A stretch of DNA of 64,000 bases from Bacteroidales bacterium (GTDB taxonomy: Bacteria; Bacteroidota; Bacteroidia; Bacteroidales; UBA932): the NCBI GenBank assembly GCA_017427885.1, contig JAFRRW010000011.1, positions 496,001 through 560,000 of the forward strand. The letters are read 5' to 3'. Position 1 is the first letter of the stretch. Every line of letters starts with the position of its first letter. Below the pieces are notes generated by a model. It saw nothing but the letters and a program-made list of their open reading frames with translations, did not search any database and was not told the origin of the DNA. The position numbers and the translations under genes are program-made. Shown here piece after piece: positions 1 through 64,000 of the stretch.

Positions 1-1635
1 TTCGAGCTGTAGGGCGTATTTGAGGACCTCCTTCACCAGGGGCGCGCCGTTCTCATATTCGTTTTTCAGGGCGGGTACCAACCGGACGCAGTTCTTCAGG
101 GTGGGCTTGATGTCCTTGCCTTTCTCGTCGACGCCGAGAGGCCTGTCCGGAATCATCTTCGCGAGCCGGTTGGTTTCATCCAGGGAGAGCCGGCTGATCC
201 TTCCAACGTCCTTGATGGCGCCCTTCGCCAGCATCGTGCCGAAAGTAATGACGTGGGAGATATGGTCCGTGCCGTATTTGTCCTGGACGTACTTGATGAC
301 GCGGTAGCGGCCCTCTACGTCGAAGTCCACGTCGATATCCGGCATAGAAATCCTCTCGGGGTTGAGGAACCTCTCGAACAGGAGGCCGTATTTCAGGGGG
401 TCGAGATTCGTGATACTGAGGCAGTAGGCCACGCAGGATCCGGCGGCCGAGCCCCTTCCGGGCCCTACGGATATCCCGTGGGCCTTCGCCCAGTTTATGA
501 AGTCCTGGACTATTAGGAAATAGTCCGGGAAGCCCATCCTTGAGATGGTCTTGAGCTCGAAGTCAATCCTTTCGGCCGTTTCCGCGTCGAGGGTTCCATA
601 TCTCTCTTCCGCTCCCTTATAGGTAAGGTGGCACATATAGGCCACGCTCCTACAGAAGGCGTCTCCGCGGTAGGCCCCCTTCTCGTCATTCCTGCCGGCG
701 TCTATGACGTCCTTGTATTTTTCAAGATGGGAATCTATATCCTTGAGGAAGTCGGAGGGAAGGTCGAAGACGGGAAGGACGTGGTCCCTGTCGATGGAGA
801 AGGATTCGATCTTGTCCAGGATTTCGATCGTGTTGTCGAAGGCCTCCGGATGGTCCGGGAACAGGGCCCGCATCTCTTCCTCGCTCTTCAGCCATTCCTG
901 CCTGGTGTAGCGGAGCCGGTCGGGATCATCCACGAACTTGTTGGTGGTAAGGCAGATGAGCCTGTCGTGGGCCTCTCCGTCCTCCTTCCTCACAAAATGG
1001 ACGTCGTTGGTGGCCACCACTTTCACTTTGTGTTTCTCGGCAAGTTCGAAAAGGACACTGCAATATTGTTTTTCCTGCTCGTAAACCCTCGGCGACAGCC
1101 CCGGAACCTCCGTCTTGTGGAGCATAACTTCCAGGTAATAATCGTCCCCGAACACCTTTTTGTGCCATTCTATGGCCATTTCCGCACCTTCGATGTCGCC
1201 GTGGAGGATATGTTGCGGCACCTCTCCCTTTATGCAGGCGGATGTGCAGATGAGACCCTCGTGGTATTTCTCAATCACCTCGTGGGACACCCTCGGCTTG
1301 TAGTAGAACCCTTCCAGGCGGGCGATGGAGACGATCTTCATCAGGTTCTGATAGCCCTTGTAGTTCTTCGCCAGGAGGATGAGGTGGTAGTATCCCTTTT
1401 CCTTGATTCTATGGTCTCCGAAAGACACGTAGATCTCGCAGCCTGCGACCGGTTTCACCGAGGGGTGTTTCTTCGCGAATTTGAAGAACTCCTTGATGCC
1501 GTACATATACCCGTGGTCGGTAATGGCCAGGCCCGGCATCCCGAGTTCCTCCGCCCGTTTGAAAAGGTTGTCGATGGAGGAATGTCCGTCGAGGATGGAA
1601 TACTGGGTGTGTACGTGAAGGTGAACGAAGGCCAT
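1..1635 (-). CDS. dnaE: DNA polymerase III alpha subunit, N-terminal part
   Basis: Replicative polymerase catalytic subunit, cytoplasmic. The 545 visible codons are open to the left edge of the window, so the C-terminal half is missing. The start ATG at 1635 opens a PHP domain (AFVHLHVHTQYSILDG, with TDHG near residue 45). The polymerase core follows, with GPGRGSAAGS and the catalytic acidic motif PDIDVDFD close to residues 430-437. This is the order of the DnaE family (about 1150-1250 aa). A -7 box lies at 1659-1666, just behind the secDF terminator, so the gene has its own promoter. Identification rests on direct translation of the minus strand and is very secure. Confidence 0.96.
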   Translation of the reverse strand, partial: MAFVHLHVHTQYSILDGHSSIDNLFKRAEELGMPGLAITDHGYMYGIKEFFKFAKKHPSVKPVAGCEIYVSFGDHRIKEKGYYHLILLAKNYKGYQNLMKIVSIARLEGFYYKPRVSHEVIEKYHEGLICTSACIKGEVPQHILHGDIEGAEMAIEWHKKVFGDDYYLEVMLHKTEVPGLSPRVYEQEKQYCSVLFELAEKHKVKVVATNDVHFVRKEDGEAHDRLICLTTNKFVDDPDRLRYTRQEWLKSEEEMRALFPDHPEAFDNTIEILDKIESFSIDRDHVLPVFDLPSDFLKDIDSHLEKYKDVIDAGRNDEKGAYRGDAFCRSVAYMCHLTYKGAEERYGTLDAETAERIDFELKTISRMGFPDYFLIVQDFINWAKAHGISVGPGRGSAAGSCVAYCLSITNLDPLKYGLLFERFLNPERISMPDIDVDFDVEGRYRVIKYVQDKYGTDHISHVITFGTMLAKGAIKDVGRISRLSLDETNRLAKMIPDRPLGVDEKGKDIKPTLKNCVRLVPALKNEYENGAPLVKEVLKYALQLE

Positions 1636-1658
1636 TGCGCAGGGATTGTCGTGTCAGA

Positions 1659-1666
1659 CAAAGTTA
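1659..1666 (-). promoter_or_regulatory. -7 box of dnaE promoter
   Basis: Reads TAACTTTG on the minus strand, an exact match to the Bacteroidota TAnnTTTG element, 24 bases before the dnaE start. No convincing -33 element is visible because the upstream bases are the secDF terminator tail. Confidence 0.6.
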
Positions 1667-1669
1667 CAC

Positions 1670-1703
1670 AAAAAAGCCCGATATGAAAAGATTCATACCG
1701 GGC
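1670..1703 (-). terminator. Rho-independent terminator of secDF
   Basis: A 12-bp stem (GCCCGGTATGAA / TTCATATCGGGC with one G-U pair) around a 4-base loop, followed by six T on the minus strand. It begins 24 bases after the secDF stop codon. Confidence 0.9.
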
Positions 1704-1726
1704 CTTTAAGGTGTATTATGAAAAAT

Positions 1727-4700
1727 TTATTTTTTGGAAACGGCAGCTTTTTCAGCCTTGTTCTTCTCAGCCTTCATCGTGGCGTCGTACATGACGGGAG
1801 TACCGATCATGATGGAAGCGTAGGTTCCGATGACCACACCAAGGCAGAGGGCGACGGACAGACCGCGGATGCTCTCTCCTCCGAAGATAGCGATGGTGAG
1901 CATCGTCACCAGGGTGGTGAGGGAGGTGTTGACCGTACGGGTGAGGGTCGCGTTGAGGGCCGTGTTGACGTTGGTCTTGAACTCGGCCTTCGGGTGCAGG
2001 GTCTTGTACTCACGGATTCGGTCGAAGATAACCACGTTGTCGTTGATGGCGTATCCAATGATGGTCAGGATGGCAGCGATGAACGTCTGGTCCACGTCGA
2101 GGTTGAAGGGAAGGATTCCGGAGAAGATGGAGAAGAAGCCGATCACTATGATGGCCGTGTGGGCCAGTGACACGACACCTCCGAGACCCCAGGTCCAGCC
2201 CTTGAACCGGATGGCGATATATGCGAAGATGACGAACAGGGCCAGGATGACGGCGATGATGGCGTCGCGGCGGATGTCGCTCGCGATGGTCGGTCCCACC
2301 TTGTCGGAGGAAATGATACCATTGGGGTTCTCAAGGGTTGAACGGAACTGGTCGATGCTTACGTTCTCCTGATAGAAGCCCTTCATTGCTTCGTAGAGGA
2401 GGCTCTCGACCTCGGCGTCAACCTCGGAAGACTCGTCGTTGACCTTGTAGGTGGTGGTGATCTTCATCTGGCTCTCTCCACCGAACTGCTTGACCTCGAC
2501 GGCGCTTGCGCCGTTCTCGTCGGCATTGGAGAAGACTTCTTCAGCTGCGCTCCTGACGGCCTCGGCCTTGACGGGCTGGTCGAAACGGACTACGTAGGTG
2601 CGGCCTCCGGTGAAGTCGACACCGTAGGTGAAGCCCTTGGTGAACATCGAGATGAGGCAGATGGCGATCACGATACCGGAAATGAGGTATGACCACTTGC
2701 GCTTCCCAAGGAAGTCGATGTGGGTGTTCTTAAGGAAGTTCTTGGAGAACTTGCTCTCGAAGGTGATGTTCTTGCCCTTTGCCAGCCTGGCCTCGAAAAT
2801 CAGCCTGGTGATGAAGATGGAGGTAAGGATGGAGGTGATGATACCGATGATGAGGGTGGTGGCGAAACCCTGGACGGGACCGCTACCGAACACGAAGAGC
2901 ACGATACCGGTGAGGATGGTGGTCACCTGTCCGTCGATGATGGCGGAGTAGGCGTTGCTGTATCCGTCGGCGATAGCCTTGCTGAGGCCCTTGCCGGCGG
3001 CCAACTCCTCTTTGATACGCTCGTAGATAATGACGTTAGCGTCAACGGCCATACCCATCGTCAGGACGAGACCGGCGATACCCGGCAGGGTGAGGACGGC
3101 TCCGAACGACACGAGGGTTCCGAAGAGGAAGAGCACGTTGCAGAGAAGGGCGATGTCAGCCGCCACGCCGGCTCCCCTGTAGAACAGGATCATATAGAGG
3201 AGGACCAGGATGAAGGCGATGATGAAGGAAATCATACCCGACTTGATGGACTCGGCACCGAGGGAAGGACCCACGACCTGCTCCTGGATGATGGTGGCAG
3301 GGGCGGGGAGCTTACCGGACTTGAGCACGTTGGCAAGGTCTTCGGACTGCTCCACGGTGAAGTTACCGGTAATCTGGGAGTTTCCTCCGGAAATCTCAGT
3401 CTGGACGGTAGGGTAGGAATACACCATTCCGTCGAGGACGATGGCCACCTGCTTTCCGATGTTGTCGCGGGTGATGCGGGCCCAGGCGTTCGCGCCTTCG
3501 GCGTTCATGTTCATCGAGACATAGGGCTGGCCGTTCCTGGAGCCGCCGTATTCGACGCGGGCGTCGGTCACGACGCTTCCGTCAAGGGGAGCCTTCCCGT
3601 CGCGGGAGGTTGCCTTGATGGCTACCAGTTCATAGACGTTGCCGCCTTCCACGAACTCGGAGGGGCTTACGGACCACATACCCTTGAACTCAGGAGGGAA
3701 GATGTCCCTGATCTGAGGAAGAGCGAGGTACTTGTTTACCCTGGCGGTGTCGATGGCATTGGCGAAACCTATGCAGGCGTTGCCTTTGTAACCGGAAGGC
3801 TGGAGAACCGCGAAGAGGGGATTCTGCCTGTTGTAGGCGGCTATCTCGTCGGCGGTAGCCTTGTTCTGGGAAAGCTCTGCGTTCAGCAGTGAATCGGTGC
3901 CGGCGGGGACGGCTTCCTGGGCGGGAGCCTCATCCACCACGACGTCCTCCTGCTCGAGGATTTCGGCGAGTTTCGCGTTGGCCTCGATGAGGTAGGGCTG
4001 GATTTCCTGGCTGTCATAGGTTGTCCAGAATTCGAGGGAAGCGGTTCCCTGGAGGAGCTTGCGGACACGCTCGGGCTCCTTGACGCCGGGAAGTTCCACT
4101 AGGATCCTTCCGGAGTTGCCGATCTTCTGGATGCTGGGCTGGGTGACGCCGAAGCGGTCGATACGGTTCCTGAGGACGTTGAACGAGTTGGAAACGGCAC
4201 TTTCAGCCTCTCCCCTGATGACGGAGATGACCTCGTCGTCGGTGGATTCGGGCTTGATCTTGTCCCTCATTTCATAGGTTCCGAAGATCTGGGCGAGAGG
4301 GGTGCCTCCGCCTACTTCCTTCCAGGCCTGGGCGAAGAGGGTGATGAAATCGTCCCTGGAATTGATTCCGCGCTCCGTGGCGAGGTCGAGGGCCTTCTGG
4401 AATTCGGGGGAGTCGTTGCCTCCCGCAATGGCCTTCACAAGGTCCTTGAGCTGCACCTGCAGCATTACGTTCATACCTCCCTTGAGGTCGAGGCCGAGGT
4501 TGATCTCCTTCGACTTCACGTCCTTGTAGGTGTAGGCGAAATAAACCTTCTCGTTGGAGATGGAATCGATGTATTTCCTGTTCTGCTCCTTCCTGATCGA
4601 GTCGAGGTAGAATGCCTGCTCATCTGCGGGAATGTTCGCGAAGAGGGGAGCCTGGGTTGCGGCGAAAGCCGCGGCCTCAGCATAATCCTGGGCCTTCTTC

Positions 4701-4795
4701 TCCTGGAGATTGGTCACCAGGGTGAATGAAAGCTGCCAGAGACAGGCTATGGCCAGAAGAATAGCCACCAGTTTGATGGCGCCTTTGCTTTGCAT
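1727..4795 (-). CDS. secDF: Protein translocase subunit SecDF (fused)
   Basis: Inner-membrane partner of SecYEG that uses the proton gradient to pull exported proteins through. At 1022 aa it is the SecD-SecF fusion usual in Bacteroidota. One N-terminal membrane segment precedes a large periplasmic domain starting with GLDLKGG (about residues 101-107). Five further membrane segments complete SecD, and the SecF half carries GVDFTGG. The C-terminus is lysine-rich. The gene stands alone between its own -7 box (4841-4848) and a strong terminator (1670-1703). secG lies 18 kb away in this window. No oddities were seen. Confidence 0.97.
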   Translation of the reverse strand: MQSKGAIKLVAILLAIACLWQLSFTLVTNLQEKKAQDYAEAAAFAATQAPLFANIPADEQAFYLDSIRKEQNRKYIDSISNEKVYFAYTYKDVKSKEINLGLDLKGGMNVMLQVQLKDLVKAIAGGNDSPEFQKALDLATERGINSRDDFITLFAQAWKEVGGGTPLAQIFGTYEMRDKIKPESTDDEVISVIRGEAESAVSNSFNVLRNRIDRFGVTQPSIQKIGNSGRILVELPGVKEPERVRKLLQGTASLEFWTTYDSQEIQPYLIEANAKLAEILEQEDVVVDEAPAQEAVPAGTDSLLNAELSQNKATADEIAAYNRQNPLFAVLQPSGYKGNACIGFANAIDTARVNKYLALPQIRDIFPPEFKGMWSVSPSEFVEGGNVYELVAIKATSRDGKAPLDGSVVTDARVEYGGSRNGQPYVSMNMNAEGANAWARITRDNIGKQVAIVLDGMVYSYPTVQTEISGGNSQITGNFTVEQSEDLANVLKSGKLPAPATIIQEQVVGPSLGAESIKSGMISFIIAFILVLLYMILFYRGAGVAADIALLCNVLFLFGTLVSFGAVLTLPGIAGLVLTMGMAVDANVIIYERIKEELAAGKGLSKAIADGYSNAYSAIIDGQVTTILTGIVLFVFGSGPVQGFATTLIIGIITSILTSIFITRLIFEARLAKGKNITFESKFSKNFLKNTHIDFLGKRKWSYLISGIVIAICLISMFTKGFTYGVDFTGGRTYVVRFDQPVKAEAVRSAAEEVFSNADENGASAVEVKQFGGESQMKITTTYKVNDESSEVDAEVESLLYEAMKGFYQENVSIDQFRSTLENPNGIISSDKVGPTIASDIRRDAIIAVILALFVIFAYIAIRFKGWTWGLGGVVSLAHTAIIVIGFFSIFSGILPFNLDVDQTFIAAILTIIGYAINDNVVIFDRIREYKTLHPKAEFKTNVNTALNATLTRTVNTSLTTLVTMLTIAIFGGESIRGLSVALCLGVVIGTYASIMIGTPVMYDATMKAEKNKAEKAAVSKK

Positions 4796-4840
4796 ATCGT
4801 TATTGTTTTAATTTATCCAAACCGTTACGAATAAGGTCTG

Positions 4841-4848
4841 CAAAGTTA
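4841..4848 (-). promoter_or_regulatory. -7 box of secDF promoter
   Basis: TAACTTTG on the minus strand, 45 bases upstream of the secDF ATG. It lies back to back with the plus-strand box at 4890-4897. Confidence 0.6.
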
Positions 4849-4889
4849 CGATTTTTTTCTAAGAAAGAAACTTTATGCCAATGATTTCG

Positions 4890-4897
4890 TATTTTTG
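4890..4897 (+). promoter_or_regulatory. -7 box for the propeller/SPOR gene
   Basis: TATTTTTG matches TAnnTTTG. Transcription would start near 4902, which rules out upstream in-frame starts at 4895 and 4901 and favours the ATG at 4922. Confidence 0.5.
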
Positions 4898-4921
4898 CGG
4901 ATGCAGATTTGCAAAACAGGA

Positions 4922-6808
4922 ATGAAATTCAGCCCCAAATATGCGCTGATCGCACTTGCGGTCCTGGCAGTTTCCGTCATCCCGGCTACGGCCCAGGAAG
5001 CAGGCGGAGAGCCAGCCGCCGACGGAAAGACCTGGAAGGAAATGCTGTCCGTCGCGGACTCCCTGCACAGGGAATATTCCTTCAGCGAAGCCATCGAATG
5101 GTATGACCTCGCCCTCGGCGCCGTCACGGACTCTTCCTCCAAGATGGAGGTTGAGGAGAAAAGGCTGAAGAGCCAGAACGCCCGGAACATGGCCGGATTC
5201 TGCAGTGATCCCGCGGTGGTTGCCAGGAGAAGGTTCTCCCGCAGGGAGTTCTTCCTTTTCTATCCCCTTGCGGACGGAAGCTGGCGGACTGTTCCCAACC
5301 AGTTGGATTCCCTCGGGAACAACCCCTTCTCAACAGCTCTGTATTTTCCTCCTGACGCCAGGGAAATATATTATTCTTCCCAGGACGAGACCGGGGTGAA
5401 TAACATCTTCCATACCACCCTGAAAGACACGGTCTGGACTGCCCCTTCATTGATAAACGAAGAGATAACTTCCACTTCCGACGAGATATTCCCGATGCTT
5501 TCCGCCGACGGGAAAACCCTATATTTCGCCTCTTCCGGCCTATATGGTATGGGCGGTTACGACCTCTATTCCTCAAAATGGAACGAGGACACCAAAGACT
5601 GGGACGTCCCGGTCAATATGGGTTTCCCGTACTCTTCCCCTTTCGACGATTTCCTCTTCATCAACACTCCCGACGGAAAATATTCAATATTTGCGTCCAA
5701 CAGGGGCTGTCCTTCCGACAGTGTCGACGTGTATGTGGTCGAATATGACGGGATGCCGGTGAGGAAGGCCGTAACCGAAAGGGAGGACCTCATCGCACTT
5801 GCCGCCCTTTCTCCAGATGGAGACCCTTCCCGGCTGGACAACGGTTCCGCCGTTTCGGGGCCCGGGGCGGACAATCCCGAAATACGGGAATATATGGTGA
5901 AAATGAACCAGGTGCGCAGCCTGAGGGATTCTATTGCAGCCTACAACAGGGCCTTGGAGGCAAGGAGGGCGGAATATGCCAAGTCCGGGGAAGAGGACAG
6001 GCCTGGACTTCTCGCCGACATTTCCCGCAGGGAGGCCGTTCTTCCCGTCCTCAACGATTCCCTCAACAGGACGGTCGCGGCACTTCAGAAGACGGAAATG
6101 GATTTCCTGATGAAGGGGATAGTGATAGACCCTTCGAAAATCAAGGCAGACGCTTCCCGGGAGGTCGTGGGTGCCTCTTCGGGATATGCCTTCTCGAAGA
6201 AGTCTCCCGGAGCTCCTTTCAGGCTCAATATGCTCAGGTCCACCACCCTTCGAGACTACACCTTCAAGATCCTTCCCGAAGGGAATATCGTCGAGGCCCC
6301 CATTCCGGAAGGGCTCGTGTACCAGATCCAGCTTCTGTCTTCAGCCGAAAAGATTCCCGTCAGGCAGGTCAAGGGGCTGAGTCCCGTGTTTGAAAGGCAG
6401 GGCCCGGGAGGAAAGCTGATATACTCGGCCGGAGTGTTCCGTACTTATTCCAGCGCCCTTTCAAACCTCAACAAGGTGAAGAGGCTGGGCTTCAGGAACG
6501 CTTTCATAACCGCCTTCAACGACAGGGAATCCATAACGGTAGCCAAGGCCAGGGCCATCGAGTCAAGGTCCAAGGCGGAGCTTTATGTCAAGATCTATCC
6601 TCTTGACGGCTCCTCGCTTCCTGAAATCACTCTTTCCGCCATCAGGCAGCAGACCAGCAAGGATCTGGTGAAGACTTCCGAGAACGGTGCGGTGGTATTC
6701 ATAGCCGGACCGTTCGCCGACAGGGGGCAGGCCGAAGCCCTCGAGACGGCGGTTCACGCAACGGGAATAGCAAATACCGCCCTGGAATCCAGGACGGTAC
6801 AGCCGTAA
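4922..6808 (+). CDS. Exported PD40 propeller protein with SPOR-like C-terminus
   Basis: Envelope protein of about 628 aa with a signal peptide (MKFSPKYALIALAVLAVSV, cleaved near ATA-Q). Residues 80-290 hold WD40-like PD40 repeats, for example EIFPMLSADGKTLYFASS and FINTPDGKYSIFASNRG, as in TolB and the type IX secretion protein PorE. A charged helical stretch covers about 300-400. Two SPOR-like segments follow, beginning at YQIQLLSS and at ELYVKIYPL, the type of fold that binds denuded peptidoglycan strands. There is no OmpA domain. The start was chosen at 4922 because the promoter overlaps the longer alternatives. A role in cell-wall or division-site binding is inferred from the domains only. 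Confidence 0.7.
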   Translation: MKFSPKYALIALAVLAVSVIPATAQEAGGEPAADGKTWKEMLSVADSLHREYSFSEAIEWYDLALGAVTDSSSKMEVEEKRLKSQNARNMAGFCSDPAVVARRRFSRREFFLFYPLADGSWRTVPNQLDSLGNNPFSTALYFPPDAREIYYSSQDETGVNNIFHTTLKDTVWTAPSLINEEITSTSDEIFPMLSADGKTLYFASSGLYGMGGYDLYSSKWNEDTKDWDVPVNMGFPYSSPFDDFLFINTPDGKYSIFASNRGCPSDSVDVYVVEYDGMPVRKAVTEREDLIALAALSPDGDPSRLDNGSAVSGPGADNPEIREYMVKMNQVRSLRDSIAAYNRALEARRAEYAKSGEEDRPGLLADISRREAVLPVLNDSLNRTVAALQKTEMDFLMKGIVIDPSKIKADASREVVGASSGYAFSKKSPGAPFRLNMLRSTTLRDYTFKILPEGNIVEAPIPEGLVYQIQLLSSAEKIPVRQVKGLSPVFERQGPGGKLIYSAGVFRTYSSALSNLNKVKRLGFRNAFITAFNDRESITVAKARAIESRSKAELYVKIYPLDGSSLPEITLSAIRQQTSKDLVKTSENGAVVFIAGPFADRGQAEALETAVHATGIANTALESRTVQP

Positions 6809-6826
6809 ATCATTATCATGCGACGT

Positions 6827-7036
6827 TTACTCGTCGGGGACGTATTCCAGAAGGTCTCCCGGCTGGCAGTCCAGCGCCTTGCACAGGGAGCCCAGGGTGG
6901 TCAGGCGGATGGCCTTCGCCTTGCCGGTCTTCAGGATTGATAGGTTCGACGCCGATATGCCGATCAGTTCAGCCAGCTCGCCGGAGGACATTTTCCGGCG
7001 GGCCAGCATCACATCTACATTAACTATTACAGGCAT
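6827..7036 (-). CDS. Small XRE-family HTH regulator
   Basis: A 69-residue protein made almost entirely of one Cro/C1-type helix-turn-helix: SSGELAELIGISASNLSILKTGKAKAIRL contains the HTH (split here only for description), and it ends CQPGDLLEYVPDE. It resembles the YozG-type stand-alone domain. It lies 6 bases downstream of the flotillin gene in the same direction, so it is probably the last gene of the nfeD-flotillin operon. Its targets are unknown; autoregulation is possible but not shown. Confidence 0.8.
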   Translation of the reverse strand: MPVIVNVDVMLARRKMSSGELAELIGISASNLSILKTGKAKAIRLTTLGSLCKALDCQPGDLLEYVPDE

Positions 7037-7042
7037 GGCGAA

Positions 7043-8443
7043 CTACTCCTTATCGGTCCCTTTCTTCTTGGAGGGTTTTTCGGGCTCCTGGTTGTCCGGG
7101 GCTTCCTTTCCCTTCAGGTACTCGGGGAGCTGCATTCCGGCCATCTTGAAAAGGTCCTGGAGAGGGGGTATGCTCTGCATCAGTCCGGATACGAAGTTCG
7201 CGGTGGAAGTCTTTCCGTCCTTGCTTCCGTTACCGTCCCACACGGTCACCTTGTCGATCTTGATGCCCTTGACGGCTTCGACCTGAGTCTTGACGAGTTC
7301 GGGCAGACGGTCGGCGATCATCATCAGGACGGCCTTCTGAGGATCGCTTCCGGCGGCGCCAACGAGGGCCTGGAATCCTTCGGCCTGCTTGGAGAGGATC
7401 TCCATCGCACCGCGGGCCTGGGCTTCCATCTTGGCGAAGATGGCGTCGGCCTCTCCCTTGGCGATACGCCTGGCCTGCTCAGCCTCAGCTTCGGCTTCGA
7501 TGATCTTCTTTTCCTTGTCGATCTGCGCGGCGACGACGATGTTGGCCTGCTGGGTGGCCTTCTCCCTTTCGGCGCGGGCGAGCTCGGCGTCGCGCTCGCT
7601 CTGGTATGCCTCCTGGAGGGCCTTTGCGCTCTGGACCTTTTCCGCTGCGACGGCGAGCCTTTCGGCCTGGGCCGTCTTCTCCCTACGGAGGGCGTCGGAA
7701 TTGGCGATGTCGATGAGGGACTGGTTCTCTCCCTTGACTGCCAGGGCGTTGGCGGCGGCCACGTTCACACGGGTGTCCTTGTCGGCGTCGGCCTTTCCGG
7801 TCTCACCGAACCTGTTCTGCTCGGCGACGCTCTTCTTAGCGTCGTTGATGGCCTTCGCGGCGGCCTCTTTTCCGAGGGCCTCGATATATCCGGATTCGTC
7901 GCGGATGTCGGTGACGTTCACGTTGATGAGTTTCAGTCCGATCTTGCGGAGTTCGGCCTCAACGTTGGAACTTACGCTGGCGAGGAACTTGTCGCGGTCG
8001 GCGTTGATTTCCTCGATGTCCATCGTAGCGATGACCAGACGGAGCTGGCCGAAGAGGATATCGGTCGCAATGCTCTGGATGCTGTCGGGAGACAGTCCGA
8101 GGAGCCTTTCCGCCGCGTTGGTCATGATCTCGGGCTCGGTGGAGATACCGACGGTGAACCGGCAGGGGACGTCCACGCGGATGTTCTGCTTCGACAGGGC
8201 GTTGGTAAGGTTGCACTCGATGGAGATGGGCTTGAGATCAAGGTAGCGGTAATCCTGGAAGACAGGCCAGATGAAGGATGCTCCGCCGTGGATGCAACGG
8301 GCAGATGAATTGCGCCCGGTCTTACCGTAGATGACGAGGATCTTGTCGGAGGGGCAGCGCCTGTATCGCTTGAGGATCGCCGAGAAGGTGACGATCAGGA
8401 CGAATACAAGGATAAGGATGAGGATGATTTGAGATTCAGCCAT
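7043..8443 (-). CDS. Flotillin-like SPFH protein (FloT/YqiK type)
   Basis: Membrane scaffold protein of 466 aa. One N-terminal membrane helix (ILILILVFVLIVTF) is followed by an SPFH domain at about residues 30-200. A long alanine/glutamate-rich coiled coil covers about 200-370 with repeats such as KEKKIIEAEAEAEQARRIAKG, typical of flotillins. The lysine-rich tail ends PSKKKGTDKE. Flotillins form oligomers in ordered membrane patches. The preceding gene encodes an NfeD protein, the usual partner (compare yuaF-yuaG in Bacillus), which supports the assignment. The gap to nfeD is 30 bases. Confidence 0.88.
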   Translation of the reverse strand: MAESQIILILILVFVLIVTFSAILKRYRRCPSDKILVIYGKTGRNSSARCIHGGASFIWPVFQDYRYLDLKPISIECNLTNALSKQNIRVDVPCRFTVGISTEPEIMTNAAERLLGLSPDSIQSIATDILFGQLRLVIATMDIEEINADRDKFLASVSSNVEAELRKIGLKLINVNVTDIRDESGYIEALGKEAAAKAINDAKKSVAEQNRFGETGKADADKDTRVNVAAANALAVKGENQSLIDIANSDALRREKTAQAERLAVAAEKVQSAKALQEAYQSERDAELARAEREKATQQANIVVAAQIDKEKKIIEAEAEAEQARRIAKGEADAIFAKMEAQARGAMEILSKQAEGFQALVGAAGSDPQKAVLMMIADRLPELVKTQVEAVKGIKIDKVTVWDGNGSKDGKTSTANFVSGLMQSIPPLQDLFKMAGMQLPEYLKGKEAPDNQEPEKPSKKKGTDKE

Positions 8444-8473
8444 AGTCTTGGTTATTAAAGGTTTATACTATTT

Positions 8474-9097
8474 CTATATTACTTCGGGCTGGATGGTTTC
8501 CACCAGGAGGGTGGTGCCGTTGATGACCTCCGTAACCCTGATGGGGGCTCCGGTGGGGATGGTGTCCCCTTCGGTCTGGGCGTTATATTCGCGCACGGCG
8601 TTGTTGATGGAAATCTGCACCTTGCCTTCGCCGCTCCTTTCTCCTGGAATGGTGAGATAAGCCGTTCCGTGGCAGCCCACGGCCTGGCTGTAGACGTCGA
8701 TGTTTCCCGACTGCTGCATCTTGCTCAGCAGTTTGAAGACATACATCACGAGGGCCACGAGGCCGATGCCTACCAATACTGAAATGAGAATCAGCAGGAA
8801 GGTCGACTTGACGGATCCCTGAAGGAGGATGACCGACCAGCCGAAACCCAGGATGAAGTTGATGAGGTTGCGGAAGGTATAGAGGTTGGAACCGGACGAG
8901 AGGTCTCCGTTCCCGCCGTCCGCCCCGGCGTCCATTCCGCCGGAAGCGTCGAAGTCGGTCCCGTCAAGACCGGTTCCATCCATATCCGCGCCGATGAATG
9001 TCAGGACGCTCTGGATAATGAAAATGAGAGAGGCTGCGAGCGTGAGGCCCCAGAGAACCTTCATAGCAACGCTAAGGGATGCCCACCAAATTGCCAT
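8474..9097 (-). CDS. NfeD-like membrane protein
   Basis: A 207-aa short-form NfeD protein. It has three or four membrane segments, an acidic glycine/aspartate-rich loop (about residues 35-65, DMDGTGLDGTDFDASGGMDA) and a C-terminal OB-fold-like domain (GCHGTAYLTIPGERSGEGKVQISINN in the source, shown here only as a description). The start is set at MAIWWASL (9097) because the -7 box lies at 9139-9146, inside the longer reading frame. It is the first gene of the operon with flotillin. NfeD proteins work with flotillins in membrane quality control. Confidence 0.82.
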   Translation of the reverse strand: MAIWWASLSVAMKVLWGLTLAASLIFIIQSVLTFIGADMDGTGLDGTDFDASGGMDAGADGGNGDLSSGSNLYTFRNLINFILGFGWSVILLQGSVKSTFLLILISVLVGIGLVALVMYVFKLLSKMQQSGNIDVYSQAVGCHGTAYLTIPGERSGEGKVQISINNAVREYNAQTEGDTIPTGAPIRVTEVINGTTLLVETIQPEVI

Positions 9098-9138
9098 TGT
9101 CTTATATAATTTAAAGGTTATTAAAAAATTTTCTTTGC

Positions 9139-9170
9139 CAAATATAATATATTTATTGAAAAACAACAAA
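9139..9170 (-). promoter_or_regulatory. Promoter of the nfeD-flotillin-XRE operon
   Basis: -7 box TATATTTG at 9139-9146 and -33 TTTG at 9167-9170 with a 20-base spacer, all on the minus strand. It lies 41 bases upstream of the nfeD ATG. Confidence 0.7.
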
Positions 9171-9223
9171 ATTTTCCCGTTTTTTGTTGGATTAAACAAA
9201 GAACCAAGAAAAAAACCGGGAAA

Positions 9224-9254
9224 ATTGCACTTTAAGAATTTATTCATAACTTTG
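9224..9254 (+). promoter_or_regulatory. Promoter of tRNA-Ser
   Basis: -33 TTG at 9224-9226, a 20-base spacer, and -7 box TAACTTTG at 9247-9254. The next bases are CAGT, followed at once by a hairpin (9259-9285). Confidence 0.7.
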
Positions 9255-9258
9255 CAGT

Positions 9259-9285
9259 CCCTTTCCGAATCAGCTACGGAAGGGG
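9259..9285 (+). other. 5' leader hairpin of the tRNA-Ser transcript
   Basis: CCCTTTCCG pairs with CGGAAGGGG (9 bp with one G-U) around a 9-base loop, starting 4 bases after the -7 box, at or near +1, and ending 5 bases before the tRNA. The same arrangement occurs at tRNA-Gly, tRNA-Met and rpsL. Confidence 0.6.
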
Positions 9286-9290
9286 TCTCA

Positions 9291-9377
9291 GGAGAGGTGG
9301 GTGAGTGGCTGAAACCAGCAGTTTGCTAAACTGCCGTACTCGTGAGGGTACCAGGAGTTCGAATCTCCTCCTCTCCG
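9291..9377 (+). tRNA. tRNA-Ser (anticodon GCU)
   Basis: An 87-base class II tRNA. Acceptor GGAGAGG pairs with CCTCTCC, discriminator G. Anticodon stem GCAGT/ACTGC encloses loop TTGCTAA, giving anticodon GCT. A long variable arm and T-arm AGGAG-TTCGAAT-CTCCT follow. CCA is not encoded. It has its own promoter and terminator. Confidence 0.97.
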
Positions 9378-9388
9378 CAAAACCTTGG

Positions 9389-9505
9389 AATTCAGCCGGT
9401 TGCGAAAGCAACCGGCTGTTTTTTTGCGACGACCCGTTGCAAGCTTGCTTGCAAAAGGGGCGGAGCAAGAAACAGCCAGGAAGGCCGGAGGCCGCCGGCT
9501 GAATT
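9389..9505. repeat. Nested palindromic element beside tRNA-Ser
   Basis: An outer 11-bp inverted repeat (AATTCAGCCGG at 9389-9399, CCGGCTGAATT at 9495-9505) encloses a second pair (GGCTGTTT...TTGC from 9414, GCAAGAAACAGCC at 9465-9477). At the centre is an 8-bp palindrome, TTGCAAGC TT GCTTGCAA (9437-9454). The left arm also carries the terminator stem. The layout is like a REP or MITE-like unit, or a branched RNA. Whether it recurs elsewhere cannot be seen here. Confidence 0.55.
9394..9425 (+). terminator. Rho-independent terminator of tRNA-Ser
   Basis: Perfect stem AGCCGGTTGC / GCAACCGGCT with a GAAA loop, then G and seven T. It starts 17 bases after the tRNA. Confidence 0.9.
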
Positions 9506-9523
9506 ACATTACATTTGCACAGC

Positions 9524-9541
9524 CCCGCCGCAGGCGGCGGG
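9524..9541. repeat. GC-rich perfect hairpin
   Basis: CCCGCCGC AG GCGGCGGG, an 8-bp perfect palindrome between the nested element and the 3' end of the ROK gene. There is no T-tract on either side, so a terminator role is doubtful. Confidence 0.4.
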
Positions 9542-9600
9542 AGATAGCGCCAGCGGCCATCGGTCGCGCCGCGGAATCTCTACCTCACTATATTTGACAA

Positions 9601-10728
9601 TTAAAACGAAGCCGGTTCGCCTTTATCCTGTGAATCCAATTGCTGCAGCGCATAGGCATAGGCCCCGTGGGCGATGCTGGCGCTGGCGCCGTTCTTTGAA
9701 ACACCGACACAGAGAGTGCGCCGTTCCAGATAGGGGACCGTCTTCCCGCTGCGGGGGACTTTCACTTCAACGAGGCCCTGCCCAAGGAATTCCCTGCGGT
9801 CATCTTCGTCTTCCCAATTGTAAACTTTGCTCGAAAGCACAGGGAACCTGTCTCCGGCGAAGGTCCCGGCATCTCCCCGCAAGGAATCGATGACACCTGG
9901 CAGAATGTATTTGGAAGCTCCGGATAGTCCCCCGCCGATGACGGCAAGGCCGTCTATTATGTTCAGGACGCTGACCAGGGTCTCTCCGACCGCCAGTCCA
10001 ATCCTGCGGAACGCCATTGCCGCGGCTTTCCTGTCTCCGGGCGCCTTCCCTTCGGCAACCAGGAAGATGTCATACGGGGTCAAACCTTCGGCGGAGAGAC
10101 CGCTTCCTTCTTCATAGAACCTTATCGCGGCCCTTTTGCTGGCGCTTTCCTCCGCTATCATATCCGGATATTCCCGGTTCCTCATACACCAGACGTCTCC
10201 CCCGCAGCCGTTGTCTCCAAGCAGGAGGGTGCCGTCCAGAACGACTCCGCAGCCGAAACCAGTGCCCAGCGTGACGCCCACCAGATTATGGAACCGTCTG
10301 TCCTGGCCGTTGGCCCGGAGGGCCGCGTTTACTTCCGGAAGGAATCCTGCCAGGGCCTCCCCGTAGGCGAAAAGGTCGCCGTCGTTGTTAATGAAAACGG
10401 GGACTTTGAAAATGTCTTCAAGATATGGCCCGAGGGCCACGCCGCCTCGGAACGCCGGGAAATTGATAAGGTCGCCGATGACGCCTCGCTTATAGTCCGC
10501 CGGTCCCGGGAAGGCGAAGCTGATGGCCTCCGGAGGGGACGGGAGCCGGTCCCTGACTGTCTTGAAACCCCTTTCTATCGCATCCAGGCATAGACCGATG
10601 TCGTCGGTGACGGAATCGATCCTGATGGGATCAACTATCTCCTGATAGCCCTGCATTGCGGAGAAAACGAGCCCCGTGCCCCCTGCATCCAGGGTCAGGA
10701 CCGTCCGTTTGTCGTTGTCGTACTTCAT
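9601..10728 (-). CDS. ROK-family sugar kinase
   Basis: Predicted cytoplasmic sugar kinase of 375 aa. The ATP-binding LTLDAGGTG motif lies at about residues 11-19, FINNDGDLFAYGE in the middle is the catalytic Asp region, and VGVTLGTGFGCGVVLDG is the second phosphate loop. The usual ROK zinc motif (CxCGxxGCxE) is absent; at that place the protein reads GDNGCGGDVWCMRNREYPD. It lies 8 bases downstream of a mannose-6-phosphate isomerase gene, so a fructo-, manno- or glucokinase role feeding that isomerase is likely. The exact substrate is not determined. Confidence 0.8.
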   Translation of the reverse strand: MKYDNDKRTVLTLDAGGTGLVFSAMQGYQEIVDPIRIDSVTDDIGLCLDAIERGFKTVRDRLPSPPEAISFAFPGPADYKRGVIGDLINFPAFRGGVALGPYLEDIFKVPVFINNDGDLFAYGEALAGFLPEVNAALRANGQDRRFHNLVGVTLGTGFGCGVVLDGTLLLGDNGCGGDVWCMRNREYPDMIAEESASKRAAIRFYEEGSGLSAEGLTPYDIFLVAEGKAPGDRKAAAMAFRRIGLAVGETLVSVLNIIDGLAVIGGGLSGASKYILPGVIDSLRGDAGTFAGDRFPVLSSKVYNWEDEDDRREFLGQGLVEVKVPRSGKTVPYLERRTLCVGVSKNGASASIAHGAYAYALQQLDSQDKGEPASF

Positions 10729-10736
10729 ATCGTGTC

Positions 10737-12464
10737 TTATCTGACGCTTGCCTTTATTGTCTTGCAGGTCTTTCCAGCGGACGGGCCCGAAGGCGTGATG
10801 GTATAACGCCCGACCGCGGCGGGAATGATGAAAGTTTCCGCATAATGGACCTTGAACGGCCGGAACGCACCTTCAGCGCTTTCTATCACGGCCTCTTCCC
10901 CTTCGCACAGATTCAGGACGTCCACTCCTTCGTGCGTGTCGTGGCAGACCGTCCGGTCGAAGGTATGGCGGCGGGTTTCGATGAATTCGAACCGGTGCAG
11001 TCCGGTGCGCTCTTCCTTTATGCCTTCTTCCTCGTGCAGGATTTCGAACCTGTTGTGCAGCTGCGACATCACGAAGGGTGTCGTGCGGTCCCACTGGATG
11101 ACCTCCTTCCCCCGTTCTATGTTGATTGGACGCGGTTTCCCGTCCAGTCCCAACCGCCCCCAGTCCCAGAGTTTGAAGGTGAAAATGCTGGGGGTGGCAC
11201 TGATCTCCAGGACCATTCCGTTGCTTCCGGAGCAGTGGATGGTCCCGCTTGGGATAAGGAAATGGTCGTGTTTTCGTGCGGGTATCCTGTTGACATATTT
11301 CTCTGCGGGGAAAGAGATTTCTCCGCGCTGGGCGGCCCGCAGGTCGGAGATCATCCGATGACGGTCCACTCCCTCCTTAAGTCCCAGATATACCGTCGCG
11401 CCTTCACCGGCATCAAGCAGGTAGTAACTTTCATCCTGTGTATATGAAAGTCCGAATTCCCTGCGGGCGAAATCTATTGTAGGGTGTACCTGAAGGCTGA
11501 GGTTGCCGCCGCCCATCGTGTCCAGGAAATCGAATCTTATGGGGAAACTTCGCCCAAAGCGCGCCCAGACGCGTTCTCCCAGCAACTCTTTCGGATGCCA
11601 GAGGACAAGGTCCTGCGAAGGGAGTTCGAATTTCGTCTCCGAGGCATCGAACAGCAGGCTGTTCTCTTCCGGCACGCAGTCGAAACACCAGCCGTAGTTC
11701 GGCTGGCTGTCATCAAGTCCGCATACTTCCCTCATCCACTGGCCGCCCCAGGGGGCCGGATCGAAGAAGGGAACCACCCGGAACGGTCCGGCGACCGTCC
11801 GCTCCAGACCCTGCCTTAACTGGCTGTCGCTGATGAGTTTAGGGGTCTGGCGGCCGTTATGATCTATCCAGTATCTGATCCTTCCGCTACAGAATAGATT
11901 GTCTTTATGCGCATCGCAGACGTTCCAGTCGTTAAAATATCCCCGTTTGTATTGAACCGACGGGGAATCTTCGCGGCGGTCGAGGCCAAGGGCCTTCACT
12001 TCGTGGCGGCGGAACCTCTGCTGGATTTCCCATCGGGCGAGGTCGGCGTAAACGACGGGGACACCTTCTCCGGTGACATATCCGGCTCCGGTTCCAACGA
12101 GTACATATTGACCTCCGTTCAAGATCCTGCTGCGGACGGACGCCAGTGCGTCTTTACGGAAATAATCCTCCAGGGTGAGGTTGGACATATATCCGAACAG
12201 GACGTCATCGGTCATGAAACGCTGTGTAAGCGCCTTGATTTCCTCTTCCGGCCGCATCAGGGTGCGGACATCGATGACTTCGCGTCCTGTCCTGCGGAAA
12301 GCTGTGATGAAATCTTCCTCATAACTTCCTACATAAAGGTCCACAGCCCATACCTTCTCCTGTCCCAACTCGGTTTCAAGCAACTGCAATATCCCGTCCC
12401 ATCCAATGACGATATGTCCGTCAATGGGAGTCGAAGGGAATTTGTCGTAGTTTGATTTTCTCAT
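10737..12464 (-). CDS. Class I mannose-6-phosphate isomerase, long form
   Basis: Interconverts mannose-6-P and fructose-6-P with a zinc-dependent cupin. At 575 aa it is far longer than the roughly 320-390 aa common form. The isomerase part is residues 200-575, with the zinc-site region LSLQVHPT and the motif FLIPSGTIHCSG. The first 190 residues form an extra domain (starts MRKSNYDKFPSTPIDGH, includes YADLARWEIQQRFRRHEVKALG). I recognise this extension from other Bacteroidota isomerases but know no function for it. The start at 12464 is preferred over 12488 because the -7 box occupies 12486-12493. It is the first gene of the operon with the ROK kinase. Confidence 0.85.
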   Translation of the reverse strand: MRKSNYDKFPSTPIDGHIVIGWDGILQLLETELGQEKVWAVDLYVGSYEEDFITAFRRTGREVIDVRTLMRPEEEIKALTQRFMTDDVLFGYMSNLTLEDYFRKDALASVRSRILNGGQYVLVGTGAGYVTGEGVPVVYADLARWEIQQRFRRHEVKALGLDRREDSPSVQYKRGYFNDWNVCDAHKDNLFCSGRIRYWIDHNGRQTPKLISDSQLRQGLERTVAGPFRVVPFFDPAPWGGQWMREVCGLDDSQPNYGWCFDCVPEENSLLFDASETKFELPSQDLVLWHPKELLGERVWARFGRSFPIRFDFLDTMGGGNLSLQVHPTIDFARREFGLSYTQDESYYLLDAGEGATVYLGLKEGVDRHRMISDLRAAQRGEISFPAEKYVNRIPARKHDHFLIPSGTIHCSGSNGMVLEISATPSIFTFKLWDWGRLGLDGKPRPINIERGKEVIQWDRTTPFVMSQLHNRFEILHEEEGIKEERTGLHRFEFIETRRHTFDRTVCHDTHEGVDVLNLCEGEEAVIESAEGAFRPFKVHYAETFIIPAAVGRYTITPSGPSAGKTCKTIKASVR

Positions 12465-12485
12465 TTCTAAACAGACTCTCAAAGT

Positions 12486-12493
12486 CAAAGATA
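12486..12493 (-). promoter_or_regulatory. -7 box of the isomerase-kinase operon
   Basis: TATCTTTG on the minus strand, 21 bases before the isomerase ATG. It faces away from the plus-strand box at 12516-12523, so the two promoters are divergent within 40 bases. Confidence 0.6.
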
Positions 12494-12515
12494 GGAAGAA
12501 ATCAGGGAATTTGCG

Positions 12516-12523
12516 TATTTTTG
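12516..12523 (+). promoter_or_regulatory. -7 box of the DUF4421 gene
   Basis: TATTTTTG matches TAnnTTTG. No clear -33 element was seen. The predicted transcript start is close to the GTG at 12530, so the message could be leaderless or start at a later codon. Confidence 0.45.
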
Positions 12524-12529
12524 TCCGCC

Positions 12530-13714
12530 GTGGGGAACAAAGCTAGAATAAATATTTTGGCGGTCTGTCTTATGATGACGGCAGCCTTGTCCGTCCCGGC
12601 CGGAGCCCAGACCCTGCTGGACAGGGGGATCCAGCTGTGGAACAGGTTGCTTCAGCCGAATCCCAGGCTTGACACTGCGTGGATTTTCCAGCCGGTTAAG
12701 AGCCTTGGTTTTTCCACGACTTACGAGGTGGTAAGAACGGCGGTGGTGACGACTACCAGTGAAGATTTTACGAGCGAGGACACCCATATCCTGTTCGACA
12801 TCCGGCTCGGATTGAAGGACAGGGCGGCCCAGAACCTGGGCTTCAAGGTCCGATACGGGCCTCTGAGCCTGGGTTTTTCCCACGAGATTGGCCGAAAGGT
12901 GGGGAAGAACAAGGTGTATGGGCTGAATTATATTACTCCGGGCTATGGCATCGAAGCGCGTTACGCGCGTTTTTCCGCCCCTCTCCATGGCAGTCTCGAC
13001 ATTACCATAAAAGACTTCCCCGATCCTGAAATGGTAAACGTAAGCGAGAGCATACCCATAGAAAGTGACCATCCTGGGCAGATGCAGACGATTGTCCTGG
13101 ACGGATTCTACGCTTTCAACAGGGAAAGGTTTTCATACGTATCGGTCTACAACGGACTGATAGTACAGAAAAAGTCCGCCGGCTCCGTGATGGCTGCGGC
13201 CAAATATATGCACGGGGACATGCGCATCGATGCCGCAGAATTCGCCCTGATGGCTTTCATGGTGGGTTTGGGCCGCTTTTCCACGAACCAGTTCTCCCTC
13301 GGGGGTGGTTATTCATACAACTGGGTACCCATGCACAGGGATGCGATCGGACGGGACGATCTTACAGGGCTGAGGAACGTAACGTTCAATGTCACGGCCA
13401 TACCCCTCCTCACTGTGTTCAACCGCGTCACGACCAGGGAATATGTCGTTGACGAAAATTACGATTATACCGACAGGGTTACGAAAAAACACGTTTCCAA
13501 CGGCCGGCTGATACCGAATTTCATGGCCCGGGCGGGGGTCAGTTACGCCACGGGGCACTTCTACACGAGCCTGTGGTCGGACTATTCTTTCATAATCTAT
13601 TCCTCCGGGAGGGCGCGGTCGTTCGACGAGGATTACAACGGCTCCATGGATGTCTCCCAAAAAGGAAGATTTTCGACCTGGCGCGTCATGCTGCAGTTGA
13701 ACTACAGGTTCTGA
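12530..13714 (+). CDS. DUF4421-type outer-membrane beta-barrel protein
   Basis: About 394 aa, secreted to the outer membrane. The GTG start at 12530 gives a clean signal peptide (MGNKARINILAVCLMMTAAL, cleaved after GA-Q). An ATG at 12572 would leave it without a basic N-terminus, but the promoter lies so close that the start is uncertain. The body is alternating short strands ending in an aromatic residue (MLQLNYRF), as in barrels, with the DUF4421 features LGFKVRYGPLSLGFSHEIGR and YGLNYITPGYG. Function is unknown. It is divergent from the isomerase gene and converges on the GH36 gene. Confidence 0.7.
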   Translation: MGNKARINILAVCLMMTAALSVPAGAQTLLDRGIQLWNRLLQPNPRLDTAWIFQPVKSLGFSTTYEVVRTAVVTTTSEDFTSEDTHILFDIRLGLKDRAAQNLGFKVRYGPLSLGFSHEIGRKVGKNKVYGLNYITPGYGIEARYARFSAPLHGSLDITIKDFPDPEMVNVSESIPIESDHPGQMQTIVLDGFYAFNRERFSYVSVYNGLIVQKKSAGSVMAAAKYMHGDMRIDAAEFALMAFMVGLGRFSTNQFSLGGGYSYNWVPMHRDAIGRDDLTGLRNVTFNVTAIPLLTVFNRVTTREYVVDENYDYTDRVTKKHVSNGRLIPNFMARAGVSYATGHFYTSLWSDYSFIIYSSGRARSFDEDYNGSMDVSQKGRFSTWRVMLQLNYRF

Positions 13715-13723
13715 GAGCGGATC

Positions 13724-15823
13724 CTATTTCACTTTCCTGTATAGGAACACCTTCGCCTGCGGGTTTTCCGTGGCGGTTACGGTAAGGCCCGTCCCCATCA
13801 GGTCTTTTCCCTTGAATCGCAGGCCGTTTCCCGGGTCGTCCCCGGGGATTCCTTCGTCAAAATCATAAAAGAAGTATTCCGCACGCGGGTCCAACCCGCG
13901 AAGGCGGAGGGTGATGGACGTATCGCATTCTTCCCTCCTGAAGGCCTGGATGACGCCGGTCCCCGTTTCCGGCCTGTCGAACTGCCAGGCGATCCACGCT
14001 TCGGGACCGATGCAATACGGTGTAAGCGGCCAGAAATCCCCGTACAACATTTCTTCTGCGACGGCCCTGTGCTCGTCATAGACGCGTTTGACGTAGCCTT
14101 TGTTCCCGTCAGTCAATCCCGCCGTTCCGAAGAGAGGGAGGTAGAAACTGCGGGCGGCGTACATCGTAGTGTCATAGGCGGCTGATCCTTGGAACGGGAA
14201 CCAGGAGGAGAGCCCGTAAGTGTGCCCCTGATTGCCCCTGAGAAGGTTTTTCATATGGTTCCACTGGAAGTCGCTCCGAAGCAGAGGGACCGCACGCTTC
14301 ATCGTTTCGAGGTCGTTCCGGCGGCCTCCGCTGGCGCAGGCGTCTATGTGCAGGCCGGGGTTCCGCGCCTTGAGGCTGTCCCAGTATGCCAGATGGCCCT
14401 TGACATAATGATTCTCGGTGATGCCGATGCGGCCGTCCCCGTCATTGTTGCGCCAGGCCGGTCCCGGTCCTCCTCCGTTCATGTCCTCGCGGTACCACAC
14501 CAGGCCGTTCTCCTTGATGAACCGGTCGATATGGTCCGTGAGCCACATCCTGGCCTCGGGTTTCCCCTCGTCGAGGATATCTCCGAGAATATTCGGAAGC
14601 AGCCACTCCGGATGGTTCGTTCCAAGCCAGGAGGTAGGGTCTCCGACCCTTTCGGGTTCGAACCAGACAAGGAACTGTATATCCTGTTCCTTCGCGAATT
14701 TTGAGAAATCCTTGAATCCGTCGGGGAATCTGGTGCTGTCGATTTCCCAGGTGCCGGTGTTCAGCCAGGTGTCGAACTTCGTGGGATCCAGCCAGTAAGG
14801 GAAACTCTTGTCCCTCCAGCCGTTCGGGCCGTAGGGTCCTTTCGCGGAGGGGTACCAGTTTGCGTCCTGCCAGCTTATGTCGGGCTTGGCTCCTGAGTCC
14901 ATGTATTTCTGAAGATAGGCGATGCTGCCTTTGGCCGGGGAGCACTGTATCTCGAAGGCGGGTTGCTGGGGTTCTCCGTCAAAATGGGGGATGATATGGG
15001 CGAGATAGAACCGTCTCCAGAGATTCTGGGAAGCGTCAGTATCCTTGTCTTTCCAGAACAGGATCAGATTGAGGGGGGTGCGGATCTCTTCGCCGGGCTT
15101 GAGATATGAGAAAAAGGTCTGCTGGCCGCCTGAAACCCGGATTGCGTTTCCGGGGACGGGGGCGACACGGGAGAACCTGTCTTCCCACTGGCCGGGCCAG
15201 CCCAGAACTACGATAAAGCCGTTCGTTTCCCCTGTCTGGAGGTTGTGGTAGGGCCAGCCGCGCGGACCGTCGGTAGATTTTCCGGATCCGGGAGGAGAAA
15301 AGACAGCTTCCGTTCCAATCGAGAGAGTGTCGATGAAAGGGGCGTAGCATTCTGCCTGTTCATAGTCTCCGTGCCGTCCGTGGAGCAGCGGGATAAAACT
15401 GTCATCCGCCGGCAGCAGGATGTCCATTCCCTTCAAATCCGAGATGGCGGGAGTGTCCTCCGTCCCTGTATTTTTTAAATACACGGCCCATTCCACCACC
15501 GGAAAGTCTTGATATACAACCGCTTCACATCGCACCTGCAAGCCCGTCTCCCCATCGGTCCAGATCCGGCTCAGGGCCGTGCGATCGGCATCGAGCCGGG
15601 TTTCGGCCGCAGTAATGGTGCTTCGTCCCAGAACCTCAGAAGACGGGATGTTCCCGTAAACGAAGGAGAAGGGGGGCAGGGCATTTTTGCCCGTCAGGTG
15701 ATTCTCCGTCCAATCATCCAAGGCTCGCATTTCGGCCCTTGAGACCATCCGCGGCAGGTCCCTTGAACAGGAGACGGCCGCAAAGAGTGAAACAGAGATG
15801 AAGAAAAGGACTCTTTTTTTCAT
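13724..15823 (-). CDS. GH36-family alpha-galactosidase, lipoprotein
   Basis: A 699-aa lipoprotein (lipobox AAVSC, Cys19) predicted to remove alpha-galactosyl groups at the cell surface or in the periplasm. A beta-sandwich N-terminal region runs to about residue 290, then the (beta/alpha)8 barrel. The GH36 motifs are visible: the nucleophile region YREDMNG (Asp near 447) and the acid/base region CASGGRRND (Asp near 504). QFLVWFEPERVG also fits the family. It is the last gene of a run of four on the minus strand, 15 bases after the phosphoesterase gene. Substrate preference within GH36 is not certain. Confidence 0.85.
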   Translation of the reverse strand: MKKRVLFFISVSLFAAVSCSRDLPRMVSRAEMRALDDWTENHLTGKNALPPFSFVYGNIPSSEVLGRSTITAAETRLDADRTALSRIWTDGETGLQVRCEAVVYQDFPVVEWAVYLKNTGTEDTPAISDLKGMDILLPADDSFIPLLHGRHGDYEQAECYAPFIDTLSIGTEAVFSPPGSGKSTDGPRGWPYHNLQTGETNGFIVVLGWPGQWEDRFSRVAPVPGNAIRVSGGQQTFFSYLKPGEEIRTPLNLILFWKDKDTDASQNLWRRFYLAHIIPHFDGEPQQPAFEIQCSPAKGSIAYLQKYMDSGAKPDISWQDANWYPSAKGPYGPNGWRDKSFPYWLDPTKFDTWLNTGTWEIDSTRFPDGFKDFSKFAKEQDIQFLVWFEPERVGDPTSWLGTNHPEWLLPNILGDILDEGKPEARMWLTDHIDRFIKENGLVWYREDMNGGGPGPAWRNNDGDGRIGITENHYVKGHLAYWDSLKARNPGLHIDACASGGRRNDLETMKRAVPLLRSDFQWNHMKNLLRGNQGHTYGLSSWFPFQGSAAYDTTMYAARSFYLPLFGTAGLTDGNKGYVKRVYDEHRAVAEEMLYGDFWPLTPYCIGPEAWIAWQFDRPETGTGVIQAFRREECDTSITLRLRGLDPRAEYFFYDFDEGIPGDDPGNGLRFKGKDLMGTGLTVTATENPQAKVFLYRKVK

Positions 15824-15838
15824 ATGATATGAAAGGAA

Positions 15839-17260
15839 TTATGATTCCCGCGCCGGGACCCAATCGGAATAAATGGGATCGCCCTTTTTCCCGAAGCATT
15901 CGCAAGGACGGACCACGAAACGGACTTCTCGGTGGATGGGCAGCTCGTTTTCTCCGAAGACGCAGACAACCTCGTCTTCATCTTGATTTTCACCCAGATA
16001 ACAATGGGGAGAAAATACCCGTTTGGTCAGGGTGATATACGTGGTGTCCATATAATTGGCCTCAACCTGGATTTCATAGTCGAACGCTCTTACGCCGGTA
16101 CGTTTCCTGAGGACCGAAGGGAAGTGGATGGTAACCTGTTTCTGCTCCACCCCATACCTGTCTTTTCCTGTTCCTCTGGTAATGGTCACCCTGTCTTCTT
16201 CTCCAAACCTCGGGACCAGGGCGGTCCGGGCCCGGTTTTCAAAGGACAGGGGAGCCTCGGAAGCATTGACCGGCAGACTGATGATCCAGTTGTCGCCCAG
16301 CGGCTGGTCGTAGAGGAATTCCCTGCGTTCAAGGGCGATACAGTCGTCATAGACGGACATCAGCATTCCGTGTTTCCCGTCCTTACATTGCATCCAGGGC
16401 ATCTGTGAGGGGATTTCAGGGGCGCCGTCCACATAAGAATTCTCCCTGCCCCCCATGGGATACTGATAACTGAGCGAAGCTGTCCCGATGCTCGTGAAAG
16501 CGCCTTGCCACAGGTCCCTTTCGTCGTTGAGGGGAGAATGCGAATGGCCCGAGAAGGCGAAGCAGTTCGGAAATTGACTGAGAAGTTTCGTCACGGTACC
16601 GTCATCCTGCCCCCAGGCCCATGGACCGTTGCAGGTGTCCTTGGGATGCGGGTGCTGGAAATAGAAGAATGGTTTCCCTCCGGCAAGTTTTCCCCGGTTG
16701 GCGGCAAGGAATTCCTCCAGTCCCGGGACGTTACGTCCGTCGATCCAATGCGTGCCGATGAAATGATAGCCCTTTATCGTCTTCATATAGACCGGAGAAT
16801 ACTTCTCCTTGAAACACCGTTTCCAGGTTTCTTCGCGGTGAAGGAAAATGGCCTCTTTGAATTCCTTTTCATCGACGGAAAGGTCTTTCCCCTTGCTCCA
16901 GTCGTTAACGTCGTGGTTTCCATAGATGAAGAGTTTTTCCACCCGGTGTCCGTCGGGGGCCTTGTCTTTAGGGAAAACCCTGTACCACGCATCGGCGACT
17001 GTCTGAAGCTGGGATTCCCGGCCCCAGTCCGCCATGTCTCCGGCTATCATTACGCCGTCCACATTCTTGTCCCGGAAATACTCCAGGGTATGTACGAATA
17101 CTTTTGCGCTGTCCGCGTCGGTGATATGTATGTCACTCAGGACGCCTATCCTCAGGTTGGGTTCTCCCTTACCGTTGAGGACTTTGGCGAAACTCTTCAC
17201 GTCCAGGCACATTGCTCCGGCCAGGATCAGCGAGCTCTTGAGAAAGGTACGTCTTTTCAT
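15839..17260 (-). CDS. Calcineurin-like phosphoesterase, exported
   Basis: A 473-aa metallophosphoesterase. Metal-binding motifs are in order: GVLSDIHI, AGDMADWG, YGNHDVND and FSGHSHSPLND. The N-terminus MKRRTFLKSSLILAGAM is a twin-arginine-like signal. The last 150 residues form a beta-rich domain of the type found after such phosphoesterases in Bacteroidota. The ATG overlaps the stop of the FAD oxidoreductase gene by 4 bases, so the two are translationally coupled. The phosphate-ester substrate is unknown; the neighbours suggest glycan breakdown. Confidence 0.82.
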   Translation of the reverse strand: MKRRTFLKSSLILAGAMCLDVKSFAKVLNGKGEPNLRIGVLSDIHITDADSAKVFVHTLEYFRDKNVDGVMIAGDMADWGRESQLQTVADAWYRVFPKDKAPDGHRVEKLFIYGNHDVNDWSKGKDLSVDEKEFKEAIFLHREETWKRCFKEKYSPVYMKTIKGYHFIGTHWIDGRNVPGLEEFLAANRGKLAGGKPFFYFQHPHPKDTCNGPWAWGQDDGTVTKLLSQFPNCFAFSGHSHSPLNDERDLWQGAFTSIGTASLSYQYPMGGRENSYVDGAPEIPSQMPWMQCKDGKHGMLMSVYDDCIALERREFLYDQPLGDNWIISLPVNASEAPLSFENRARTALVPRFGEEDRVTITRGTGKDRYGVEQKQVTIHFPSVLRKRTGVRAFDYEIQVEANYMDTTYITLTKRVFSPHCYLGENQDEDEVVCVFGENELPIHREVRFVVRPCECFGKKGDPIYSDWVPARES

Positions 17261-19104
17261 TGTTTGAAATCCGAAAGGTTATAGTGCTGGTTGTCCGGGA
17301 GGTCTTCCCCCCTGACAGCACCTATTTTCATAAGTTCTTTCAATTCAGGAAAATAATTCCAATAAACTTCCCTTGGTAATGCGCCGTGTCTGTGGCAAAT
17401 GGAGGCAGCGAGTCCTACCACCTCCCCCATCATCGCGGTGGTTCTCATCACCCTAATGGTCCCGAGCGCCACGTGCGTGGTGCTGATGCATCTTCCCGCC
17501 ATGAAAAGGTTGTCGATGTTGCGGGAATAGAGGCAGCGGTACGGAACGGGATACGGACGGATGGGATATTGGTCCGAATGGGCCAGGAATTCCTTTCCCG
17601 GGAAATACCTGCTGTTTTCCGGGTCGGGGCGGTGCAGGTCTATGCTCCAGGATGCGGCGAAAGAAGCATCTTCGTGGTAAATTTCCTTTTCAATGTCCTG
17701 CTGTGCCAGGACATAATCTCCAATCAGCCTCCGTGACTCCCTCTTTCCAGCCATATATGCCACCCAGTCGAGCCTGTCGTTGGCATATTCCGCCTTCCTT
17801 GAAGAACGGTTTTTCAGATAACTCCAGTTGGAATACACGGCCAGTAGTCCGTAATCCCGGACCTGTTCGAATTCGGAAACCATATTCCAGGTCATCCCCG
17901 TTTCCCACCTCCAGGTTCCTCTTTTCAGTTGCTGGCAACTCTCCTCGTTGAAAACCATTCCGTATTCAAAGAGGGGGAAAGCGACCCGCTTGGACACAGG
18001 GGAAGAATACCATTGGACGGAGGCGCCCATCACGCAGTCGTCCGCCGTTTCCGGAGCGAGAGATTCCCCGTATTCCGACCTGGCCTCCCGGCCATAACGC
18101 CAGTGCGCTCCGGCAAGGAAACCTACCGTTCCGTCGCCGGTGCAGTCCACGAACAGGGGCGCCGTCAGGCGGATGTCCTCCCCGCTGACGACATTGCGGG
18201 CGATGACTGCATCGATGTGACCGTCAGATGTTTCCGTCTTGTGGATATGATAGGGGACAAAGAGAGTCACCAACGGTTCGGCTTCGATCCAGGCCCGCTT
18301 TCTCCCGTCTTGATAGAATGAGGCCGGCTGTGCGTTTTCGTGCACGGGAGGGGCGAACTCGCGAATCATCCGCCCCAGGGCCGGATAGGGACCGAGTTCG
18401 ATGTGCCCTCCGAGATGGACTCGGATGTCGGAACTGTTGTTGCCTCCCAGTTTCTCCCTGTCATTTACAAGGGCCACTGAAAGTCCCTGCCTGGCGGCCG
18501 CTACGGCAGCGCACATTCCCGCCATTCCGGCTCCGCAGACGACAAGGTCGAACGACAAGTTCTGCGAGGGCTCTTCTGGCAGAGCCAGGGCCTTCCGCCT
18601 GAAGGCTTCCAATTCCGGTCCGCCGGACGGAGGACAGATACCGCCGTCCGTCAGCCAGACCGCATCTACGCGTCCGTCGAATCCGGTGAGGTCTTTAATG
18701 CTGAGTTCGGTTTCTCCGGCAGGAAGCCGCAAAGAACCGGCCATCTGCCATTCCCAACCCGTTCCCGTAGCACCCAAGACTTGCTTAAGCGTCTTTTTCC
18801 CTACGGCCACACTGAACCTTCCTGGCCCGTCGGAAGAGCACCAGGGGGATGTCCAGTTGTAGGTCCTTACATACACGGTCCAGTTGCCGGCACGTGGGAT
18901 GGATACTGTAGTGCGGGCGTCGGCAACCGGCACACCGGATCCATGGGCAATCAGGTAAGGAGAACCCATTTCGTCCATGAACTGATGGTCAAGCGACCAG
19001 CCACCGTAATCGGAGAACCGCTCGGCTTCTACGAAAATGCCTTCTTGTGCCTGTGCATTAAAGGACAGTGCGACAAGAAGGCACGAAAGGAGAAATAATC
19101 TCAT
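17257..19104 (-). CDS. Exported FAD-dependent oxidoreductase with N-terminal beta-sandwich
   Basis: A 615-aa protein with a Sec signal peptide (MRLFLLSCLLVALSFNAQA-Q). Residues 22-155 look like a galactose-binding/CBM-type beta-sandwich (EAERFSDYGGW, GNWTVYVRTYNW, DAVWLTDGG). The FAD-binding core follows with the dinucleotide motif VVCGAGMAG at about 188-196, LGGNNSSDIR, and FVDCTGDG, as in the FAD_oxidored family (PF12831). A secreted flavoprotein of this kind probably oxidises a sugar or polyol, but its substrate is unknown. It starts 3 bases after the TPR lipoprotein and overlaps the phosphoesterase by 4 bases. Confidence 0.78.
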   Translation of the reverse strand: MRLFLLSCLLVALSFNAQAQEGIFVEAERFSDYGGWSLDHQFMDEMGSPYLIAHGSGVPVADARTTVSIPRAGNWTVYVRTYNWTSPWCSSDGPGRFSVAVGKKTLKQVLGATGTGWEWQMAGSLRLPAGETELSIKDLTGFDGRVDAVWLTDGGICPPSGGPELEAFRRKALALPEEPSQNLSFDLVVCGAGMAGMCAAVAAARQGLSVALVNDREKLGGNNSSDIRVHLGGHIELGPYPALGRMIREFAPPVHENAQPASFYQDGRKRAWIEAEPLVTLFVPYHIHKTETSDGHIDAVIARNVVSGEDIRLTAPLFVDCTGDGTVGFLAGAHWRYGREARSEYGESLAPETADDCVMGASVQWYSSPVSKRVAFPLFEYGMVFNEESCQQLKRGTWRWETGMTWNMVSEFEQVRDYGLLAVYSNWSYLKNRSSRKAEYANDRLDWVAYMAGKRESRRLIGDYVLAQQDIEKEIYHEDASFAASWSIDLHRPDPENSRYFPGKEFLAHSDQYPIRPYPVPYRCLYSRNIDNLFMAGRCISTTHVALGTIRVMRTTAMMGEVVGLAASICHRHGALPREVYWNYFPELKELMKIGAVRGEDLPDNQHYNLSDFKQ

Positions 19105-19107
19105 CTA

Positions 19108-20748
19108 TTATTTATAATCGGCGAACTCGATGTCAGTGGCTTCCCTTTCGGCGAGGCGGGCGTCCTTCCTCGCGTCCTTCAGGAAGGTGGCCACGTCGCT
19201 GGCGTTGCCCTTGCGGGCCGCGATTATAGCTTTCAGGTAGGCGACTTCGGGGCTGGCGCACTTTGCGGAGGCCTGGGCTTTGTCGAGCTGGTCGTTGAGG
19301 ATATAGGCCAGGACGGTGTTATGGCAGCAGCCCTTGGCATCAGCAAGGTCCTGTGCGGCCTTGGCGTAGTCTCCGTTGAGGATGTCGATCACTCCGAGGT
19401 TGGCCTTTCCGGCGTCCTTCGCCTTCTTGAAGTGCTGCTCCGCAGTCTGGGTGTCTCCCTTGCGGAGGGCGATCACGCCGAGGGCGTTCTCCAGTTCGTC
19501 ATCCTTGGTCAGGACCTTCTTGAAGGCCTTTTCCGCATTGGCGACCTGGTCTTTTTCGAGGTAGGCGATACCGAGGTTGAACTGGGCGCGGTCGCTTGCA
19601 TACTTTTCAGCGGCCTTCTTGTAGAGTTCGATCTTCTTGTCGGTGCTGTTCACGAGGGCCGCGGCGTGGAGGAGGGCCTCCTCGTCGAGGATGTCGATGT
19701 TGTCATCTATGAGCTGGATGAGTTCCTCGGGGGTGTAGTTCTGGTATTCCACGTTGGCGATGAACCTCGCACGGCGGAGTTCGGGAAGGACGCCGCTCTT
19801 CAGTTCGCTGTAAACCTCGGAGATGTTCTTGATCTCGCTCTCGCGGACTGCAGGATCGCTGTACATTGAAAGGACCCTGAGAATCAGGTCTTTATCCTGG
19901 ATGTTGGACTTTTCGACCAGCTCCTTGAAGCCTTCCCAGTCCTGACCGATGCTCCTTACTTCCGGATCGGCAACGTCCTTGCCCTTGGTGATGGTCTTCC
20001 AGGCCTTGTCCGCGGTCTTGGAACGGTTGTCGGAGAGTTTGCGGTTGTATTTCTCTCCTCCTTCGGGGGACGCGTATGCCACGACCTCGGTGCCGGTGAC
20101 GGTCTTGCGGTCGTTGGACCTGATCTCGTCGAGTTCTTTCAGGAACTCGTTGATGGAGGTGCTCTTCAACTGCGAGCTCTGGACTTCGGAGGAATTCACC
20201 TTATAGAGAATCTGGCCTTCGGCCGTCTGCTTGATGACTTCCTGATAGTTGTCGGCCTTGTAGGGAACCAGCCCGTCCTGCTTGACGAGCATATAGGTCG
20301 TGTTGACGCCGTCGGCTACCTTCCTGGTGGGGAGTTTGAAGGTCTTGCCCTTGTAGAGGGCCACCCCGCGGAGTTCCAGATGGGACTGCTCCATACCTTC
20401 CACATAGTCGAAATGGACCCTGTCCTTAACCACGCCGCCGGCGGAAGGAACGACCTTGTAATTGTCTTTCACGTTCTCACCCTGGTACCTGAGCACCTTG
20501 CCCTTGGCCTCGCCTCCGGGATAGACGATGACGGGGGTCACCTCGAGGATGGCTTTGGGATGGAAATAATCCTTGGGATAGGTGACGGTGAGGTCGGCGT
20601 CCACGCTTCCGGCCACCGCTTCGAGGACGGCGGGGTTGCAGGCCACTTTCACGTTTGCCGCCTGCTGGGCCATTTTCTCAGCCGAGGAGCAGGCCGCTAC
20701 TGCGACGGAAACCGCCAGGATGGCGAAAAGTTTAAGTTCTTTCTTCAT
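19108..20748 (-). CDS. TPR lipoprotein with OmpA-like segment
   Basis: A 546-aa lipoprotein (VAVAAC, Cys20). Residues 30-190 are beta-rich. About 195-260 resembles the OmpA C-terminal peptidoglycan-binding core (VVAYASPEGGEKYNRKLSDN). From about 340 onward TPR helices follow (AQFNLGIAYLEKDQVANAEKAF and similar). Codon choice is strongly biased to a few codons (AAG, CTC), which suggests high expression. It is the first gene of the four-gene minus-strand run, with a -7 box at 20793-20800. Such proteins are common in Bacteroidales; a structural role linking outer membrane and wall is inferred. Confidence 0.72.
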   Translation of the reverse strand: MKKELKLFAILAVSVAVAACSSAEKMAQQAANVKVACNPAVLEAVAGSVDADLTVTYPKDYFHPKAILEVTPVIVYPGGEAKGKVLRYQGENVKDNYKVVPSAGGVVKDRVHFDYVEGMEQSHLELRGVALYKGKTFKLPTRKVADGVNTTYMLVKQDGLVPYKADNYQEVIKQTAEGQILYKVNSSEVQSSQLKSTSINEFLKELDEIRSNDRKTVTGTEVVAYASPEGGEKYNRKLSDNRSKTADKAWKTITKGKDVADPEVRSIGQDWEGFKELVEKSNIQDKDLILRVLSMYSDPAVRESEIKNISEVYSELKSGVLPELRRARFIANVEYQNYTPEELIQLIDDNIDILDEEALLHAAALVNSTDKKIELYKKAAEKYASDRAQFNLGIAYLEKDQVANAEKAFKKVLTKDDELENALGVIALRKGDTQTAEQHFKKAKDAGKANLGVIDILNGDYAKAAQDLADAKGCCHNTVLAYILNDQLDKAQASAKCASPEVAYLKAIIAARKGNASDVATFLKDARKDARLAEREATDIEFADYK

Positions 20749-20792
20749 ATAATTCAGATTTTAGACAATAATTACCTCTTTAGGAACATCTA

Positions 20793-20800
20793 CAAAGATA
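20793..20800 (-). promoter_or_regulatory. -7 box of the TPR-FAD-phosphoesterase-GH36 run
   Basis: TATCTTTG on the minus strand, 44 bases upstream of the ATG at 20748. No other promoter was seen before the three downstream genes, whose gaps are 3, -4 and 15 bases. Confidence 0.55.
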
Positions 20801-20832
20801 ACCATTATTTTAATATTATTGAGAGGAATTAT

Positions 20833-20840
20833 TAACTTTG
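20833..20840 (+). promoter_or_regulatory. -7 box of the activator-lptE-secG run
   Basis: TAACTTTG, 22 bases before the ATG at 20863. A -33 element was not clear. Confidence 0.6.
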
Positions 20841-20862
20841 CAAAACATAAATTCCAATCCGG

Positions 20863-22125
20863 ATGGACACCCAGGAACTTCAGTCTCTGAAGAACAAATA
20901 TGATATAATAGGAAACGACGCGGCCCTCAACCGCGCCCTGGAGACTGCGGTTGCCATCGCCCCCACCGACCTTACCGTCCTGGTGGTGGGAGAAAGCGGG
21001 GTGGGCAAGGACAACATCCCCAAGATCATCCATCAGAGAAGTCTCCGGAGGACGAAGAACTATTTCGCCGTCAACTGCGGAGCCATTCCCGAAGGGACCA
21101 TCGACTCAGAGCTTTTCGGCCACGTGAAGGGCTCTTTTACCGGGGCGACGGAAACCCGCAAGGGGTATTTCGAAGAAGCCGACGGTGGAACCCTCTTCCT
21201 TGACGAGATCAGCGAACTGCCGCTGGCGTCGCAGGCCAAGCTGCTCAGGGTGCTCCAAAGCGGGGAATTCATAAAGGTGGGCTCCTCCAAGGTGGAAAAG
21301 ACGGACGTCAGGGTGGTTGCCGCCACCAACAAGGACCTGCTCTACGCCGTGGGACATGGAAAGTTCCGCGAGGACCTCTACTACAGGCTCAACGCCATAC
21401 AGATAAAGATGCCGGCCCTTCGGGAGCGCAAGGACGACATCTACCTGCTTTTCAGGAAATTCACGTCGGACTTCTCCGAGAAGTACAGCATGACAAAACT
21501 CCTTCTCACCAACGACGCAATCGACCTGCTGATCAATTACCGCTGGCCCGGCAACATCCGCCAGCTCAAGAACATAGCCGAAACGGTGTCGGCCCTCGAG
21601 GGGGAGAAACTCACCCCCACGGCCGGGAAATGCATAGTTGATGCCGCCACCCTCTCCAAATACATTCCCCGCGACGATCCCAACGCCCTTCCCGTCGCCG
21701 CCGCACCGCAGGGAGGAGACCAGATGTCTTCCGCCGACAGGCAGATGTTCATTAAGGCCCTCCTGGACCTCAAGAGGGAGGTCGACGACCTCAAGTCCAG
21801 GGTATACGGGGAGAGTTCCGCCCCCAAGATAGCCGCTGAACCTGAAATGGAGGCGGAGTGGCAGGGACAGGGCACGCCACTGACGAGCGCCGACGTCGAC
21901 AGGAGCCGGACGATCGACGTGCTGAAGCGGGAGGAGCCGGAGGACCAGGAGCCGGTTTCGGCAGGTAACCTCTCCGTGAGGAATGCCGAGAAAGACTTGA
22001 TAATCAAGGCCCTGCAAAGGTCTGGAGGGAACAGGAAACAGGCCGCCGAAGATCTGGGTTTCTCTGAAAGGACCCTGTACAGGAAGATAGAGAAATATAA
22101 TATAGAGGAGGGACAGAAAAAATGA
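20863..22125 (+). CDS. Sigma-54-dependent transcriptional activator (AAA+/Fis)
   Basis: A 420-aa bacterial enhancer-binding protein with no N-terminal sensor or receiver domain; the AAA+ core begins at once. Walker A GESGVGKD lies at 43-50, the sigma-54 contact loop GSFTGA at 90-95 (usual form GAFTGA), and Walker B GGTLFLDEI near 109-117. RWPGNIRQLKN is present. A variable linker (about 260-380) leads to a Fis-type helix-turn-helix at the C-terminus (GGNRKQAAEDLGFSERTLYR). Its stop overlaps the lptE start by 4 bases. This order, activator-lptE-TPR-secG, recurs in Bacteroidota. Target genes are not known; the clpB promoter 1.5 kb downstream is one candidate. Confidence 0.9.
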   Translation: MDTQELQSLKNKYDIIGNDAALNRALETAVAIAPTDLTVLVVGESGVGKDNIPKIIHQRSLRRTKNYFAVNCGAIPEGTIDSELFGHVKGSFTGATETRKGYFEEADGGTLFLDEISELPLASQAKLLRVLQSGEFIKVGSSKVEKTDVRVVAATNKDLLYAVGHGKFREDLYYRLNAIQIKMPALRERKDDIYLLFRKFTSDFSEKYSMTKLLLTNDAIDLLINYRWPGNIRQLKNIAETVSALEGEKLTPTAGKCIVDAATLSKYIPRDDPNALPVAAAPQGGDQMSSADRQMFIKALLDLKREVDDLKSRVYGESSAPKIAAEPEMEAEWQGQGTPLTSADVDRSRTIDVLKREEPEDQEPVSAGNLSVRNAEKDLIIKALQRSGGNRKQAAEDLGFSERTLYRKIEKYNIEEGQKK

Positions 22126-22622
22126 AAAAACTGATAATAAGCCTCCTCATATCCCTTCCCCTGCTGTCGGCCTGCGGAATCTATTCGTTCACCGGGACGT
22201 CCATTCAGTCAGACGTCAAGACCATAACCATCAATTATTTCGAATACAAGGCCCTGAAGGTCAACCCTACCCTCAGCAACGACCTCACCGAGGCCCTGAA
22301 GGACCAGTTCCGCAAACTCACCCGTCTGGAACAGGTGGATATGGACGGAGACCTGGAGATTTCCGGCGAGGTTACGGGATATGACGTGAGGGCTTCCGCC
22401 GTTACTGCGGACGAGGTGGCCGCCCAGAACAGGCTAACGGTCTCGGTCAGGATTGTTTTCGAGAATCGGAAATATCCCGAGGACAATCTGGAGCAGAGCT
22501 TTACCGCATATGAAGACTATGATTCCACCCAGTCGCTGGAAGCCGTCGAGGCCTCCTTGTGCGAAACCATAGTCGACAAGCTCATAGAAGACATTTTCAA
22601 CGCAACCGTAGCCCAATGGTAG
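22122..22622 (+). CDS. lptE: LPS-assembly lipoprotein LptE
   Basis: A 166-aa outer-membrane lipoprotein (lipobox LLSAC, Cys18, then GIYSFTG). The LptE fold is indicated by KTITINYFEYKA, SNDLTEALKDQFRKLTRL and the beta segments GDLEISGEVTGYDV. LptE plugs the LptD barrel and delivers lipopolysaccharide to the surface. It overlaps the upstream activator gene (ATGA) and the downstream gene by 7 bases, so translation is coupled. Confidence 0.88.
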   Translation: MKKLIISLLISLPLLSACGIYSFTGTSIQSDVKTITINYFEYKALKVNPTLSNDLTEALKDQFRKLTRLEQVDMDGDLEISGEVTGYDVRASAVTADEVAAQNRLTVSVRIVFENRKYPEDNLEQSFTAYEDYDSTQSLEAVEASLCETIVDKLIEDIFNATVAQW

Positions 22623-23212
22623 GAAACGGCCACATAGAACTCAGGTCCCTCACGATGGACGAACTCGCCGGGGTGGTGAATCTCTATCCCTGGTATGCCG
22701 GCGCCCGCAAGGAACTGTGCCGCAGGATGTCCGGACTGGGTGGGGAGAACTGGGGGAAGGAGCAGTACTCTGATTCGGCCCTGTACTTTGGGTCCAGGAA
22801 GATCGTTTCGGACCTGGTGCGTTCGAAGGAGAAGAGGGACTGGTCCGACAAGGACCTGAAGGGGCTCCTGAAATCCTTCGTTGAGGGCTCCGGGAGCGAG
22901 GAATCCCGGAAGAAGGAAGGCGGGGCCCGCGCCGGTGCAGGAGATTATTTCTCCCAGTCCCAGTATGACAGCGTCCGCCAGGGGAGCGACGGGATTTTCT
23001 CGAAGTTCGCTTCGAAGGCCAGTTCCGGGCCGGAGACTCCATCCGGTCCGCTTCCGGATTTCTGTACCGAAACCCTTGCCTCCATCTATGCGGAACAGGG
23101 TTATTTCGAGCAGGCTGCGAGGATTTATTCGAAACTTATTTTGTTATATCCGGAAAAAAGTGCTTACTTTGCATCCCTTTTAGAAAAGACGAAAACAAAA
23201 ATAACAGACTGA
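22616..23212 (+). CDS. Small TPR-like protein of the lptE-secG operon
   Basis: A 198-aa cytoplasmic protein of unknown function. The start at 22616 overlaps the lptE stop; an earlier in-frame start would overlap lptE by more than 60 bases. The N-terminal half (LRSLTMDELAGVVNLYPWYAGARKEL) is helical. The middle is low-complexity (serine, glycine, charged). The C-terminus is one TPR-like helix pair (TLASIYAEQGYFEQAARIYSKLI). No enzyme motif is visible. The fixed position between lptE and secG suggests an envelope-related role. Confidence 0.7.
   Translation: MVGNGHIELRSLTMDELAGVVNLYPWYAGARKELCRRMSGLGGENWGKEQYSDSALYFGSRKIVSDLVRSKEKRDWSDKDLKGLLKSFVEGSGSEESRKKEGGARAGAGDYFSQSQYDSVRQGSDGIFSKFASKASSGPETPSGPLPDFCTETLASIYAEQGYFEQAARIYSKLILLYPEKSAYFASLLEKTKTKITD
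23141..23171 (+). promoter_or_regulatory. Possible internal promoter of secG
   Basis: TTG at 23141-23143, a 20-base spacer, then TTACTTTG at 23164-23171 (second base T instead of A). It lies inside the end of the preceding gene, 43 bases before the secG ATG. Confidence 0.35.
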
Positions 23213-23213
23213 T

Positions 23214-23573
23214 ATGAGTACATTGTTCACCATTGTCGTGGTTTTCATTGTGATAGCAAGCATCCTGCTGACCCTCGTGGTCCTTCTCCAGAACGGTAAG
23301 GGCGAGGGTATGGCGAGCAACTTCATAGCCGGCAACCAGGCTTTCGGCGTCCGCCAGACCGCCGACTTCCTTGAGAAGGTCTCCTGGGGACTCGTCGCTT
23401 TCATCCTGGTCCTTTCCATAGTGTCTTCCTTCACCCTCGGCACCCAGGGTACCGACGTGGACGTCACCAACAGGATCGAGAACATGTCGAACGAGGCCCA
23501 GCCCGAGTTCCCTTCCGCTCCCATCCAGCAGTCGGCTCCTTCCTCCGAGGCTCCCTCCACCGAAGGAAACTGA
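23214..23573 (+). CDS. secG: Preprotein translocase subunit SecG
   Basis: A 119-aa inner-membrane subunit of SecYEG. Two membrane helices are visible (TIVVVFIVIASILLTLVVLL and VSWGLVAFILVLSIVSSF), with the SecG loop QNGKGEGMASNF between them. The tail is rich in S, P and E. It starts one base after the stop of the upstream gene, and is the last gene of the activator-lptE run before clpB. Confidence 0.93.
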   Translation: MSTLFTIVVVFIVIASILLTLVVLLQNGKGEGMASNFIAGNQAFGVRQTADFLEKVSWGLVAFILVLSIVSSFTLGTQGTDVDVTNRIENMSNEAQPEFPSAPIQQSAPSSEAPSTEGN

Positions 23574-23599
23574 TGCACACCCGTTCCTGATCCTCCTGC

Positions 23600-23641
23600 A
23601 CTGACAAACTGTCAGTTTCGGGGTTTGGAATATAATTTGAC
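23600..23641 (+). promoter_or_regulatory. Inverted repeat plus sigma-54-like promoter before clpB
   Basis: ACTGACA AAC TGTCAGT (23600-23616) is a perfect 7-bp inverted repeat. Nine bases on, TGG-N8-TTG (23626-23639) has the spacing of a -24/-12 sigma-54 promoter (TGGCAC-N5-TTGCA), though the -12 element reads TTGA rather than TTGC. No TAnnTTTG box precedes clpB. The inverted repeat could be an activator or repressor site. Confidence 0.5.
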
Positions 23642-23713
23642 CTTGACCGGTCGGCCCTCGGGTCGGCCGGTTTTCCGTTGCCAAGGCCCACCGGCCAGAA
23701 AGGAGATAAAACA

Positions 23714-25891
23714 ATGAACGATAACTATCAGTTTTTAAGCAAGTATGCCGTCAACCTCAACGACCTGGCGTCCAAGGGGAAACTCGACCCTGTCATCGGC
23801 AGGGACGACGAAATCCGCCGCGTGCTCCAGATCCTGAGCCGGCGTACGAAGAACAACCCCATCCTGGTGGGAGAGCCGGGGGTGGGCAAGACCGCTATTT
23901 CCGAAGGGATAGCCCAGAAGATTGTTGGCGGTCACGTGCCCGAGAACCTCAAGGACAGGCTCGTGTATTCCCTGGACATGGGAGCCCTTATCGCAGGGGC
24001 CAAGTATCAGGGAGAATTCGAGGAAAGGCTGAAGGGGGTGGTTAAGGAAGTCGTCGAGAGCGACGGCAAGATCATCCTTTTCATAGATGAGATCCACACC
24101 CTGGTGGGCGCAGGACGCACTTCGGGGGCGATGGACGCTTCGAACATCCTCAAGCCGGCCCTGGCCAGGGGAGAACTCCGCACCATAGGCTCCACCACCC
24201 TTGACGAGTATCAGAAATACTTCGAGACCGACAAGGCCCTGGAGCGCAGGTTCCAGATGGTAATGGTGGACGAACCCCTTCCCGCCGAGAGCATAGCCAT
24301 CCTGCGCGGGCTAAAGGAGAAATACGAGAACCACCACAAGGTGAGGATCGAGGACGACGCCCTCATAGCGGCCGTCAACCTTTCCCACAGGTACATTACC
24401 AACCGTTTCCTGCCCGACAAGGCCATCGACCTGGTCGACGAAGCGGCCTCCAAGCTCCGTCTGGAGATGAATTCCGTTCCCGAGCCGATCGACGACCTCA
24501 ACAGCAAGATCCGCGAACTGGAGATCGAGAAGGAGGCCATCAAGATGGAAGGGGTGTCCCTGAAAATGGAGAAGATCGACGCCTCGCTCAAGGAATTGAA
24601 TGAAAAGAGGGAGAAATTGATGGAGAAATGGCAGGAGGAGAAGGAGATACTCTCGGGCCTCCAGACTGCCCGTCAGAAAATCGAGGACTACAAGATAGAG
24701 GCCCTTTCCGCTGAAAGGTCGGGAGACTACGGAAAGGTTGCGGAACTCCGTTACGGCAAGATCGCCGAGGCCCAGAAGAAGATAGACGAACTTTCCGCCC
24801 GCCAGGATGCTATCAAGGAACCGATTGTCACAGAGGCTGTTACGCCCGAAGATATTGCTGAGGTTGTGGCCAAGTGGACTGGAATTCCCGTTCACAGGAT
24901 GCTTGAGAGCGAAAAGGAGAAACTCCTCAGGATGGAGACCGAACTCCACAAGAGGGTGGTCGGCCAGGACCAGGCCATCCAGGCCGTGTCAGACGCCGTG
25001 CGCAGGAGCAGGGCGGGGCTTTCCAACGAGAAAAGGCCCATCGGTTCCTTCCTGTTCATGGGAACGACGGGCGTGGGAAAGACCGAACTCGCCAAGGCTC
25101 TTGCGGAATTCCTTTTCAACGACGAGAACATGATAACGAGGATAGACATGTCCGAGTATCAGGAACGCCATACCGTCAGCAGGCTCATAGGAGCGCCTCC
25201 GGGATACGTCGGCTACGATGAAGGAGGCCAGCTCACCGAGGCCGTAAGGCGCAAGCCGTATTCGGTCGTCCTTCTCGATGAGATAGAAAAGGCCCATCCG
25301 GACGTGTTCAACACCCTTCTGCAGGTTCTTGACGACGGTCGCCTCACCGACAACAAAGGCCGCACCGTGGATTTCAAGAACACCATCTTGATAATGACGT
25401 CCAACGCCGGTTCCGACATAATCCAGGGTTATATGGAGAAACTGCCGGACGTCGGCAGGACCGGAGCAGACCCGAACGAAGAGATGGAGATCATCTCCCG
25501 CAGGAGGCAGTTGCTCGAAGAGTGCAAGAAGGAAGTCACCGACGTACTGAAGATGACCATCCGTCCGGAATTCCTGAACCGTATCGACGAGATAATAATG
25601 TTCGACCCCCTCACCAGGAACGACATCAGGGACATCCTGCACATTCAGATGGAGGAACTCCGCTCCCGTCTCTCCGAAGAGAACGTCACTCTCGAGTTCA
25701 CCCCGGCTTTCGAGGAATATATGGTTGAGAACGGTTACGATCCTGCCTACGGAGCTCGTCCTATCAAGCGTCTGCTCCAGCGAGAACTCGTCAACCAGCT
25801 TGCGAAAGCCATACTTGACGGCACTGTGCACAAAGATCAGACAATAGTCGTCGATGCGGTTGAGGGCTCGGTTACCCTTAGAAATAAATAA
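23714..25891 (+). CDS. clpB: ClpB-type disaggregase lacking the N-terminal domain
   Basis: Hexameric AAA+ chaperone that pulls proteins out of aggregates together with DnaK. The ATG at 23714 follows a good ribosome-binding site (AAGGAG). The 725 residues begin right at the linker to the first ATPase domain ([20 protein letters not shown]). Walker A1 GEPGVGKT is at 53-60. The long middle coiled coil that marks ClpB, not ClpA or ClpC, covers about 258-378. Walker A2 GTTGVGKT is near 450-457. The usual Clp_N domain of about 145 residues is absent, and the 140 bases upstream do not encode it. Nothing suggests truncation within the remaining part. Confidence 0.92.
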
Positions 25892-25951
25892 GGTCAAACA
25901 TCTCTTTTAAAGAGAGTTGATAAATTTTTATTCCACTCAGGTTAATTAAAC

Positions 25952-25982
25952 TTGTGTGTAATTAATTTTATACCTATCTTTG
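25952..25982 (+). promoter_or_regulatory. Promoter of the AAA ATPase gene
   Basis: TTG at 25952-25954, a 20-base spacer, and TATCTTTG at 25975-25982. It is one of the clearest promoters in the window, 24 bases before the ATG at 26007. Confidence 0.75.
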
Positions 25983-26006
25983 TTCCTGTCAAAAATCACG
26001 ATTGTT

Positions 26007-27320
26007 ATGGAATATTTCCCCAGAACCGAAGAAGAGAGGGAACTGAGTCGCCTCCGCTGGCTTTCCCAGCAGCAGCACGGAAGGCTCGCGCTGGTCACGG
26101 GACTCCCCGGATCGGGCAAGACGGAGACCTTAAAGAGGATTTTTTCCGGATTCAAGTCGGTCACGTTCAGGATAGGGGGTAAGACGGCCGGACTCCAGAT
26201 GAAAGATTTTAATTCGGTCGCTGCGGAGGTATTTGGCTTGGGAAAAGCGTTCGATGCGGACTGTCCGTCCTCCCTTCTCGGGCGGATGGCCGACCTTGCA
26301 ATGACGGAAAACGTCAGTGTCGTATTGGATAATTTCGAGGCCCTGGAACAGTACTGGAAAGGTGAATACTCGGCGATAGACGCATTGTGGAGGGAGAAAC
26401 ACAGTCGGACTAAGATGTTTCTCGTCCTTTCCGGATCATCCCTTCCCTCCCTCGAAAGGATTTTCAATTTCGAGGACTCCCCAATGTACAATTCCCTGGA
26501 CAGCGTGGTCCGGTTCGAGCCGGTGAAAATCGGTGAATTCAGGGAGGTGCTTGCACCGGAAGGATCTGAAACTGAGCCGTCTGACATTCTTCTCGCCTGG
26601 GCGATGACGGGAGCCTTCGTATCCCTGTTTTCCCGGATGGTTGATTCCGGGGCCAGGGACAGGGAGTCCCTCCTTGACGAATACTTCCGTCCCGGCTCTC
26701 CCTATATCATCTTGAAGGAGGGTTTCCTTTCAACCCTTTTCGGGAGGGAGAAGGATGTCTATATGTCAGTTCTCCAGGCGATTGCCGAAGGCTGCCGGTC
26801 TCAGAAGGAGATAGAGGAACGGCTTGGAATCAATGTTGGCGGTCACCTTTCCAAACTTGAGAGTCAATATGACCTTGTGAGCAGGGAAAGGCCGGTTTTC
26901 GCCGATCCCCATAGCAGGGGCGTGGTCCGGTACGGGATCAAAGACATTTCGCTCGAGTTTTTCATGAGGTACGTTTGGGTAAATGCAAGCCTTCTTTCCG
27001 CAGGAAATTTCGATGCTATGAAGGCAAGGGTGTCCGACGGTCTTGAAGACTGGCTGGACACCGTGCAGGTCAGATACTTCCGGAGGAAAATCCTCGAAGA
27101 ATCGGAATGGGAGCACGTCGGCGGCTGGTGGGGGAAAAGGGCTTCTATGGACATCGTCGCATGGAGCGAAAACAGGAAGAGGGTGCTGGTGGCCCGTTCA
27201 TATCGTAATCCGTCGGATTACGACCCGGAAGATTTCCGTCTTACCGTCAACTCTTTCAAGATACTGTCCGGCAGGGCGGCCGGCCTTCAGGCCAGCTACC
27301 TCACAAGGAAAGACGTCTGA
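26007..27320 (+). CDS. AAA ATPase with DUF234-like C-terminus
   Basis: A 437-aa P-loop ATPase of the archaeal-type ATPase family that is widespread in Bacteroidales. Walker A is TGLPGSGKTE near residues 27-36, Walker B VSVVLDNFEAL near 100-110, and LVLSGSS is the sensor-1 region. A winged-helix part (QKEIEERLGINVGGHLSKLE) is followed by the DUF234 domain with a nuclease-like core (WWGKRASMDIVAWSENRKR). The start at 26007 fits the promoter at 25952-25982. It is a single-gene unit. Cellular function is unknown; no partner gene is adjacent. Confidence 0.75.
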   Translation: MEYFPRTEEERELSRLRWLSQQQHGRLALVTGLPGSGKTETLKRIFSGFKSVTFRIGGKTAGLQMKDFNSVAAEVFGLGKAFDADCPSSLLGRMADLAMTENVSVVLDNFEALEQYWKGEYSAIDALWREKHSRTKMFLVLSGSSLPSLERIFNFEDSPMYNSLDSVVRFEPVKIGEFREVLAPEGSETEPSDILLAWAMTGAFVSLFSRMVDSGARDRESLLDEYFRPGSPYIILKEGFLSTLFGREKDVYMSVLQAIAEGCRSQKEIEERLGINVGGHLSKLESQYDLVSRERPVFADPHSRGVVRYGIKDISLEFFMRYVWVNASLLSAGNFDAMKARVSDGLEDWLDTVQVRYFRRKILEESEWEHVGGWWGKRASMDIVAWSENRKRVLVARSYRNPSDYDPEDFRLTVNSFKILSGRAAGLQASYLTRKDV

Positions 27321-27326
27321 CAGGAT

Positions 27327-29132
27327 TTAATCCTCTGAAGGAGTCTCGATTACCTTGATGACATTTCCGTGGTCGGCGACTACGGCTTCCTTCCATTTTT
27401 CGGAATAACCGGGCTGTGAAATTTTGCCGGGGAGCTTGTCGGAGGTCTTCGAGCGTATGAAATTGCCGTTCGCGTCCTGCTCCTTGATGTTTCCGTCGAT
27501 GAATTTCACCAGCAAGGTCTGCTCCAGCTGTGTCCATTTCTTGAACTGTTCCTGGGCATTGTCGACGGAGAAATCCGTGAGGAAGCGGCGGAGTTTCTTG
27601 AAATAGTCGTTCTTGACCTTGCCGTTCTTCTGATACTGCTCCTGGGCCGCCGTGGCGATCTCATTGTACATGTCGATGGCCCTGCGGTCGGCGGTCTCGA
27701 GGTCCTTGTCCATCATCCTGTTCTCGTAGGCGTCGATTTCCTTCCTCACGAAGGGGGCCATCTTGTCGTACATCTTGTAACAGGCGTTGGCTACCCTGTT
27801 GTTGAGCCAGAATGAGGAGGTGGGGGAATAGGTGAGCATATCACCGTTCCCTTCCCTGAAGCACTCGGGGACCTTGTCCACGTTGCAGTAGATGGGGGTA
27901 AGGTATGAGGTGGCGGCATCGTCCGTGCCGAACCAAAACACTCCTCCGATGATGTCGGGCAGGTAGTTCCTGGCCTGGGCCACAAACCAGAATCCGGTCT
28001 GCTGTGTTGCAATGGCCCTTTCATTCAGGTATTTCTTGCCGTCATATTCGAACTCCATCGGCCTCCACCTGTAAGGGAGGGCGTTGCCGCCGGCCCCGAT
28101 ATCGGTCGTCATATCCATCGGGGTTCCCTCGAAGTGGTCCCTCATTACGTCAGCGAGAGCCTTGATGGTGACCTTCTTGTTGGGCTTGACGAACAGGGGG
28201 ATTCTATGCTCCTGGTCGTATCCCATTGCATAATCTATATATGAGAAGGCATCCTCGGTGACAGGGAGGCCGTCCTCTTCCCTCATCGAGGTGAACCATC
28301 CGTTGCAAAGGATGTTGAAGGCGCTCCACACCCTGGCGTCGCAGGCCCTGGTGGTGCCGAAGTCATAGGGGGCGTAGGCCTTTGCAAAACTGAATTCGGA
28401 ATCCTCTCCGTCGAAATAGCCCTGGCTCCTCGCGAACGAGATCACGTCGGGAGCGTAAAGGCAGTTGTCGGGGTCTTTGAGGGGGAAGGTTTCGATCCTG
28501 GACTGGTTTGCGTGGGCGCAGATATATCCGTCGGGAACCCTCCTGGCCACCCAGACGATGCCCTTGCGGGTGTTGGACCCGTTCCTGATGTTCATTCCCT
28601 TGCCGATGAGGTCCATCACCCAGGCCTCGTCCTTGTCTGCGATCGAGAAAGTCTCTCCCTCGGAGGCGTAGCCGTATTCATTGGCCAGGTCCACTATCAC
28701 CTGAATGGCCTCGCGTGCCGTTTTCGCCCTCTGGAGGGCCAGGTAGATGAGGGAGCCATAGTCCATCACACCCCTCCTGTCCACGAGTTCCTCCCGGCCT
28801 CCGAAGGTGGTTTCCCCGATGATCAGCTGGTGCTCGTTCATATTTCCCACGGTCTTGTAGGTATGCAGGACCTGGGGAATCGTGCCGAGGTATTTGCCGG
28901 TATCCCAATCATAGATTTCCAGCATCGCTCCGGGGGGATAGTCGGCCGCCGGCCGGAAATAGAGTTCCCCGTAGAGGGAGTGGGAGTCGGCGGAATATGA
29001 AACCATGCAGGAACCGTCGGCGCTGGCCCCTCTGCTGACGATGACATTGGTGCAGGCGCCGGCTTCAGGCTGGCCGGCAAGTACCGCAACCGCTATGGCC
29101 AGGGAGCCGAGTATGGCGTGGATGCTTCTCAT
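27327..29132 (-). CDS. C69-family dipeptidase, exported
   Basis: A 601-aa peptidase of the PepD/C69 family (N-terminal nucleophile hydrolases). The signal peptide ends before Cys27 (EAGA-CTNVIVSRGAS), which would become the catalytic N-terminal cysteine after processing. Further family motifs are HQLIIGETTFGGR, ADKDEAWVMDLIG and ARRVPDGYICAHANQSRI. These enzymes cut dipeptides with broad specificity. The gene is convergent with the AAA ATPase gene (6-base gap) and divergent from the small secreted protein. Confidence 0.9.
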   Translation of the reverse strand: MRSIHAILGSLAIAVAVLAGQPEAGACTNVIVSRGASADGSCMVSYSADSHSLYGELYFRPAADYPPGAMLEIYDWDTGKYLGTIPQVLHTYKTVGNMNEHQLIIGETTFGGREELVDRRGVMDYGSLIYLALQRAKTAREAIQVIVDLANEYGYASEGETFSIADKDEAWVMDLIGKGMNIRNGSNTRKGIVWVARRVPDGYICAHANQSRIETFPLKDPDNCLYAPDVISFARSQGYFDGEDSEFSFAKAYAPYDFGTTRACDARVWSAFNILCNGWFTSMREEDGLPVTEDAFSYIDYAMGYDQEHRIPLFVKPNKKVTIKALADVMRDHFEGTPMDMTTDIGAGGNALPYRWRPMEFEYDGKKYLNERAIATQQTGFWFVAQARNYLPDIIGGVFWFGTDDAATSYLTPIYCNVDKVPECFREGNGDMLTYSPTSSFWLNNRVANACYKMYDKMAPFVRKEIDAYENRMMDKDLETADRRAIDMYNEIATAAQEQYQKNGKVKNDYFKKLRRFLTDFSVDNAQEQFKKWTQLEQTLLVKFIDGNIKEQDANGNFIRSKTSDKLPGKISQPGYSEKWKEAVVADHGNVIKVIETPSED

Positions 29133-29134
29133 TT

Positions 29135-29165
29135 TTTGTTCTTTATCTTTTATTGACTAATTTTG
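29135..29165 (+). promoter_or_regulatory. Promoter of the small secreted protein and pheS
   Basis: TTTG at 29135-29138, a 19-base spacer, and TAATTTTG at 29158-29165. It lies entirely within the leader of the divergent C69 gene. Confidence 0.7.
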
Positions 29166-29185
29166 CCTTGTTTGTATGCAAATGA

Positions 29186-29193
29186 CAAAGTTA
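29186..29193 (-). promoter_or_regulatory. -7 box of the C69 dipeptidase
   Basis: TAACTTTG on the minus strand. Its last base pair (29193) is also the first base of the start codon of the divergent gene, so the two transcription units overlap. Confidence 0.55.
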
Positions 29194-29630
29194 TGAAAAA
29201 ATTTCTGAGTCTCGCGGTCTTTTCGCTTGTTCTGTGTTCTGCTGCCCTCGCCCAGCAGCAGGAACTCACTCCCGAGGAGCAGGAAAAGAAGATGAACGAG
29301 TTTATCCAGAAGAAGGTGGAGAGGTTGGAGAGTACGCTCAAGCTGGAATATTGGCAGGTTTTCTACGTTGATTCCATATTCAACCACGACTATGTGGCGA
29401 TGACCGAAGAGGCGGAGTCCCTCAAGAAGGACAAGGTGTCCAATACTGACATCTACATCGCGGCCCAGGACAAGTGGGCGGACCGGATCGACGCCTCCCT
29501 CCGCAAGGTGCTGAATGACGAGCAGTGGGAGAAATATATGAAGAGCGGAGCCCGTAAGGAGGCCTTGCTCAGGGAAAAGAGGAAACAGAAGGCCGAAAAG
29601 GCAGGAAAGGAACTAAAGAATACAGACTAA
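29193..29630 (+). CDS. Small secreted protein of unknown function
   Basis: A 145-aa protein with signal peptide MKKFLSLAVFSLVLCSAALA-Q. The mature part is helical and strongly charged (ELTPEEQEKKMNEF, KKVERLESTLKLEYWQVFYV), ending in a lysine/arginine-rich tail (EKRKQKAEKAGKELKNTD). I do not recognise an enzyme domain; the pattern resembles small Spy- or DUF4890-like periplasmic helical proteins of Bacteroidota. The start at 29193 follows the promoter at 29135-29165. It ends 1 base before pheS and is probably co-transcribed with it. Confidence 0.65.
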   Translation: MKKFLSLAVFSLVLCSAALAQQQELTPEEQEKKMNEFIQKKVERLESTLKLEYWQVFYVDSIFNHDYVAMTEEAESLKKDKVSNTDIYIAAQDKWADRIDASLRKVLNDEQWEKYMKSGARKEALLREKRKQKAEKAGKELKNTD

Positions 29631-29631
29631 A

Positions 29632-30672
29632 ATGACCAGAGAAGAAATTGAGAGATTGCTTTCGGGCCTCGGTGAACTGAGGTGCAAGACGGAAAAGGAA
29701 GTGGAAGAGGCCAGGGTGAGGCTTCTTGGAAAAAAGGGAGAGATAACCAGGCTGTTCGAGGAGTTCCGTACGGTGGCCCCGGAGATGAAAAGGGAATTCG
29801 GTCGCAGCCTTAACGAGCTCAAGCAGGCCGCGATGGCCAGGATAGAGGAATTGAAGTCTTCGGTCGCCACTTCTTCCGAGGGAGGAAAGGACGACAAGAC
29901 CGACCTCACGATGCCCGGAGAGCCCTTGTCCCTCGGTTCCCGCCATCCGGTGTCGATAGTCCGCCAGGAAATCGTGGACATCTTCCGTAAATTCGGTTAC
30001 GATGTGGCCGAAGGTCCGGAGATCGAGGATGACTACCACGTTTTCGAGGCCCTCAATTTCCCTCCCAACCATCCCGCGAGGGATATGCAGGACACTTTCT
30101 TCGTGTCAGCAGGGCATCTCAATCCCCTTCTTCTCAGGACTCACACGTCCAGTATCCAGGTCCGTACGATGGAGACACAGAAACCTCCCATCAGGGTTAT
30201 CTGCCCCGGCAGGGTATTCCGCAACGAGGCCATCAGCGCCCGCGCCCACTGCATCTTCCATCAGGTAGAGGGCCTGTACATCGATGAGAACGTGACTTTC
30301 GCCGACCTCAAGCAGGCGATCCTCCTTTTCGCCCGAGAAATGTTCGGCGCCGATGCCAAGATCAGGATGCGTCCGAGTTATTTCCCCTTCACCGAACCTT
30401 CTTCCGAGGTTGACGTGAGTTGCAACATCTGCCACGGAAAGGGTTGCAACATTTGCAAGGGCACCGGCTGGCTGGAGATAATGGGTTGCGGAATGGTCGA
30501 TCCCAACGTATTGGAAGCCAGCGGGATAGATTCCAAGAAATACAGCGGCTTCGCCTTCGGTATGGGAATAGAGCGCATAGCGATGCTCAAGTGGCAGGTG
30601 AACGACCTGCGCCATTACTTCGAGAACGACCTCCGTTTCCTCAGCGAATTCAGCACCGCCACCGAAGTTTAG
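29632..30672 (+). CDS. pheS: Phenylalanine-tRNA ligase alpha subunit
   Basis: Class II aminoacyl-tRNA synthetase subunit of 346 aa, which charges tRNA-Phe with PheT. The N-terminal coiled coil (about 1-90) is followed by the catalytic core. Motif 2 is FRNEAISARAHCIFHQVEGL and motif 3 GFAFGMGIERIAML. A four-cysteine knuckle (CNICHGKGCNICKGTGWLEI) precedes the conserved MGCGMVDPNVL; this insert is found in many PheS proteins. pheT is not adjacent, so the two subunits are encoded apart. No T-box or leader peptide is visible. Confidence 0.96.
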   Translation: MTREEIERLLSGLGELRCKTEKEVEEARVRLLGKKGEITRLFEEFRTVAPEMKREFGRSLNELKQAAMARIEELKSSVATSSEGGKDDKTDLTMPGEPLSLGSRHPVSIVRQEIVDIFRKFGYDVAEGPEIEDDYHVFEALNFPPNHPARDMQDTFFVSAGHLNPLLLRTHTSSIQVRTMETQKPPIRVICPGRVFRNEAISARAHCIFHQVEGLYIDENVTFADLKQAILLFAREMFGADAKIRMRPSYFPFTEPSSEVDVSCNICHGKGCNICKGTGWLEIMGCGMVDPNVLEASGIDSKKYSGFAFGMGIERIAMLKWQVNDLRHYFENDLRFLSEFSTATEV

Positions 30673-30733
30673 GACTTCCTGCCGGAATCCCGGCAAAACA
30701 CATATAATATATAAGGAATAGTCACAAAAGGAT

Positions 30734-32134
30734 ATGAGTTTCCCTGTGTTGTTCCAAATCCTCGCCTTGGTGCTGCCTCAGGTCTTTACCGACCATATGG
30801 TACTGCAGCAGGGCAGGGCCGTGCCCGTGTGGGGTGAAGCCTCCCCTAAAGAACAGATAGTCGTGTCCCTCCTCCCTGAGGCGGGTGGCGCGGCAGTTAC
30901 CTCAGTCAAGGTCAGGGCCGACAGGCAGGGTGCCTGGCGTGTCGAACTGCCTGCAGGATGTGCGGACGGTACCACCTATGTCCTGGAGGTCAAGGGAAAA
31001 AAAGAAACCCTGCGGTTTTCAGACGTAGTGTACGGAGAGGTCTGGCTGTGCTCCGGCCAGTCGAACATGGCCTATGAAATGCGCCGTACCTGGCAGGCGC
31101 CTCCGCAAAAGGGCGAAGACCTTGCCTCGGCGGAACTTGAAAAACCCGCCAACCCGAAGATCAGGGTCTTTCTGAGCGGCCGTCCAGTGCACGAAGAGGG
31201 GGCGACAGGAGGATCCTGGAAGGTGGCGGACGGCGAATCCTTGGCACCGGTGTCTGCGGCCGGATATTTCTTCATCAAGGCTGTCTCTGAGACGCTCGGA
31301 GTACCGGTAGGTCTGATTTCCGCCGCCGTCGGAGGTTCTTCCATCGAACGATGGATGCCTGGCGGCGACCTCGGAACGAGTATGGTCGAGCCCTTGATGC
31401 CTTTCGCAGTCGCAGGATTCCTTTGGTACCAGGGCGAGAACGACCTTGCATACCGTAACGGCCATTATCTCGAAGATTATGTGACGCTTACGTCTTTCTG
31501 GCGAAACGGCTTCGAATCGCCCGACGCTCCGTTCTATTCCGTGATGCTTTGCCCGCATACCTTCTCCGACCGGATGCACCGCCAGTCCAAGGTCACGGCA
31601 GAAGCCCTGCCGCTGTTCTGGCAGACCCAACTCCGTACGGAACAGGCCGTTCCCAACAGCGCTGTCATTTTCATCCCCGACCTCGTGGACGACATTGAAG
31701 ACATACACCCCTCCTATAAATGGGAGATCGGACGGCGCCTGGCCCGCCTCGCGCTGGTGCGCACCTACGGCATCGCAGAAATCGGCGAACCCATCGGACC
31801 CCGTGCGGAATCGCTCTGCGTAGAGCCGGATCCGGAAAATGCCGGAGGACAGCGCCTGGTGGTCCGTTTCAGCCACTGCGGTACAGGACTGAAGGGACGC
31901 AGCAACTCCAACGAGCCGCACACCATCGCCCGGCTCAAGTGGTTTGAGATCGCGGGTGCCGACGGAATCTGGCACCCCGCATTTGCGGACATCGTGGGCA
32001 AAGACGAGGTCGCCGTGTACAGTCAGGAAGTCCCGGAGCCCAGGGCGGTGCGTTTCGCCTGGCACGAGGTCGCGCAGCCCAACCTCTTCAATGACGCCGG
32101 CCTTCCGGCCTACCCGTTTTCAATGTCCAGATAA
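30734..32134 (+). CDS. Sialate O-acetylesterase-like SGNH esterase (first copy)
   Basis: A 466-aa SGNH hydrolase. Residues 15-27 give the family start LPQVFTDHMVLQQ. The nucleophile motif is CSGQSNM (Ser near 108), block II GGSSIERWM, block III WYQGEND, and the catalytic Asp-x-x-His is DIHPSYKW. These enzymes remove acetyl groups from sialic acids or from plant and host glycans. The N-terminus (MSFPVLFQILALV) is hydrophobic but lacks positive charge, so export is less clear than for the second copy at 50.5 kb. It lies 18-30 bases before the GH172 gene and heads that operon. Confidence 0.82.
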   Translation: MSFPVLFQILALVLPQVFTDHMVLQQGRAVPVWGEASPKEQIVVSLLPEAGGAAVTSVKVRADRQGAWRVELPAGCADGTTYVLEVKGKKETLRFSDVVYGEVWLCSGQSNMAYEMRRTWQAPPQKGEDLASAELEKPANPKIRVFLSGRPVHEEGATGGSWKVADGESLAPVSAAGYFFIKAVSETLGVPVGLISAAVGGSSIERWMPGGDLGTSMVEPLMPFAVAGFLWYQGENDLAYRNGHYLEDYVTLTSFWRNGFESPDAPFYSVMLCPHTFSDRMHRQSKVTAEALPLFWQTQLRTEQAVPNSAVIFIPDLVDDIEDIHPSYKWEIGRRLARLALVRTYGIAEIGEPIGPRAESLCVEPDPENAGGQRLVVRFSHCGTGLKGRSNSNEPHTIARLKWFEIAGADGIWHPAFADIVGKDEVAVYSQEVPEPRAVRFAWHEVAQPNLFNDAGLPAYPFSMSR

Positions 32135-32164
32135 TGAATCCTTGAATATATAATGATTGACCAG

Positions 32165-33325
32165 ATGAAAAGAAGTCTCATTCTTTTAGCGGTTGCCATA
32201 TTTTCGGTGGCTCCACTTTCGAACGCCCAGAAATTCAACGGCCTTGACATGAACCTCGGCAACCTCAGCCGGCTGTCCAATGCTGAGACCCGCTCCATTT
32301 CTCCCGAGAACTTCACTGGGGAAAAAGGCAAGGGGGGAATGGCGAAGCCGGAACTTCCTCCGACCAGGAACGTGAACAACGCCTCCCGGGCTGCCAGGGA
32401 CCTTGGCGAGACCTGGAAGGTCAACCCTTTCATAACGATCGACTCCGGCGAGACCGTGACGATCGCCGAGATGGAGGGCCCCGGAGCCATCCAGCACATC
32501 TGGATGACGCCTACCGGTGTCTGGAGGTGGACAATAATCCGCATTTATTGGGACGATGAGCCGACTCCCTCCGTGGAATGCCCCATAGCCGACTTCTTCT
32601 GTATGGGATGGAACGAGTACGCGCCTCTTGTCTCCCTTCCTGTCTGCGTGAATCCCGGAAGCGCCTTCAACTGCTACTGGCAGATGCCTTTCCGCAAGAA
32701 GTGCAGGATCACAATGGAGAACGTGAACGACAAGGACCCGATGAACCTCTACTACCAGATTGACTATACCCTTACAGAAGTCCCGGATGACGCCGCCTAT
32801 TTCCACGCCCAGTTCCGCAGGACTCCGTACAATGAGACTTCGGACTTCACCCTCATTGACGGAATCAAGGGCCAGGGCCAGTACGTGGGCGTTTACGTCG
32901 CTCTCGGCGTGCATAACAACGGCTGGTGGGGAGAAGGGGAAATAAAGTTCTTCATCGATGACGACAAGCAGTATCCGACCATCTGCGGGACCGGTACCGA
33001 GGACTATTTCTGCGGTTCTTACAATTTTGACCGCGGAGGCCGATTCACGGAGTTCTGTACCCCTTACGCAGGCCTTTGCCAGGTGATCCGGCCGGACGGG
33101 ACCTACCGTTCCCAGGAGAGATTCGGCCTCTACCGCTGGCACATTATGGATCCGGTCCGGTTCAGGAAGAATTTGAAAATCACCCTCCAGGACCTCGGCT
33201 GGCATCACGATGGACGCTACCTTCCCCAGCATTCGGACATTTCCGCAACGGTTTTCTGGTATCAGTCGGAGCCGCACGCCAAATTCCCCGCCTTCCCTTC
33301 CTGGCGTGAACTCGAAGTGAACTGA
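32165..33325 (+). CDS. GH172 (DUF2961) glycoside hydrolase, exported
   Basis: A 386-aa enzyme with signal peptide MKRSLILLAVAIFSVAPLSNA-Q. An in-frame ATG at 32153 is possible but adds only MIDQ. The DUF2961 fold is marked by GPGAIQHIWMT, ADFFCMGWNEY, the region GTGTEDYF near residues 274-281 that carries a conserved catalytic glutamate, and WHIMDPVRFRKNLKITLQD. Characterised GH172 members act on alpha-D-arabinofuranosides and fructofuranosides. Downstream genes (2 and 3 bases apart) encode a DUF6786-like protein and a FucP transporter. Confidence 0.85.
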   Translation: MKRSLILLAVAIFSVAPLSNAQKFNGLDMNLGNLSRLSNAETRSISPENFTGEKGKGGMAKPELPPTRNVNNASRAARDLGETWKVNPFITIDSGETVTIAEMEGPGAIQHIWMTPTGVWRWTIIRIYWDDEPTPSVECPIADFFCMGWNEYAPLVSLPVCVNPGSAFNCYWQMPFRKKCRITMENVNDKDPMNLYYQIDYTLTEVPDDAAYFHAQFRRTPYNETSDFTLIDGIKGQGQYVGVYVALGVHNNGWWGEGEIKFFIDDDKQYPTICGTGTEDYFCGSYNFDRGGRFTEFCTPYAGLCQVIRPDGTYRSQERFGLYRWHIMDPVRFRKNLKITLQDLGWHHDGRYLPQHSDISATVFWYQSEPHAKFPAFPSWRELEVN

Positions 33326-33327
33326 TC

Positions 33328-34539
33328 ATGAGAAGAATTATTTCATCAATCACCCTCGCCGCGGCCGTTCTGGCCTTGCTCCCGGGTTGCAAAAAAGATT
33401 ATAAGATGGGAACTTACGGATATGATGCCGCCTATTTCGCAAAGCACGGCATAGGGACGGTCGAACTGGTGAACGGCCGCTCGAAGGTGATGGTTATCCC
33501 GGCCTGGCAGGGCAGGGTGCAGACCTCCACCACGGACGGAGACGCCGGAACGAGTTTCGGCTGGACAAACTACCGTTTCATCGATTCCGGGGAGGTGAGC
33601 CCCCAGTTCAATCCTTTCGGAGGGGAGGAGCGCTTCTGGATAGGGCCGGAAGGAGGGCCGTTCTCCTGGTATTTCAAGAAAGGGGACGAACAGGTGTATG
33701 CCAACTGGAAAGTTCCTTATTATATCGACACCGATGCCTATGACGTTATTGAACAGACGCCCTCTAAAGTGGTGTTGGTCAAGGAGTTCGACGCCGTCAA
33801 CGCTTCGGACTGCCATTTCCGCATAGGCGTCCGCCGCACCGTATCCCTAGTGGCAGAAAGAGAATTGCGCGAATTACTGGGAATCGATATTCCCGGAGAC
33901 CTCAAGTGCCTGGCATACAAGACGGAGAACACCCTTGTGAACAGGGGGGACAACCCTTGGACCAAGGAAACGGGCCTGCCTTCGGTATGGCTTCTCGGAT
34001 CTTTCAACCCCACCCCCACCACGACGGTGTTCATCCCCTGCAACAAGGATTTCGAGGGCAGGAAAATAAATGACGAATATTTCGGGAAGGTCCCCCCGGA
34101 CAGGCTGGTATATGACGACGGGATGTTCTATTTCAAGATAGACGGGGAGTACCGTTCCAAGATCGGCCTTCCCGCCGGGAGCGCAAAGGATATCTGCGGC
34201 AGTTACGATTCAGCCCAGGGTGTTCTCAACATACTGAAATACACCGTTCCCGAAGGGGATGTCGATTATGTAAACGGTCAGTGGGGGCCCCAGGAGAATC
34301 CCTTCGGCGGCGATGTCATCAACTCCTACAACGACGGACCCACCGAAACGGGAACCGTAATGGGCCCGTTCTACGAGATCGAGACCTCCTCCCCCGGAGC
34401 TGCCCTCGCTCCAGGTGAAAGCCTCACCCACGTACAATACACCATACACATCCAGGGAAACCCCGGACTCCTGTCCCCGATTGCCGAAAAAGTGTTCGGC
34501 GTGAGCCTGGACAAGGTTGCAGGAATTTTCGCGAAATAA
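33328..34539 (+). CDS. DUF6786-like lipoprotein
   Basis: A 403-aa lipoprotein (lipobox LLPGC, Cys21). It is beta-rich throughout, with features that recall the galactose-mutarotase fold: a lead strand VELVNGRSKVMVIPAWQGRV, then FGWTNYRF and FWIGPEGGPFSWYF. I assign it to DUF6786 by recall of these motifs, not by a search. No catalytic residue can be named with confidence. It starts 2 bases after GH172 and ends 3 bases before fucP, so it probably works on the same sugar. Confidence 0.6.
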   Translation: MRRIISSITLAAAVLALLPGCKKDYKMGTYGYDAAYFAKHGIGTVELVNGRSKVMVIPAWQGRVQTSTTDGDAGTSFGWTNYRFIDSGEVSPQFNPFGGEERFWIGPEGGPFSWYFKKGDEQVYANWKVPYYIDTDAYDVIEQTPSKVVLVKEFDAVNASDCHFRIGVRRTVSLVAERELRELLGIDIPGDLKCLAYKTENTLVNRGDNPWTKETGLPSVWLLGSFNPTPTTTVFIPCNKDFEGRKINDEYFGKVPPDRLVYDDGMFYFKIDGEYRSKIGLPAGSAKDICGSYDSAQGVLNILKYTVPEGDVDYVNGQWGPQENPFGGDVINSYNDGPTETGTVMGPFYEIETSSPGAALAPGESLTHVQYTIHIQGNPGLLSPIAEKVFGVSLDKVAGIFAK

Positions 34540-34542
34540 TTT

Positions 34543-35988
34543 ATGGCAGAGAAATCCAAACTCGTCCCCAAGGGTATCGTGTGGCCGTTCGCGCTGCTCA
34601 CGGTGCTCTTTTTCGCTTGGGCTGTGCCCAACAACCTGACGGACACTATGCTGGCCGCCTTCAAGAGGATAATGAGCCTGTCGGATTCCAAGACGGCCTG
34701 GATACAGGTGGTCTGCTACTTGCTCGGATACGGCTGCTTCGCCATACCAGGGGCCATCTTCATCAAGCGGTACAGTTACAAGTCCGGCGTAATGCTGGGC
34801 CTGAGCCTGTACGCCCTGGGAACCTTCCTGTTCTATCCCGCCTCCAAGGTGGCCGTCGGCAACAACGCGGTGGGATATATCCTGTTCCTGTTCGCCATCC
34901 TGGTGCTGTTCGCCGGCCTTTCCATCCTGGAGACCTCGACTAACTCCTACGTGCTGGCCCTCGGGCCCGAGGACACCGCCACGCGGCGTCTCAACTTCGC
35001 CCAGTCGTTCAATCCCTTCGGCGCGATAACCGGCGTGGTCATCTCCCAGATATTCATACTGTCGCAACTCAACACGATGACTGCCTCGCAGAGGGCTGGC
35101 CTTTCCGAGACCGAACTGGCGGCCATCCAGATGGGGGAACTCAATTCCGTCACGACCACCTATATGATCCTCGGCGCGGTGATGCTGGTCATCCTCCTCG
35201 CCATCTTTCTCACGAGGATGCCGAACCTTAAGGAAGAGGGCGGACCGATGGACCTCAAGGGTTCGTTCAGGAGGTTGGTTAAGAATAAAAACTATGTCTG
35301 GGGCGTCGTGGCGCAGTTCTTTGACATCGGCGCACAGATAGCCGTATGGTCCTACGTGATCCGTTACGCGATGCAGAACCTGCACTTCGACAGCGTGATC
35401 GCCTCGCTCGGTCCGGACGCGCCCTCCGATGCCATCATTTCCGCCCTGCGGGGCGTCGAACCCCTTGCGGCAGGATTCTACAACATCTGCGACGCGGTCG
35501 GCCTGGACGCCCTGCTGCCCCGTACCGCCGAGCAGGCCGGAGCCACTTATTACATTATGTCCCTGGTGCTTTTCGTGCTGATGAGATTCGTGTGCACCTG
35601 GCTGATGAAGTGGTTCAATCCCAGGAAACTGCTTGCCACGATGGCCGGCCTCGGCGTCCTGTTCTGCCTGGGAACCGTGTTCGGAAGGGGACACTTCGGA
35701 GTATATTGCCTTATGTGCATCAGCGGCTGCCTCTCTCTTATGTTCCCCACCATCTACGGGCTGGGAGTGAACGGGCTTGGTGAAGACACAAAACTGGGAG
35801 GTTCCGGAATGGTGATGGCCATCGCCGGCGCCAGCGTGCTCACGCAGATAGAAGGCATACTTTCAGACCAGTCCGGCAGTATAGCGGTAGCCTATATGGT
35901 CCCCGCCATTGCATTCGCCATCATCCTTTATTATGCAGCCGTATTCTGCCGGAGGCAGGAGAAGGTAAAGCTGTTATCGCAGGACTAA
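34543..35988 (+). CDS. fucP: FucP-type sugar:proton symporter (MFS)
   Basis: A 481-aa inner-membrane transporter with 12 predicted helices. Family motifs: FFAWAVPNNLTDTM with the helix-1 Asp, and LETSTNSYVLALGPEDTATRRLNFAQSFNPFGA in helix 4 (two segments of one motif), which holds the sugar-binding Glu. An extra loop lies between helices 7 and 8 (about 285-330), as in Bacteroidota members. FucP takes up L-fucose and also D-arabinose or L-galactose in Escherichia coli; other relatives carry glucose or galactose. The stop codon overlaps that of the convergent ribulokinase gene by 4 bases. Confidence 0.85.
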   Translation: MAEKSKLVPKGIVWPFALLTVLFFAWAVPNNLTDTMLAAFKRIMSLSDSKTAWIQVVCYLLGYGCFAIPGAIFIKRYSYKSGVMLGLSLYALGTFLFYPASKVAVGNNAVGYILFLFAILVLFAGLSILETSTNSYVLALGPEDTATRRLNFAQSFNPFGAITGVVISQIFILSQLNTMTASQRAGLSETELAAIQMGELNSVTTTYMILGAVMLVILLAIFLTRMPNLKEEGGPMDLKGSFRRLVKNKNYVWGVVAQFFDIGAQIAVWSYVIRYAMQNLHFDSVIASLGPDAPSDAIISALRGVEPLAAGFYNICDAVGLDALLPRTAEQAGATYYIMSLVLFVLMRFVCTWLMKWFNPRKLLATMAGLGVLFCLGTVFGRGHFGVYCLMCISGCLSLMFPTIYGLGVNGLGEDTKLGGSGMVMAIAGASVLTQIEGILSDQSGSIAVAYMVPAIAFAIILYYAAVFCRRQEKVKLLSQD

Positions 35989-37544
35989 GCCAGCGCCTTG
36001 TAGAGGGCGTAGCGCCTGTCGTAGATTCCGTGACGGGCGGCGTCCGGCTCGTACAGGGCACAGATACCAGGCGTCATATGTTTCTGTGCCGTTTCCACGT
36101 CCGGATGGATCCCGGCCGCGACGGAGGCGAACATCGCAGCTCCGAGGGCGCAGGCGTTGTCCGAATCCAGCACCTTGATGGGCATTCCGAGTACGTCCGC
36201 CATCGTCTGCATCACAAATGGCGACTTGCGCGAGATCCCGCCCACGGCGATGATTTCTTCGATGGGAACTCCTTCCTGGATAAAACGCTCATTTATGGCC
36301 CTGGAGCCGAAGGCGGTGGCTTCCACCAATGATTTGAAGACCATTCCGGGAGTCGTTCCCAGCGTCAGTCCGGAGATAAGGCCTTTCACGCGGGGGTCGG
36401 CGTCAGGGGTGCGCCTTCCGTTCATCCAGTCAAGCGAAACGGGGTCGTCCATGGTCAGAGGCAGTTTCTCCGCCTCGGCAGTGAGTTCCGGTATGCCCTT
36501 GCCGGTGAAACGGGAGAACCAGGCGTAGATGTCCCCGAAAGCCGACTGTCCGGCCTCGAAACCAATTTTTCCCGGGACCACGGAACCGTCCACCTGGCCG
36601 CATATCCCTTTCAGAAGACGGTCTCCGACCTCCTCATAGGTGGCGATGGCGATATCGCAGGTCGAGGTCCCCATAACCTTTACAAGGTTCCCGGGCGTTA
36701 TGCCCGCTCCCACTGCACCGACGTGGCAGTCGATGGCTCCGACGCCCACGGCGATTCCTTCCGGAAGGCCGAGCCTTTCAGCCCATTCCCGTGTCAGCCC
36801 TCCGACTTTCCTGTCGCAGGTGACGGTGTCCCTGAAAAGATGACCCTTGAATATATCCAGTTCAGGATCGACCTCGTGCAGGAATCCTTCAGTGGGAAGA
36901 CCGCCCCATTTCGCATTCCACATCGCCTTGTGGCCGGCGATGCAGCGGCTCCTTGCCATCGTCCCGGGATCGGTGTTGCCGGTCAGGAGCCCGGCGATCC
37001 AGTCTCCGTGTTCGACCCAGGACCAGACGTCCTCCTTCAACTCCGGCGAGGATTTCAGGCAGTGCAGCATCTTGGCCCAGACCCATTCGCAGGAATAGGT
37101 CCCTCCGCTGAAAGAGGTATAGTCGGGGCAATTGGAATGGGCGACCTCGTTGATCCGGTCCGCTTCGGCGATGGCCGTGTGGTCCTTCCAGAGGATGAAC
37201 ATCGCGTCAGGGTTGTCCCTGTACTTGTCAAGAAGCGCCAGGGGAGTCCCCTTCCTGTCCGTCAGCACAGGTGTGGAAGCCGTGGTGTCGAAGGCCAGGC
37301 CAACTACGTCCCGGGCGGCGTCACCGGCACCCGCAAGTGTGTTCCTGACACATTTTTCAAGGGATTCGATATAATCCAGGGGGTGCTGGCGGTACCTGCC
37401 TTCTGCGGCGTCGCTGAAGAGCTGCGCTTTCCAACGGGGATATTCCACAGTTGCAGTGGAAACCTCTTTCCCGCTGACCGCATCCACGGCCACGCAACGA
37501 ACGGAATCACTCCCGAAATCGATTCCGAGAACGATTTTTCCCAT
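35985..37544 (-). CDS. araB: Ribulokinase
   Basis: A 519-aa FGGY-family kinase that phosphorylates ribulose. N-terminal phosphate loop IDFGSDSVRCVAVD; AFDTTASTPVLTD and the FGGY signatures KVMGTSTCDIAI and IIAVGGISRKSPF are visible; GAIDCHVGAVGAG fits AraB. It ends tail-to-tail over fucP. An unknown membrane-anchored protein is encoded 3 bases upstream in the same operon. No araA or araD is in the window. Whether the natural substrate is L- or D-ribulose cannot be told from sequence. Confidence 0.87.
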   Translation of the reverse strand: MGKIVLGIDFGSDSVRCVAVDAVSGKEVSTATVEYPRWKAQLFSDAAEGRYRQHPLDYIESLEKCVRNTLAGAGDAARDVVGLAFDTTASTPVLTDRKGTPLALLDKYRDNPDAMFILWKDHTAIAEADRINEVAHSNCPDYTSFSGGTYSCEWVWAKMLHCLKSSPELKEDVWSWVEHGDWIAGLLTGNTDPGTMARSRCIAGHKAMWNAKWGGLPTEGFLHEVDPELDIFKGHLFRDTVTCDRKVGGLTREWAERLGLPEGIAVGVGAIDCHVGAVGAGITPGNLVKVMGTSTCDIAIATYEEVGDRLLKGICGQVDGSVVPGKIGFEAGQSAFGDIYAWFSRFTGKGIPELTAEAEKLPLTMDDPVSLDWMNGRRTPDADPRVKGLISGLTLGTTPGMVFKSLVEATAFGSRAINERFIQEGVPIEEIIAVGGISRKSPFVMQTMADVLGMPIKVLDSDNACALGAAMFASVAAGIHPDVETAQKHMTPGICALYEPDAARHGIYDRRYALYKALA

Positions 37545-37547
37545 CTG

Positions 37548-38264
37548 CTAAAGGTCGTCTATCGGGTTCCTGCCCAACGTGCCCGTGGAACCCGTCTGGA
37601 CCAGGTTCGAGTAATTCAGGATCACGTGCCACGAGGTCTGGTCCTTCACGTCGGCGTCCAGGGTGATGGTGCCGTTGGGAAGATTGTAGACGGCCAGGTT
37701 GTTGTTTGTCGAAGTCTTCGGTTCGATGCCGTATTTCTGTGTCAGGGAAGCCTGAAGGTCGTCATACGACTTTTCGAGGGTGTTCCAGTCGGTTATGACA
37801 GGGAAATCCACACGGACCTCCTTGACTGGATTGTTTCCGAGAGGTGTCACCTTGCAGCCGCTGTATCCTGCGAACTCTCCGATGTAGGTGCCGTTCCCGG
37901 CGCTCCTGAATCCGGCCTTCACCAGTTCGTTTCCGAACGACGAAAGCGAGCCCGTGATGGGAACTCCCTTGAAGGTGAGGGGGGAGGAAGAGGTCGTGGA
38001 AGGAGTGGTGGACGGAACGTTTTCGGTCGTCGTCGCCTCTTTGTCCTTGCCAATGCCAAGTTCCTTTTCAAGTTCGGCGGAAATGTCCTTAAGGGTCTTG
38101 TCGCCGCCATTGTCTTTAGGAGAGAACCATCCTCCCGAATCCTCGGAAGAAGATCCTCCCATCCCGCCCGGGAGGGTGATAACGCTGCCCATCTGACTGG
38201 TGCAGAGTCTTAAAAGCAGGTACAGGACCACGAGGGCCGCCAGTAACTTAACGATTCTTTTCAT
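37548..38264 (-). CDS. Membrane-anchored protein of unknown function, upstream of araB
   Basis: A 238-aa protein with one N-terminal membrane helix (VKLLAALVVLYLLLRLC). A low-complexity Ser/Gly/Thr region runs to about residue 95 (TTTENVPSTTPSTTSSS). The C-terminal domain (FKGVPITGSLSSFGNELVKA, GEFAGYSGCKVTPL, LTQKYG) resembles a domain repeated in many Bacteroidota hypothetical proteins. No catalytic motif is visible. Three bases separate it from araB, but a sugar-related role is not supported by its sequence. The -7 box is at 38288-38295. Confidence 0.65.
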   Translation of the reverse strand: MKRIVKLLAALVVLYLLLRLCTSQMGSVITLPGGMGGSSSEDSGGWFSPKDNGGDKTLKDISAELEKELGIGKDKEATTTENVPSTTPSTTSSSPLTFKGVPITGSLSSFGNELVKAGFRSAGNGTYIGEFAGYSGCKVTPLGNNPVKEVRVDFPVITDWNTLEKSYDDLQASLTQKYGIEPKTSTNNNLAVYNLPNGTITLDADVKDQTSWHVILNYSNLVQTGSTGTLGRNPIDDL

Positions 38265-38287
38265 GGCAGATAGTTTTCCAATCTTCG

Positions 38288-38295
38288 CAAATATA
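38288..38295 (-). promoter_or_regulatory. -7 box of the unknown gene-araB operon
   Basis: TATATTTG on the minus strand, 23 bases before the ATG at 38264. No -33 element at the usual spacing. Confidence 0.5.
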
Positions 38296-38313
38296 AGGAA
38301 TTAAAGCAAATAA

Positions 38314-39252
38314 TCAGTCGTACCCGACCACTGCTTTTATCAGTTTGTATTTGCTGACGGCATCGCTCCTGACAGTGCCGTGCGACTTGGTTATGGTATT
38401 ATAGGCAAGGTATCTTTCCCCATTGATGGTGATGAATCCCGGGGCAACGAGCGCCCAGAGTTCCCCGGGTTCGATCCAACGGTTGAGGTCGCAGGGGATT
38501 TCCTTATCGTAAAGACCATCGGTGACGAAGGTCTTGATATAACACTCGGCGTGGTCCCCGTCGTAATCGTTGAGATAAGTGGGGAACAGGACATCGTGCC
38601 TCTCGTCTGTCTTGCACGTCGCCGAATTGTACAGGAAGTCCCCAGGGAGGAGCTTGAAATCGGAAACAGGCTCTCCGTCAAGGGTGAATTCGGCCACGGC
38701 TACCCTTCTGTTCCTTCCTTCCTCCAGATTAATGCGTGTATACAGCCTGAGCCGTCCGCTCCTTTCGATCATTACATTCTGTGTATCGAACACTTCGGCG
38801 GAAAGCACCTTTTTCTCGTCGAAGGTCAGGCCGTCCCTGGATTTCCACAGGCACAGGTTATGTCTGCCGTCGACCAGGATGTTGCCGACCATCCTGAACG
38901 GCCGGTCCCTGTCGTCAACCAGGAAGACGGTCTGTTCGACGATCGTGTCCATCACCTTTCCCTTGAATTCATAGGAAAAGCCATCGGTCGATTCGGCATA
39001 GTAAAGATTCTGGTCCCAGTCACTCCCGTCTCCCTTTTCCTTGATGGCGGAGAAGTACATCCGGTAAGTCCCGTCAGGAAGCTGTATGATGTTAAAATAA
39101 TTGATAAGCTCCATACCCACAGCCTCATTGCTCATTATCTCTATGGGCGCTTCGGGAAAACTGACGGAGGAAATGTCCTTCAACTCCTGCCGGCAACCGG
39201 ACGACAGTATGGCGGTCATGAGGGAAATAGCAAGGGCGAGAGTGTTCTTCAT
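38314..39252 (-). CDS. Propeller-type lipoprotein of unknown function
   Basis: A 312-aa lipoprotein (lipobox LSSGC, Cys20). Repeated motifs of the form LPDGTYRMYFSA, LYYAESTDGFSYEF and LCLWKSRDGLTFDEK suggest a five-bladed beta-propeller like those of GH43, GH32 or GH130 enzymes. The catalytic acids of those families could not be placed, so it may be a carbohydrate-binding or inactive relative. It stands alone, 49 bases from the next gene, with no clear -7 box. Confidence 0.55.
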   Translation of the reverse strand: MKNTLALAISLMTAILSSGCRQELKDISSVSFPEAPIEIMSNEAVGMELINYFNIIQLPDGTYRMYFSAIKEKGDGSDWDQNLYYAESTDGFSYEFKGKVMDTIVEQTVFLVDDRDRPFRMVGNILVDGRHNLCLWKSRDGLTFDEKKVLSAEVFDTQNVMIERSGRLRLYTRINLEEGRNRRVAVAEFTLDGEPVSDFKLLPGDFLYNSATCKTDERHDVLFPTYLNDYDGDHAECYIKTFVTDGLYDKEIPCDLNRWIEPGELWALVAPGFITINGERYLAYNTITKSHGTVRSDAVSKYKLIKAVVGYD

Positions 39253-39310
39253 ATAGTGTTCTATTGGAATTACAAGATACGCATAATCAAGGACTATACT
39301 ATAAAGGTCA

Positions 39311-39341
39311 TAATAAAACCGGGGCGAAAAACCCCAGTTTT
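39311..39341 (-). terminator. Orphan minus-strand terminator
   Basis: AAAACTGGGG / CCCCGGTTTT stem (one mismatch) with a 7-base loop, followed by ATTAT on the minus strand. It would stop transcripts coming from the tRNA-Gly side, but no supported minus-strand gene lies between. Confidence 0.6.
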
Positions 39342-39623
39342 CGAAAGTCTAACATTATTTGATGAAAGGGTTCTCTGCGATTTAGCCCTTGTTTAAGGAA
39401 AAAAGGATAGTACTATCCATATCGCTGTCAGCGTTATAGGCAATTATGTCCTCGGGTTTGAGTTCCAGCATTTAACAAACCGGCGGGATATGTTGGTTTT
39501 GTGTCTTTATGGCCATATATGTCGTGTTTTTGATTAGGTAAAGTCCTGCCCCATAGGTGTAATCTCATGCAAAAGAAGGGTTTTTCTTGTAAAATAGATA
39601 ATGAATCCTTATTGCGAACGCAG

Positions 39624-39645
39624 GGAAAACAAGACTCAAACTCGC
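39624..39645 (-). repeat. Degenerate copy of the tRNA-Gly 3' end (candidate att site)
   Basis: Twenty of 22 bases match 40526-40547, the T-arm and 3' acceptor strand of tRNA-Gly, in the same orientation; both differences are G to A on the plus strand. No 5' half of a tRNA is present here. This is the signature of a tyrosine-recombinase attachment site. Confidence 0.65.
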
Positions 39646-39670
39646 TCCCTAGAAAATCTCTTTGTATCAG

Positions 39671-39685
39671 TTCTCTAGTAGAGAA
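39671..39685. repeat. Palindrome next to the candidate att site
   Basis: TTCTCTA G TAGAGAA, perfect 7-bp arms around one base, 26 bases inside the island edge. It could be a protein-binding site for a recombinase or regulator. Confidence 0.4.
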
Positions 39686-39812
39686 AGAATGCCTTGCCAC
39701 AAACAATGCTGACAAATAGTAGGCAAAAAGAGTCAAAAAGTTATACGGGTCCGATAATAAAAACATAATGCGGTTTTTTACACGATTTAATTAGTATATG
39801 AATAGAAGATAT

Positions 39813-39820
39813 TATCTTTG
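39813..39820 (+). promoter_or_regulatory. -7 box of the island lipoprotein gene
   Basis: TATCTTTG, 22 bases before the ATG at 39843. The -33 region is AT-rich but lacks a clear TTG. Confidence 0.5.
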
Positions 39821-39842
39821 TACAAACATAGCCGTTATTGAT

Positions 39843-40355
39843 ATGAAAAGAGCCTCTTTAATACCTTTGCTTTTCGCATTCATTTCGTGTGCCCCCGCAA
39901 TGTATAATCTTTCTACGTCAAAGGACATCCCATCTAGTCTTTTGAGTGAAAAGGAAATCTTGGTACTTACTCCGTCAGATGGTATAAGCGACGGGGCGAT
40001 AGTTAGCGGTTCTGGTTCTAAACTGGCGAGTAAGGTCTATTACTACCTCAACACGAAAGATTGTGAGGTTGTATTAGATGAGGACCATAATACCATTAAA
40101 AAGATTGATGAGTCCGAACTTCAAAAATATGATTATGTGGTAGTTCCCGCAATCGTGAGTTGGGAGGACAATGCGACTGCTTGGTCGGGGAAACCTGACA
40201 AATTAGTGTTTTCAATCGAGATTTACGATAAAGACAAAAAGAAGGTTGCTTCCGGAAACATTGATGCAAAGAGTACCAACACTACTATTGTAGAAAACGA
40301 CCCATCTGAATTGATAGATAAGCCGCTATCGGAGTTTATCAACAAACTCTTTTGA
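39843..40355 (+). CDS. DUF4823-like lipoprotein
   Basis: A 170-aa lipoprotein (MKRASLIPLLFAFISC, Cys16). The conserved block YDYVVVPAIVSWEDNATAWSG followed by KPDKLVFSIEIYDKDKKK matches my memory of DUF4823, a family known mainly from Proteobacteria. Function is unknown. The start at 39843 sits behind the -7 box. Codon use is AT-rich (TTA, AAA, AAT, AGA), unlike every neighbour, and it lies between direct repeats of tRNA-Gly, so it was probably acquired. Confidence 0.7.
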   Translation: MKRASLIPLLFAFISCAPAMYNLSTSKDIPSSLLSEKEILVLTPSDGISDGAIVSGSGSKLASKVYYYLNTKDCEVVLDEDHNTIKKIDESELQKYDYVVVPAIVSWEDNATAWSGKPDKLVFSIEIYDKDKKKVASGNIDAKSTNTTIVENDPSELIDKPLSEFINKLF

Positions 40356-40384
40356 TAAAATAGAAAGCTATTGAAATAGTTATG

Positions 40385-40418
40385 ACCTTGCTCATATAAT
40401 GGGCAGGGTTTATTATTT
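40385..40418 (+). terminator. Terminator of the island lipoprotein gene
   Basis: An 11-bp stem with three G-U pairs (ACCTTGCTCAT / ATGGGCAGGGT, loop ATA) followed by TTATTATTT, starting 30 bases after the stop codon. Confidence 0.6.
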
Positions 40419-40471
40419 GTTTCCAAATCCATCCTTGTCGCAACAAGATCTCTTTGACACAAAAATGAAAC

Positions 40472-40506
40472 AAAATAAAAATGCCTCCCAGGCATCTGGA
40501 AGGCAT
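40472..40506 (-). terminator. Terminator of tRNA-Gly
   Basis: On the minus strand a 10-bp stem ATGCCTTCCA / TGGGAGGCAT (one G-U) with a 6-base loop, then TTTTTATTTT. It begins 17 bases after the tRNA and lies inside the island. Confidence 0.85.
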
Positions 40507-40522
40507 CTTTTTGCTTGCTTTG

Positions 40523-40592
<70 letters not shown>

Positions 40593-40595
<3 letters not shown>

Positions 40596-40615
40596 GAAAA
40601 TCGAAGATTTTCGCG
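40593..40615. repeat. Palindrome overlapping the tRNA-Gly 5' end
   Basis: CGCGAAAATC and GATTTTCGCG form a perfect 10-bp stem with a 3-base loop. It includes the first three bases of the tRNA, so in the precursor it would compete with the acceptor stem. A second inverted repeat, GAAGAAAAA / TTTTTCTTC, lies at 40636-40656. Confidence 0.55.
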
Positions 40616-40695
40616 CTAATTTTGGCTTAGGCTCGGAAGAAAAAAACTTTTTCTTCACTCGCCTTGCACAAAATTTCCGCAAAGTTCTTCGTGGG

Positions 40696-40711
40696 CCGTC
40701 TGCGGAGACGG
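40696..40711 (-). other. 5' leader hairpin of the tRNA-Gly transcript
   Basis: CCGTCT CCGC AGACGG on the minus strand, a perfect 6-bp stem that starts 5 bases after the -7 box. Confidence 0.55.
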
Positions 40712-40716
40712 GACTG

Positions 40717-40747
40717 CAAATGTACTATAAAAAATAAGACTTGCAAA
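40717..40747 (-). promoter_or_regulatory. Promoter of tRNA-Gly
   Basis: On the minus strand -33 TTTG (40744-40747), a 19-base spacer and -7 box TACATTTG (40717-40724). It predicts a leader of about 115 bases before the tRNA. The stretch 40596-40829 holds no gene apart from this leader. Confidence 0.65.
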
Positions 40748-40829
40748 ATTTTTTTCTTTGTTTCCATAAACAGATATCCCGGGCCGCCGTCTGGCAGTCC
40801 GGGATAATCAGTTCAAAGGAGGCCGTTTG

Positions 40830-42170
40830 TCAGAAATCCAGGCTGTAACCGGGACGATAGTCGTAATGGAGCAGCTTGGTGGCCTCCGGATCGTCCATGA
40901 ATTTCTGTACGATGGGGTTCCAGACGACCGGGCGGCCGAGTTCCATTGCGATGTTGCCGAGGTTGCAGACGGTGCAGGAGGAATGGCCGATCTCGACGGG
41001 CACATTGGGATCGATCCTGGACCTGATGGATTCGATGAACTTGCGGTGGTGTCCGACCTTGGTCTCGTAGGGAACGGAGCCGTCGTCCTTCGCGGAAGCC
41101 ATGTCCCAGCGCTTGTCGGAGGCCTCGAAGATGCCGCGGCAGACCCTGATCCACCCCTTGTCTCCATAGATCTTGACGCCCGGGGTGCCGTCGTCGAACG
41201 GTTCCTCGGAAACTATTATGCCATTGTCATATTTATAAGTGAGGTGGTCATAGAAGCTGTATCCGGGAGGGATGATCTCGACAGGACCGGAGAGGTCCTT
41301 GCCTATGGACCACTGGGCGATGTCGAACATATGTGCGCCCCAGTCGGTCATAAGGCCGCCGCCGCTGACCTTGTACCAGCGCCAGGCGCCCCAGAGCTGC
41401 TCATCCTTTTCGGGGGTGATGATCGGGTCGAGGTCGGAGTGGTAACGGACGGTCGTGGGCAGGGGGCCGAGCCATTTATCCCAGTTGAGGCCTGCGGGAA
41501 CCTCCATATAAGGCAGGTTGTTCGGGGCGGGCGCTCCGGTGACGGGATTGACGTTGTTGCGTCCCACATACACCTTGACCATGCGGATGGCGCCGAGTTC
41601 ACCCTCGCGGGCGAGGGTGGCTGCGTGGAAGAATTCCTCGCTGGAGCGCTGCTGGCTGCCGACCTGGAGGATGCGGTTGTATTTGCGGACCGCCTTCACC
41701 AGCTGCTGTCCCTCATAGATCGTGAGGGTGAGGGGTTTTTCCAGATATATGTCCTTTCCCGCCTTGCAGGCCGCTATGGCTATGATCGCGTGCTGGTGGT
41801 CGGGTGTGGCGATGACGACCGCGTCGATGTCGGGACGGGCCAGGAGGTCCTGATAGTCCTCATATACATCCACCTTTACTTTCTTCTCCCCTTTCTTCGA
41901 ATAGTAATTGATTACCCTCCGCACGAAACGGTCCCTCTTGATGTCGTACACGTCGCATCCTGCGACCACGCGTACATCGTCCATCGAAATGAAACCGTTG
42001 AGGAGGTTCATCGCCTGCTGTCCGAGGCCTATGAAACCGAGGGTGATCTTGTCGCTTGCAGCTTTGCGGGGTTTTGCCGCAGGAGAGGCTACCGCATGTG
42101 CCAGGGATGAGGGAAGGATGAGACCTGCCGCTCCCAGGGCCGATGTTTTGAGGAAATCTCTTCTTTGCAT
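40830..42170 (-). CDS. Gfo/Idh/MocA-family oxidoreductase, exported
   Basis: A 446-aa NAD(P)-binding oxidoreductase. The N-terminus MQRRDFLKTSALGAAGLIL is a twin-arginine-like signal. The Rossmann motif is LGFIGLGQQAMNLL near residues 43-56. DAVVIATPDHQHAIIA and DIYLEKPLTLT carry the conserved Asp-His and EKP lysine. GGGLMTDWGAHMFDIAQW is typical of the C-terminal sheet domain. Such exported members in Bacteroidota have mostly unknown sugar substrates. It is a single-gene unit, divergent from the Hdr-like cluster, with no clean -7 box. Confidence 0.85.
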   Translation of the reverse strand: MQRRDFLKTSALGAAGLILPSSLAHAVASPAAKPRKAASDKITLGFIGLGQQAMNLLNGFISMDDVRVVAGCDVYDIKRDRFVRRVINYYSKKGEKKVKVDVYEDYQDLLARPDIDAVVIATPDHQHAIIAIAACKAGKDIYLEKPLTLTIYEGQQLVKAVRKYNRILQVGSQQRSSEEFFHAATLAREGELGAIRMVKVYVGRNNVNPVTGAPAPNNLPYMEVPAGLNWDKWLGPLPTTVRYHSDLDPIITPEKDEQLWGAWRWYKVSGGGLMTDWGAHMFDIAQWSIGKDLSGPVEIIPPGYSFYDHLTYKYDNGIIVSEEPFDDGTPGVKIYGDKGWIRVCRGIFEASDKRWDMASAKDDGSVPYETKVGHHRKFIESIRSRIDPNVPVEIGHSSCTVCNLGNIAMELGRPVVWNPIVQKFMDDPEATKLLHYDYRPGYSLDF

Positions 42171-42216
42171 AATTATGTGGGATTGACAAATGTTTCACGA
42201 AGATACTGAAAATTTT

Positions 42217-42224
42217 TATATTTG
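42217..42224 (+). promoter_or_regulatory. -7 box of the Hdr-like operon
   Basis: TATATTTG, with GTTTC 20 bases upstream in place of a perfect -33. Transcription would begin near 42229. Confidence 0.55.
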
Positions 42225-42257
42225 TGGTGACGACTAATGCCAAAAACCTGTTCCCTT

Positions 42258-42956
42258 ATGGGCAAACTTTATGATATGCTTATGCAGGACTATCGGCTTC
42301 GCGAGGGGCTGAACGCCTGCATCAATTGCGGAACCTGCACCGCGGTATGCCCTGCCGCCGAATTCTACCGCTATGACCCCCGCCGGATAGTGGATGTCGT
42401 TCAGAGCCAAGATGACTCAAAAATAGAGGAACTCCTCAAGGGGGATGTCATATGGTATTGCGGCGAATGCATGAGTTGCGTGACGCGCTGTCCAAGGAAG
42501 AACGGTCCGGGCCTTGTCATAATGGCCCTGAGGTCCCTCTCCATTGACCTCGGTTATTTCATCGAATCTGAAAAAGGCCGCCAGCAATATCTTCTCTCCA
42601 AAGACCTTTGCGGCAATGTCTTGAACTACGGCTACTGCGTATATCCTCGTGAATTCGATTATAAATCCCACCCTGAGGCAGGACCTGTCTGGGAGTGGGA
42701 GGAAAAACACTTGGAGGACGTGTTCGAGAGGCTGGGGGCCAACCTGGACGGAGACGGCCCCGGAGCCATGAGGAAGATACCCGACGAGGACCTTGCGCAA
42801 CTTAAGAGGATATTCGACATAACCGGGGCCACGAAGAGGATGGAATCGGTGAGGGAGGCGGGTAGGAAGAAAGCCGAGGAACTCGGTCTGACCGAGGAGG
42901 AGTTCTGCACCTTACTTTATGAACAATCCAGCCCAAGACACCTGAACGGACAATGA
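42258..42956 (+). CDS. HdrC-like 4Fe-4S protein
   Basis: A 232-aa protein with two ferredoxin-type clusters: CINCGTCTAVCP (Cys21, 24, 27, 31) and CGECMSCVTRCP (Cys68, 71, 74, 78). The last cysteine of each motif is followed by Pro, as in HdrC. The remaining 150 residues are helical and charged. An ATG at 42237 is in frame but lies 8 bases from the predicted transcript start; MGKLYDML at 42258 is preferred. It is the first of five overlapping or adjacent genes and would pass electrons between the HdrB-like and membrane subunits. Confidence 0.85.
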   Translation: MGKLYDMLMQDYRLREGLNACINCGTCTAVCPAAEFYRYDPRRIVDVVQSQDDSKIEELLKGDVIWYCGECMSCVTRCPRKNGPGLVIMALRSLSIDLGYFIESEKGRQQYLLSKDLCGNVLNYGYCVYPREFDYKSHPEAGPVWEWEEKHLEDVFERLGANLDGDGPGAMRKIPDEDLAQLKRIFDITGATKRMESVREAGRKKAEELGLTEEEFCTLLYEQSSPRHLNGQ

Positions 42957-44023
42957 TTTACGAAGGAAAGAGAAAAATCTGGTCGGATTACCAGAAGGAA
43001 ATACCGGACGACCATTATTTCTACGTCCGCAGCTGCATCAGGCAGTCTTTTTTCCCCGCGTCGGAAGCGGCCTTCCTGAATATAACCCGTAACATCCTCG
43101 GAAGGGACGTCTTCGAAACCGAACACCACACCACCTGCGGGGGCATAGCCTACCATTCCGACACCATTCCCCAGGAGACCGTTATGACCATTGTGGCCCG
43201 CCAGTTCGCCCTTATGCATAAGCACGGCTACGAAAACTATGTCTGCTCCTGCATCACCTCCTTCGGGGTCTATATCGAGACCCTTGAGACCTGGAGGACC
43301 TTCCCTGAACTGGAGGCGAAGATTGCCGACAACCTCAGGAAAACCTGCAACCTTGAGTTCGCGAAACCCAGGTTCGTCGTCCACGCAAGCGACCTTATAT
43401 ATAAATTAAGGGAGGAAATCGCCGCCAAGGCGAAATACAAACTCGTGAACGCCAAAACGGGGGAACCTCTGAAGGTGGTCGAGCATATCGGCTGCCACTA
43501 TTCGAAAATGTTCCCGTCCAAGGGAGTAGGAGGAGCAGAGTACCCATATGTCCTGACAGGAATGATTGAGGCCTGGGGAGGGGAAATCGTGGACTATCCG
43601 GAAAGGCGCCATTGCTGCGGTTTCGGTTTCAGGCAGTATTTCATCAAGGGTAACAGGGGTTACTCCCTTTCCAATACACATAAGAAATTCGAGAGCATGG
43701 AGCCCTACGAGCCGGATTTCATCATCACCAACTGTCCTGGCTGCCCTTATTTCCTGGACCGTTGGCAGTATGTCATTGCCGAATCCGAAGGGAAGACCTA
43801 CGGGAAGGACGGGCACGGGATACCTGTGCTCACCTATGAGGAAGTCGCCGGCCTGGTGCTGGGATTCGACCCCTGGGACCTCGGCCTCCAGACCCATCAG
43901 GTGGCCGTGGAGCCCCTTCTTGACAAGTTGGGCATCCCTTATGATAAAGAGAAGAAGTTCCTTGGAGCAGGGGGGAAGGACCTTGGCCGCCCCGCCCTCC
44001 CTTCGTGTCTAAAATGTATGTAA
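42953..44023 (+). CDS. HdrB-like CCG-domain protein
   Basis: A 356-aa relative of HdrB, the subunit of heterodisulfide reductase that splits the disulfide on noncubane Fe-S clusters. The second CCG motif is complete: Cys181, Cys221-Cys222, Cys261, Cys264 (GCHYSKMFP, HCCGFGF, NCPGCPY). The first is altered: Cys28, then TTCGG at Cys62 in place of CC, and CSC at 98-100 in place of CxxC. The start overlaps the HdrC-like stop by 4 bases (ATGA). The substrate is unknown, since Bacteroidales do not make coenzymes M and B. Confidence 0.83.
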   Translation: MIYEGKRKIWSDYQKEIPDDHYFYVRSCIRQSFFPASEAAFLNITRNILGRDVFETEHHTTCGGIAYHSDTIPQETVMTIVARQFALMHKHGYENYVCSCITSFGVYIETLETWRTFPELEAKIADNLRKTCNLEFAKPRFVVHASDLIYKLREEIAAKAKYKLVNAKTGEPLKVVEHIGCHYSKMFPSKGVGGAEYPYVLTGMIEAWGGEIVDYPERRHCCGFGFRQYFIKGNRGYSLSNTHKKFESMEPYEPDFIITNCPGCPYFLDRWQYVIAESEGKTYGKDGHGIPVLTYEEVAGLVLGFDPWDLGLQTHQVAVEPLLDKLGIPYDKEKKFLGAGGKDLGRPALPSCLKCM

Positions 44024-45031
44024 ATGGCAAAGAACATCATCGTCATAGGCGGAGGGCCCGCCGGATTGGAGGCTTCGGCCAGGCTTGACGCCCTCGGATA
44101 TACCGTCTTCCTGGTTGAACGGGACAACCACCTCGGCGGCCACCTTGCTCTCTGGGACAGGCTCTTCCCTTCCGGAGACCCCGCCGAACCGGTTCTCAGG
44201 GGCCTGGTTTCCAAGACCGGAAGCACGAAGATTCTCCTGGAGTCGGAGGTGCAGACGCTTAACCGCCTGGGGAAGTCCTTCAGGATATCCCTTTCCTCCG
44301 GAGTGAGCGTCATCGCGGACGCCGTCCTGCTCACTACGGGCTTCGACCTTTTCGACGCGTCCAAAAAGGAGGAATACGGCTATGGAATCTATGACCACGT
44401 GGTTACCAATGCCGACATCGAAAGTTATTTTCGCACCGGGAAGGATCCTAGGATCGACAACCCCGAAAGGATAGGAATAGTTCATTGCGTCGGTTCGAGG
44501 GACGAGAAGGCTGGATGCCGCAACTGCTCCAAGGTGTGCTGCGCCACCGCGGTGAAACAAGCCTGCGAACTGAAGGCCAAGTTCCCCAAGGCGAAGGTCT
44601 ATTGTTTCTATATGGACCTCAGGATGTTCGGGAGGGGATATGAAGACCTCTATCTCAAGGCCCAGAAGGAATATGGGGTGAGGTTCATCAGGGGACGGGT
44701 TTCCGAGGTGTCGGAAAAGATTGACAAGACCCTGCAGGTGAAGGCGGAGGACACCCTCTCCAGCACCCCGCTGAAAGTGAGTCTCGACCTGCTTGTGCTG
44801 ATGGCCGGAATGAGGCCGTCCAAGTCGGGATCGAAAGTTGCGAAAATGATCCGCCTGGACACAGGAGAGGATGGCTATCTTTCTGTCGCCGACGGGTTTA
44901 CCGGGATGCAGGCCACAACCATACCGGGCCTGTTCGTAGCCGGGGCCGCGACTGGTCCCAAGACCCTTCCTGAGACCCTGGCGGAGGCCAGGGCCGCGTC
45001 AGCCCTTATCCACGATTATCTCAAGGGATGA
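44024..45031 (+). CDS. HdrA-like FAD-binding protein
   Basis: A 335-aa short HdrA/QmoA-type flavoprotein. The FAD motif IGGGPAG is at 8-14, HLGGHLALWDR is the following loop, and ADAVLLTTGFDLFD the second nucleotide segment. The HdrA cysteine signature is Cys155, 165, 168, 172 and 173 (CVGSRD then CRNCSKVCC). GLFVAGAATGPKTLPETLAEA closes the FAD site. Full HdrA (about 650 aa) has extra ferredoxin domains that are absent here, as in QmoA. It begins directly after the HdrB-like stop. Confidence 0.85.
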   Translation: MAKNIIVIGGGPAGLEASARLDALGYTVFLVERDNHLGGHLALWDRLFPSGDPAEPVLRGLVSKTGSTKILLESEVQTLNRLGKSFRISLSSGVSVIADAVLLTTGFDLFDASKKEEYGYGIYDHVVTNADIESYFRTGKDPRIDNPERIGIVHCVGSRDEKAGCRNCSKVCCATAVKQACELKAKFPKAKVYCFYMDLRMFGRGYEDLYLKAQKEYGVRFIRGRVSEVSEKIDKTLQVKAEDTLSSTPLKVSLDLLVLMAGMRPSKSGSKVAKMIRLDTGEDGYLSVADGFTGMQATTIPGLFVAGAATGPKTLPETLAEARAASALIHDYLKG

Positions 45032-45354
45032 TAGATTTCGGTTTCCATATAACTCCCAGCGGCACCCTGAATCTGGACGATGTCGATCAGAAAACGGTCG
45101 ACACCCTCTCCCGTGCGGACTACGGATTCAGGACCTGCATCGCCTGTGGAAGCTGCACGGCTTCCTGTCCTGCCGGCGTTTTTTCCGAAACCAGCGTCCG
45201 CCAGGCGATCCTATCCGTCCTCAACGGCAAGGATGAAAAGGCTTTGCGCCTGCTTTCTTCCTGCATGCTTTGCGGGAAATGCCTTATGGTTTGCCCGAGG
45301 GGAATAAACACCCGTCACCTTATCCTTTCTCTCCAAAAACAATTCGAAGGATGA
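45028..45354 (+). CDS. Second HdrC-like 4Fe-4S protein (short)
   Basis: A 108-aa protein with two 4Fe-4S motifs, CIACGSCTASCP (Cys37, 40, 43, 47) and CMLCGKCLMVCP (Cys79, 82, 85, 89). The size and spacing match the HdrC core. It overlaps both neighbours by 4 bases (ATGA at each end). It probably wires the HdrA-like flavin to the membrane subunit. Confidence 0.87.
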   Translation: MIDFGFHITPSGTLNLDDVDQKTVDTLSRADYGFRTCIACGSCTASCPAGVFSETSVRQAILSVLNGKDEKALRLLSSCMLCGKCLMVCPRGINTRHLILSLQKQFEG

Positions 45355-47213
45355 CGGTGCCGTTCCTCATATCACAGGTTTCTTCTCCTGAGATAATCGA
45401 CAGGATTCCGGGGGCTTACGACCATTTCGTGCTGCCGTTCTGCATAGGGATGGTCTTCTGTCTGTGCTGGCTCGGCGTGGGGCTGGTCAGAGTGCTGGCC
45501 AACCTCAGTTCCTCCGACCGTAAGGACCTCCTCCTTTCCTTCCTCAACCCCAAGATCCTCTGGAAGGATATCAAGGACATCTTCTGCGACTGCCTGCTCC
45601 ACCTGAAGATATGGCAGAGGAAACCCCTCCTGGGCTATATGCACAGCGCCATCGCCCTGGGATGGTTCCTCCTCATCGTGCTCGGCCATCTGGAAGTCTG
45701 GCTTTTCGCCCCCAGGCACCTCTACCTTGACAACGGGGCCCTTTTCTACCCCATTTTCTACAGGTATTTCATCTGGATGAATCCGGGACACACCACCCTC
45801 AGGGGCTCCCTGTTCTTCTTCCTGATGGACCTCTGCCTGCTGTATGTCCTTTCCGGAATCGCCCTGGCGGTGTTCAAGCGGTTCCGGTCGAAACTCCTGG
45901 GGATGAAACACACCACCAAGCCCTCGCTTATGGACAGGGTGGCCCTCTATTCCCTCTGGGGAATTTTCCCCCTTAGGCTTCTGGCCGAAAGTTTTACAGC
46001 CGACCTTGCTGGCGGCAGTTTCCTCACTCTCCCGGCCAACGCCCTTTTGCGGTACCTTTTCGGTGAAAACCTTTATTTCCTGCCCTGGTGGTGGGCCTAT
46101 TCCATCTGCCTCGGCCTTTTCTTCGTGAGCCTTCCGTTCACGAGATATATGCACATCCTCACCGAGCCCCTTCTGATCGTGATGAGGAACGCCGGCATCA
46201 AGGTGCGCCATCCGAGGAAGGGTTTCGCCGAGGCGGAAATCTATGCCTGCTCCAGTTGCGGCCTCTGCCTGGATGCCTGCCCGATGAACGTCCAGAAGAA
46301 GAACCTGAGGTTCTCCTCGGTCTATTTCATCCGCTTCCTAAGGAGGCATAATGAGAAGAAAATCAACAGGATAGCCGACAAGTGCCTGCAATGCGGCAAA
46401 TGTCTGGCCCTATGCCCCGTCGGGGTGGATTCCCCTGCCATCCGCCGCCGCCAGAGAGCCGCGGGCAACGATCCTCTTCCTTTTGATTATTCCGCCTTGA
46501 AGAGTCCCGTTCCCGCCGGAGGGGAGGGAAAGGTGATGTATTTCGCCGGCTGTATGTCCCACCTTACCCCGAGGATAATCAAGGCCGTCCTGGAGGTGTT
46601 CCGCAAGGCCGGAGAAGAGTTCGTTTTCGCCGATGAAGACGGTGGAATCTGCTGCGGAAGGCCGCTTATGCTGGCCGGGAAGGACCGGGCCGCGAGGGAG
46701 GTCATAGAGGCCAACAGGAAGATGATCCTGGAATCCGGATGCACCACGCTGGTGCTTTCCTGCCCTATCTGCCTGAAGGTGTTCAGGGAGGAATATAATC
46801 TGGATGGAATTGAAATCCTGCACTATACTGAATATATGGACAGGCTGGCCTCCCGGGGGAGGATAATCATCGACAGGAAGGCCGTCTCCTATGTCTATCA
46901 CGACCCCTGCGAACTCGGCAGGGGCTGCGGGATATACGATGCGCCAAGGAGATTGGTGGAAGCGTCAGGGGAATTGAGGAAAGCCGGCAAGGAGGGAGAC
47001 GAGAGCGTATGCTGCGGCGGAAGCTTAGGAAGCCTGACCTTGAATTACGAGGACAGGGGAAAGATAACGGCCGGGGCGCTCGAGAACCTGCTCGCGAACA
47101 ACCCCGACCGTATAGTGACGGCCTGTCCCCTCTGCCTCAAGACCTTCTCCGACGCAACTCCCGGCGTTCCGGTCGTAGATATCGCCGAACTCGTGGCGGG
47201 AGATACCGTCTGA
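45351..47213 (+). CDS. Membrane cytochrome-b / 4Fe-4S / CCG fusion (HdrE-HdrD or DsrM-DsrK-like)
   Basis: A 620-aa fusion. Residues 1-290 hold five or six membrane helices of the NarI/DsrM/HdrE type, with His residues in YMHSAIALGWFLLIVLGH and TRYMHILTEP that could bind haem b. Two 4Fe-4S motifs follow, CSSCGLCLDACP near 300 and CLQCGKCLALCP near 345. The C-terminal half has two CCG domains, GCMSHLTP...GICCG...CPICLK and DPCELG...VCCGG...CPLCLK. It would join a membrane quinone pool to a thiol or disulfide site. ATG overlaps the upstream stop by 4 bases. Confidence 0.85.
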   Translation: MTVPFLISQVSSPEIIDRIPGAYDHFVLPFCIGMVFCLCWLGVGLVRVLANLSSSDRKDLLLSFLNPKILWKDIKDIFCDCLLHLKIWQRKPLLGYMHSAIALGWFLLIVLGHLEVWLFAPRHLYLDNGALFYPIFYRYFIWMNPGHTTLRGSLFFFLMDLCLLYVLSGIALAVFKRFRSKLLGMKHTTKPSLMDRVALYSLWGIFPLRLLAESFTADLAGGSFLTLPANALLRYLFGENLYFLPWWWAYSICLGLFFVSLPFTRYMHILTEPLLIVMRNAGIKVRHPRKGFAEAEIYACSSCGLCLDACPMNVQKKNLRFSSVYFIRFLRRHNEKKINRIADKCLQCGKCLALCPVGVDSPAIRRRQRAAGNDPLPFDYSALKSPVPAGGEGKVMYFAGCMSHLTPRIIKAVLEVFRKAGEEFVFADEDGGICCGRPLMLAGKDRAAREVIEANRKMILESGCTTLVLSCPICLKVFREEYNLDGIEILHYTEYMDRLASRGRIIIDRKAVSYVYHDPCELGRGCGIYDAPRRLVEASGELRKAGKEGDESVCCGGSLGSLTLNYEDRGKITAGALENLLANNPDRIVTACPLCLKTFSDATPGVPVVDIAELVAGDTV

Positions 47214-47216
47214 TCC

Positions 47217-48008
47217 CTATCTGCTGGCTACATACTTGACGTCAACCCCGTCTTTCCCGACGGTCACTACGTTATATCCTGGGAAACCGTGTCCCAGGGG
47301 GTTGCAGACTGGTCCGGCGGTTATGAGGCGGATGCCTTCGACCTCCGAGAAATAGTGCCTGTGGCAGTGTCCCGAGAAGACGATGTCCACCCCGTACTTC
47401 TTTAGGAGGTCGATATATTTCCTTCTCTTTTCCATCGGAAAACTCTCATATCCTTCCTCCTCGTCCATGGACACCCGGACTATAGGGCAATGCTGGAATA
47501 CGAACTTGTACTTGCAGTCTTTCGCGGCCGCGAGTTCCTTCTCCAACCACTCCCATTGCTCGGCCTCCATTTCCGGTACGTCGTCCTTTATCGTATTGGA
47601 ATTGATACCGATGAATGCACAGCCGTTCTTCTTGAAGGAGAAACGGTCGTATCCGCGGCGGTCGATATAGGCCTGGCGCTTTTCGGGAGAGCTTCCGTGG
47701 TAGTCGTGGTTTCCGGGCGTGAGGTACACGGGGGGCTCGAATTCGGCGAGACGCACCTTGAATATGGAATCCTGGACCGGATACGAATAGTCGTCCAAAA
47801 GGTCTCCGGTTATGATGACGCAGGCGGGATGAAGGGAATTGGCCCCTTCCACCGCGGCCTTCATCAAGGAATCCGAGTGGCAGAAGGCCGGGGAGTCGTC
47901 CCTGAAACCTATCTGGGTGTCGCTCATCTGCACGAAAGTGAACGGCTCGAACCGGTTGCACGCTGCAACCAGCAGGATCAATGCAAGGGAAAAGAATCTG
48001 GTTTTCAT
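47217..48008 (-). CDS. Calcineurin-like phosphoesterase lipoprotein
   Basis: A 263-aa lipoprotein (MKTRFFSLALILLVAAC, Cys17). Metal motifs in order are QMSDTQIG, ITGDLLDD, TPGNHDYH, FQHCPIV and FSGHCHRHY. The start at 48008 is chosen over 48032 because of the lipobox and the -7 box at 48030-48037. It converges on the Hdr-like operon with a 3-base gap. The phosphoester substrate is unknown. Confidence 0.85.
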   Translation of the reverse strand: MKTRFFSLALILLVAACNRFEPFTFVQMSDTQIGFRDDSPAFCHSDSLMKAAVEGANSLHPACVIITGDLLDDYSYPVQDSIFKVRLAEFEPPVYLTPGNHDYHGSSPEKRQAYIDRRGYDRFSFKKNGCAFIGINSNTIKDDVPEMEAEQWEWLEKELAAAKDCKYKFVFQHCPIVRVSMDEEEGYESFPMEKRRKYIDLLKKYGVDIVFSGHCHRHYFSEVEGIRLITAGPVCNPLGHGFPGYNVVTVGKDGVDVKYVASR

Positions 48009-48029
48009 TGGAAATAATGACTTGATGGG

Positions 48030-48037
48030 CAAAGATA
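48030..48037 (-). promoter_or_regulatory. -7 box of the phosphoesterase lipoprotein
   Basis: TATCTTTG on the minus strand, 21 bases before the ATG at 48008. Confidence 0.55.
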
Positions 48038-48095
48038 ATCATTTAAGGCCGTTTCTTCGTAGCAACGCCTCTGAAAATATGTGACATCTTTTCGT

Positions 48096-48103
48096 TATAT
48101 TTG
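48096..48103 (+). promoter_or_regulatory. -7 box of the GH92 gene
   Basis: TATATTTG, 26 bases before the ATG at 48130. No clear -33. Confidence 0.55.
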
Positions 48104-48129
48104 TAGGAGAGACCAATGCGGAAAAGAGT

Positions 48130-50487
48130 ATGAAAAGAATATGTTCTGCCCTGCTGGCGGGGCTGCTGCTGACGGTGCTGCCGATTCTTTCGGGTGCCGG
48201 GACGGGTCCGGACAGGCCGTCGAAATATGTCGATCCGATGATCGGGACATCCGGAATGGGACACACCTTCCCGGGGGCATGCGTGCCGTTCGGCGGAGTG
48301 CAGGTGAGCCCGGACACGGATACGATACCACATAACGTGGGAGGGAAATACCAGGCGGAAGTCTATTCCCTCTGTGCCGGATACAGGTATGACGATCCTA
48401 CGATAGTTGGATTTTCCCATACGCACCTGAGCGGATCCGGCCATTCCGACCTGGGTGACATCCTTCTGATGCCCACGTCAGGAACCCTCCACCTGAACCC
48501 CGGCACGGCGACCAGTCCCGAATCCGGCTACCGGAGCAGGTTCTCCCACGGCACCGAGACTGCCGTTCCCGGCTACTATGCCGTCACCCTCGACGATTAC
48601 GGCATCAGGGCCGAAGTATCGGCAACCCCCAGGACGGCCGTCCACCGTTACACCTATGATGCCGGAGCCAAGGACGGCCGCCATCTGGTCCTGGACCTGT
48701 CCCATGGCATATACAACTACGAAGGCAAGACCCTTTGGGCCAGCGTGCGGATGGTCGGCGACAGCCTCCTGACCGGCTACAGGATCACCCAGGGCTGGGC
48801 CCGGGAGCACTATACTTATTTCGCCATCCGTTTCTCCCGTCCCGTCAAGGATTATGGCTGCAAGGAAACCCTCAACTCCCCCTACAAGGGATTTTGGAGA
48901 AAGTTCAACACTTCCCACGGCTTCCCCGAAATGGCCGGCCGCGGCCTCGCCTGCTGGTTCGATTTCGACTGGGACGTCGGTGACGAGCTGGTCGTGAACG
49001 TGGCCCTCAGCGCAACTTCCGTCGAAGGCGCGCTGAAGAATCTGAGGGCGGAGGGCGCAGGAAGGACTTTCGATGAAATCAGAAACGCCGCCGCGAACGC
49101 CTGGGACGAGGAACTGGGCAAGGCGAGCGCGACAGGGACGGAGGACGAACTCCGGATGTTCTACACGTCCCTGTACCATACGATGATAAACCCGTCCATT
49201 TACGATGACGTTGACGGGGCATACCGGGGTCTAGACGGCGCCGTCCACCAGGCTGACGGCTGGAACAACTACACCGTTTTCTCCCTTTGGGACACCTATC
49301 GGGCCGAACATCCACTGCTTCTCCTTATGCATCCGGACCGGGCCCGCGACATGGCCCTCTCGATGCTTCACCACCAGGCCCAGAGCGCCCACGGCCTGCT
49401 GCCAATCTGGTCGTTGATGGCCAACGAGGGCTGGTGTATGAGCGGCTATCACGCCGTGTCCGTCCTGTCTGACGCCCTCATCGCAGGGGCTGACCTGGAC
49501 CCGGACAGGGTGATGGACGCGATGGTTTCCACCTCCACCCTGCCGTATCTCGAAGGGGTTGGTTCGTACATGGAAAAAGGATATGTCCCCCTGGAAGATT
49601 CCTCAACCGGGGCCTCCACGACGCTGGAATATGCCTATGACGACTGGGCTATATACAAGGCCGCCCTTTATGCCGGAAAGGATTCCCTCGCACGCATTTA
49701 TAAGGAAAGGGCCCGGAGCTACCGGAATCTCTTCGACGGGAAGAGTCCTTTCGCCAGGGCCAGATATAGGGACGGAAGATGGAAAAGCCCCACCGATCCA
49801 AGGCAGACCTATGGCGAGGGTTTCATAGAGGGAAATTCCTACAATTTCTCCTTCCACGTACCCCAGGACGTTGAGGGCCTCATATCCCTTATGGGCGGTG
49901 AAAAACGCTTCCTGAGCATCCTCGACACCCTTTTCGCCGAGCCTCTCGATCCCAAATACTATGAGGACAACGAGGACATCGAGGCCTCCTGCCTGATAGG
50001 GGGCTATGTCCATGGCAACGAGCCGTCCCATCATATCCCCTACCTCTTCCAGTGGACCTCCGAACCCTGGCGGGGAGAGTTCTGGCTCCGAGAGATAATG
50101 GAAAGGATGTACAGGCCGGAGAGGGAAGGCCTAGGAGGCAATGACGACTGCGGCCAAATGTCCGCCTGGTACATTTTCTCGGCGATGGGCTTCTATCCGG
50201 TCTGCCCCGGAAGCGGTGAATTCGTCCTCGGCGCCCCCTTCCTCCCTGAGATCTCCCTGCGTCTGGACAACGGGAAAACCTTTACCGTCAAGGCCCCGGC
50301 CGTAAGTTCCCGCAACCGCTACGTCAAGTCCGTGAGGTTGAACGGCCGCCCCTACACTAAACGGTACCTGACCAGGGATGACATCATCCGGGGCGGAGTG
50401 CTGGAGTTCGATATGACAAGCCGCCCGCGGAAGAAAGCGAAACCCCTCCCGTCCGACCTTCCGTATTCTCTTAGCAGGGAAATGTAA
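48130..50487 (+). CDS. GH92 alpha-mannosidase, exported
   Basis: A 785-aa calcium-dependent exo-alpha-mannosidase of family GH92. Signal peptide MKRICSALLAGLLLTVLPIL. The N-terminal beta domain opens with YVDPMIGTSGMGHTFPGACV and FSHTHLSGSGHSDLGD. The (alpha/alpha)6 domain holds TVFSLWDTYRAEHPLL, GYHAVSVLSDA, and near the C-terminus GGNDDCGQMSAWYIFSAMGFYPV. These enzymes trim N-glycans of host or yeast origin; linkage specificity cannot be told. It lies 23 bases upstream of an SGNH esterase gene and is probably co-transcribed with it. Confidence 0.95.
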   Translation: MKRICSALLAGLLLTVLPILSGAGTGPDRPSKYVDPMIGTSGMGHTFPGACVPFGGVQVSPDTDTIPHNVGGKYQAEVYSLCAGYRYDDPTIVGFSHTHLSGSGHSDLGDILLMPTSGTLHLNPGTATSPESGYRSRFSHGTETAVPGYYAVTLDDYGIRAEVSATPRTAVHRYTYDAGAKDGRHLVLDLSHGIYNYEGKTLWASVRMVGDSLLTGYRITQGWAREHYTYFAIRFSRPVKDYGCKETLNSPYKGFWRKFNTSHGFPEMAGRGLACWFDFDWDVGDELVVNVALSATSVEGALKNLRAEGAGRTFDEIRNAAANAWDEELGKASATGTEDELRMFYTSLYHTMINPSIYDDVDGAYRGLDGAVHQADGWNNYTVFSLWDTYRAEHPLLLLMHPDRARDMALSMLHHQAQSAHGLLPIWSLMANEGWCMSGYHAVSVLSDALIAGADLDPDRVMDAMVSTSTLPYLEGVGSYMEKGYVPLEDSSTGASTTLEYAYDDWAIYKAALYAGKDSLARIYKERARSYRNLFDGKSPFARARYRDGRWKSPTDPRQTYGEGFIEGNSYNFSFHVPQDVEGLISLMGGEKRFLSILDTLFAEPLDPKYYEDNEDIEASCLIGGYVHGNEPSHHIPYLFQWTSEPWRGEFWLREIMERMYRPEREGLGGNDDCGQMSAWYIFSAMGFYPVCPGSGEFVLGAPFLPEISLRLDNGKTFTVKAPAVSSRNRYVKSVRLNGRPYTKRYLTRDDIIRGGVLEFDMTSRPRKKAKPLPSDLPYSLSREM

Positions 50488-50510
50488 AGAGTATCAAGTA
50501 TTTACCTAAT

Positions 50511-51944
50511 ATGAAAAAGTTCATCATAGTTTTGGCGCTGGCTATCTCCGGAGCTTTCTGGACGGGGGCCAAGGTAACCCTTCCCTCATTCATCAGCGAC
50601 AACATGGTCCTCCAGCAGAACACGGAGGCGGCACTCTGGGGCTGGACGGATTCCGGCAGGAAGGTGACGGTGACCACCTCCTGGACCAGCGGAAAGTTCG
50701 TCATCTCCCCTGACAGGGACGGGAAATGGATGGTGAAGATTCCCACGCCCTCGGCGGGAGGCCCTTACAGCATCTCCTTCACGGACGGAGAGGCAGTCAC
50801 CATCAGCAATATCCTGATCGGGGAAGTATGGTTCTGCTCCGGCCAGTCCAATATGCAGATGCCGGTGGGTGGTTTTGAATCCCAACCGGTCGAGGGTTCG
50901 GCGGATGTCATAATGGGTGCAAGTAAAAAGACTCCCATCAGGATGTGCACCATCCGTCACCGTTATTCGCTCAAGCCGCTTCAGGACGCGGAGGATTCCT
51001 GGCAGGAAAATACTCCCGAGGCTGTCGCCGGCACCAGCGCAGCGGCATATTTCTTCGCGCAGAAGCTACAGCAGGTTCTCGGAGTTCCCGTCGGCCTGCT
51101 CATTGCCGAATGGGGCGGAGCCACGATAGAGCCCTGGATCAGCCGCGAGGTGCTGGAATCCAAGTTCCCCGGAGAGTTCGACCTCAGTTTCCTTGACAGA
51201 CAGGAGCGCCCGAAGGAAATCCCTCACGACCAGCACATACCGACCGCCCTCTTCAACGGTCAGGTCGCTCCCCTGATCCCTTTCACTTTCAAGGGTATGC
51301 TCTGGTATCAGGGAGAATCCAACAGGGGCCGCAATGAGCAGTATACCCGTCTCCAGAAGGAATATGTGGCGATGATGAGGGACCTTTTCAAGAATCCTGA
51401 CGCCCCCTTCTATTTCGTCCAAATAGCCCCCTATCCCTATGACAATCCGGACAAATGGGATTCCGGATATTTCTGCGAGGCGCAGGAGAAATCCCTTGAC
51501 GTGATTCCCCGCAGCGGGATGGTGACCACACTTGACGTCGGTGAATACGGCACCATCCACCCCTGCAGGAAACAGGAGGTCGGTTACCGCCTGGCCTATC
51601 TGGCCCTGGTCAACGATTACGGCCAGAAGGGCATCAATCCGGCAGCCCCGAGATATGAGAGCGTAAGGTTCGAGGGAGACAAGGCTTTCGTGACTTTCAA
51701 GGTTGACGATATGGGACTCGCCCCGTTCGGTACGCATCTGGATGGCTTCGAGGTCGCCGGAGAGGACAGGGTGTTCCACAAGGGCTTCGGCCTTGTCTAT
51801 GGGAAGACCGTCGAGGTGAGGAGCGAGGAAGTCGAGAAGCCCGTCGCGGTGCGCTACTGCTTCCGCAACTGGGGCGTCGGCACCCTTTTCAACTGCTACG
51901 GAATCCCCGCCGGCCCGTTCCGCACCGACGGCTGGGACCTTTAA
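50511..51944 (+). CDS. Sialate O-acetylesterase-like SGNH esterase (second copy)
   Basis: A 477-aa exported esterase (signal peptide MKKFIIVLALAISGAFWTGA). Family start VTLPSFISDNMVLQQ, nucleophile CSGQSNMQM near residue 110, EWGGATIEPWI, WYQGESNRGR, and the C-terminal catalytic region TIHPCRKQEVGYRLA. It would remove O-acetyl groups so that the GH92 enzyme, or others, can reach the glycan. It differs considerably from the copy at 30.7 kb, so this is not a recent duplication. Confidence 0.9.
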   Translation: MKKFIIVLALAISGAFWTGAKVTLPSFISDNMVLQQNTEAALWGWTDSGRKVTVTTSWTSGKFVISPDRDGKWMVKIPTPSAGGPYSISFTDGEAVTISNILIGEVWFCSGQSNMQMPVGGFESQPVEGSADVIMGASKKTPIRMCTIRHRYSLKPLQDAEDSWQENTPEAVAGTSAAAYFFAQKLQQVLGVPVGLLIAEWGGATIEPWISREVLESKFPGEFDLSFLDRQERPKEIPHDQHIPTALFNGQVAPLIPFTFKGMLWYQGESNRGRNEQYTRLQKEYVAMMRDLFKNPDAPFYFVQIAPYPYDNPDKWDSGYFCEAQEKSLDVIPRSGMVTTLDVGEYGTIHPCRKQEVGYRLAYLALVNDYGQKGINPAAPRYESVRFEGDKAFVTFKVDDMGLAPFGTHLDGFEVAGEDRVFHKGFGLVYGKTVEVRSEEVEKPVAVRYCFRNWGVGTLFNCYGIPAGPFRTDGWDL

Positions 51945-51950
51945 CCGGAT

Positions 51951-51981
51951 TTTGTTTTTAGTGGAAAAATCACTTTATTTG
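51951..51981 (+). promoter_or_regulatory. Possible promoter of the outer-membrane barrel gene
   Basis: TTTG at 51951-51954, a 19-base spacer, then TTTATTTG at 51974-51981 (second base T instead of A), 39 bases before the ATG at 52021. Confidence 0.45.
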
Positions 51982-52020
51982 CTTCCCGGACCGATAAAGA
52001 ACAATAACACATTCGATATT

Positions 52021-52596
52021 ATGAAAAAGTTTCTCACAACTATCTTCGTGGCGGCGGCGTTGCTCGTCTCCTTCAATTCTTCCGCGCAGAGCCAGTGGGG
52101 CTTCGGCGGCGGTTTCATCAGCGGATCCTTCTCCGGCCAGGACAACCCCGGGCACGAGGCCTTCCCCGGATTCTATATTGGAATCGACAGGAACTGGGCC
52201 TTCTCTTCCTTGGAGGGACTTTCCCTCGATCCCGGCGTCAATTTCGTCTATATGTCAAGGGACAAGATACGCCTTCCGATGATCCAGGTCCCCGTCCACA
52301 TCAAGTATTCGGTCGATCTCGGTCCTGACGTAAGGGGAGCACTCTACACCGGTCCGACATTCAATTTCGGAATGGTGTCGAACGGATTCTCCAAAGACGA
52401 CATTTATCCATTGCTGAGGCTGAAGAGATGGCAGGCCCAGTGGGGCGTCGGAGCTGAATTGACATTCTCCGAGTCCATCGCAGTGAAGGTAGGGTATGAT
52501 CTCGGAATGACGAGGGCTTTCGCCGTAGACGGAGAAGACCCGAAGATCCGCTACAACAGCTTCCACATCGGGGTTGTCTTCCGCGTATTCGAGTAG
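52021..52596 (+). CDS. Small outer-membrane beta-barrel protein
   Basis: A 191-aa protein with signal peptide MKKFLTTIFVAAALLVSFNSSA-Q. Alternating strands (QWGFGGGFISGSFSGQ, RLPMIQVPVHIKYSVDL, AQWGVGAELTFSE) end in FHIGVVFRVFE, the pattern of a PorT/OmpW-like eight-stranded barrel. The start at 52021 gives the signal peptide; the longer frame begins inside the promoter. Function is unknown. It converges on the MGMT gene with a 9-base gap. Confidence 0.7.
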   Translation: MKKFLTTIFVAAALLVSFNSSAQSQWGFGGGFISGSFSGQDNPGHEAFPGFYIGIDRNWAFSSLEGLSLDPGVNFVYMSRDKIRLPMIQVPVHIKYSVDLGPDVRGALYTGPTFNFGMVSNGFSKDDIYPLLRLKRWQAQWGVGAELTFSESIAVKVGYDLGMTRAFAVDGEDPKIRYNSFHIGVVFRVFE

Positions 52597-52605
52597 GAGA
52601 TATCC

Positions 52606-53175
52606 CTATAAACCGAATTCCAAGGCTATCAGGTTTCGCTTGATAGCCTTTCCGTGTTCATATTCCCCGAAGTCCACGGCGTCGAGCAGGTAGAGGTCCC
52701 TTCCCTCGAAGAGGGTGCTCTGGGCGTTCTCCCGGATTTCCGCGATCTTGTCGATGGATTCCTTGGGGACGATGAGATGGCAGGGGATGATGAAGGCCAC
52801 GGGGTTGCAAGCAACGGCGTGGGCCACGGCCCTGACTCCGGCGGGATTGTCGCAGAGGGCCGCGAAATCACTGTAACTGTACAGTTTGCGCGACGGGGCA
52901 TATTTCCCTTCGTTATGGTTCAGGGAGAAAAGTTTTTCCCAGACCTTTTTCTGGAAGGAAGACCCGAACAGGTAAAGGTCTTCCCAGGCGGTGTTCTTTG
53001 CAAGGGCGGTGAGGTCGGAAGTGCTTATTTTTTCAGTTGACACCGAAGCTACGAGAGAGGGACTCTGCCGGGCTATTGTCCCGGCGATCCTGGCCAGGTG
53101 GCCGTAAGTCATCGAGACGGAGGCTATCCGTCCGTCCACCCGGGTTACAATCCATTCGTTTTCAGTCTTTTTCAT
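52606..53175 (-). CDS. Methylated-DNA-protein-cysteine methyltransferase-like protein
   Basis: A 189-aa protein of the MGMT family, which removes alkyl groups from O6-guanine by transfer to its own cysteine. The C-terminal HTH (SDFAALCDNPAGVRAVAHAV) and active site IIPCHLIVPK (Cys132) are present. The common PCHR is PCHL here, and the tail (EIRENAQSTLFEGRDLYLLD) is longer than usual. Start ATG overlaps the GH88 stop by 4 bases, an odd partner. Repair activity is likely but the Arg-to-Leu change leaves some doubt. Confidence 0.82.
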   Translation of the reverse strand: MKKTENEWIVTRVDGRIASVSMTYGHLARIAGTIARQSPSLVASVSTEKISTSDLTALAKNTAWEDLYLFGSSFQKKVWEKLFSLNHNEGKYAPSRKLYSYSDFAALCDNPAGVRAVAHAVACNPVAFIIPCHLIVPKESIDKIAEIRENAQSTLFEGRDLYLLDAVDFGEYEHGKAIKRNLIALEFGL

Positions 53176-54356
53176 TTGAAGTCGCGATTTACCAGGCGCA
53201 AGACGGCCTCGAGGAAATAATAGTCGCCATATGAGAGAGGGGTGTCGATTTCGCTGTTGTTGGGACGATGTCCCACCCCGTGTTTAAGGAGGAAGTTCCC
53301 GTTTTCGCCGGGCTCCGCAAGATACTCTGCGGAGGCGAGGGTTCGGACCTGTCTCTTCGCCGTTTCAAGGCACCTGTCGGCCAGGGCTTTCTTCCTGGCA
53401 TATTTGGACAGTTCTGCGAAGGCGGAAGCCATTATGGCCCCGGCCGATGAGTCGCGCAGGTCCCCTTCCGGGGCGTCGAAATCCCAACGGGGGATCCCGT
53501 CTTCAGGAAGCCTGTCAAGGAGCGTCCTGGCGATGTTCTCAGCCTGAGTGAGATAAGCCTTGTCCCCGGTCTCGCGGTACATCATCGTGTATCCGTACAG
53601 GCCCCAGGCCTGCCCGCGCGCCCACGCTGAGTCGTCGGAGAGCCCCTGGTGCGTCTGCTTTGCGATGACTTCCCCTGTCTGTGGATCGTAGTCCACGACG
53701 TGCCAGGTGGTGTAGTCCGGCCGGAAATGGTTGGCCTTCGTGGTGTTGGCGTGCGTCTTTGCGACCTTCAGGAATTCCTTGTCGCCGAAGAGGCGGGAGG
53801 CGGATGTGAGTATCTCGAGGTTCATCATATTGTCTATGATGACGGGATATTTCCACTTGGGGTTGTCCCAGCTCCTGGTTGCCCCGACCACGGGTGAGAA
53901 CCGCGAGGCCAGGCACTCCGCTCCTTTGCGGATCGTGGGGAGCCAGGCCTCGTCGCCGGTCGCCCGGTAGGCATTGCCGAAACTGCAGTTGATCTGGAAG
54001 CCGATGTCGTGGCTGAAACCGCCGTCGGTGAGTCCGGCCAGCTTGAGGGTGTTTTTCTCCGCAAGGGCCTTGAATTCAGGATCTTCCGTGTATTTATAAA
54101 TAAGCCATAGGCTTCCGGGGAAGAATCCGCTCACCCAGTCCCCGACCGGGGCGTCCACAGCCTTTCCGTCGACGAAAGACTTCGGAATCCGGTCATCGGC
54201 GAGCCTTTTGTCCATAGCCTTGTACTGGACTTGCGCTAGGTCGAACACCCTGTCGGCCAGTTCCTGTATGGTTCCGCCTTCCTTGTCCCGGGGGCCGGAA
54301 CAGGCGGTTGCCACGGAAAGCACCACGGCGAAGGTGAGGAATTTCAAGAATTTCAT
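53172..54356 (-). CDS. GH88 unsaturated glucuronyl hydrolase, lipoprotein
   Basis: A 394-aa lipoprotein (SVATAC, Cys19). GH88 enzymes release the unsaturated uronic acid that polysaccharide lyases leave at the non-reducing end. The (alpha/alpha)6 fold shows VSGFFPGSLWLIYKY, FSHDIGF (Asp117) and VIIDNMMNLE (Asp176), matching the two key Asp residues of the family, and SAWARGQAWGLYGY. It lies 12 bases after the lyase gene, so the two form a pathway pair: lyase, then GH88. Confidence 0.92.
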   Translation of the reverse strand: MKFLKFLTFAVVLSVATACSGPRDKEGGTIQELADRVFDLAQVQYKAMDKRLADDRIPKSFVDGKAVDAPVGDWVSGFFPGSLWLIYKYTEDPEFKALAEKNTLKLAGLTDGGFSHDIGFQINCSFGNAYRATGDEAWLPTIRKGAECLASRFSPVVGATRSWDNPKWKYPVIIDNMMNLEILTSASRLFGDKEFLKVAKTHANTTKANHFRPDYTTWHVVDYDPQTGEVIAKQTHQGLSDDSAWARGQAWGLYGYTMMYRETGDKAYLTQAENIARTLLDRLPEDGIPRWDFDAPEGDLRDSSAGAIMASAFAELSKYARKKALADRCLETAKRQVRTLASAEYLAEPGENGNFLLKHGVGHRPNNSEIDTPLSYGDYYFLEAVLRLVNRDFK

Positions 54357-54368
54357 CCCGTAATGATT

Positions 54369-56465
54369 CTAGAGTTCTTCAAGCTGGTACCTGATCTTCG
54401 GGGAAATGTCCTCCTGAGCCTTCTGCTTCCCGTTGAACACATACCTGTTATTGCGGGAGACGAGGTTCCTGGCGGCGGAACTGCTGACCGCGAAGCCGTT
54501 GTTGTACCAGATGGTGTTGTCTTCGACGGTTATGTTCTCCGAAGGGGCGGCAAGGTAGTCGATGAACACTCCGCAGGCGTCGTTCGCCTCAATGAGGCAG
54601 CCCTTCACGGTAAGGTCGCGGCTGTCCGATGCCGTCACCCCGTGCCAGTTGTTCCTGGAGATTTCGCATCCTTCTATATCCACTCCGAAGCAGCTCTTGA
54701 GTACGATTCCGGATCCCTTGAAAGAGCAGTCGAGGCGGGAATTGACTATTTTCACGTCCTCGCACCTCTGGAGGAGGAGGTTGTGCTGGATGCGGTCGCC
54801 CGGCACCACGTGGGAGCCGTTCTCGGTGAAGTCGCAGCTTTCGATATTCAGTCCCTTCGTATCTGAAAAATACACTCCGTTGCGGGAGAAGTTCATCACG
54901 GTGAGGTTCCTGAGTGTGATGTTGGTATGCGGGGCGTCCACGTCTCCCTGGCAGAAGAGGCCGTTGAGGCTGTTGCCGAGGCGGGCGTCACGGGAAAAAC
55001 GTCCGGTGTTGGGGTCGTATCCGGGACTGTGGTCCCAGGCCCCGTCGATCACGAAGTCGCAGAGGGTGACGTCCTTCTGGCCGAAGCCGCTGAAGGCGAA
55101 GGCCGCGTTGAAGATCGTCGGTTCGCACACGAATACGGTTTCCAGTCCCTCCCCCTTGAGGGTGATACCCGTGGGAACGTTGTAGGTCTTCTTCACCTTG
55201 TATTCCCCGGCTTTCAGGAGGATGGTCTTGCCTGAGCCGGCATTGGCGTCAAGGACGGCCTGGAGGTCGTCGCCGGGCTTGACCACGATGGCGTCAGCAG
55301 GGGCGGCGCTGGTCTTTTCCGCTTTCTGCGCTCCCACCATATAGGCTATGGGCGAAGGTTTGACCGGCTGGAGTTCGGCCGGAGCGTCCTTGAAACTGAC
55401 GCTGTGTGAAAGGAGGAATCCCACGACGTCGCGCGTGCCGTTTTCCGTCGCTTTCCTGAGGTAGGGAAGGTCGATTCCCTGCGACGTGTAGTAGTTGAGG
55501 AACCAGGCGTACGTCTCGGAGACGGGATCGTTGCGGTTCCTCAGCGTGGCCGGACCGTAGCAATCCACGTCCTCTCCGGAAATCCATTTCGAGATGTATT
55601 CCAGTCCGAGGGCAAGCCTCTTGTCGGCCGCTTCCATAAGGTTGACTCCCTGGTTGTAGGCCACCCTGGCAGCCTTTGCGAAGAGCCTTTCACCCATCTT
55701 GACGTGGCCCATGTCGCGTGTCATCTCCTGGCACTGGCCGTTCGGCCAGATGTATTTGAGAAGGCTGCCGTTGCATGGGCTGTGGAGGTAGTGATAGACC
55801 GCATTGTCGAACATCTCGCGGTTGTCTGTGAATACCGCCGTGGAGAGGATGGCCTGCAGCAGGGAGCCGTCCCAGTTGCCGTTCGCCTCGGAGGAATAGT
55901 AGCGGATGTAGGGGAACAGGGTCTCCATGAAGAGGGTGTTGGCGCTCCGGGTGTTCTCTTCCGTCCATCCGGGATAGGTATATCTGAGGATTTCGGCCGC
56001 GTTGCAGAATTCGGGCAGGACGAGGCCGATAATGAGTTTGGTGTCGTTCTCGTCGAAACTGCGGAGCCTGCGCGACCACTGGTCGATGATTTCGATCCCC
56101 TTCCTGGCATAGGCCTCGTCTCCGCTGAAATACCACATCAGGGCGCAGGCGTATGCCCTTCCTCCGCTTGCGCTGAACTGCGACGCCCCTATGTCGGGAT
56201 TGTTGTAAGGCCCGCGGATAACCCTCGAGGTGGGCTCCGGAATGAAGTCGAGGTGTCTCCCGTTCTCAAGTTCTTCCACATACCCCTTCCAGGGCTCGTT
56301 CCCTTCCTGGACCTGCGCCTTTATCCATTCGAGGTCGGCCAGGGTCACGTCGATGCCGGGATGTACGAATCCGGAAGCCGCCTTGTCCGGCCCCTTGCAG
56401 GAAAATACAGTCAGCGCCAGGGCGCAGAGCCCGGCCGCAAGCATTGATTTCAAAATGGTTTTCAT
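54369..56465 (-). CDS. Alginate-lyase-fold / beta-helix fusion, lipoprotein
   Basis: A 698-aa lipoprotein (ALTVFSC). Residues about 45-370 form an alginate-lyase-type (alpha/alpha) toroid (HPGIDVTLADLEWIKAQV, YYSSEANGNWDGS, and NGQCQEMTRDMGHVKMGERL near 246-265, which holds the likely catalytic His/Tyr region). Residues about 395-690 are a right-handed parallel beta-helix (IVVKPGDDLQAVLDANAGSG, then repeats such as NITVEDNTIWYNNG), as in pectate lyases. Start at 56465 follows the promoter. With GH88 next to it, the substrate is a uronic-acid polysaccharide; which one is open. Confidence 0.8.
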   Translation of the reverse strand: MKTILKSMLAAGLCALALTVFSCKGPDKAASGFVHPGIDVTLADLEWIKAQVQEGNEPWKGYVEELENGRHLDFIPEPTSRVIRGPYNNPDIGASQFSASGGRAYACALMWYFSGDEAYARKGIEIIDQWSRRLRSFDENDTKLIIGLVLPEFCNAAEILRYTYPGWTEENTRSANTLFMETLFPYIRYYSSEANGNWDGSLLQAILSTAVFTDNREMFDNAVYHYLHSPCNGSLLKYIWPNGQCQEMTRDMGHVKMGERLFAKAARVAYNQGVNLMEAADKRLALGLEYISKWISGEDVDCYGPATLRNRNDPVSETYAWFLNYYTSQGIDLPYLRKATENGTRDVVGFLLSHSVSFKDAPAELQPVKPSPIAYMVGAQKAEKTSAAPADAIVVKPGDDLQAVLDANAGSGKTILLKAGEYKVKKTYNVPTGITLKGEGLETVFVCEPTIFNAAFAFSGFGQKDVTLCDFVIDGAWDHSPGYDPNTGRFSRDARLGNSLNGLFCQGDVDAPHTNITLRNLTVMNFSRNGVYFSDTKGLNIESCDFTENGSHVVPGDRIQHNLLLQRCEDVKIVNSRLDCSFKGSGIVLKSCFGVDIEGCEISRNNWHGVTASDSRDLTVKGCLIEANDACGVFIDYLAAPSENITVEDNTIWYNNGFAVSSSAARNLVSRNNRYVFNGKQKAQEDISPKIRYQLEEL

Positions 56466-56492
56466 CCGAAACGGAGTATTGGTTTCAACCCC

Positions 56493-56523
56493 TAAAGATA
56501 GCAAAAAATCATCAACCCGCAAA
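56493..56523 (-). promoter_or_regulatory. Promoter of the lyase-GH88-MGMT operon
   Basis: On the minus strand -33 TTTG (56520-56523), a 19-base spacer and -7 TATCTTTA (56493-56500; last base A instead of G). Confidence 0.5.
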
Positions 56524-56567
56524 GGCCTTTCCTGCAGTTGCACAAGCGTTTAAAGCCTGTTGAAAAC

Positions 56568-56598
56568 TTTGTTAATTGGATTTTTATATGTATATTTG
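56568..56598 (+). promoter_or_regulatory. Promoter of the rpsL-rpsG-fusA-rpsJ operon
   Basis: -33 TTTG at 56568-56571, a 19-base spacer, and -7 TATATTTG at 56591-56598, followed by CAG and a hairpin. Confidence 0.8.
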
Positions 56599-56601
56599 CA
56601 G

Positions 56602-56617
56602 CCCCCTGAAAAGGGGG
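56602..56617 (+). other. 5' leader hairpin of the rpsL operon
   Basis: CCCCCT GAAA AGGGGG, a perfect 6-bp stem with a GNRA tetraloop, starting 3 bases after the -7 box, at or near +1. The rest of the 33-base leader is A/T-rich and unstructured. Confidence 0.7.
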
Positions 56618-56650
56618 TATAAAACATAAATAATAGATTAACAATCATTT

Positions 56651-57034
56651 ATGCCCACAATTCAACAACTTGTTCGCAAAGGACGCGAGGTTGAAACCGT
56701 AAAGAGCAAATCTCGCGCGCTGGATGCTTGTCCTCAGAAGAGGGGCGTATGCCTTAGGGTTTATACCACAACCCCTAAGAAACCTAACTCCGCAATGAGA
56801 AAGGTTGCCCGTGTACGTCTTACCAACTCCAATGAGGTCAACGCATACATCCCGGGCGAGGGCCACAACCTCCAGGAGCACTCCATCGTGCTTGTCCGCG
56901 GAGGCCGTGTAAAGGACCTTCCCGGTGTACGTTACCACATCCTTAGAGGAGCTTTGGATACCGCAGGCGTTGAGGGCAGGACCCAGTCCCGTTCCCTTTA
57001 TGGCGCCAAGAGGCCGAAGAAATCTAAGAAGTAA
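56651..57034 (+). CDS. rpsL: 30S ribosomal protein S12
   Basis: A 127-aa decoding-centre protein. [13 protein letters not shown] at the start, [20 protein letters not shown] with the Lys that streptomycin resistance alters, and [19 protein letters not shown] at the end are all conserved, and the usual lysine (TPKKPN) is present, which predicts streptomycin sensitivity at this site. It is the first gene of the str-type operon. Confidence 0.99.
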
Positions 57035-57064
57035 TCTTTTTAATCACCTAACTGTTTTTTCAAA

Positions 57065-57541
57065 ATGAGAAAAGCGAAGCCTAAGAAGAGAATTCTACTT
57101 CCTGATCCCAAGTTCCACGACATCGAGGTTACCCGTTTCGTGAACAACTTGATGCTGCAGGGGAAGAAGAGTATCGCGTATTCTATTTTTTACGATGCCA
57201 TCGATTTGGTAGGCGAGAAGATGAAAGATTCTGACAAGGCTCCCATAGATATATGGAAGAAAGCTCTCGAAAACGTGACTCCCCAGATCGAGGTGAAGTC
57301 GCGTCGTGTAGGAGGTGCCAACTTCCAGGTGCCTACGGAGTTGCGTCCCGAAAGGAAAGTTTCCCTTTCGATGAAGAACCTCATCGGATACGCTCGTAAG
57401 CGCTCCGGCCACTCAATGGCCGAAAAACTCTGCGCCGAGATCGTCGCCGCCTACAACAACGAAGGCGGGGCATTCAAGAGAAAGGAAGACATGCACAAGA
57501 TGGCCGAGGCCAACAAGGCCTTTGCCCACTTCCGTTTCTAA
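57065..57541 (+). CDS. rpsG: 30S ribosomal protein S7
   Basis: A 158-aa protein that nucleates the 30S head on 16S r[22 protein letters not shown] at the start and the internal [20 protein letters not shown] are conserved. It lies 30 bases after rpsL and 15 bases before fusA. In other bacteria S7 represses its own operon; no such site can be pointed to here. Confidence 0.99.
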
Positions 57542-57556
57542 TCCTTCCGGTTGCAG

Positions 57557-59701
57557 ATGTCCCAAAGAGATCTTCAATACACCAGGAACATCGGTATCAT
57601 CGCCCACATCGATGCCGGGAAGACCACCACGTCCGAACGCATCCTTTACTATACCGGCAAGATCCACAAGATCGGTGAGGTACACGAGGGTGCGGCCACG
57701 ATGGACTGGATGGTCCAGGAGCAGGAGAGGGGAATCACCATCACCTCCGCTGCTACCACGGCGTTCTGGCACTACAATGGGAAGACTTTCCAGCTCAATC
57801 TCATTGATACTCCGGGACACGTGGACTTCACGGTCGAGGTGGAGAGGTGCCTGAGGGTTCTCGACGGGTGTGTTGCCACGTTCGACGCCGTCGGACGCGT
57901 CCAGCCCCAGTCGGAGACCGTCTGGCGCCAGGCCGACAAGTTCCGGGTGCCGAAGATCGCTTACGTGAACAAAATGGACCGCGTCGGCGCTGATTTCCTC
58001 GCCTGTGTCGAGGATATCAGGGCCAAGTTCGGCACCAATCCTGTTCCCGTCTGCCTCCCTATCGGGGCAGAGGACAAATTCCAGGGAATCGTCGACCTTC
58101 TCGGCCGTAAGGCCATCATCTACGATTCCGACAACGAGGAACTCATCAACTTCCGTGAAGAACCCGTTCCCGAAGACATGCTGGACGAGGTCGAACTCTG
58201 GAGGGACAGGCTGGTTCAGGCTGCCGCCGAGTGCGACGACGACCTCATGGAGAAATATTTCGACGATCCGGATTCCGTCACGGTGGAAGAAGTCGTCGCA
58301 GCCCTGCGCAAGGGTACCATTTCGATGAAACTGGTCCCCGCCACCTGCGGCTCTTCCTACAAGGACAAAGGCGTGCAGTTCCTGCTGGACTGCATAGTCC
58401 GCTATCTTCCTTCTCCCCTGGACATCGGCGCCATCAAGGGCACCGTTCCGGCTACGGGGCAGGAGAAAGAACTTCTCCCAGACGCCTCCAAGCCTTTCTG
58501 CGGACTCGTGTTCAAGATTGCCACCGATCCCTTCGTGGGTCGTCTGGCCTACATAAGGGCCTATTCGGGAACTCTCGATTCGGGCACTTCCGTCCTGAAC
58601 ACCCGCACCGGCAGGAAAGAGAGGGTGAACAGGCTCTACCAGATGCACTCCAACCACCAGAATCCCATCGATGCCCTGGAGGCCGGAGACATCGGAGCCG
58701 CCATCGGTTTCAAGGATCTCCGCACAGGAGACACCATCTGTGACGAGCGTCATCCCGTTTTCCTCGAGTCGATGGAGTTCCCCGAGCCCGTCATCGGGAT
58801 CGCGGTGGAGCCCAAGACCCAGACCGACCTGGACAGGCTGGACATTTCCCTGGCGAAGATTTCAGAAGAGGATCCCACGTTCACCGTGAAGGCTGACACT
58901 GAAACTGGCCAGACCATCATCAGCGGTATGGGAGAACTCCACCTGGACATCATCGTCGACCGTCTCCGCAGGGAGTTCGGTGTGGAAATCAACCAGGGCG
59001 CTCCCCACGTCAATTACCGTGAGGCGGTCACGTCCACCGTACAGTGGCACGAACTGTTCAGGAAACAGACTGGAGGACGCGGGAAGTTCGCAGATATCGT
59101 GTGCGAGATCGGACCTGCCGACGAGGGAGTCAACGGGCTCCAGTTCGACAGCCAGGTCAAGGGTGGTAACATTCCGAAGGAATTCATCCCCAGCATCCAG
59201 AAGGGATTCGAGGCCGCAATGGCCAACGGAGTCCTTGCCGGAAACGAGATGCAGTCCCTGAAAGTTACCGTCCTTGACGGTTCCTTCCACCCGGTGGATT
59301 CCGACCAGCTTTCCTTCGAGATGGCGGCCCGCCAGGCTTTCCGCCATGCGTGCCCCAAATGCCATCCGGTCCTCCTCGAGCCCATAATGAGCCTCGAGGT
59401 GGTGACCCCGGAGGAGTATATGGGAGACATCGTGGGAGACCTCAACCGCAGGCGCGGCCAGATAAGTGCAATGGATTCCTCGGCCAACGGAGCCAGGATC
59501 ATAAAGGCGTTCGTCCCGCTTGCCGAGCAGTTCGGCTACGTGACTGTCCTCCGTACCCTGTCCTCCGGCCGGGCCACCAGCACGATGACGTTCCATCATT
59601 ATGCGGAAGTCCCCGCCTCTCTCGCCAGAGCGATCGTGGAGAGAAGCGGATATCGTCTTCCGGAAGATTTTTATTCAGATTCTACAGAGAATAACAATTA
59701 A
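57557..59701 (+). CDS. fusA: Elongation factor G
   Basis: A 714-aa GTPase that drives translocation on the ribosome. G1 AHIDAGKTT, switch [13 protein letters not shown]3 DTPGHVDF and G4 NKMD are all intact. Domain IV begins near residue 480, and [17 protein letters not shown] marks domain V. ATG at 57557 is preferred over a TTG two codons earlier. Codon use is highly biased, as expected for an abundant protein. Confidence 0.99.
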
Positions 59702-59706
59702 TCGAT

Positions 59707-60012
59707 ATGAGTCAAAAAATCAGAATCAAGCTCAAATCATTCGACCACTCGCTCGTCGACAAGTCGGCGGCGAAGATTGTCGACACGGTGAAGGCCAGCG
59801 GCGCAAAGGTCAACGGCCCCATTCCTCTTCCTACCAACAAGAAGATTTTCACCGTCAACCGCTCGACTTTCGTCAACAAGAAAGCCCGCGAGCAGTTCGA
59901 ACTCGACTCCTATTGCAGGCTCCTGGACATCGACGACAGCAATGCAAAGACCGTCGACGCCCTCATGAAGCTCGAGCTTCCTTCGGGAGTTGAAGTCGAA
60001 ATCAAGGTCTGA
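59707..60012 (+). CDS. rpsJ: 30S ribosomal protein S10
   Basis: A 101-aa protein with the conserved start [20 protein letters not shown] and [19 protein letters not shown], which also serves as NusE in antitermination. It lies 5 bases after fusA. rplC would normally follow, but the next features are tRNA-Met and an unrelated symporter, so the ribosomal operon ends here. Confidence 0.99.
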
Positions 60013-60046
60013 GGCGCTGTTTAGAACAGTTTCCGAAAAGATTTTG

Positions 60047-60054
60047 TAAATTCG
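60047..60054 (+). promoter_or_regulatory. -7-like box of tRNA-Met
   Basis: TAAATTCG, one base off TAnnTTTG, followed by CAG and then a hairpin, as at the other stable-RNA promoters. No clear -33. Confidence 0.45.
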
Positions 60055-60057
60055 CAG

Positions 60058-60074
60058 GCCGGATTATGTCCGGC
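60058..60074 (+). other. 5' leader hairpin of the tRNA-Met transcript
   Basis: GCCGGA TTATG TCCGGC, a perfect 6-bp stem that starts 3 bases after the -7-like box and ends 24 bases before the tRNA. Confidence 0.55.
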
Positions 60075-60098
60075 ATTGCGCCGGCTTAGGCCGGTTCC

Positions 60099-60172
60099 GG
60101 TCCCATAGCTCAGTTGGTTAGAGCATCTGACTCATAATCAGGGGGTCGTAGGATCATGCCCTACTGGGACCA
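60099..60172 (+). tRNA. tRNA with anticodon CAU (probably elongator tRNA-Met)
   Basis: A 74-base tRNA. Acceptor GGTCCCA pairs with TGGGACC, discriminator A. The anticodon loop CTCATAA gives CAT. The T-stem GTAGG/CCTAC is perfect but its loop is ATCATGC, so bases 54 and 58 are A and T, the reverse of the usual T and A. Elongator Met is favoured; an Ile tRNA read after lysidine modification is the alternative. Confidence 0.88.
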
Positions 60173-60175
60173 CGT

Positions 60176-60206
60176 AAGAAGCCATCGCAGACGCGGTGGC
60201 TTCTTT
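60176..60206 (+). terminator. Terminator of tRNA-Met
   Basis: GAAGCC-A-TCGC / GCG-GT-GGCTTC stem with a small internal loop, followed by TTTCGTG. It begins about 5 bases after the tRNA; the T-run is short. Confidence 0.6.
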
Positions 60207-60321
60207 CGTGTCTACGATGGCCTTCTGTCGAATGAGGGGGCGGACCCCCTCAAACTCCTCCCGGTCGCATCGCTCCGAGATGTTACTATCCTCTCTTCTT
60301 CGATCCGATCGTTTAAAGTGT

Positions 60322-60329
60322 TATCTTTG
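60322..60329 (+). promoter_or_regulatory. -7 box of the symporter gene
   Basis: TATCTTTG, 16 bases before the ATG at 60346. The -33 match is weak. Confidence 0.6.
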
Positions 60330-60345
60330 TACATTAAGAAACGAT

Positions 60346-61560
60346 ATGGATAAACGAAATAACGGCTTTCTTAAGAATTACAAGGTCACCTTGCTGCTCC
60401 TGTTGGGCTTGCTGGCGGGAGGCGTGCTGGGCGTCGTTCTCGGAGAAAATGCCCAGGTCCTGCGCCCCGTGGGAGCATTGTTCCTGAATCTGATTTTCGT
60501 TCTGGTCGTACCGCTGGTCTTCTTCTCCGTAGCCCGATCCCTGATATCTCTGCATCAGAGCGGCATCATCGGGAAGGTGCTTGGGACGGCCATCTGCGTT
60601 TTCCTGTTCATGTCATTGGTGGCGGGGATTTTCTCCTTCGGACTGATGTCTGTCTGGAACCCCTTTGCCCAAATGACACGTGATGGCACCGCGGCCCTTC
60701 CCGGGGGTGTATTGGGAGAAAGCGTGAACATCGGTGACGCAATCGTCGCGGCCTTTACAGTAAACGATTTCCCCCTGCTTCTCTCCCGTGAACATCTTCT
60801 ACCCCTTTTGATATTCGCAGCGCTGTTCGGCCTGGCCGTAGCCCTTCTCGGTCAGAAGGCCGAAGCGGTAAGGACACTGGTCGCGGAAGGAGAGGGGGTC
60901 GTGATGAAGATGATGGAGATCATAATGAAAGTGGCTCCCATCGGCTTGGGATGCTATTTTGCAGATACCGTCGGAAAGCTTGGAGGTCAGATAGTCGGTG
61001 ATTATCTGCAGGTCTTTCTCGTAGTTTGCGCGGCCTGTATTATCTGTTACCTGCTGTTTTTCTCCCTCTATGCCGTTTTCTGCCATATCCCTTTGGGCAA
61101 TTTCTGGAAAGAGATGATTCCCCCGTCCGCAACGGCCGTCGGAACCTGCTCCTCGGCGGCCTGCATACCCGTCAATATGGTTGCCGCCAGGAATCTGGGA
61201 GTCAGGGACAGCATATCCAACGGTATAATCCCGCTGGGGACCAATCTTCATAAAGACGGCTCTGTCATCACTTCCGTCGCAAAAGTTCTCTTTGCCCTTT
61301 ATTTCTTCGGAGCTGCTCCCGGAGGCCTGTCCACTGCGATCCTGGTGGTCGCCCTGGCGGTTTTGGAAAGCATCGTAGTGGGGGCCATTCCCGTGGGAGG
61401 AATGACAGGAGAGATATTCATCTGCGCAGTGCTGGGACTGGATCCTTCGTTTGCCGCCACGCTCCTGATAATCGGGACCATCTGCGACATCCCTGCAACG
61501 CTTCTCAACGCCACAGGCAACCTTGTCGCATCGCTCCTTGTCCACCGGCTGGCAAAGTAG
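60346..61560 (+). CDS. Dicarboxylate/amino acid:cation symporter (DAACS family)
   Basis: A 404-aa inner-membrane transporter of the glutamate/aspartate/C4-dicarboxylate family. About eight membrane helices and two re-entrant loops are visible. The serine-rich loop HP1 reads SATAVGTCSSAACIP and helix 7 PLGTNLHKDGSVI, where glutamate carriers have N-M-D-G-T, so substrate or ion coupling may differ. GAIPVGGMTGEIFI is loop HP2. The start at 60346 fits the -7 box; longer frames begin upstream of it. It is a single-gene unit. Confidence 0.85.
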   Translation: MDKRNNGFLKNYKVTLLLLLGLLAGGVLGVVLGENAQVLRPVGALFLNLIFVLVVPLVFFSVARSLISLHQSGIIGKVLGTAICVFLFMSLVAGIFSFGLMSVWNPFAQMTRDGTAALPGGVLGESVNIGDAIVAAFTVNDFPLLLSREHLLPLLIFAALFGLAVALLGQKAEAVRTLVAEGEGVVMKMMEIIMKVAPIGLGCYFADTVGKLGGQIVGDYLQVFLVVCAACIICYLLFFSLYAVFCHIPLGNFWKEMIPPSATAVGTCSSAACIPVNMVAARNLGVRDSISNGIIPLGTNLHKDGSVITSVAKVLFALYFFGAAPGGLSTAILVVALAVLESIVVGAIPVGGMTGEIFICAVLGLDPSFAATLLIIGTICDIPATLLNATGNLVASLLVHRLAK

Positions 61561-61584
61561 GGAGCAAGAGCTGGGTTTGTAAGG

Positions 61585-62178
61585 CTACATCAGTTCTCGG
61601 GGGCAGTCAACGCCAAGCAATTCGAAAAGATATTTTTTGTCCAAGGAAGTATAGCCACATTCTTCTGCCATCTCTAACATCTCTCGATAGTCTGGAGATG
61701 TATGAAAAAACTTCCGTTTGAAATAGTCGAATTTGATATAAGCCCAGAACAAATAATAGACACCTCGAGGTTCAATCATCGTCGCCGCATTGAGCAAAGA
61801 CTCAATCTTGTCAATCCGTGCCCTGGGAGCCAGGAAGGCTTTCTGTCCTCCAAGGAGAGAAACAGCGGCATAAAAAAAAGTTTCCGAATTGTCTATATCA
61901 TTCTCGATCGCCTTCTCAAATGCCTCATATGCCTTTGAGTATAGTTTCAATTTCAGATAGCACATGGCGATTGACTGATTCAGTTCCGGAGAATCAGGCT
62001 GTTGGGAGAGTGCTTTCTGATAAAAACGGGAATACTTGTTCAGTCCCGGCAAGGACATCTCAGCGACACTGTTGAACGTTGATATTACAAGCGGGCGGCC
62101 GCAGGAACACTCTTTCTGGTCGAGAGCCACAGGCCTTCCGCACCCGGGGCATTCCAGGTTCAATGTTTCCGCATTCAT
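61585..62178 (-). CDS. Zinc-ribbon and TPR protein of unknown function
   Basis: A 197-aa cytoplasmic protein. The N-terminus has a four-cysteine ribbon, CPGCG then CSCG (Cys10, 13, 27-29 region). TPR helices follow (SPELNQSIAMCYLKLKLYSKAYEAFEKA). The C-terminal third is aromatic and charged. No catalytic motif is visible. The start overlaps the stop of the membrane-protein gene by 4 bases. It is the last gene of the SPFH operon and may be an adaptor. Confidence 0.65.
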   Translation of the reverse strand: MNAETLNLECPGCGRPVALDQKECSCGRPLVISTFNSVAEMSLPGLNKYSRFYQKALSQQPDSPELNQSIAMCYLKLKLYSKAYEAFEKAIENDIDNSETFFYAAVSLLGGQKAFLAPRARIDKIESLLNAATMIEPRGVYYLFWAYIKFDYFKRKFFHTSPDYREMLEMAEECGYTSLDKKYLFELLGVDCPRELM

Positions 62179-62855
62179 TTGTCGTTTCCTGAGTTAAGAA
62201 TCATATTCCGTTGCTTTGCCAAAGCGGAGATCAACTCGAGAGCACCGGATATTTGGGCCGAATCGGTTGGCAATGTCGTTTCCAATTTACCAATCTCTTC
62301 GAAAATGCGTTCTTCAATGTAACGTACCGAGGACGAGGAACGAGCAGGACTGAAAGAAATGTTTTCCGCTGTTTTCTCAATCAATTTGGATATATCCGGA
62401 TCTTTCACCAGGGTTTTCAGCAGCCGTAAGCGTAAGGGAGCATCTTTAACATAATTCAATTCCGCTTGCCGCCTTTCCTGTTGGTCTGCCGTGTTCTCAT
62501 TGGCTAGCAGATGGACAAGCAGGGCTATGGCAAACAGTCCAAACAGAGCGATGTTCGACAATATCACGAATTTTGTCGATACCGGTTGGGCGAACAAGAC
62601 GCCGACGTTCAGAAAAAATGCGATTATGAAATAGAGGCCGGCCAGGACATAAAGAGGTCTCCGGTAATCTTTCTCCGCCTTTCCCTTTCGGACTAGTGAG
62701 GGAACCGCCAACAATACGAAATAAGCGAACACCACAAACGAGAAAGCAAGCCACGTAGACGTATCTCGCGTTTCAGTAAGAGTGAAGAAAAAAATCAGGA
62801 AAACGAGGAGAAATACGGACTCCAACATTCTCCACATGATACGGGATCGACTCAT
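62175..62855 (-). CDS. Four-helix membrane protein of unknown function
   Basis: A 226-aa protein with four membrane segments in the first 115 residues (LLVFLIFFFTL, FVVFAYFVLLAVP, LYVLAGLYFIIAFFLNVGVLF and FVILSNIALFGLFAIALLVHLL). A cytoplasmic helical tail of about 110 residues follows (RRQAELNYVKDAPLRLRLLK). I do not recognise the family. Its start is 2 bases from the SPFH gene and its end overlaps the TPR gene, so it belongs to that operon. Confidence 0.65.
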   Translation of the reverse strand: MSRSRIMWRMLESVFLLVFLIFFFTLTETRDTSTWLAFSFVVFAYFVLLAVPSLVRKGKAEKDYRRPLYVLAGLYFIIAFFLNVGVLFAQPVSTKFVILSNIALFGLFAIALLVHLLANENTADQQERRQAELNYVKDAPLRLRLLKTLVKDPDISKLIEKTAENISFSPARSSSSVRYIEERIFEEIGKLETTLPTDSAQISGALELISALAKQRNMILNSGNDK

Positions 62856-62857
62856 GA

Positions 62858-63931
62858 CTATAATTGGCTAAGCAGTTCTTTTTTCTTGGCCTCAAAATCT
62901 TCTTGGGAAATAAGCCCCATGTCTAGAAGTTCCTTGGCTTGTTTCAGTTTTTCCATAATGGTATTGCTGCCTGTGGGGGCGACAGGCGGTGTCTGTACAT
63001 TCTGGGGAGCGCCCTGCAGGGTTTGCTGGCCAAGATTGCCCAGGATGCCGCCAGCCGCTACGCCCATACCGATTCCGGCTCCTGCTGAAGTGAGGGCTCC
63101 CGCTCCTGGATTCTGCGCAACGGTCTTAAGAATGTCCACTTGCTGCTGGGCCGCCCAGTTGGCTCCCAGGTAGTTCATCCTTGCCCGATCGGTAATCATC
63201 TTCTGAATCTCGGGATCCTCTGAAGTAACTTTACAGGACGCTACCGAGAATGCATCCAGCGCAAGGCCATACTCTTCCACGATCTTCGCAACGTGTGGTT
63301 GGATGAAGCGAGCCATGTCGACGACGTTGCGGACTGTTTCAAAGATGACTTTTCCGTCAGCTTTGAGGGCATCAAGAGTCTGGCTTAATGTATTTACGAT
63401 ATGCATCTGGAATTGGTTGGCGAAATACTTGTTCAGGCCCTCCTGTGTTTCATATGGGATATTGTTTCCGATGAGCTTGGATAAGAATTTTGCACTGTCG
63501 TCAACGTGGATTTTATAGGCCCCGTATGACTTTACCTGCAGATTTCCGAAGGTGTCATCATAATACTGAATGGGCGACATCGTCCCCCATTCAATCTCCT
63601 GGCTATGGGCCGTTCGGACGAAGTAAACAACACAGTTGAAAGAACTTACACCACCGGAAAAAGCATTCCTCAGACGACTGATGACCGGATAGTTCTGCGT
63701 GTCCAGTTTGTAAGTTCCATTTGAAAAAACCTGTTCAATGATACCGCCTTTCACGAAAAGGGCTTCTTCGCCCGGCATCACGATAAGGGTCGAGTTGGTA
63801 TTGAAATCCTCTTCCGGCTGCCGCCAGATCAAGAGATTACCGTCTCCGGAATTCTTGATTATGTCCACCCAGTGTTTCTTCCCGCCAATATATGCGGATT
63901 CGTTCGGGTTTCTGTTGTTGAAAAGTCCCAT
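62858..63931 (-). CDS. SPFH-SHOCT protein (virion-core-like, YdjI type)
   Basis: A 357-aa protein without a membrane helix. The start MGLFNNRNPNESAYIGG and the SPFH core (PGEEALFVKGGIIEQVFSNG, EWGTMSPIQYYD, SYGAYKIHVDDSAKFLSKLI) match the group often annotated as virion core protein. A glycine/alanine linker (GAGIGMGVAAGGILGNLG) leads to a C-terminal SHOCT motif (KLKQAKELLDMGLISQEDFE). It lies 14 bases after a gene that runs off the window. In Bacillus, relatives are linked to membrane stress; here the role is unknown. Confidence 0.8.
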   Translation of the reverse strand: MGLFNNRNPNESAYIGGKKHWVDIIKNSGDGNLLIWRQPEEDFNTNSTLIVMPGEEALFVKGGIIEQVFSNGTYKLDTQNYPVISRLRNAFSGGVSSFNCVVYFVRTAHSQEIEWGTMSPIQYYDDTFGNLQVKSYGAYKIHVDDSAKFLSKLIGNNIPYETQEGLNKYFANQFQMHIVNTLSQTLDALKADGKVIFETVRNVVDMARFIQPHVAKIVEEYGLALDAFSVASCKVTSEDPEIQKMITDRARMNYLGANWAAQQQVDILKTVAQNPGAGALTSAGAGIGMGVAAGGILGNLGQQTLQGAPQNVQTPPVAPTGSNTIMEKLKQAKELLDMGLISQEDFEAKKKELLSQL

Positions 63932-63945
63932 GATATTGTAGATTA

Positions 63946-64000
63946 TTATTTTGACAAATAACGTTCGAGATCCTTGGGGGTGATGGTTCTCTTAATGCCC
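63946..64000 (-). CDS. 3' end of an unidentified gene
   Basis: Seventeen codons and a stop are visible on the minus strand (GIKRTITPKDLERYLSK). The reading frame enters from the right edge. The 14-base gap to the SPFH gene indicates a shared operon. No family can be assigned. Confidence 0.55.
   Translation of the reverse strand, partial: GIKRTITPKDLERYLSK

Follow-up and report, generated by a model that had tools for sequence, protein, structure and literature searches.

The EMO/EtfD membrane iron-sulfur oxidoreductases hold cytochrome b, 2x[4Fe-4S] and two CCG domains in one chain, and QmoABC includes an HdrA-like flavoprotein, an HdrC and a cytochrome b. Two types of sHdr system are described in the accessible parts of the reports on them: type I is the syntenic shdrC1B1AHC2B2, while type II is shdrC1B1AHB3 with etfAB within one cluster (PMC11582611). 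Genomes with shdr genes encode the lipoate-binding partner LbpA, with few exceptions (PMC10332631), and sHdr relatives, which oxidise sulfane sulfur, produce sulfite (PMC10332631, PMC11582611). Here we describe a five-gene Hdr operon in a 64-kb window (the whole stretch of DNA analysed) of a Bacteroidales genome. Because it is kin to sHdr and stands beside or inside sulfonolipid gene sets in several lineages, this operon probably handles sulfite for sulfonolipids.

Operon layout and conservation

Five + strand genes (42258-47213) encode HdrC1, HdrB, a short HdrA, a small HdrC2 and a cytochrome-b/4Fe-4S/2xCCG fusion (Table 1). They are joined by 4-base ATGA overlaps at 42953, 45028 and 45351 and by a direct abutment at 44023/44024, and both gene calls and domain searches agree with the cluster of three overlaps and one abutment described in the initial annotation. 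For HdrC1, the start at 42258 is favoured over the one at 42237, since close orthologues (L146, L147) begin with MGKLYD. A Gfo/Idh-type oxidoreductase lies on one side of the operon and a metallophosphoesterase on the other, and all three CCG stretches detected in the source genome (81% complete) fall within it.

Table 1 Features of the operon in the window
Feature	Position	Strand	Evidence
Promoter candidate TATATTTG, match to -7 element TAnnTTTG	42217..42224	+	motif match
HdrC1 (sHdrC1-like)	42258..42956, alternative start 42237	+	domain search, alignment
HdrB (B1-type)	42953..44023	+	domain search, 174-row alignment
Short HdrA (sHdrA-type FAD/4Fe-4S flavoprotein, 335 aa)	44024..45031	+	6tjr_A match, tree
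HdrC2 (small 2x[4Fe-4S] protein)	45028..45354	+	domain search, 152-row alignment
Membrane fusion subunit, EMO/EtfD/HdrD-like	45351..47213	+	domain search, alignment

The five genes had been placed behind one promoter. The candidate element upstream of HdrC1 matches TAnnTTTG, which we take to be the consensus of the Bacteroides -7 promoter element, and would fit a single promoter there; it is compatible with the claim and falls short of proof, given 33 such matches in the window against 15.6 expected. A sigma-70-type scan of 42000-47600 gave 2 sites against 2.7 in shuffles, i.e. no excess. One of these two sites overlaps the candidate element.

The order C1-B-A-C2-DE, which the initial annotation had wished to see checked in relatives, is kept in 70 of 80 named loci; the other ten end at a contig edge (seven), have one gene split (two) or have C2 uncalled (one). 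It also recurs in 72/85 order-level contexts across Bacteroidales. Carriers make up 126/393 Bacteroidales genomes, about one third of those sampled (occurrence and linkage counts throughout are raw and include shared descent). A class-wide survey found the operon in 3/395 genomes, too few for co-occurrence to be evaluated at that level. Database records of relatives give a gut or rumen origin, in line with the gut-type host proposed earlier.

Subunits and cofactor sites

Domain searches locate 4Fe-4S diclusters in HdrC1, HdrC2 and the fusion, one CCG domain in HdrB and two in the fusion, and a pyridine-nucleotide-disulphide-oxidoreductase fold in HdrA. The best NCBIfam models are HdrC for HdrC1 (84 bits, curated cut-off 350), HdrB for HdrB (139 bits, cut-off 450) and HdrA2 for HdrA (243 bits, cut-off 1100). 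HdrC1 has two 4Fe-4S clusters, with 8 invariant Cys and another in 170/171 aligned rows, and the 8 Cys of HdrC2 are invariant in 152/152 rows. The C-terminal CCG site of HdrB is complete (C181, C221, C222, C261 and C264; 174/174 rows). At its N-terminal site, just three of five Cys are invariant (C28, C62 and C100; 174/174 rows). The proteins with which HdrB was compared are methanogen and cyanobacterial ones.

At the N terminus of the fusion, four distinct hydrophobic stretches and the invariant H84, H98 and H268 suggest a cytochrome-b-like part, in a region where a Pfam match is absent. Downstream of it lie 2x[4Fe-4S] and two complete CCG sites. The closest solved chain is 9ojn, an iron-sulfur-binding reductase (75 bits) that is presumably EtfD-type. 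Taken alone, the fusion subunit appears to have the EMO/EtfD-like architecture of cytochrome b, dicluster ferredoxin and two CCG domains. This architecture and the 9ojn match would suit an entry point at which electrons from an EtfAB flavoprotein pass through the fusion to quinone, with the Hdr genes as adaptors. The fusion differs from EMO/EtfD in being part of an Hdr operon, with no etfAB seen alongside. We consider such a role extremely unlikely: by eye, etfAB was not seen in neighbour clusters common to at least three of the 85 contexts, and type II sHdr, as far as its published description is available, requires etfAB in the cluster (PMC11582611).

Relationship to sHdr and other Hdr-like complexes

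HdrA has 335 residues and lacks the N-terminal domain and the C-terminal ferredoxin domains. Residues 3-326 align with the sHdrA chain 6tjr_A (E 8.8e-65), and by these features it appears to be a short, sHdrA-type flavoprotein. The tree that the initial annotation had called for places it with 6tjr (a long branch) in a clade supported at 97/95, apart from methanogen and long HdrAs; it also clusters there with the HdrA of a cyanobacterial C1-B1-A-C2-B2 cluster. Of the earlier picture of a soluble HdrABC joined to an HdrDE-type arm, the HdrCBA-type core and HdrDE-like membrane arm stand, but a methanogen-type core finds no support, HdrA being short. The operon contains no mvhD, a gene that had been suggested as worth seeking.

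Like type I sHdr (e.g. that of Hyphomicrobium denitrificans), the operon has the order C1-B1-A ... C2 and a 6tjr-type short HdrA. It differs in having no gene between A and C2, the place of sHdrH in type I, and in a membrane cytochrome-b/2xCCG fusion (EMO/HdrD-like) where type I has B2. It thus falls outside the type I synteny definition, and outside that of type II because etfAB is absent from the operon genes. Its hosts are gut and rumen Bacteroidales, presumed anaerobes, whereas those of type I are sulfur oxidisers.

An LbpA candidate is missing from the near-complete carriers (Hdr+) G040 and G053, which have zero GcvH-family copies, and a second full-length copy is absent from the 14 Hdr+ genomes screened in the genus of the source genome; carrier G057 has two further, weaker GcvH-family stretches. 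An LbpA-dependent sHdr pathway was rejected, since GcvH-family copies do not follow the presence of the operon and are wholly missing from G040 and G053. TusA is found in the carriers G040, G047 and G059. Within the genus it occurs in 1/37 genomes and is absent from the other 36, and as an sHdr partner there it was likewise rejected.

The plasmid cluster of Picosynechococcus sp. PCC 7003 (C1-B1-A-C2-B2-NDH2-like) shares 49.5, 42 and 41% identity in C1, B1 and A over most of their length (206 positions for HdrC1), as well as the three-Cys N-terminal site of HdrB. It has a longer C2, and a soluble B2 and an NDH-2-like flavoprotein (assigned by eye) in place of the membrane fusion. Methanogen HdrABC/HdrDE resembles the operon in HdrA fold, HdrB CCG chemistry and HdrE/HdrD-like domains; however, the operon HdrA is half the size of the methanogen protein and without ferredoxin domains, the HdrD- and HdrE-like parts are fused in a single chain, and the HdrA, HdrB and HdrC equivalog cut-offs are far from reached. 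Compared with QmoABC, the operon has no equivalent of QmoB, the second HdrA-like subunit, and the qmoC model reaches 45 bits (cut-off 300).

Linkage to cysteate synthase and sulfonolipid genes

In 30 of 101 Hdr+ genomes of the genus, a cysteate synthase gene lies directly downstream of the operon on the same strand; three representatives score 449-485 bits on TIGR03844 (cut-off 324.9). Besides these full-length genes, genome G260 has a 102-base cysteate synthase remnant at this place. The enzyme is encoded anywhere in the genome by 93/101 Hdr+ genus members against 40/99 Hdr- ones, and by 73/76 of the named-locus genomes tested (26 adjacent to Hdr and 47 of the 50 others). In archaea, cysteate synthase starts one route to CoM. 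The source genome encodes it on a contig other than that of the operon (G000:C5:44778-46055), and no sign of CoM follows from it.

Across the order the association is weak, with canonical cysteate synthase in 43/126 Hdr+ and 61/267 Hdr- genomes (odds ratio 1.75, p 0.02). A strict rule that Hdr serves cysteate synthase holds in the genus, is weak across the order, and was set aside. PF01507 (CysD/CysH) went undetected in 33/37 genus genomes including the source genome, while a control was detected in 14/14. It was also undetected in 11 of 12 screened genus genomes with cysteate synthase and without Hdr, so an additional sulfite source must exist. Four of seven order-level carriers (G040, G042, G057 and G059) have strong PF01507 matches, and the operon is therefore not restricted to genomes without sulfate assimilation.

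CFAT (SulA, cysteate acyltransferase) is encoded within four genes of Hdr, on the same strand, at 6/175 loci from six families; outside family f1, a single HdrA subclade contains all of these loci. In PDB, the protein at L314 hits 28eh ('Cysteate-C-fatty acyltransferase') with 593 bits. In the portion available, Radka et al. describe a Lys diagnostic for SulA (Lys281 equivalent; PMC9304779), and this residue is present at +30 from the PLP Lys in 9/9 CFATs (6 linked to Hdr and 3 to cysteate synthase). Serine palmitoyltransferase was rejected as the identity of this neighbour: two proteins scanned reach 310 and 286 of the 640 bits of its model, the PDB score is 254 against 593 bits, and the Lys signature is that of CFAT. 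At L301 and L144, a single array contains CFAT, a cysteate-synthase(-like) gene, Hdr, an SDR and a glyoxalase-like gene. GLO-CFAT-CS also occurs in three relatives that lack Hdr, where it may or may not include an SDR. In several families, then, genes of the sulfonolipid (capnine) pathway (cysteate synthase, SulA/CapB/CFAT and 3-ketocapnine reductase), or likenesses of them, adjoin the operon. Sulfonolipid queries matched zero ORFs in the window, and CFAT was not found in the two places searched, the window and L134.

The initial annotation had envisaged a link between menaquinone and an unknown thiol/disulfide or flavin partner, which would make the complex a reductase of some low-molecular thiol/disulfide. 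The homology of HdrB to CoM-S-S-CoB reductases speaks for disulfide reduction, as do the CCG sites, which are intact both in the fusion and at the HdrB C terminus, yet the reduced N-terminal HdrB site and sHdr-type HdrA do not, and it leaves the cysteate/CFAT linkage unexplained; we regard it as distinctly unlikely. Since the operon lies beside or inside cysteate/sulfonolipid clusters in part of its range, the partner can be narrowed, with sulfite or sulfane sulfur indicated over a generic disulfide or flavin partner.

A proposed role in sulfite supply

We tentatively favour, at close to an even balance, an sHdr-like complex, attached to the membrane and linked to menaquinone, as a source of sulfite for cysteate and sulfonolipids. 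At its HdrB site, the C1-B-A core, an sHdrC1B1A-type module, would oxidise reduced sulfur in the form of sulfide or a persulfide. Electrons would pass from the HdrA flavin/4Fe-4S centre through C2 to the cytochrome-b/CCG subunit, which would reduce menaquinone, and would probably end at fumarate reductase; the menaquinone link already proposed for this locus is plausible by architecture. Cysteate synthase would convert the sulfite and O-phosphoserine to cysteate, which SulA/CFAT and then the 3-ketoreductase would carry on to sulfonolipids, in a genus mostly without CysD/CysH. The operon may serve sulfonolipids in the source strain as well.

The potentials are about -116 mV for HS-/HSO3-, -74 mV for menaquinone and +30 mV for fumarate, and we count these in favour of the proposed route. 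The closeness of the potentials, and the toxicity of sulfite, would also suit the opposite direction, in which menaquinol drives the reduction or removal of sulfite or other oxidised sulfur species near cysteate synthase, and a SulP-type anion permease is nearby at 11/175 loci (one on the opposite strand). This seems very unlikely, as it would be wasteful to pair, in one operon, a sulfite consumer with a synthase that needs sulfite, and the sHdr relatives run towards sulfite in the accounts available (PMC10332631, PMC11582611).

A general sulfide- or persulfide-oxidising quinone reductase, detoxifying or signalling, could have become linked to sulfonolipids where lineages use its sulfite. Its wide occurrence in Bacteroidales, with 83/126 carriers lacking canonical cysteate synthase, would fit, as would methionine gamma-lyase-like (L137, L283) and CoA-disulfide-reductase-like (L291) neighbours, below model cut-offs where scanned. 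Sulfide relief is also suggested for Hdr genes of Black Sea isolates in the available text of Yadav et al. (PMC11129491). Against it stand the specific location within cysteate/CFAT arrays and the co-occurrence in the genus, and we think it unlikely.

Descriptions of cysteate synthase, SulA/CFAT and the ketoreductase have already been published, and the sections available on the sulfonolipids that gut Bacteroidota (Alistipes, Odoribacter) make regard these lipids as bioactive (PMC10191378, PMC11211663). In the accessible portions of the sulfonolipid literature we found no statement on the sulfite source of anaerobes without sulfate assimilation, and our search found no paper naming both 'sulfonolipid' and 'heterodisulfide'. 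The operon is a testable candidate for that source. If sulfite supply is indeed its role, Hdr-like sulfur oxidation would extend beyond dissimilatory sulfur oxidisers to an anabolic use, and a complex of many Bacteroidales would gain a function.

A broader reading, possible if somewhat doubtful, is that the operon represents a third kind of sHdr: menaquinone-coupled, LbpA-independent and anabolic, converting sulfide or persulfide to sulfite for cysteate and sulfonolipids in gut and rumen anaerobes, with some families (L299, L301, L307 and L313) having a second lineage of cysteate synthase that resembles threonine synthase. We treat the threonine-synthase-like neighbour as a mere candidate for such an enzyme, since it falls below both curated cut-offs and is nearer to threonine synthases (80 bits in PDB) than to cysteate synthase (47 bits).

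A widespread operon with an sHdr-like core

The analysis confirms a genuine operon that is sHdr-like, resembling the Hdr-like complex of sulfur oxidisers, and widespread across Bacteroidales. The five genes of the initial annotation (C1, B, A, C2 and a cytochrome-b/4Fe-4S/CCG fusion) all lie on the + strand at the positions it gave, and its junctions were confirmed: three are 4-base overlaps, and at the fourth the genes abut directly. By Pfam, genes 1, 4 and 5 of the window operon carry 4Fe-4S diclusters; gene 2 has a single CCG domain and gene 5 a pair, and gene 3 has the fold of a flavoprotein. The top NCBIfam matches, all far under their cut-offs, are HdrC (genes 1 and 4), HdrB (gene 2), HdrA2/HdrA (gene 3) and LdhH/TfrB/GlpC-type CCG proteins (gene 5). 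All three CCG stretches of the window's own genome (G000; 1.87 Mb, 81% complete) fall inside the operon.

Residue conservation was read from fetched loci inside set length limits, with some genomes represented twice. All five cysteines of the C-terminal CCG site of HdrB are kept in 174/174 rows, the cyanobacterial row counted, as are three at the N-terminal site (C28, C62 and C100); position 61 is occupied by Thr or Ser, and 82 of the 174 rows have Cys at position 98. In the fusion, the eight ferredoxin cysteines and both five-Cys CCG sets are conserved in at least 151 of 152 rows, and H84, H98 and H268 in all 152 (H113 in 91). Among solved chains, 9ojn (75 bits), an iron-sulfur-binding reductase, comes nearest to the fusion; we take it to be an EtfD-type ETF:menaquinone oxidoreductase, and by analogy only this likeness supports the fusion as a quinone-reducing arm. 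Across the whole window, TAnnTTTG, as for a Bacteroides-type promoter element, occurs 33 times (15.6 expected).

An HdrB search of named genomes returned 499 encoding stretches, of which the best 80 were retained, nearly all titled Bacteroidales or Bacteroidia and many from rumen or gut. Seventy of these 80 have the order C1-B-A-C2-fusion, while seven end at a contig edge, two have one split gene and one has no called C2. Strong HdrB occurs in 101 of 200 genomes of the window's genus; carriers number 126 of 393 genomes in the order and 3 of 395, G000 among them, in a class-wide sample. Order-level contexts are a chosen part (79 fetched from HdrB places plus 7 fetched earlier; three genomes twice), and 85 of the 86 contain HdrB. 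Here the annotated five-gene order is mostly kept (72/85), the subunits being apart in a minority only (8 with C1-B only, 2 with C1-C2-fusion-B-A, 2 with B-A only); one context is cut by a contig end.

Residues 3-326 of HdrA (335 aa) align with 6tjr_A (349 aa; E 8.8e-65), an sHdrA structure presumably from Hyphomicrobium, whereas methanogen HdrAs align in split segments only. In a tree of 46 rows over a shared core, a chosen sample, the operon HdrAs group with a cyanobacterial HdrA and 6tjr in a single clade (97/95), although 6tjr is a long branch of unsure exact placement. Long Bacteroidales HdrAs and those of methanogens fall outside it. The cyanobacterial HdrA, from a Picosynechococcus plasmid, falls among Bacteroidales rows (95/88); the plasmid's C1, B1 and A share 49.5, 42 and 41% identity with the window's. 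By published definition, type I sHdr has the composition C1B1AHC2B2, and type II combines C1B1AHB3 with etfAB (PMC11582611, excerpt). In its core the window operon is therefore sHdr-like, yet it fits neither type. As to the sHdr partners, no LbpA candidate was found by GcvH-family search in carriers G040 and G053 (control positive in 13/14), although the search gave two additional GcvH-family stretches (E 1.5e-26 and 2.5e-22) in carrier G057. TusA occurs in 1/37 genus genomes and in carriers G040, G047 and G059 (control positive in 11/14).

Linkage to cysteate and sulfonolipid synthesis

The new point is the link of the Hdr operon to cysteate and sulfonolipid synthesis. Cysteate synthase (CS) lies downstream on the same strand in 27 of the 80 named loci (26 by clustering); three representatives score 449-485 bits against TIGR03844, clearly over its cut-off of 324.9. 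Within the genus, CS is present in 93/101 genomes with the operon's HdrB (Hdr+) versus 40/99 without it (Hdr-; Fisher p 1.6e-15, shared descent ignored), so that 8 of the 101 Hdr+ genomes have no CS and 40 genomes have CS without Hdr. A full-length CS starts 3.05-3.32 kb past HdrB on the same strand, directly behind the fusion gene, in 30 of these 101; G260 has a 102-base CS remnant directly behind that gene, and in three genus genomes CS and Hdr share a contig, far apart. CS is also present in 47 of 50 further named-locus genomes (50 of 54 eligible covered). At order level the association is weak, with canonical CS in 43/126 Hdr+ versus 61/267 Hdr- genomes (odds ratio 1.75, p 0.02).

In G000, CS is on a contig other than the operon's, directly behind a Ca/Na-antiporter-like gene, and a relative's Hdr operon sits between such a gene (by eye) and CS (L134 versus L147). 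The operon is therefore located elsewhere in the window's lineage. By eye, the antiporter-CS pair is also seen in genus loci L168, L169, L171, L172, L174, L175, L177, L183 and L184, the Hdr operon lying between in some relatives.

In 6/175 loci the operon has an AONS-type acyltransferase at most four genes away on the same strand: five at order level (L299, L301, L307, L313, L314) and one in the genus (L144). Against the PDB, the L314 enzyme scores 634 bits with 7u7h, 593 with 28eh ('Cysteate-C-fatty acyltransferase') and 254 with SPT. All nine such enzymes, these six and three found with CS in Hdr-lacking L170, L173 and L176, have a Lys 30 residues past the PLP Lys, corresponding to the Lys251/Lys281 pair proposed by Radka et al. 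to separate SulA, the cysteate acyltransferase (CFAT), from SPT (PMC9304779, excerpt). Since glyoxalase-like-CFAT-CS sets occur in Hdr-lacking relatives, the L144 operon lies inside a set that exists without Hdr.

The five CFAT-linked loci outside f1 share one HdrA subclade (98/86), and the CFAT-Hdr linkage perhaps therefore arose in two or three events, not six. Canonical CS is absent from five Hdr+ genomes whose CFAT lies close to the Hdr genes (G681, G719, G744, G777, G1007), and four of them carry a threonine-synthase-like PLP enzyme, closer to threonine synthases than to CS. Encoded between or near CFAT and Hdr (L299, L301, L307, L313), it is a possible second cysteate synthase. A glyoxalase-like protein of ~355 aa (by eye) recurs with CFAT and/or Hdr (L144, L170, L173, L176, L297, L299, L301).

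Positions and gene orders of features in the operon and in fetched loci (GLO, glyoxalase-like; SDR, short-chain dehydrogenase/reductase)
Feature	Locus	Position	Gene order
Fusion N-terminus, four distinct hydrophobic stretches	window	residues 21-56, 92-122, 149-180, 243-271	
Picosynechococcus PCC 7003 plasmid cluster	L166	10119-15859	C1-B1-A-C2-B2 + NDH-2-like flavoprotein gene
Ca/Na-antiporter-like gene (by eye) directly 5′ of CS	L134	7797-10059	
Array	L301		CFAT, threonine-synthase-like, C1, B, A, C2, fusion, SDR, GLO
Array	L307		CFAT, threonine-synthase-like, Hdr
Array	L144		GLO, CFAT, SDR, Hdr, CS
Array	L299		CFAT, threonine-synthase-like, SDR, GLO; Hdr in another order
Arrays	L313, L314		Hdr then CFAT
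Array, Hdr-lacking	L173		GLO-CFAT-SDR-CS
Array, Hdr-lacking	L176		GLO-CFAT-CS-SDR
Array, Hdr-lacking	L170		GLO-CFAT-CS
Methionine-gamma-lyase-like gene directly beside C1-B or full operon	L283	7264-8445	
Methionine-gamma-lyase-like gene directly beside C1-B or full operon	L137	17974-19155	
CoA-disulfide-reductase-like gene directly beside C1-B or full operon	L291	4071-5762	

No paper joining 'sulfonolipid' with 'heterodisulfide' was found in the literature searched, which covered few subscription papers. Yadav et al. describe Black Sea strains with a full set of Hdr genes for sulfur oxidation, as possible sulfide relief; their Hdr passage also names Bacteroidota such as Labilibaculum and Ancylomarina, for which capnine lipids are reported (PMC11129491), at 24-33% in L. 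euxinus (PMC12927429). A review lists an archaeal-type cysteate synthase for Alistipes and Odoribacter and CapA for Capnocytophaga (PMC10191378), and Cys, CFAT and KCR are treated in PMC11211663. The excerpts of these four papers that we cite from do not mention an Hdr-sulfonolipid link.

Sulfite supply and direction of the reaction

PF01507 (CysD/CysH) is absent in 33/37 genus genomes, G000 included (control genomes positive 14/14), and in 11/14 Hdr+ genus genomes. The matches in the genus are a fragment in G002, a weak one in G003, and G013 and G029. Among seven order-level carriers, matches are strong in G040, G042, G057 and G059 and weak in G053, with none in G037 and G047. As CysD/CysH is absent in most genus genomes, CS there needs sulfite from another source. 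Oxidation of reduced sulfur by an sHdr-like route, with menaquinone accepting the electrons, would form sulfite, and the potentials make such an oxidation energetically possible. We infer that this sulfite-forming direction is most likely that of the operon. Against this reading stand the weak order-level association with CS, the strong PF01507 matches in four order-level carriers, the CFAT-linked Hdr+ genomes that have no canonical CS, the LbpA and TusA results and the 40 genus genomes with CS but no Hdr.

Other neighbours of the operon

In the window, the operon has a Gfo/Idh-type oxidoreductase on one side, a metallophosphoesterase on the other, and a GH92 gene further out; the nearest relative (L004) has the same upstream neighbour at 88% identity. 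A MarR-like regulator is present in 49/80 named loci at a 50-bit threshold (38 by clustering), upstream on the same strand wherever placed. By eye, order-level contexts show a LuxR-type response regulator in 14/85 loci and a histidine kinase in 11/85, mostly just upstream, which suggests signal control. A putative metallopeptidase of ~815 aa (DUF5117-type, by eye) lies within 50 bp 3′ of the operon, in place of CS, in 14/80 named loci (L006, L008, L009, L011, L013, L015-L018, L022, L025, L033, L038, L039). The methionine-gamma-lyase-like genes (L283, L137) and the CoA-disulfide-reductase-like gene (L291) are additional neighbours tied to sulfur metabolism. Loci L238, L241, L244, L276, L283 and L291 contain a second C1-B pair that lacks HdrA, C2 and the fusion. 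Its neighbours, by eye, are ferredoxin-type MinD/Mrp ATPases, NifX/NifB-like proteins and DUF134-type regulators, a neighbourhood that we take to resemble the ORP genes of sulfate reducers.
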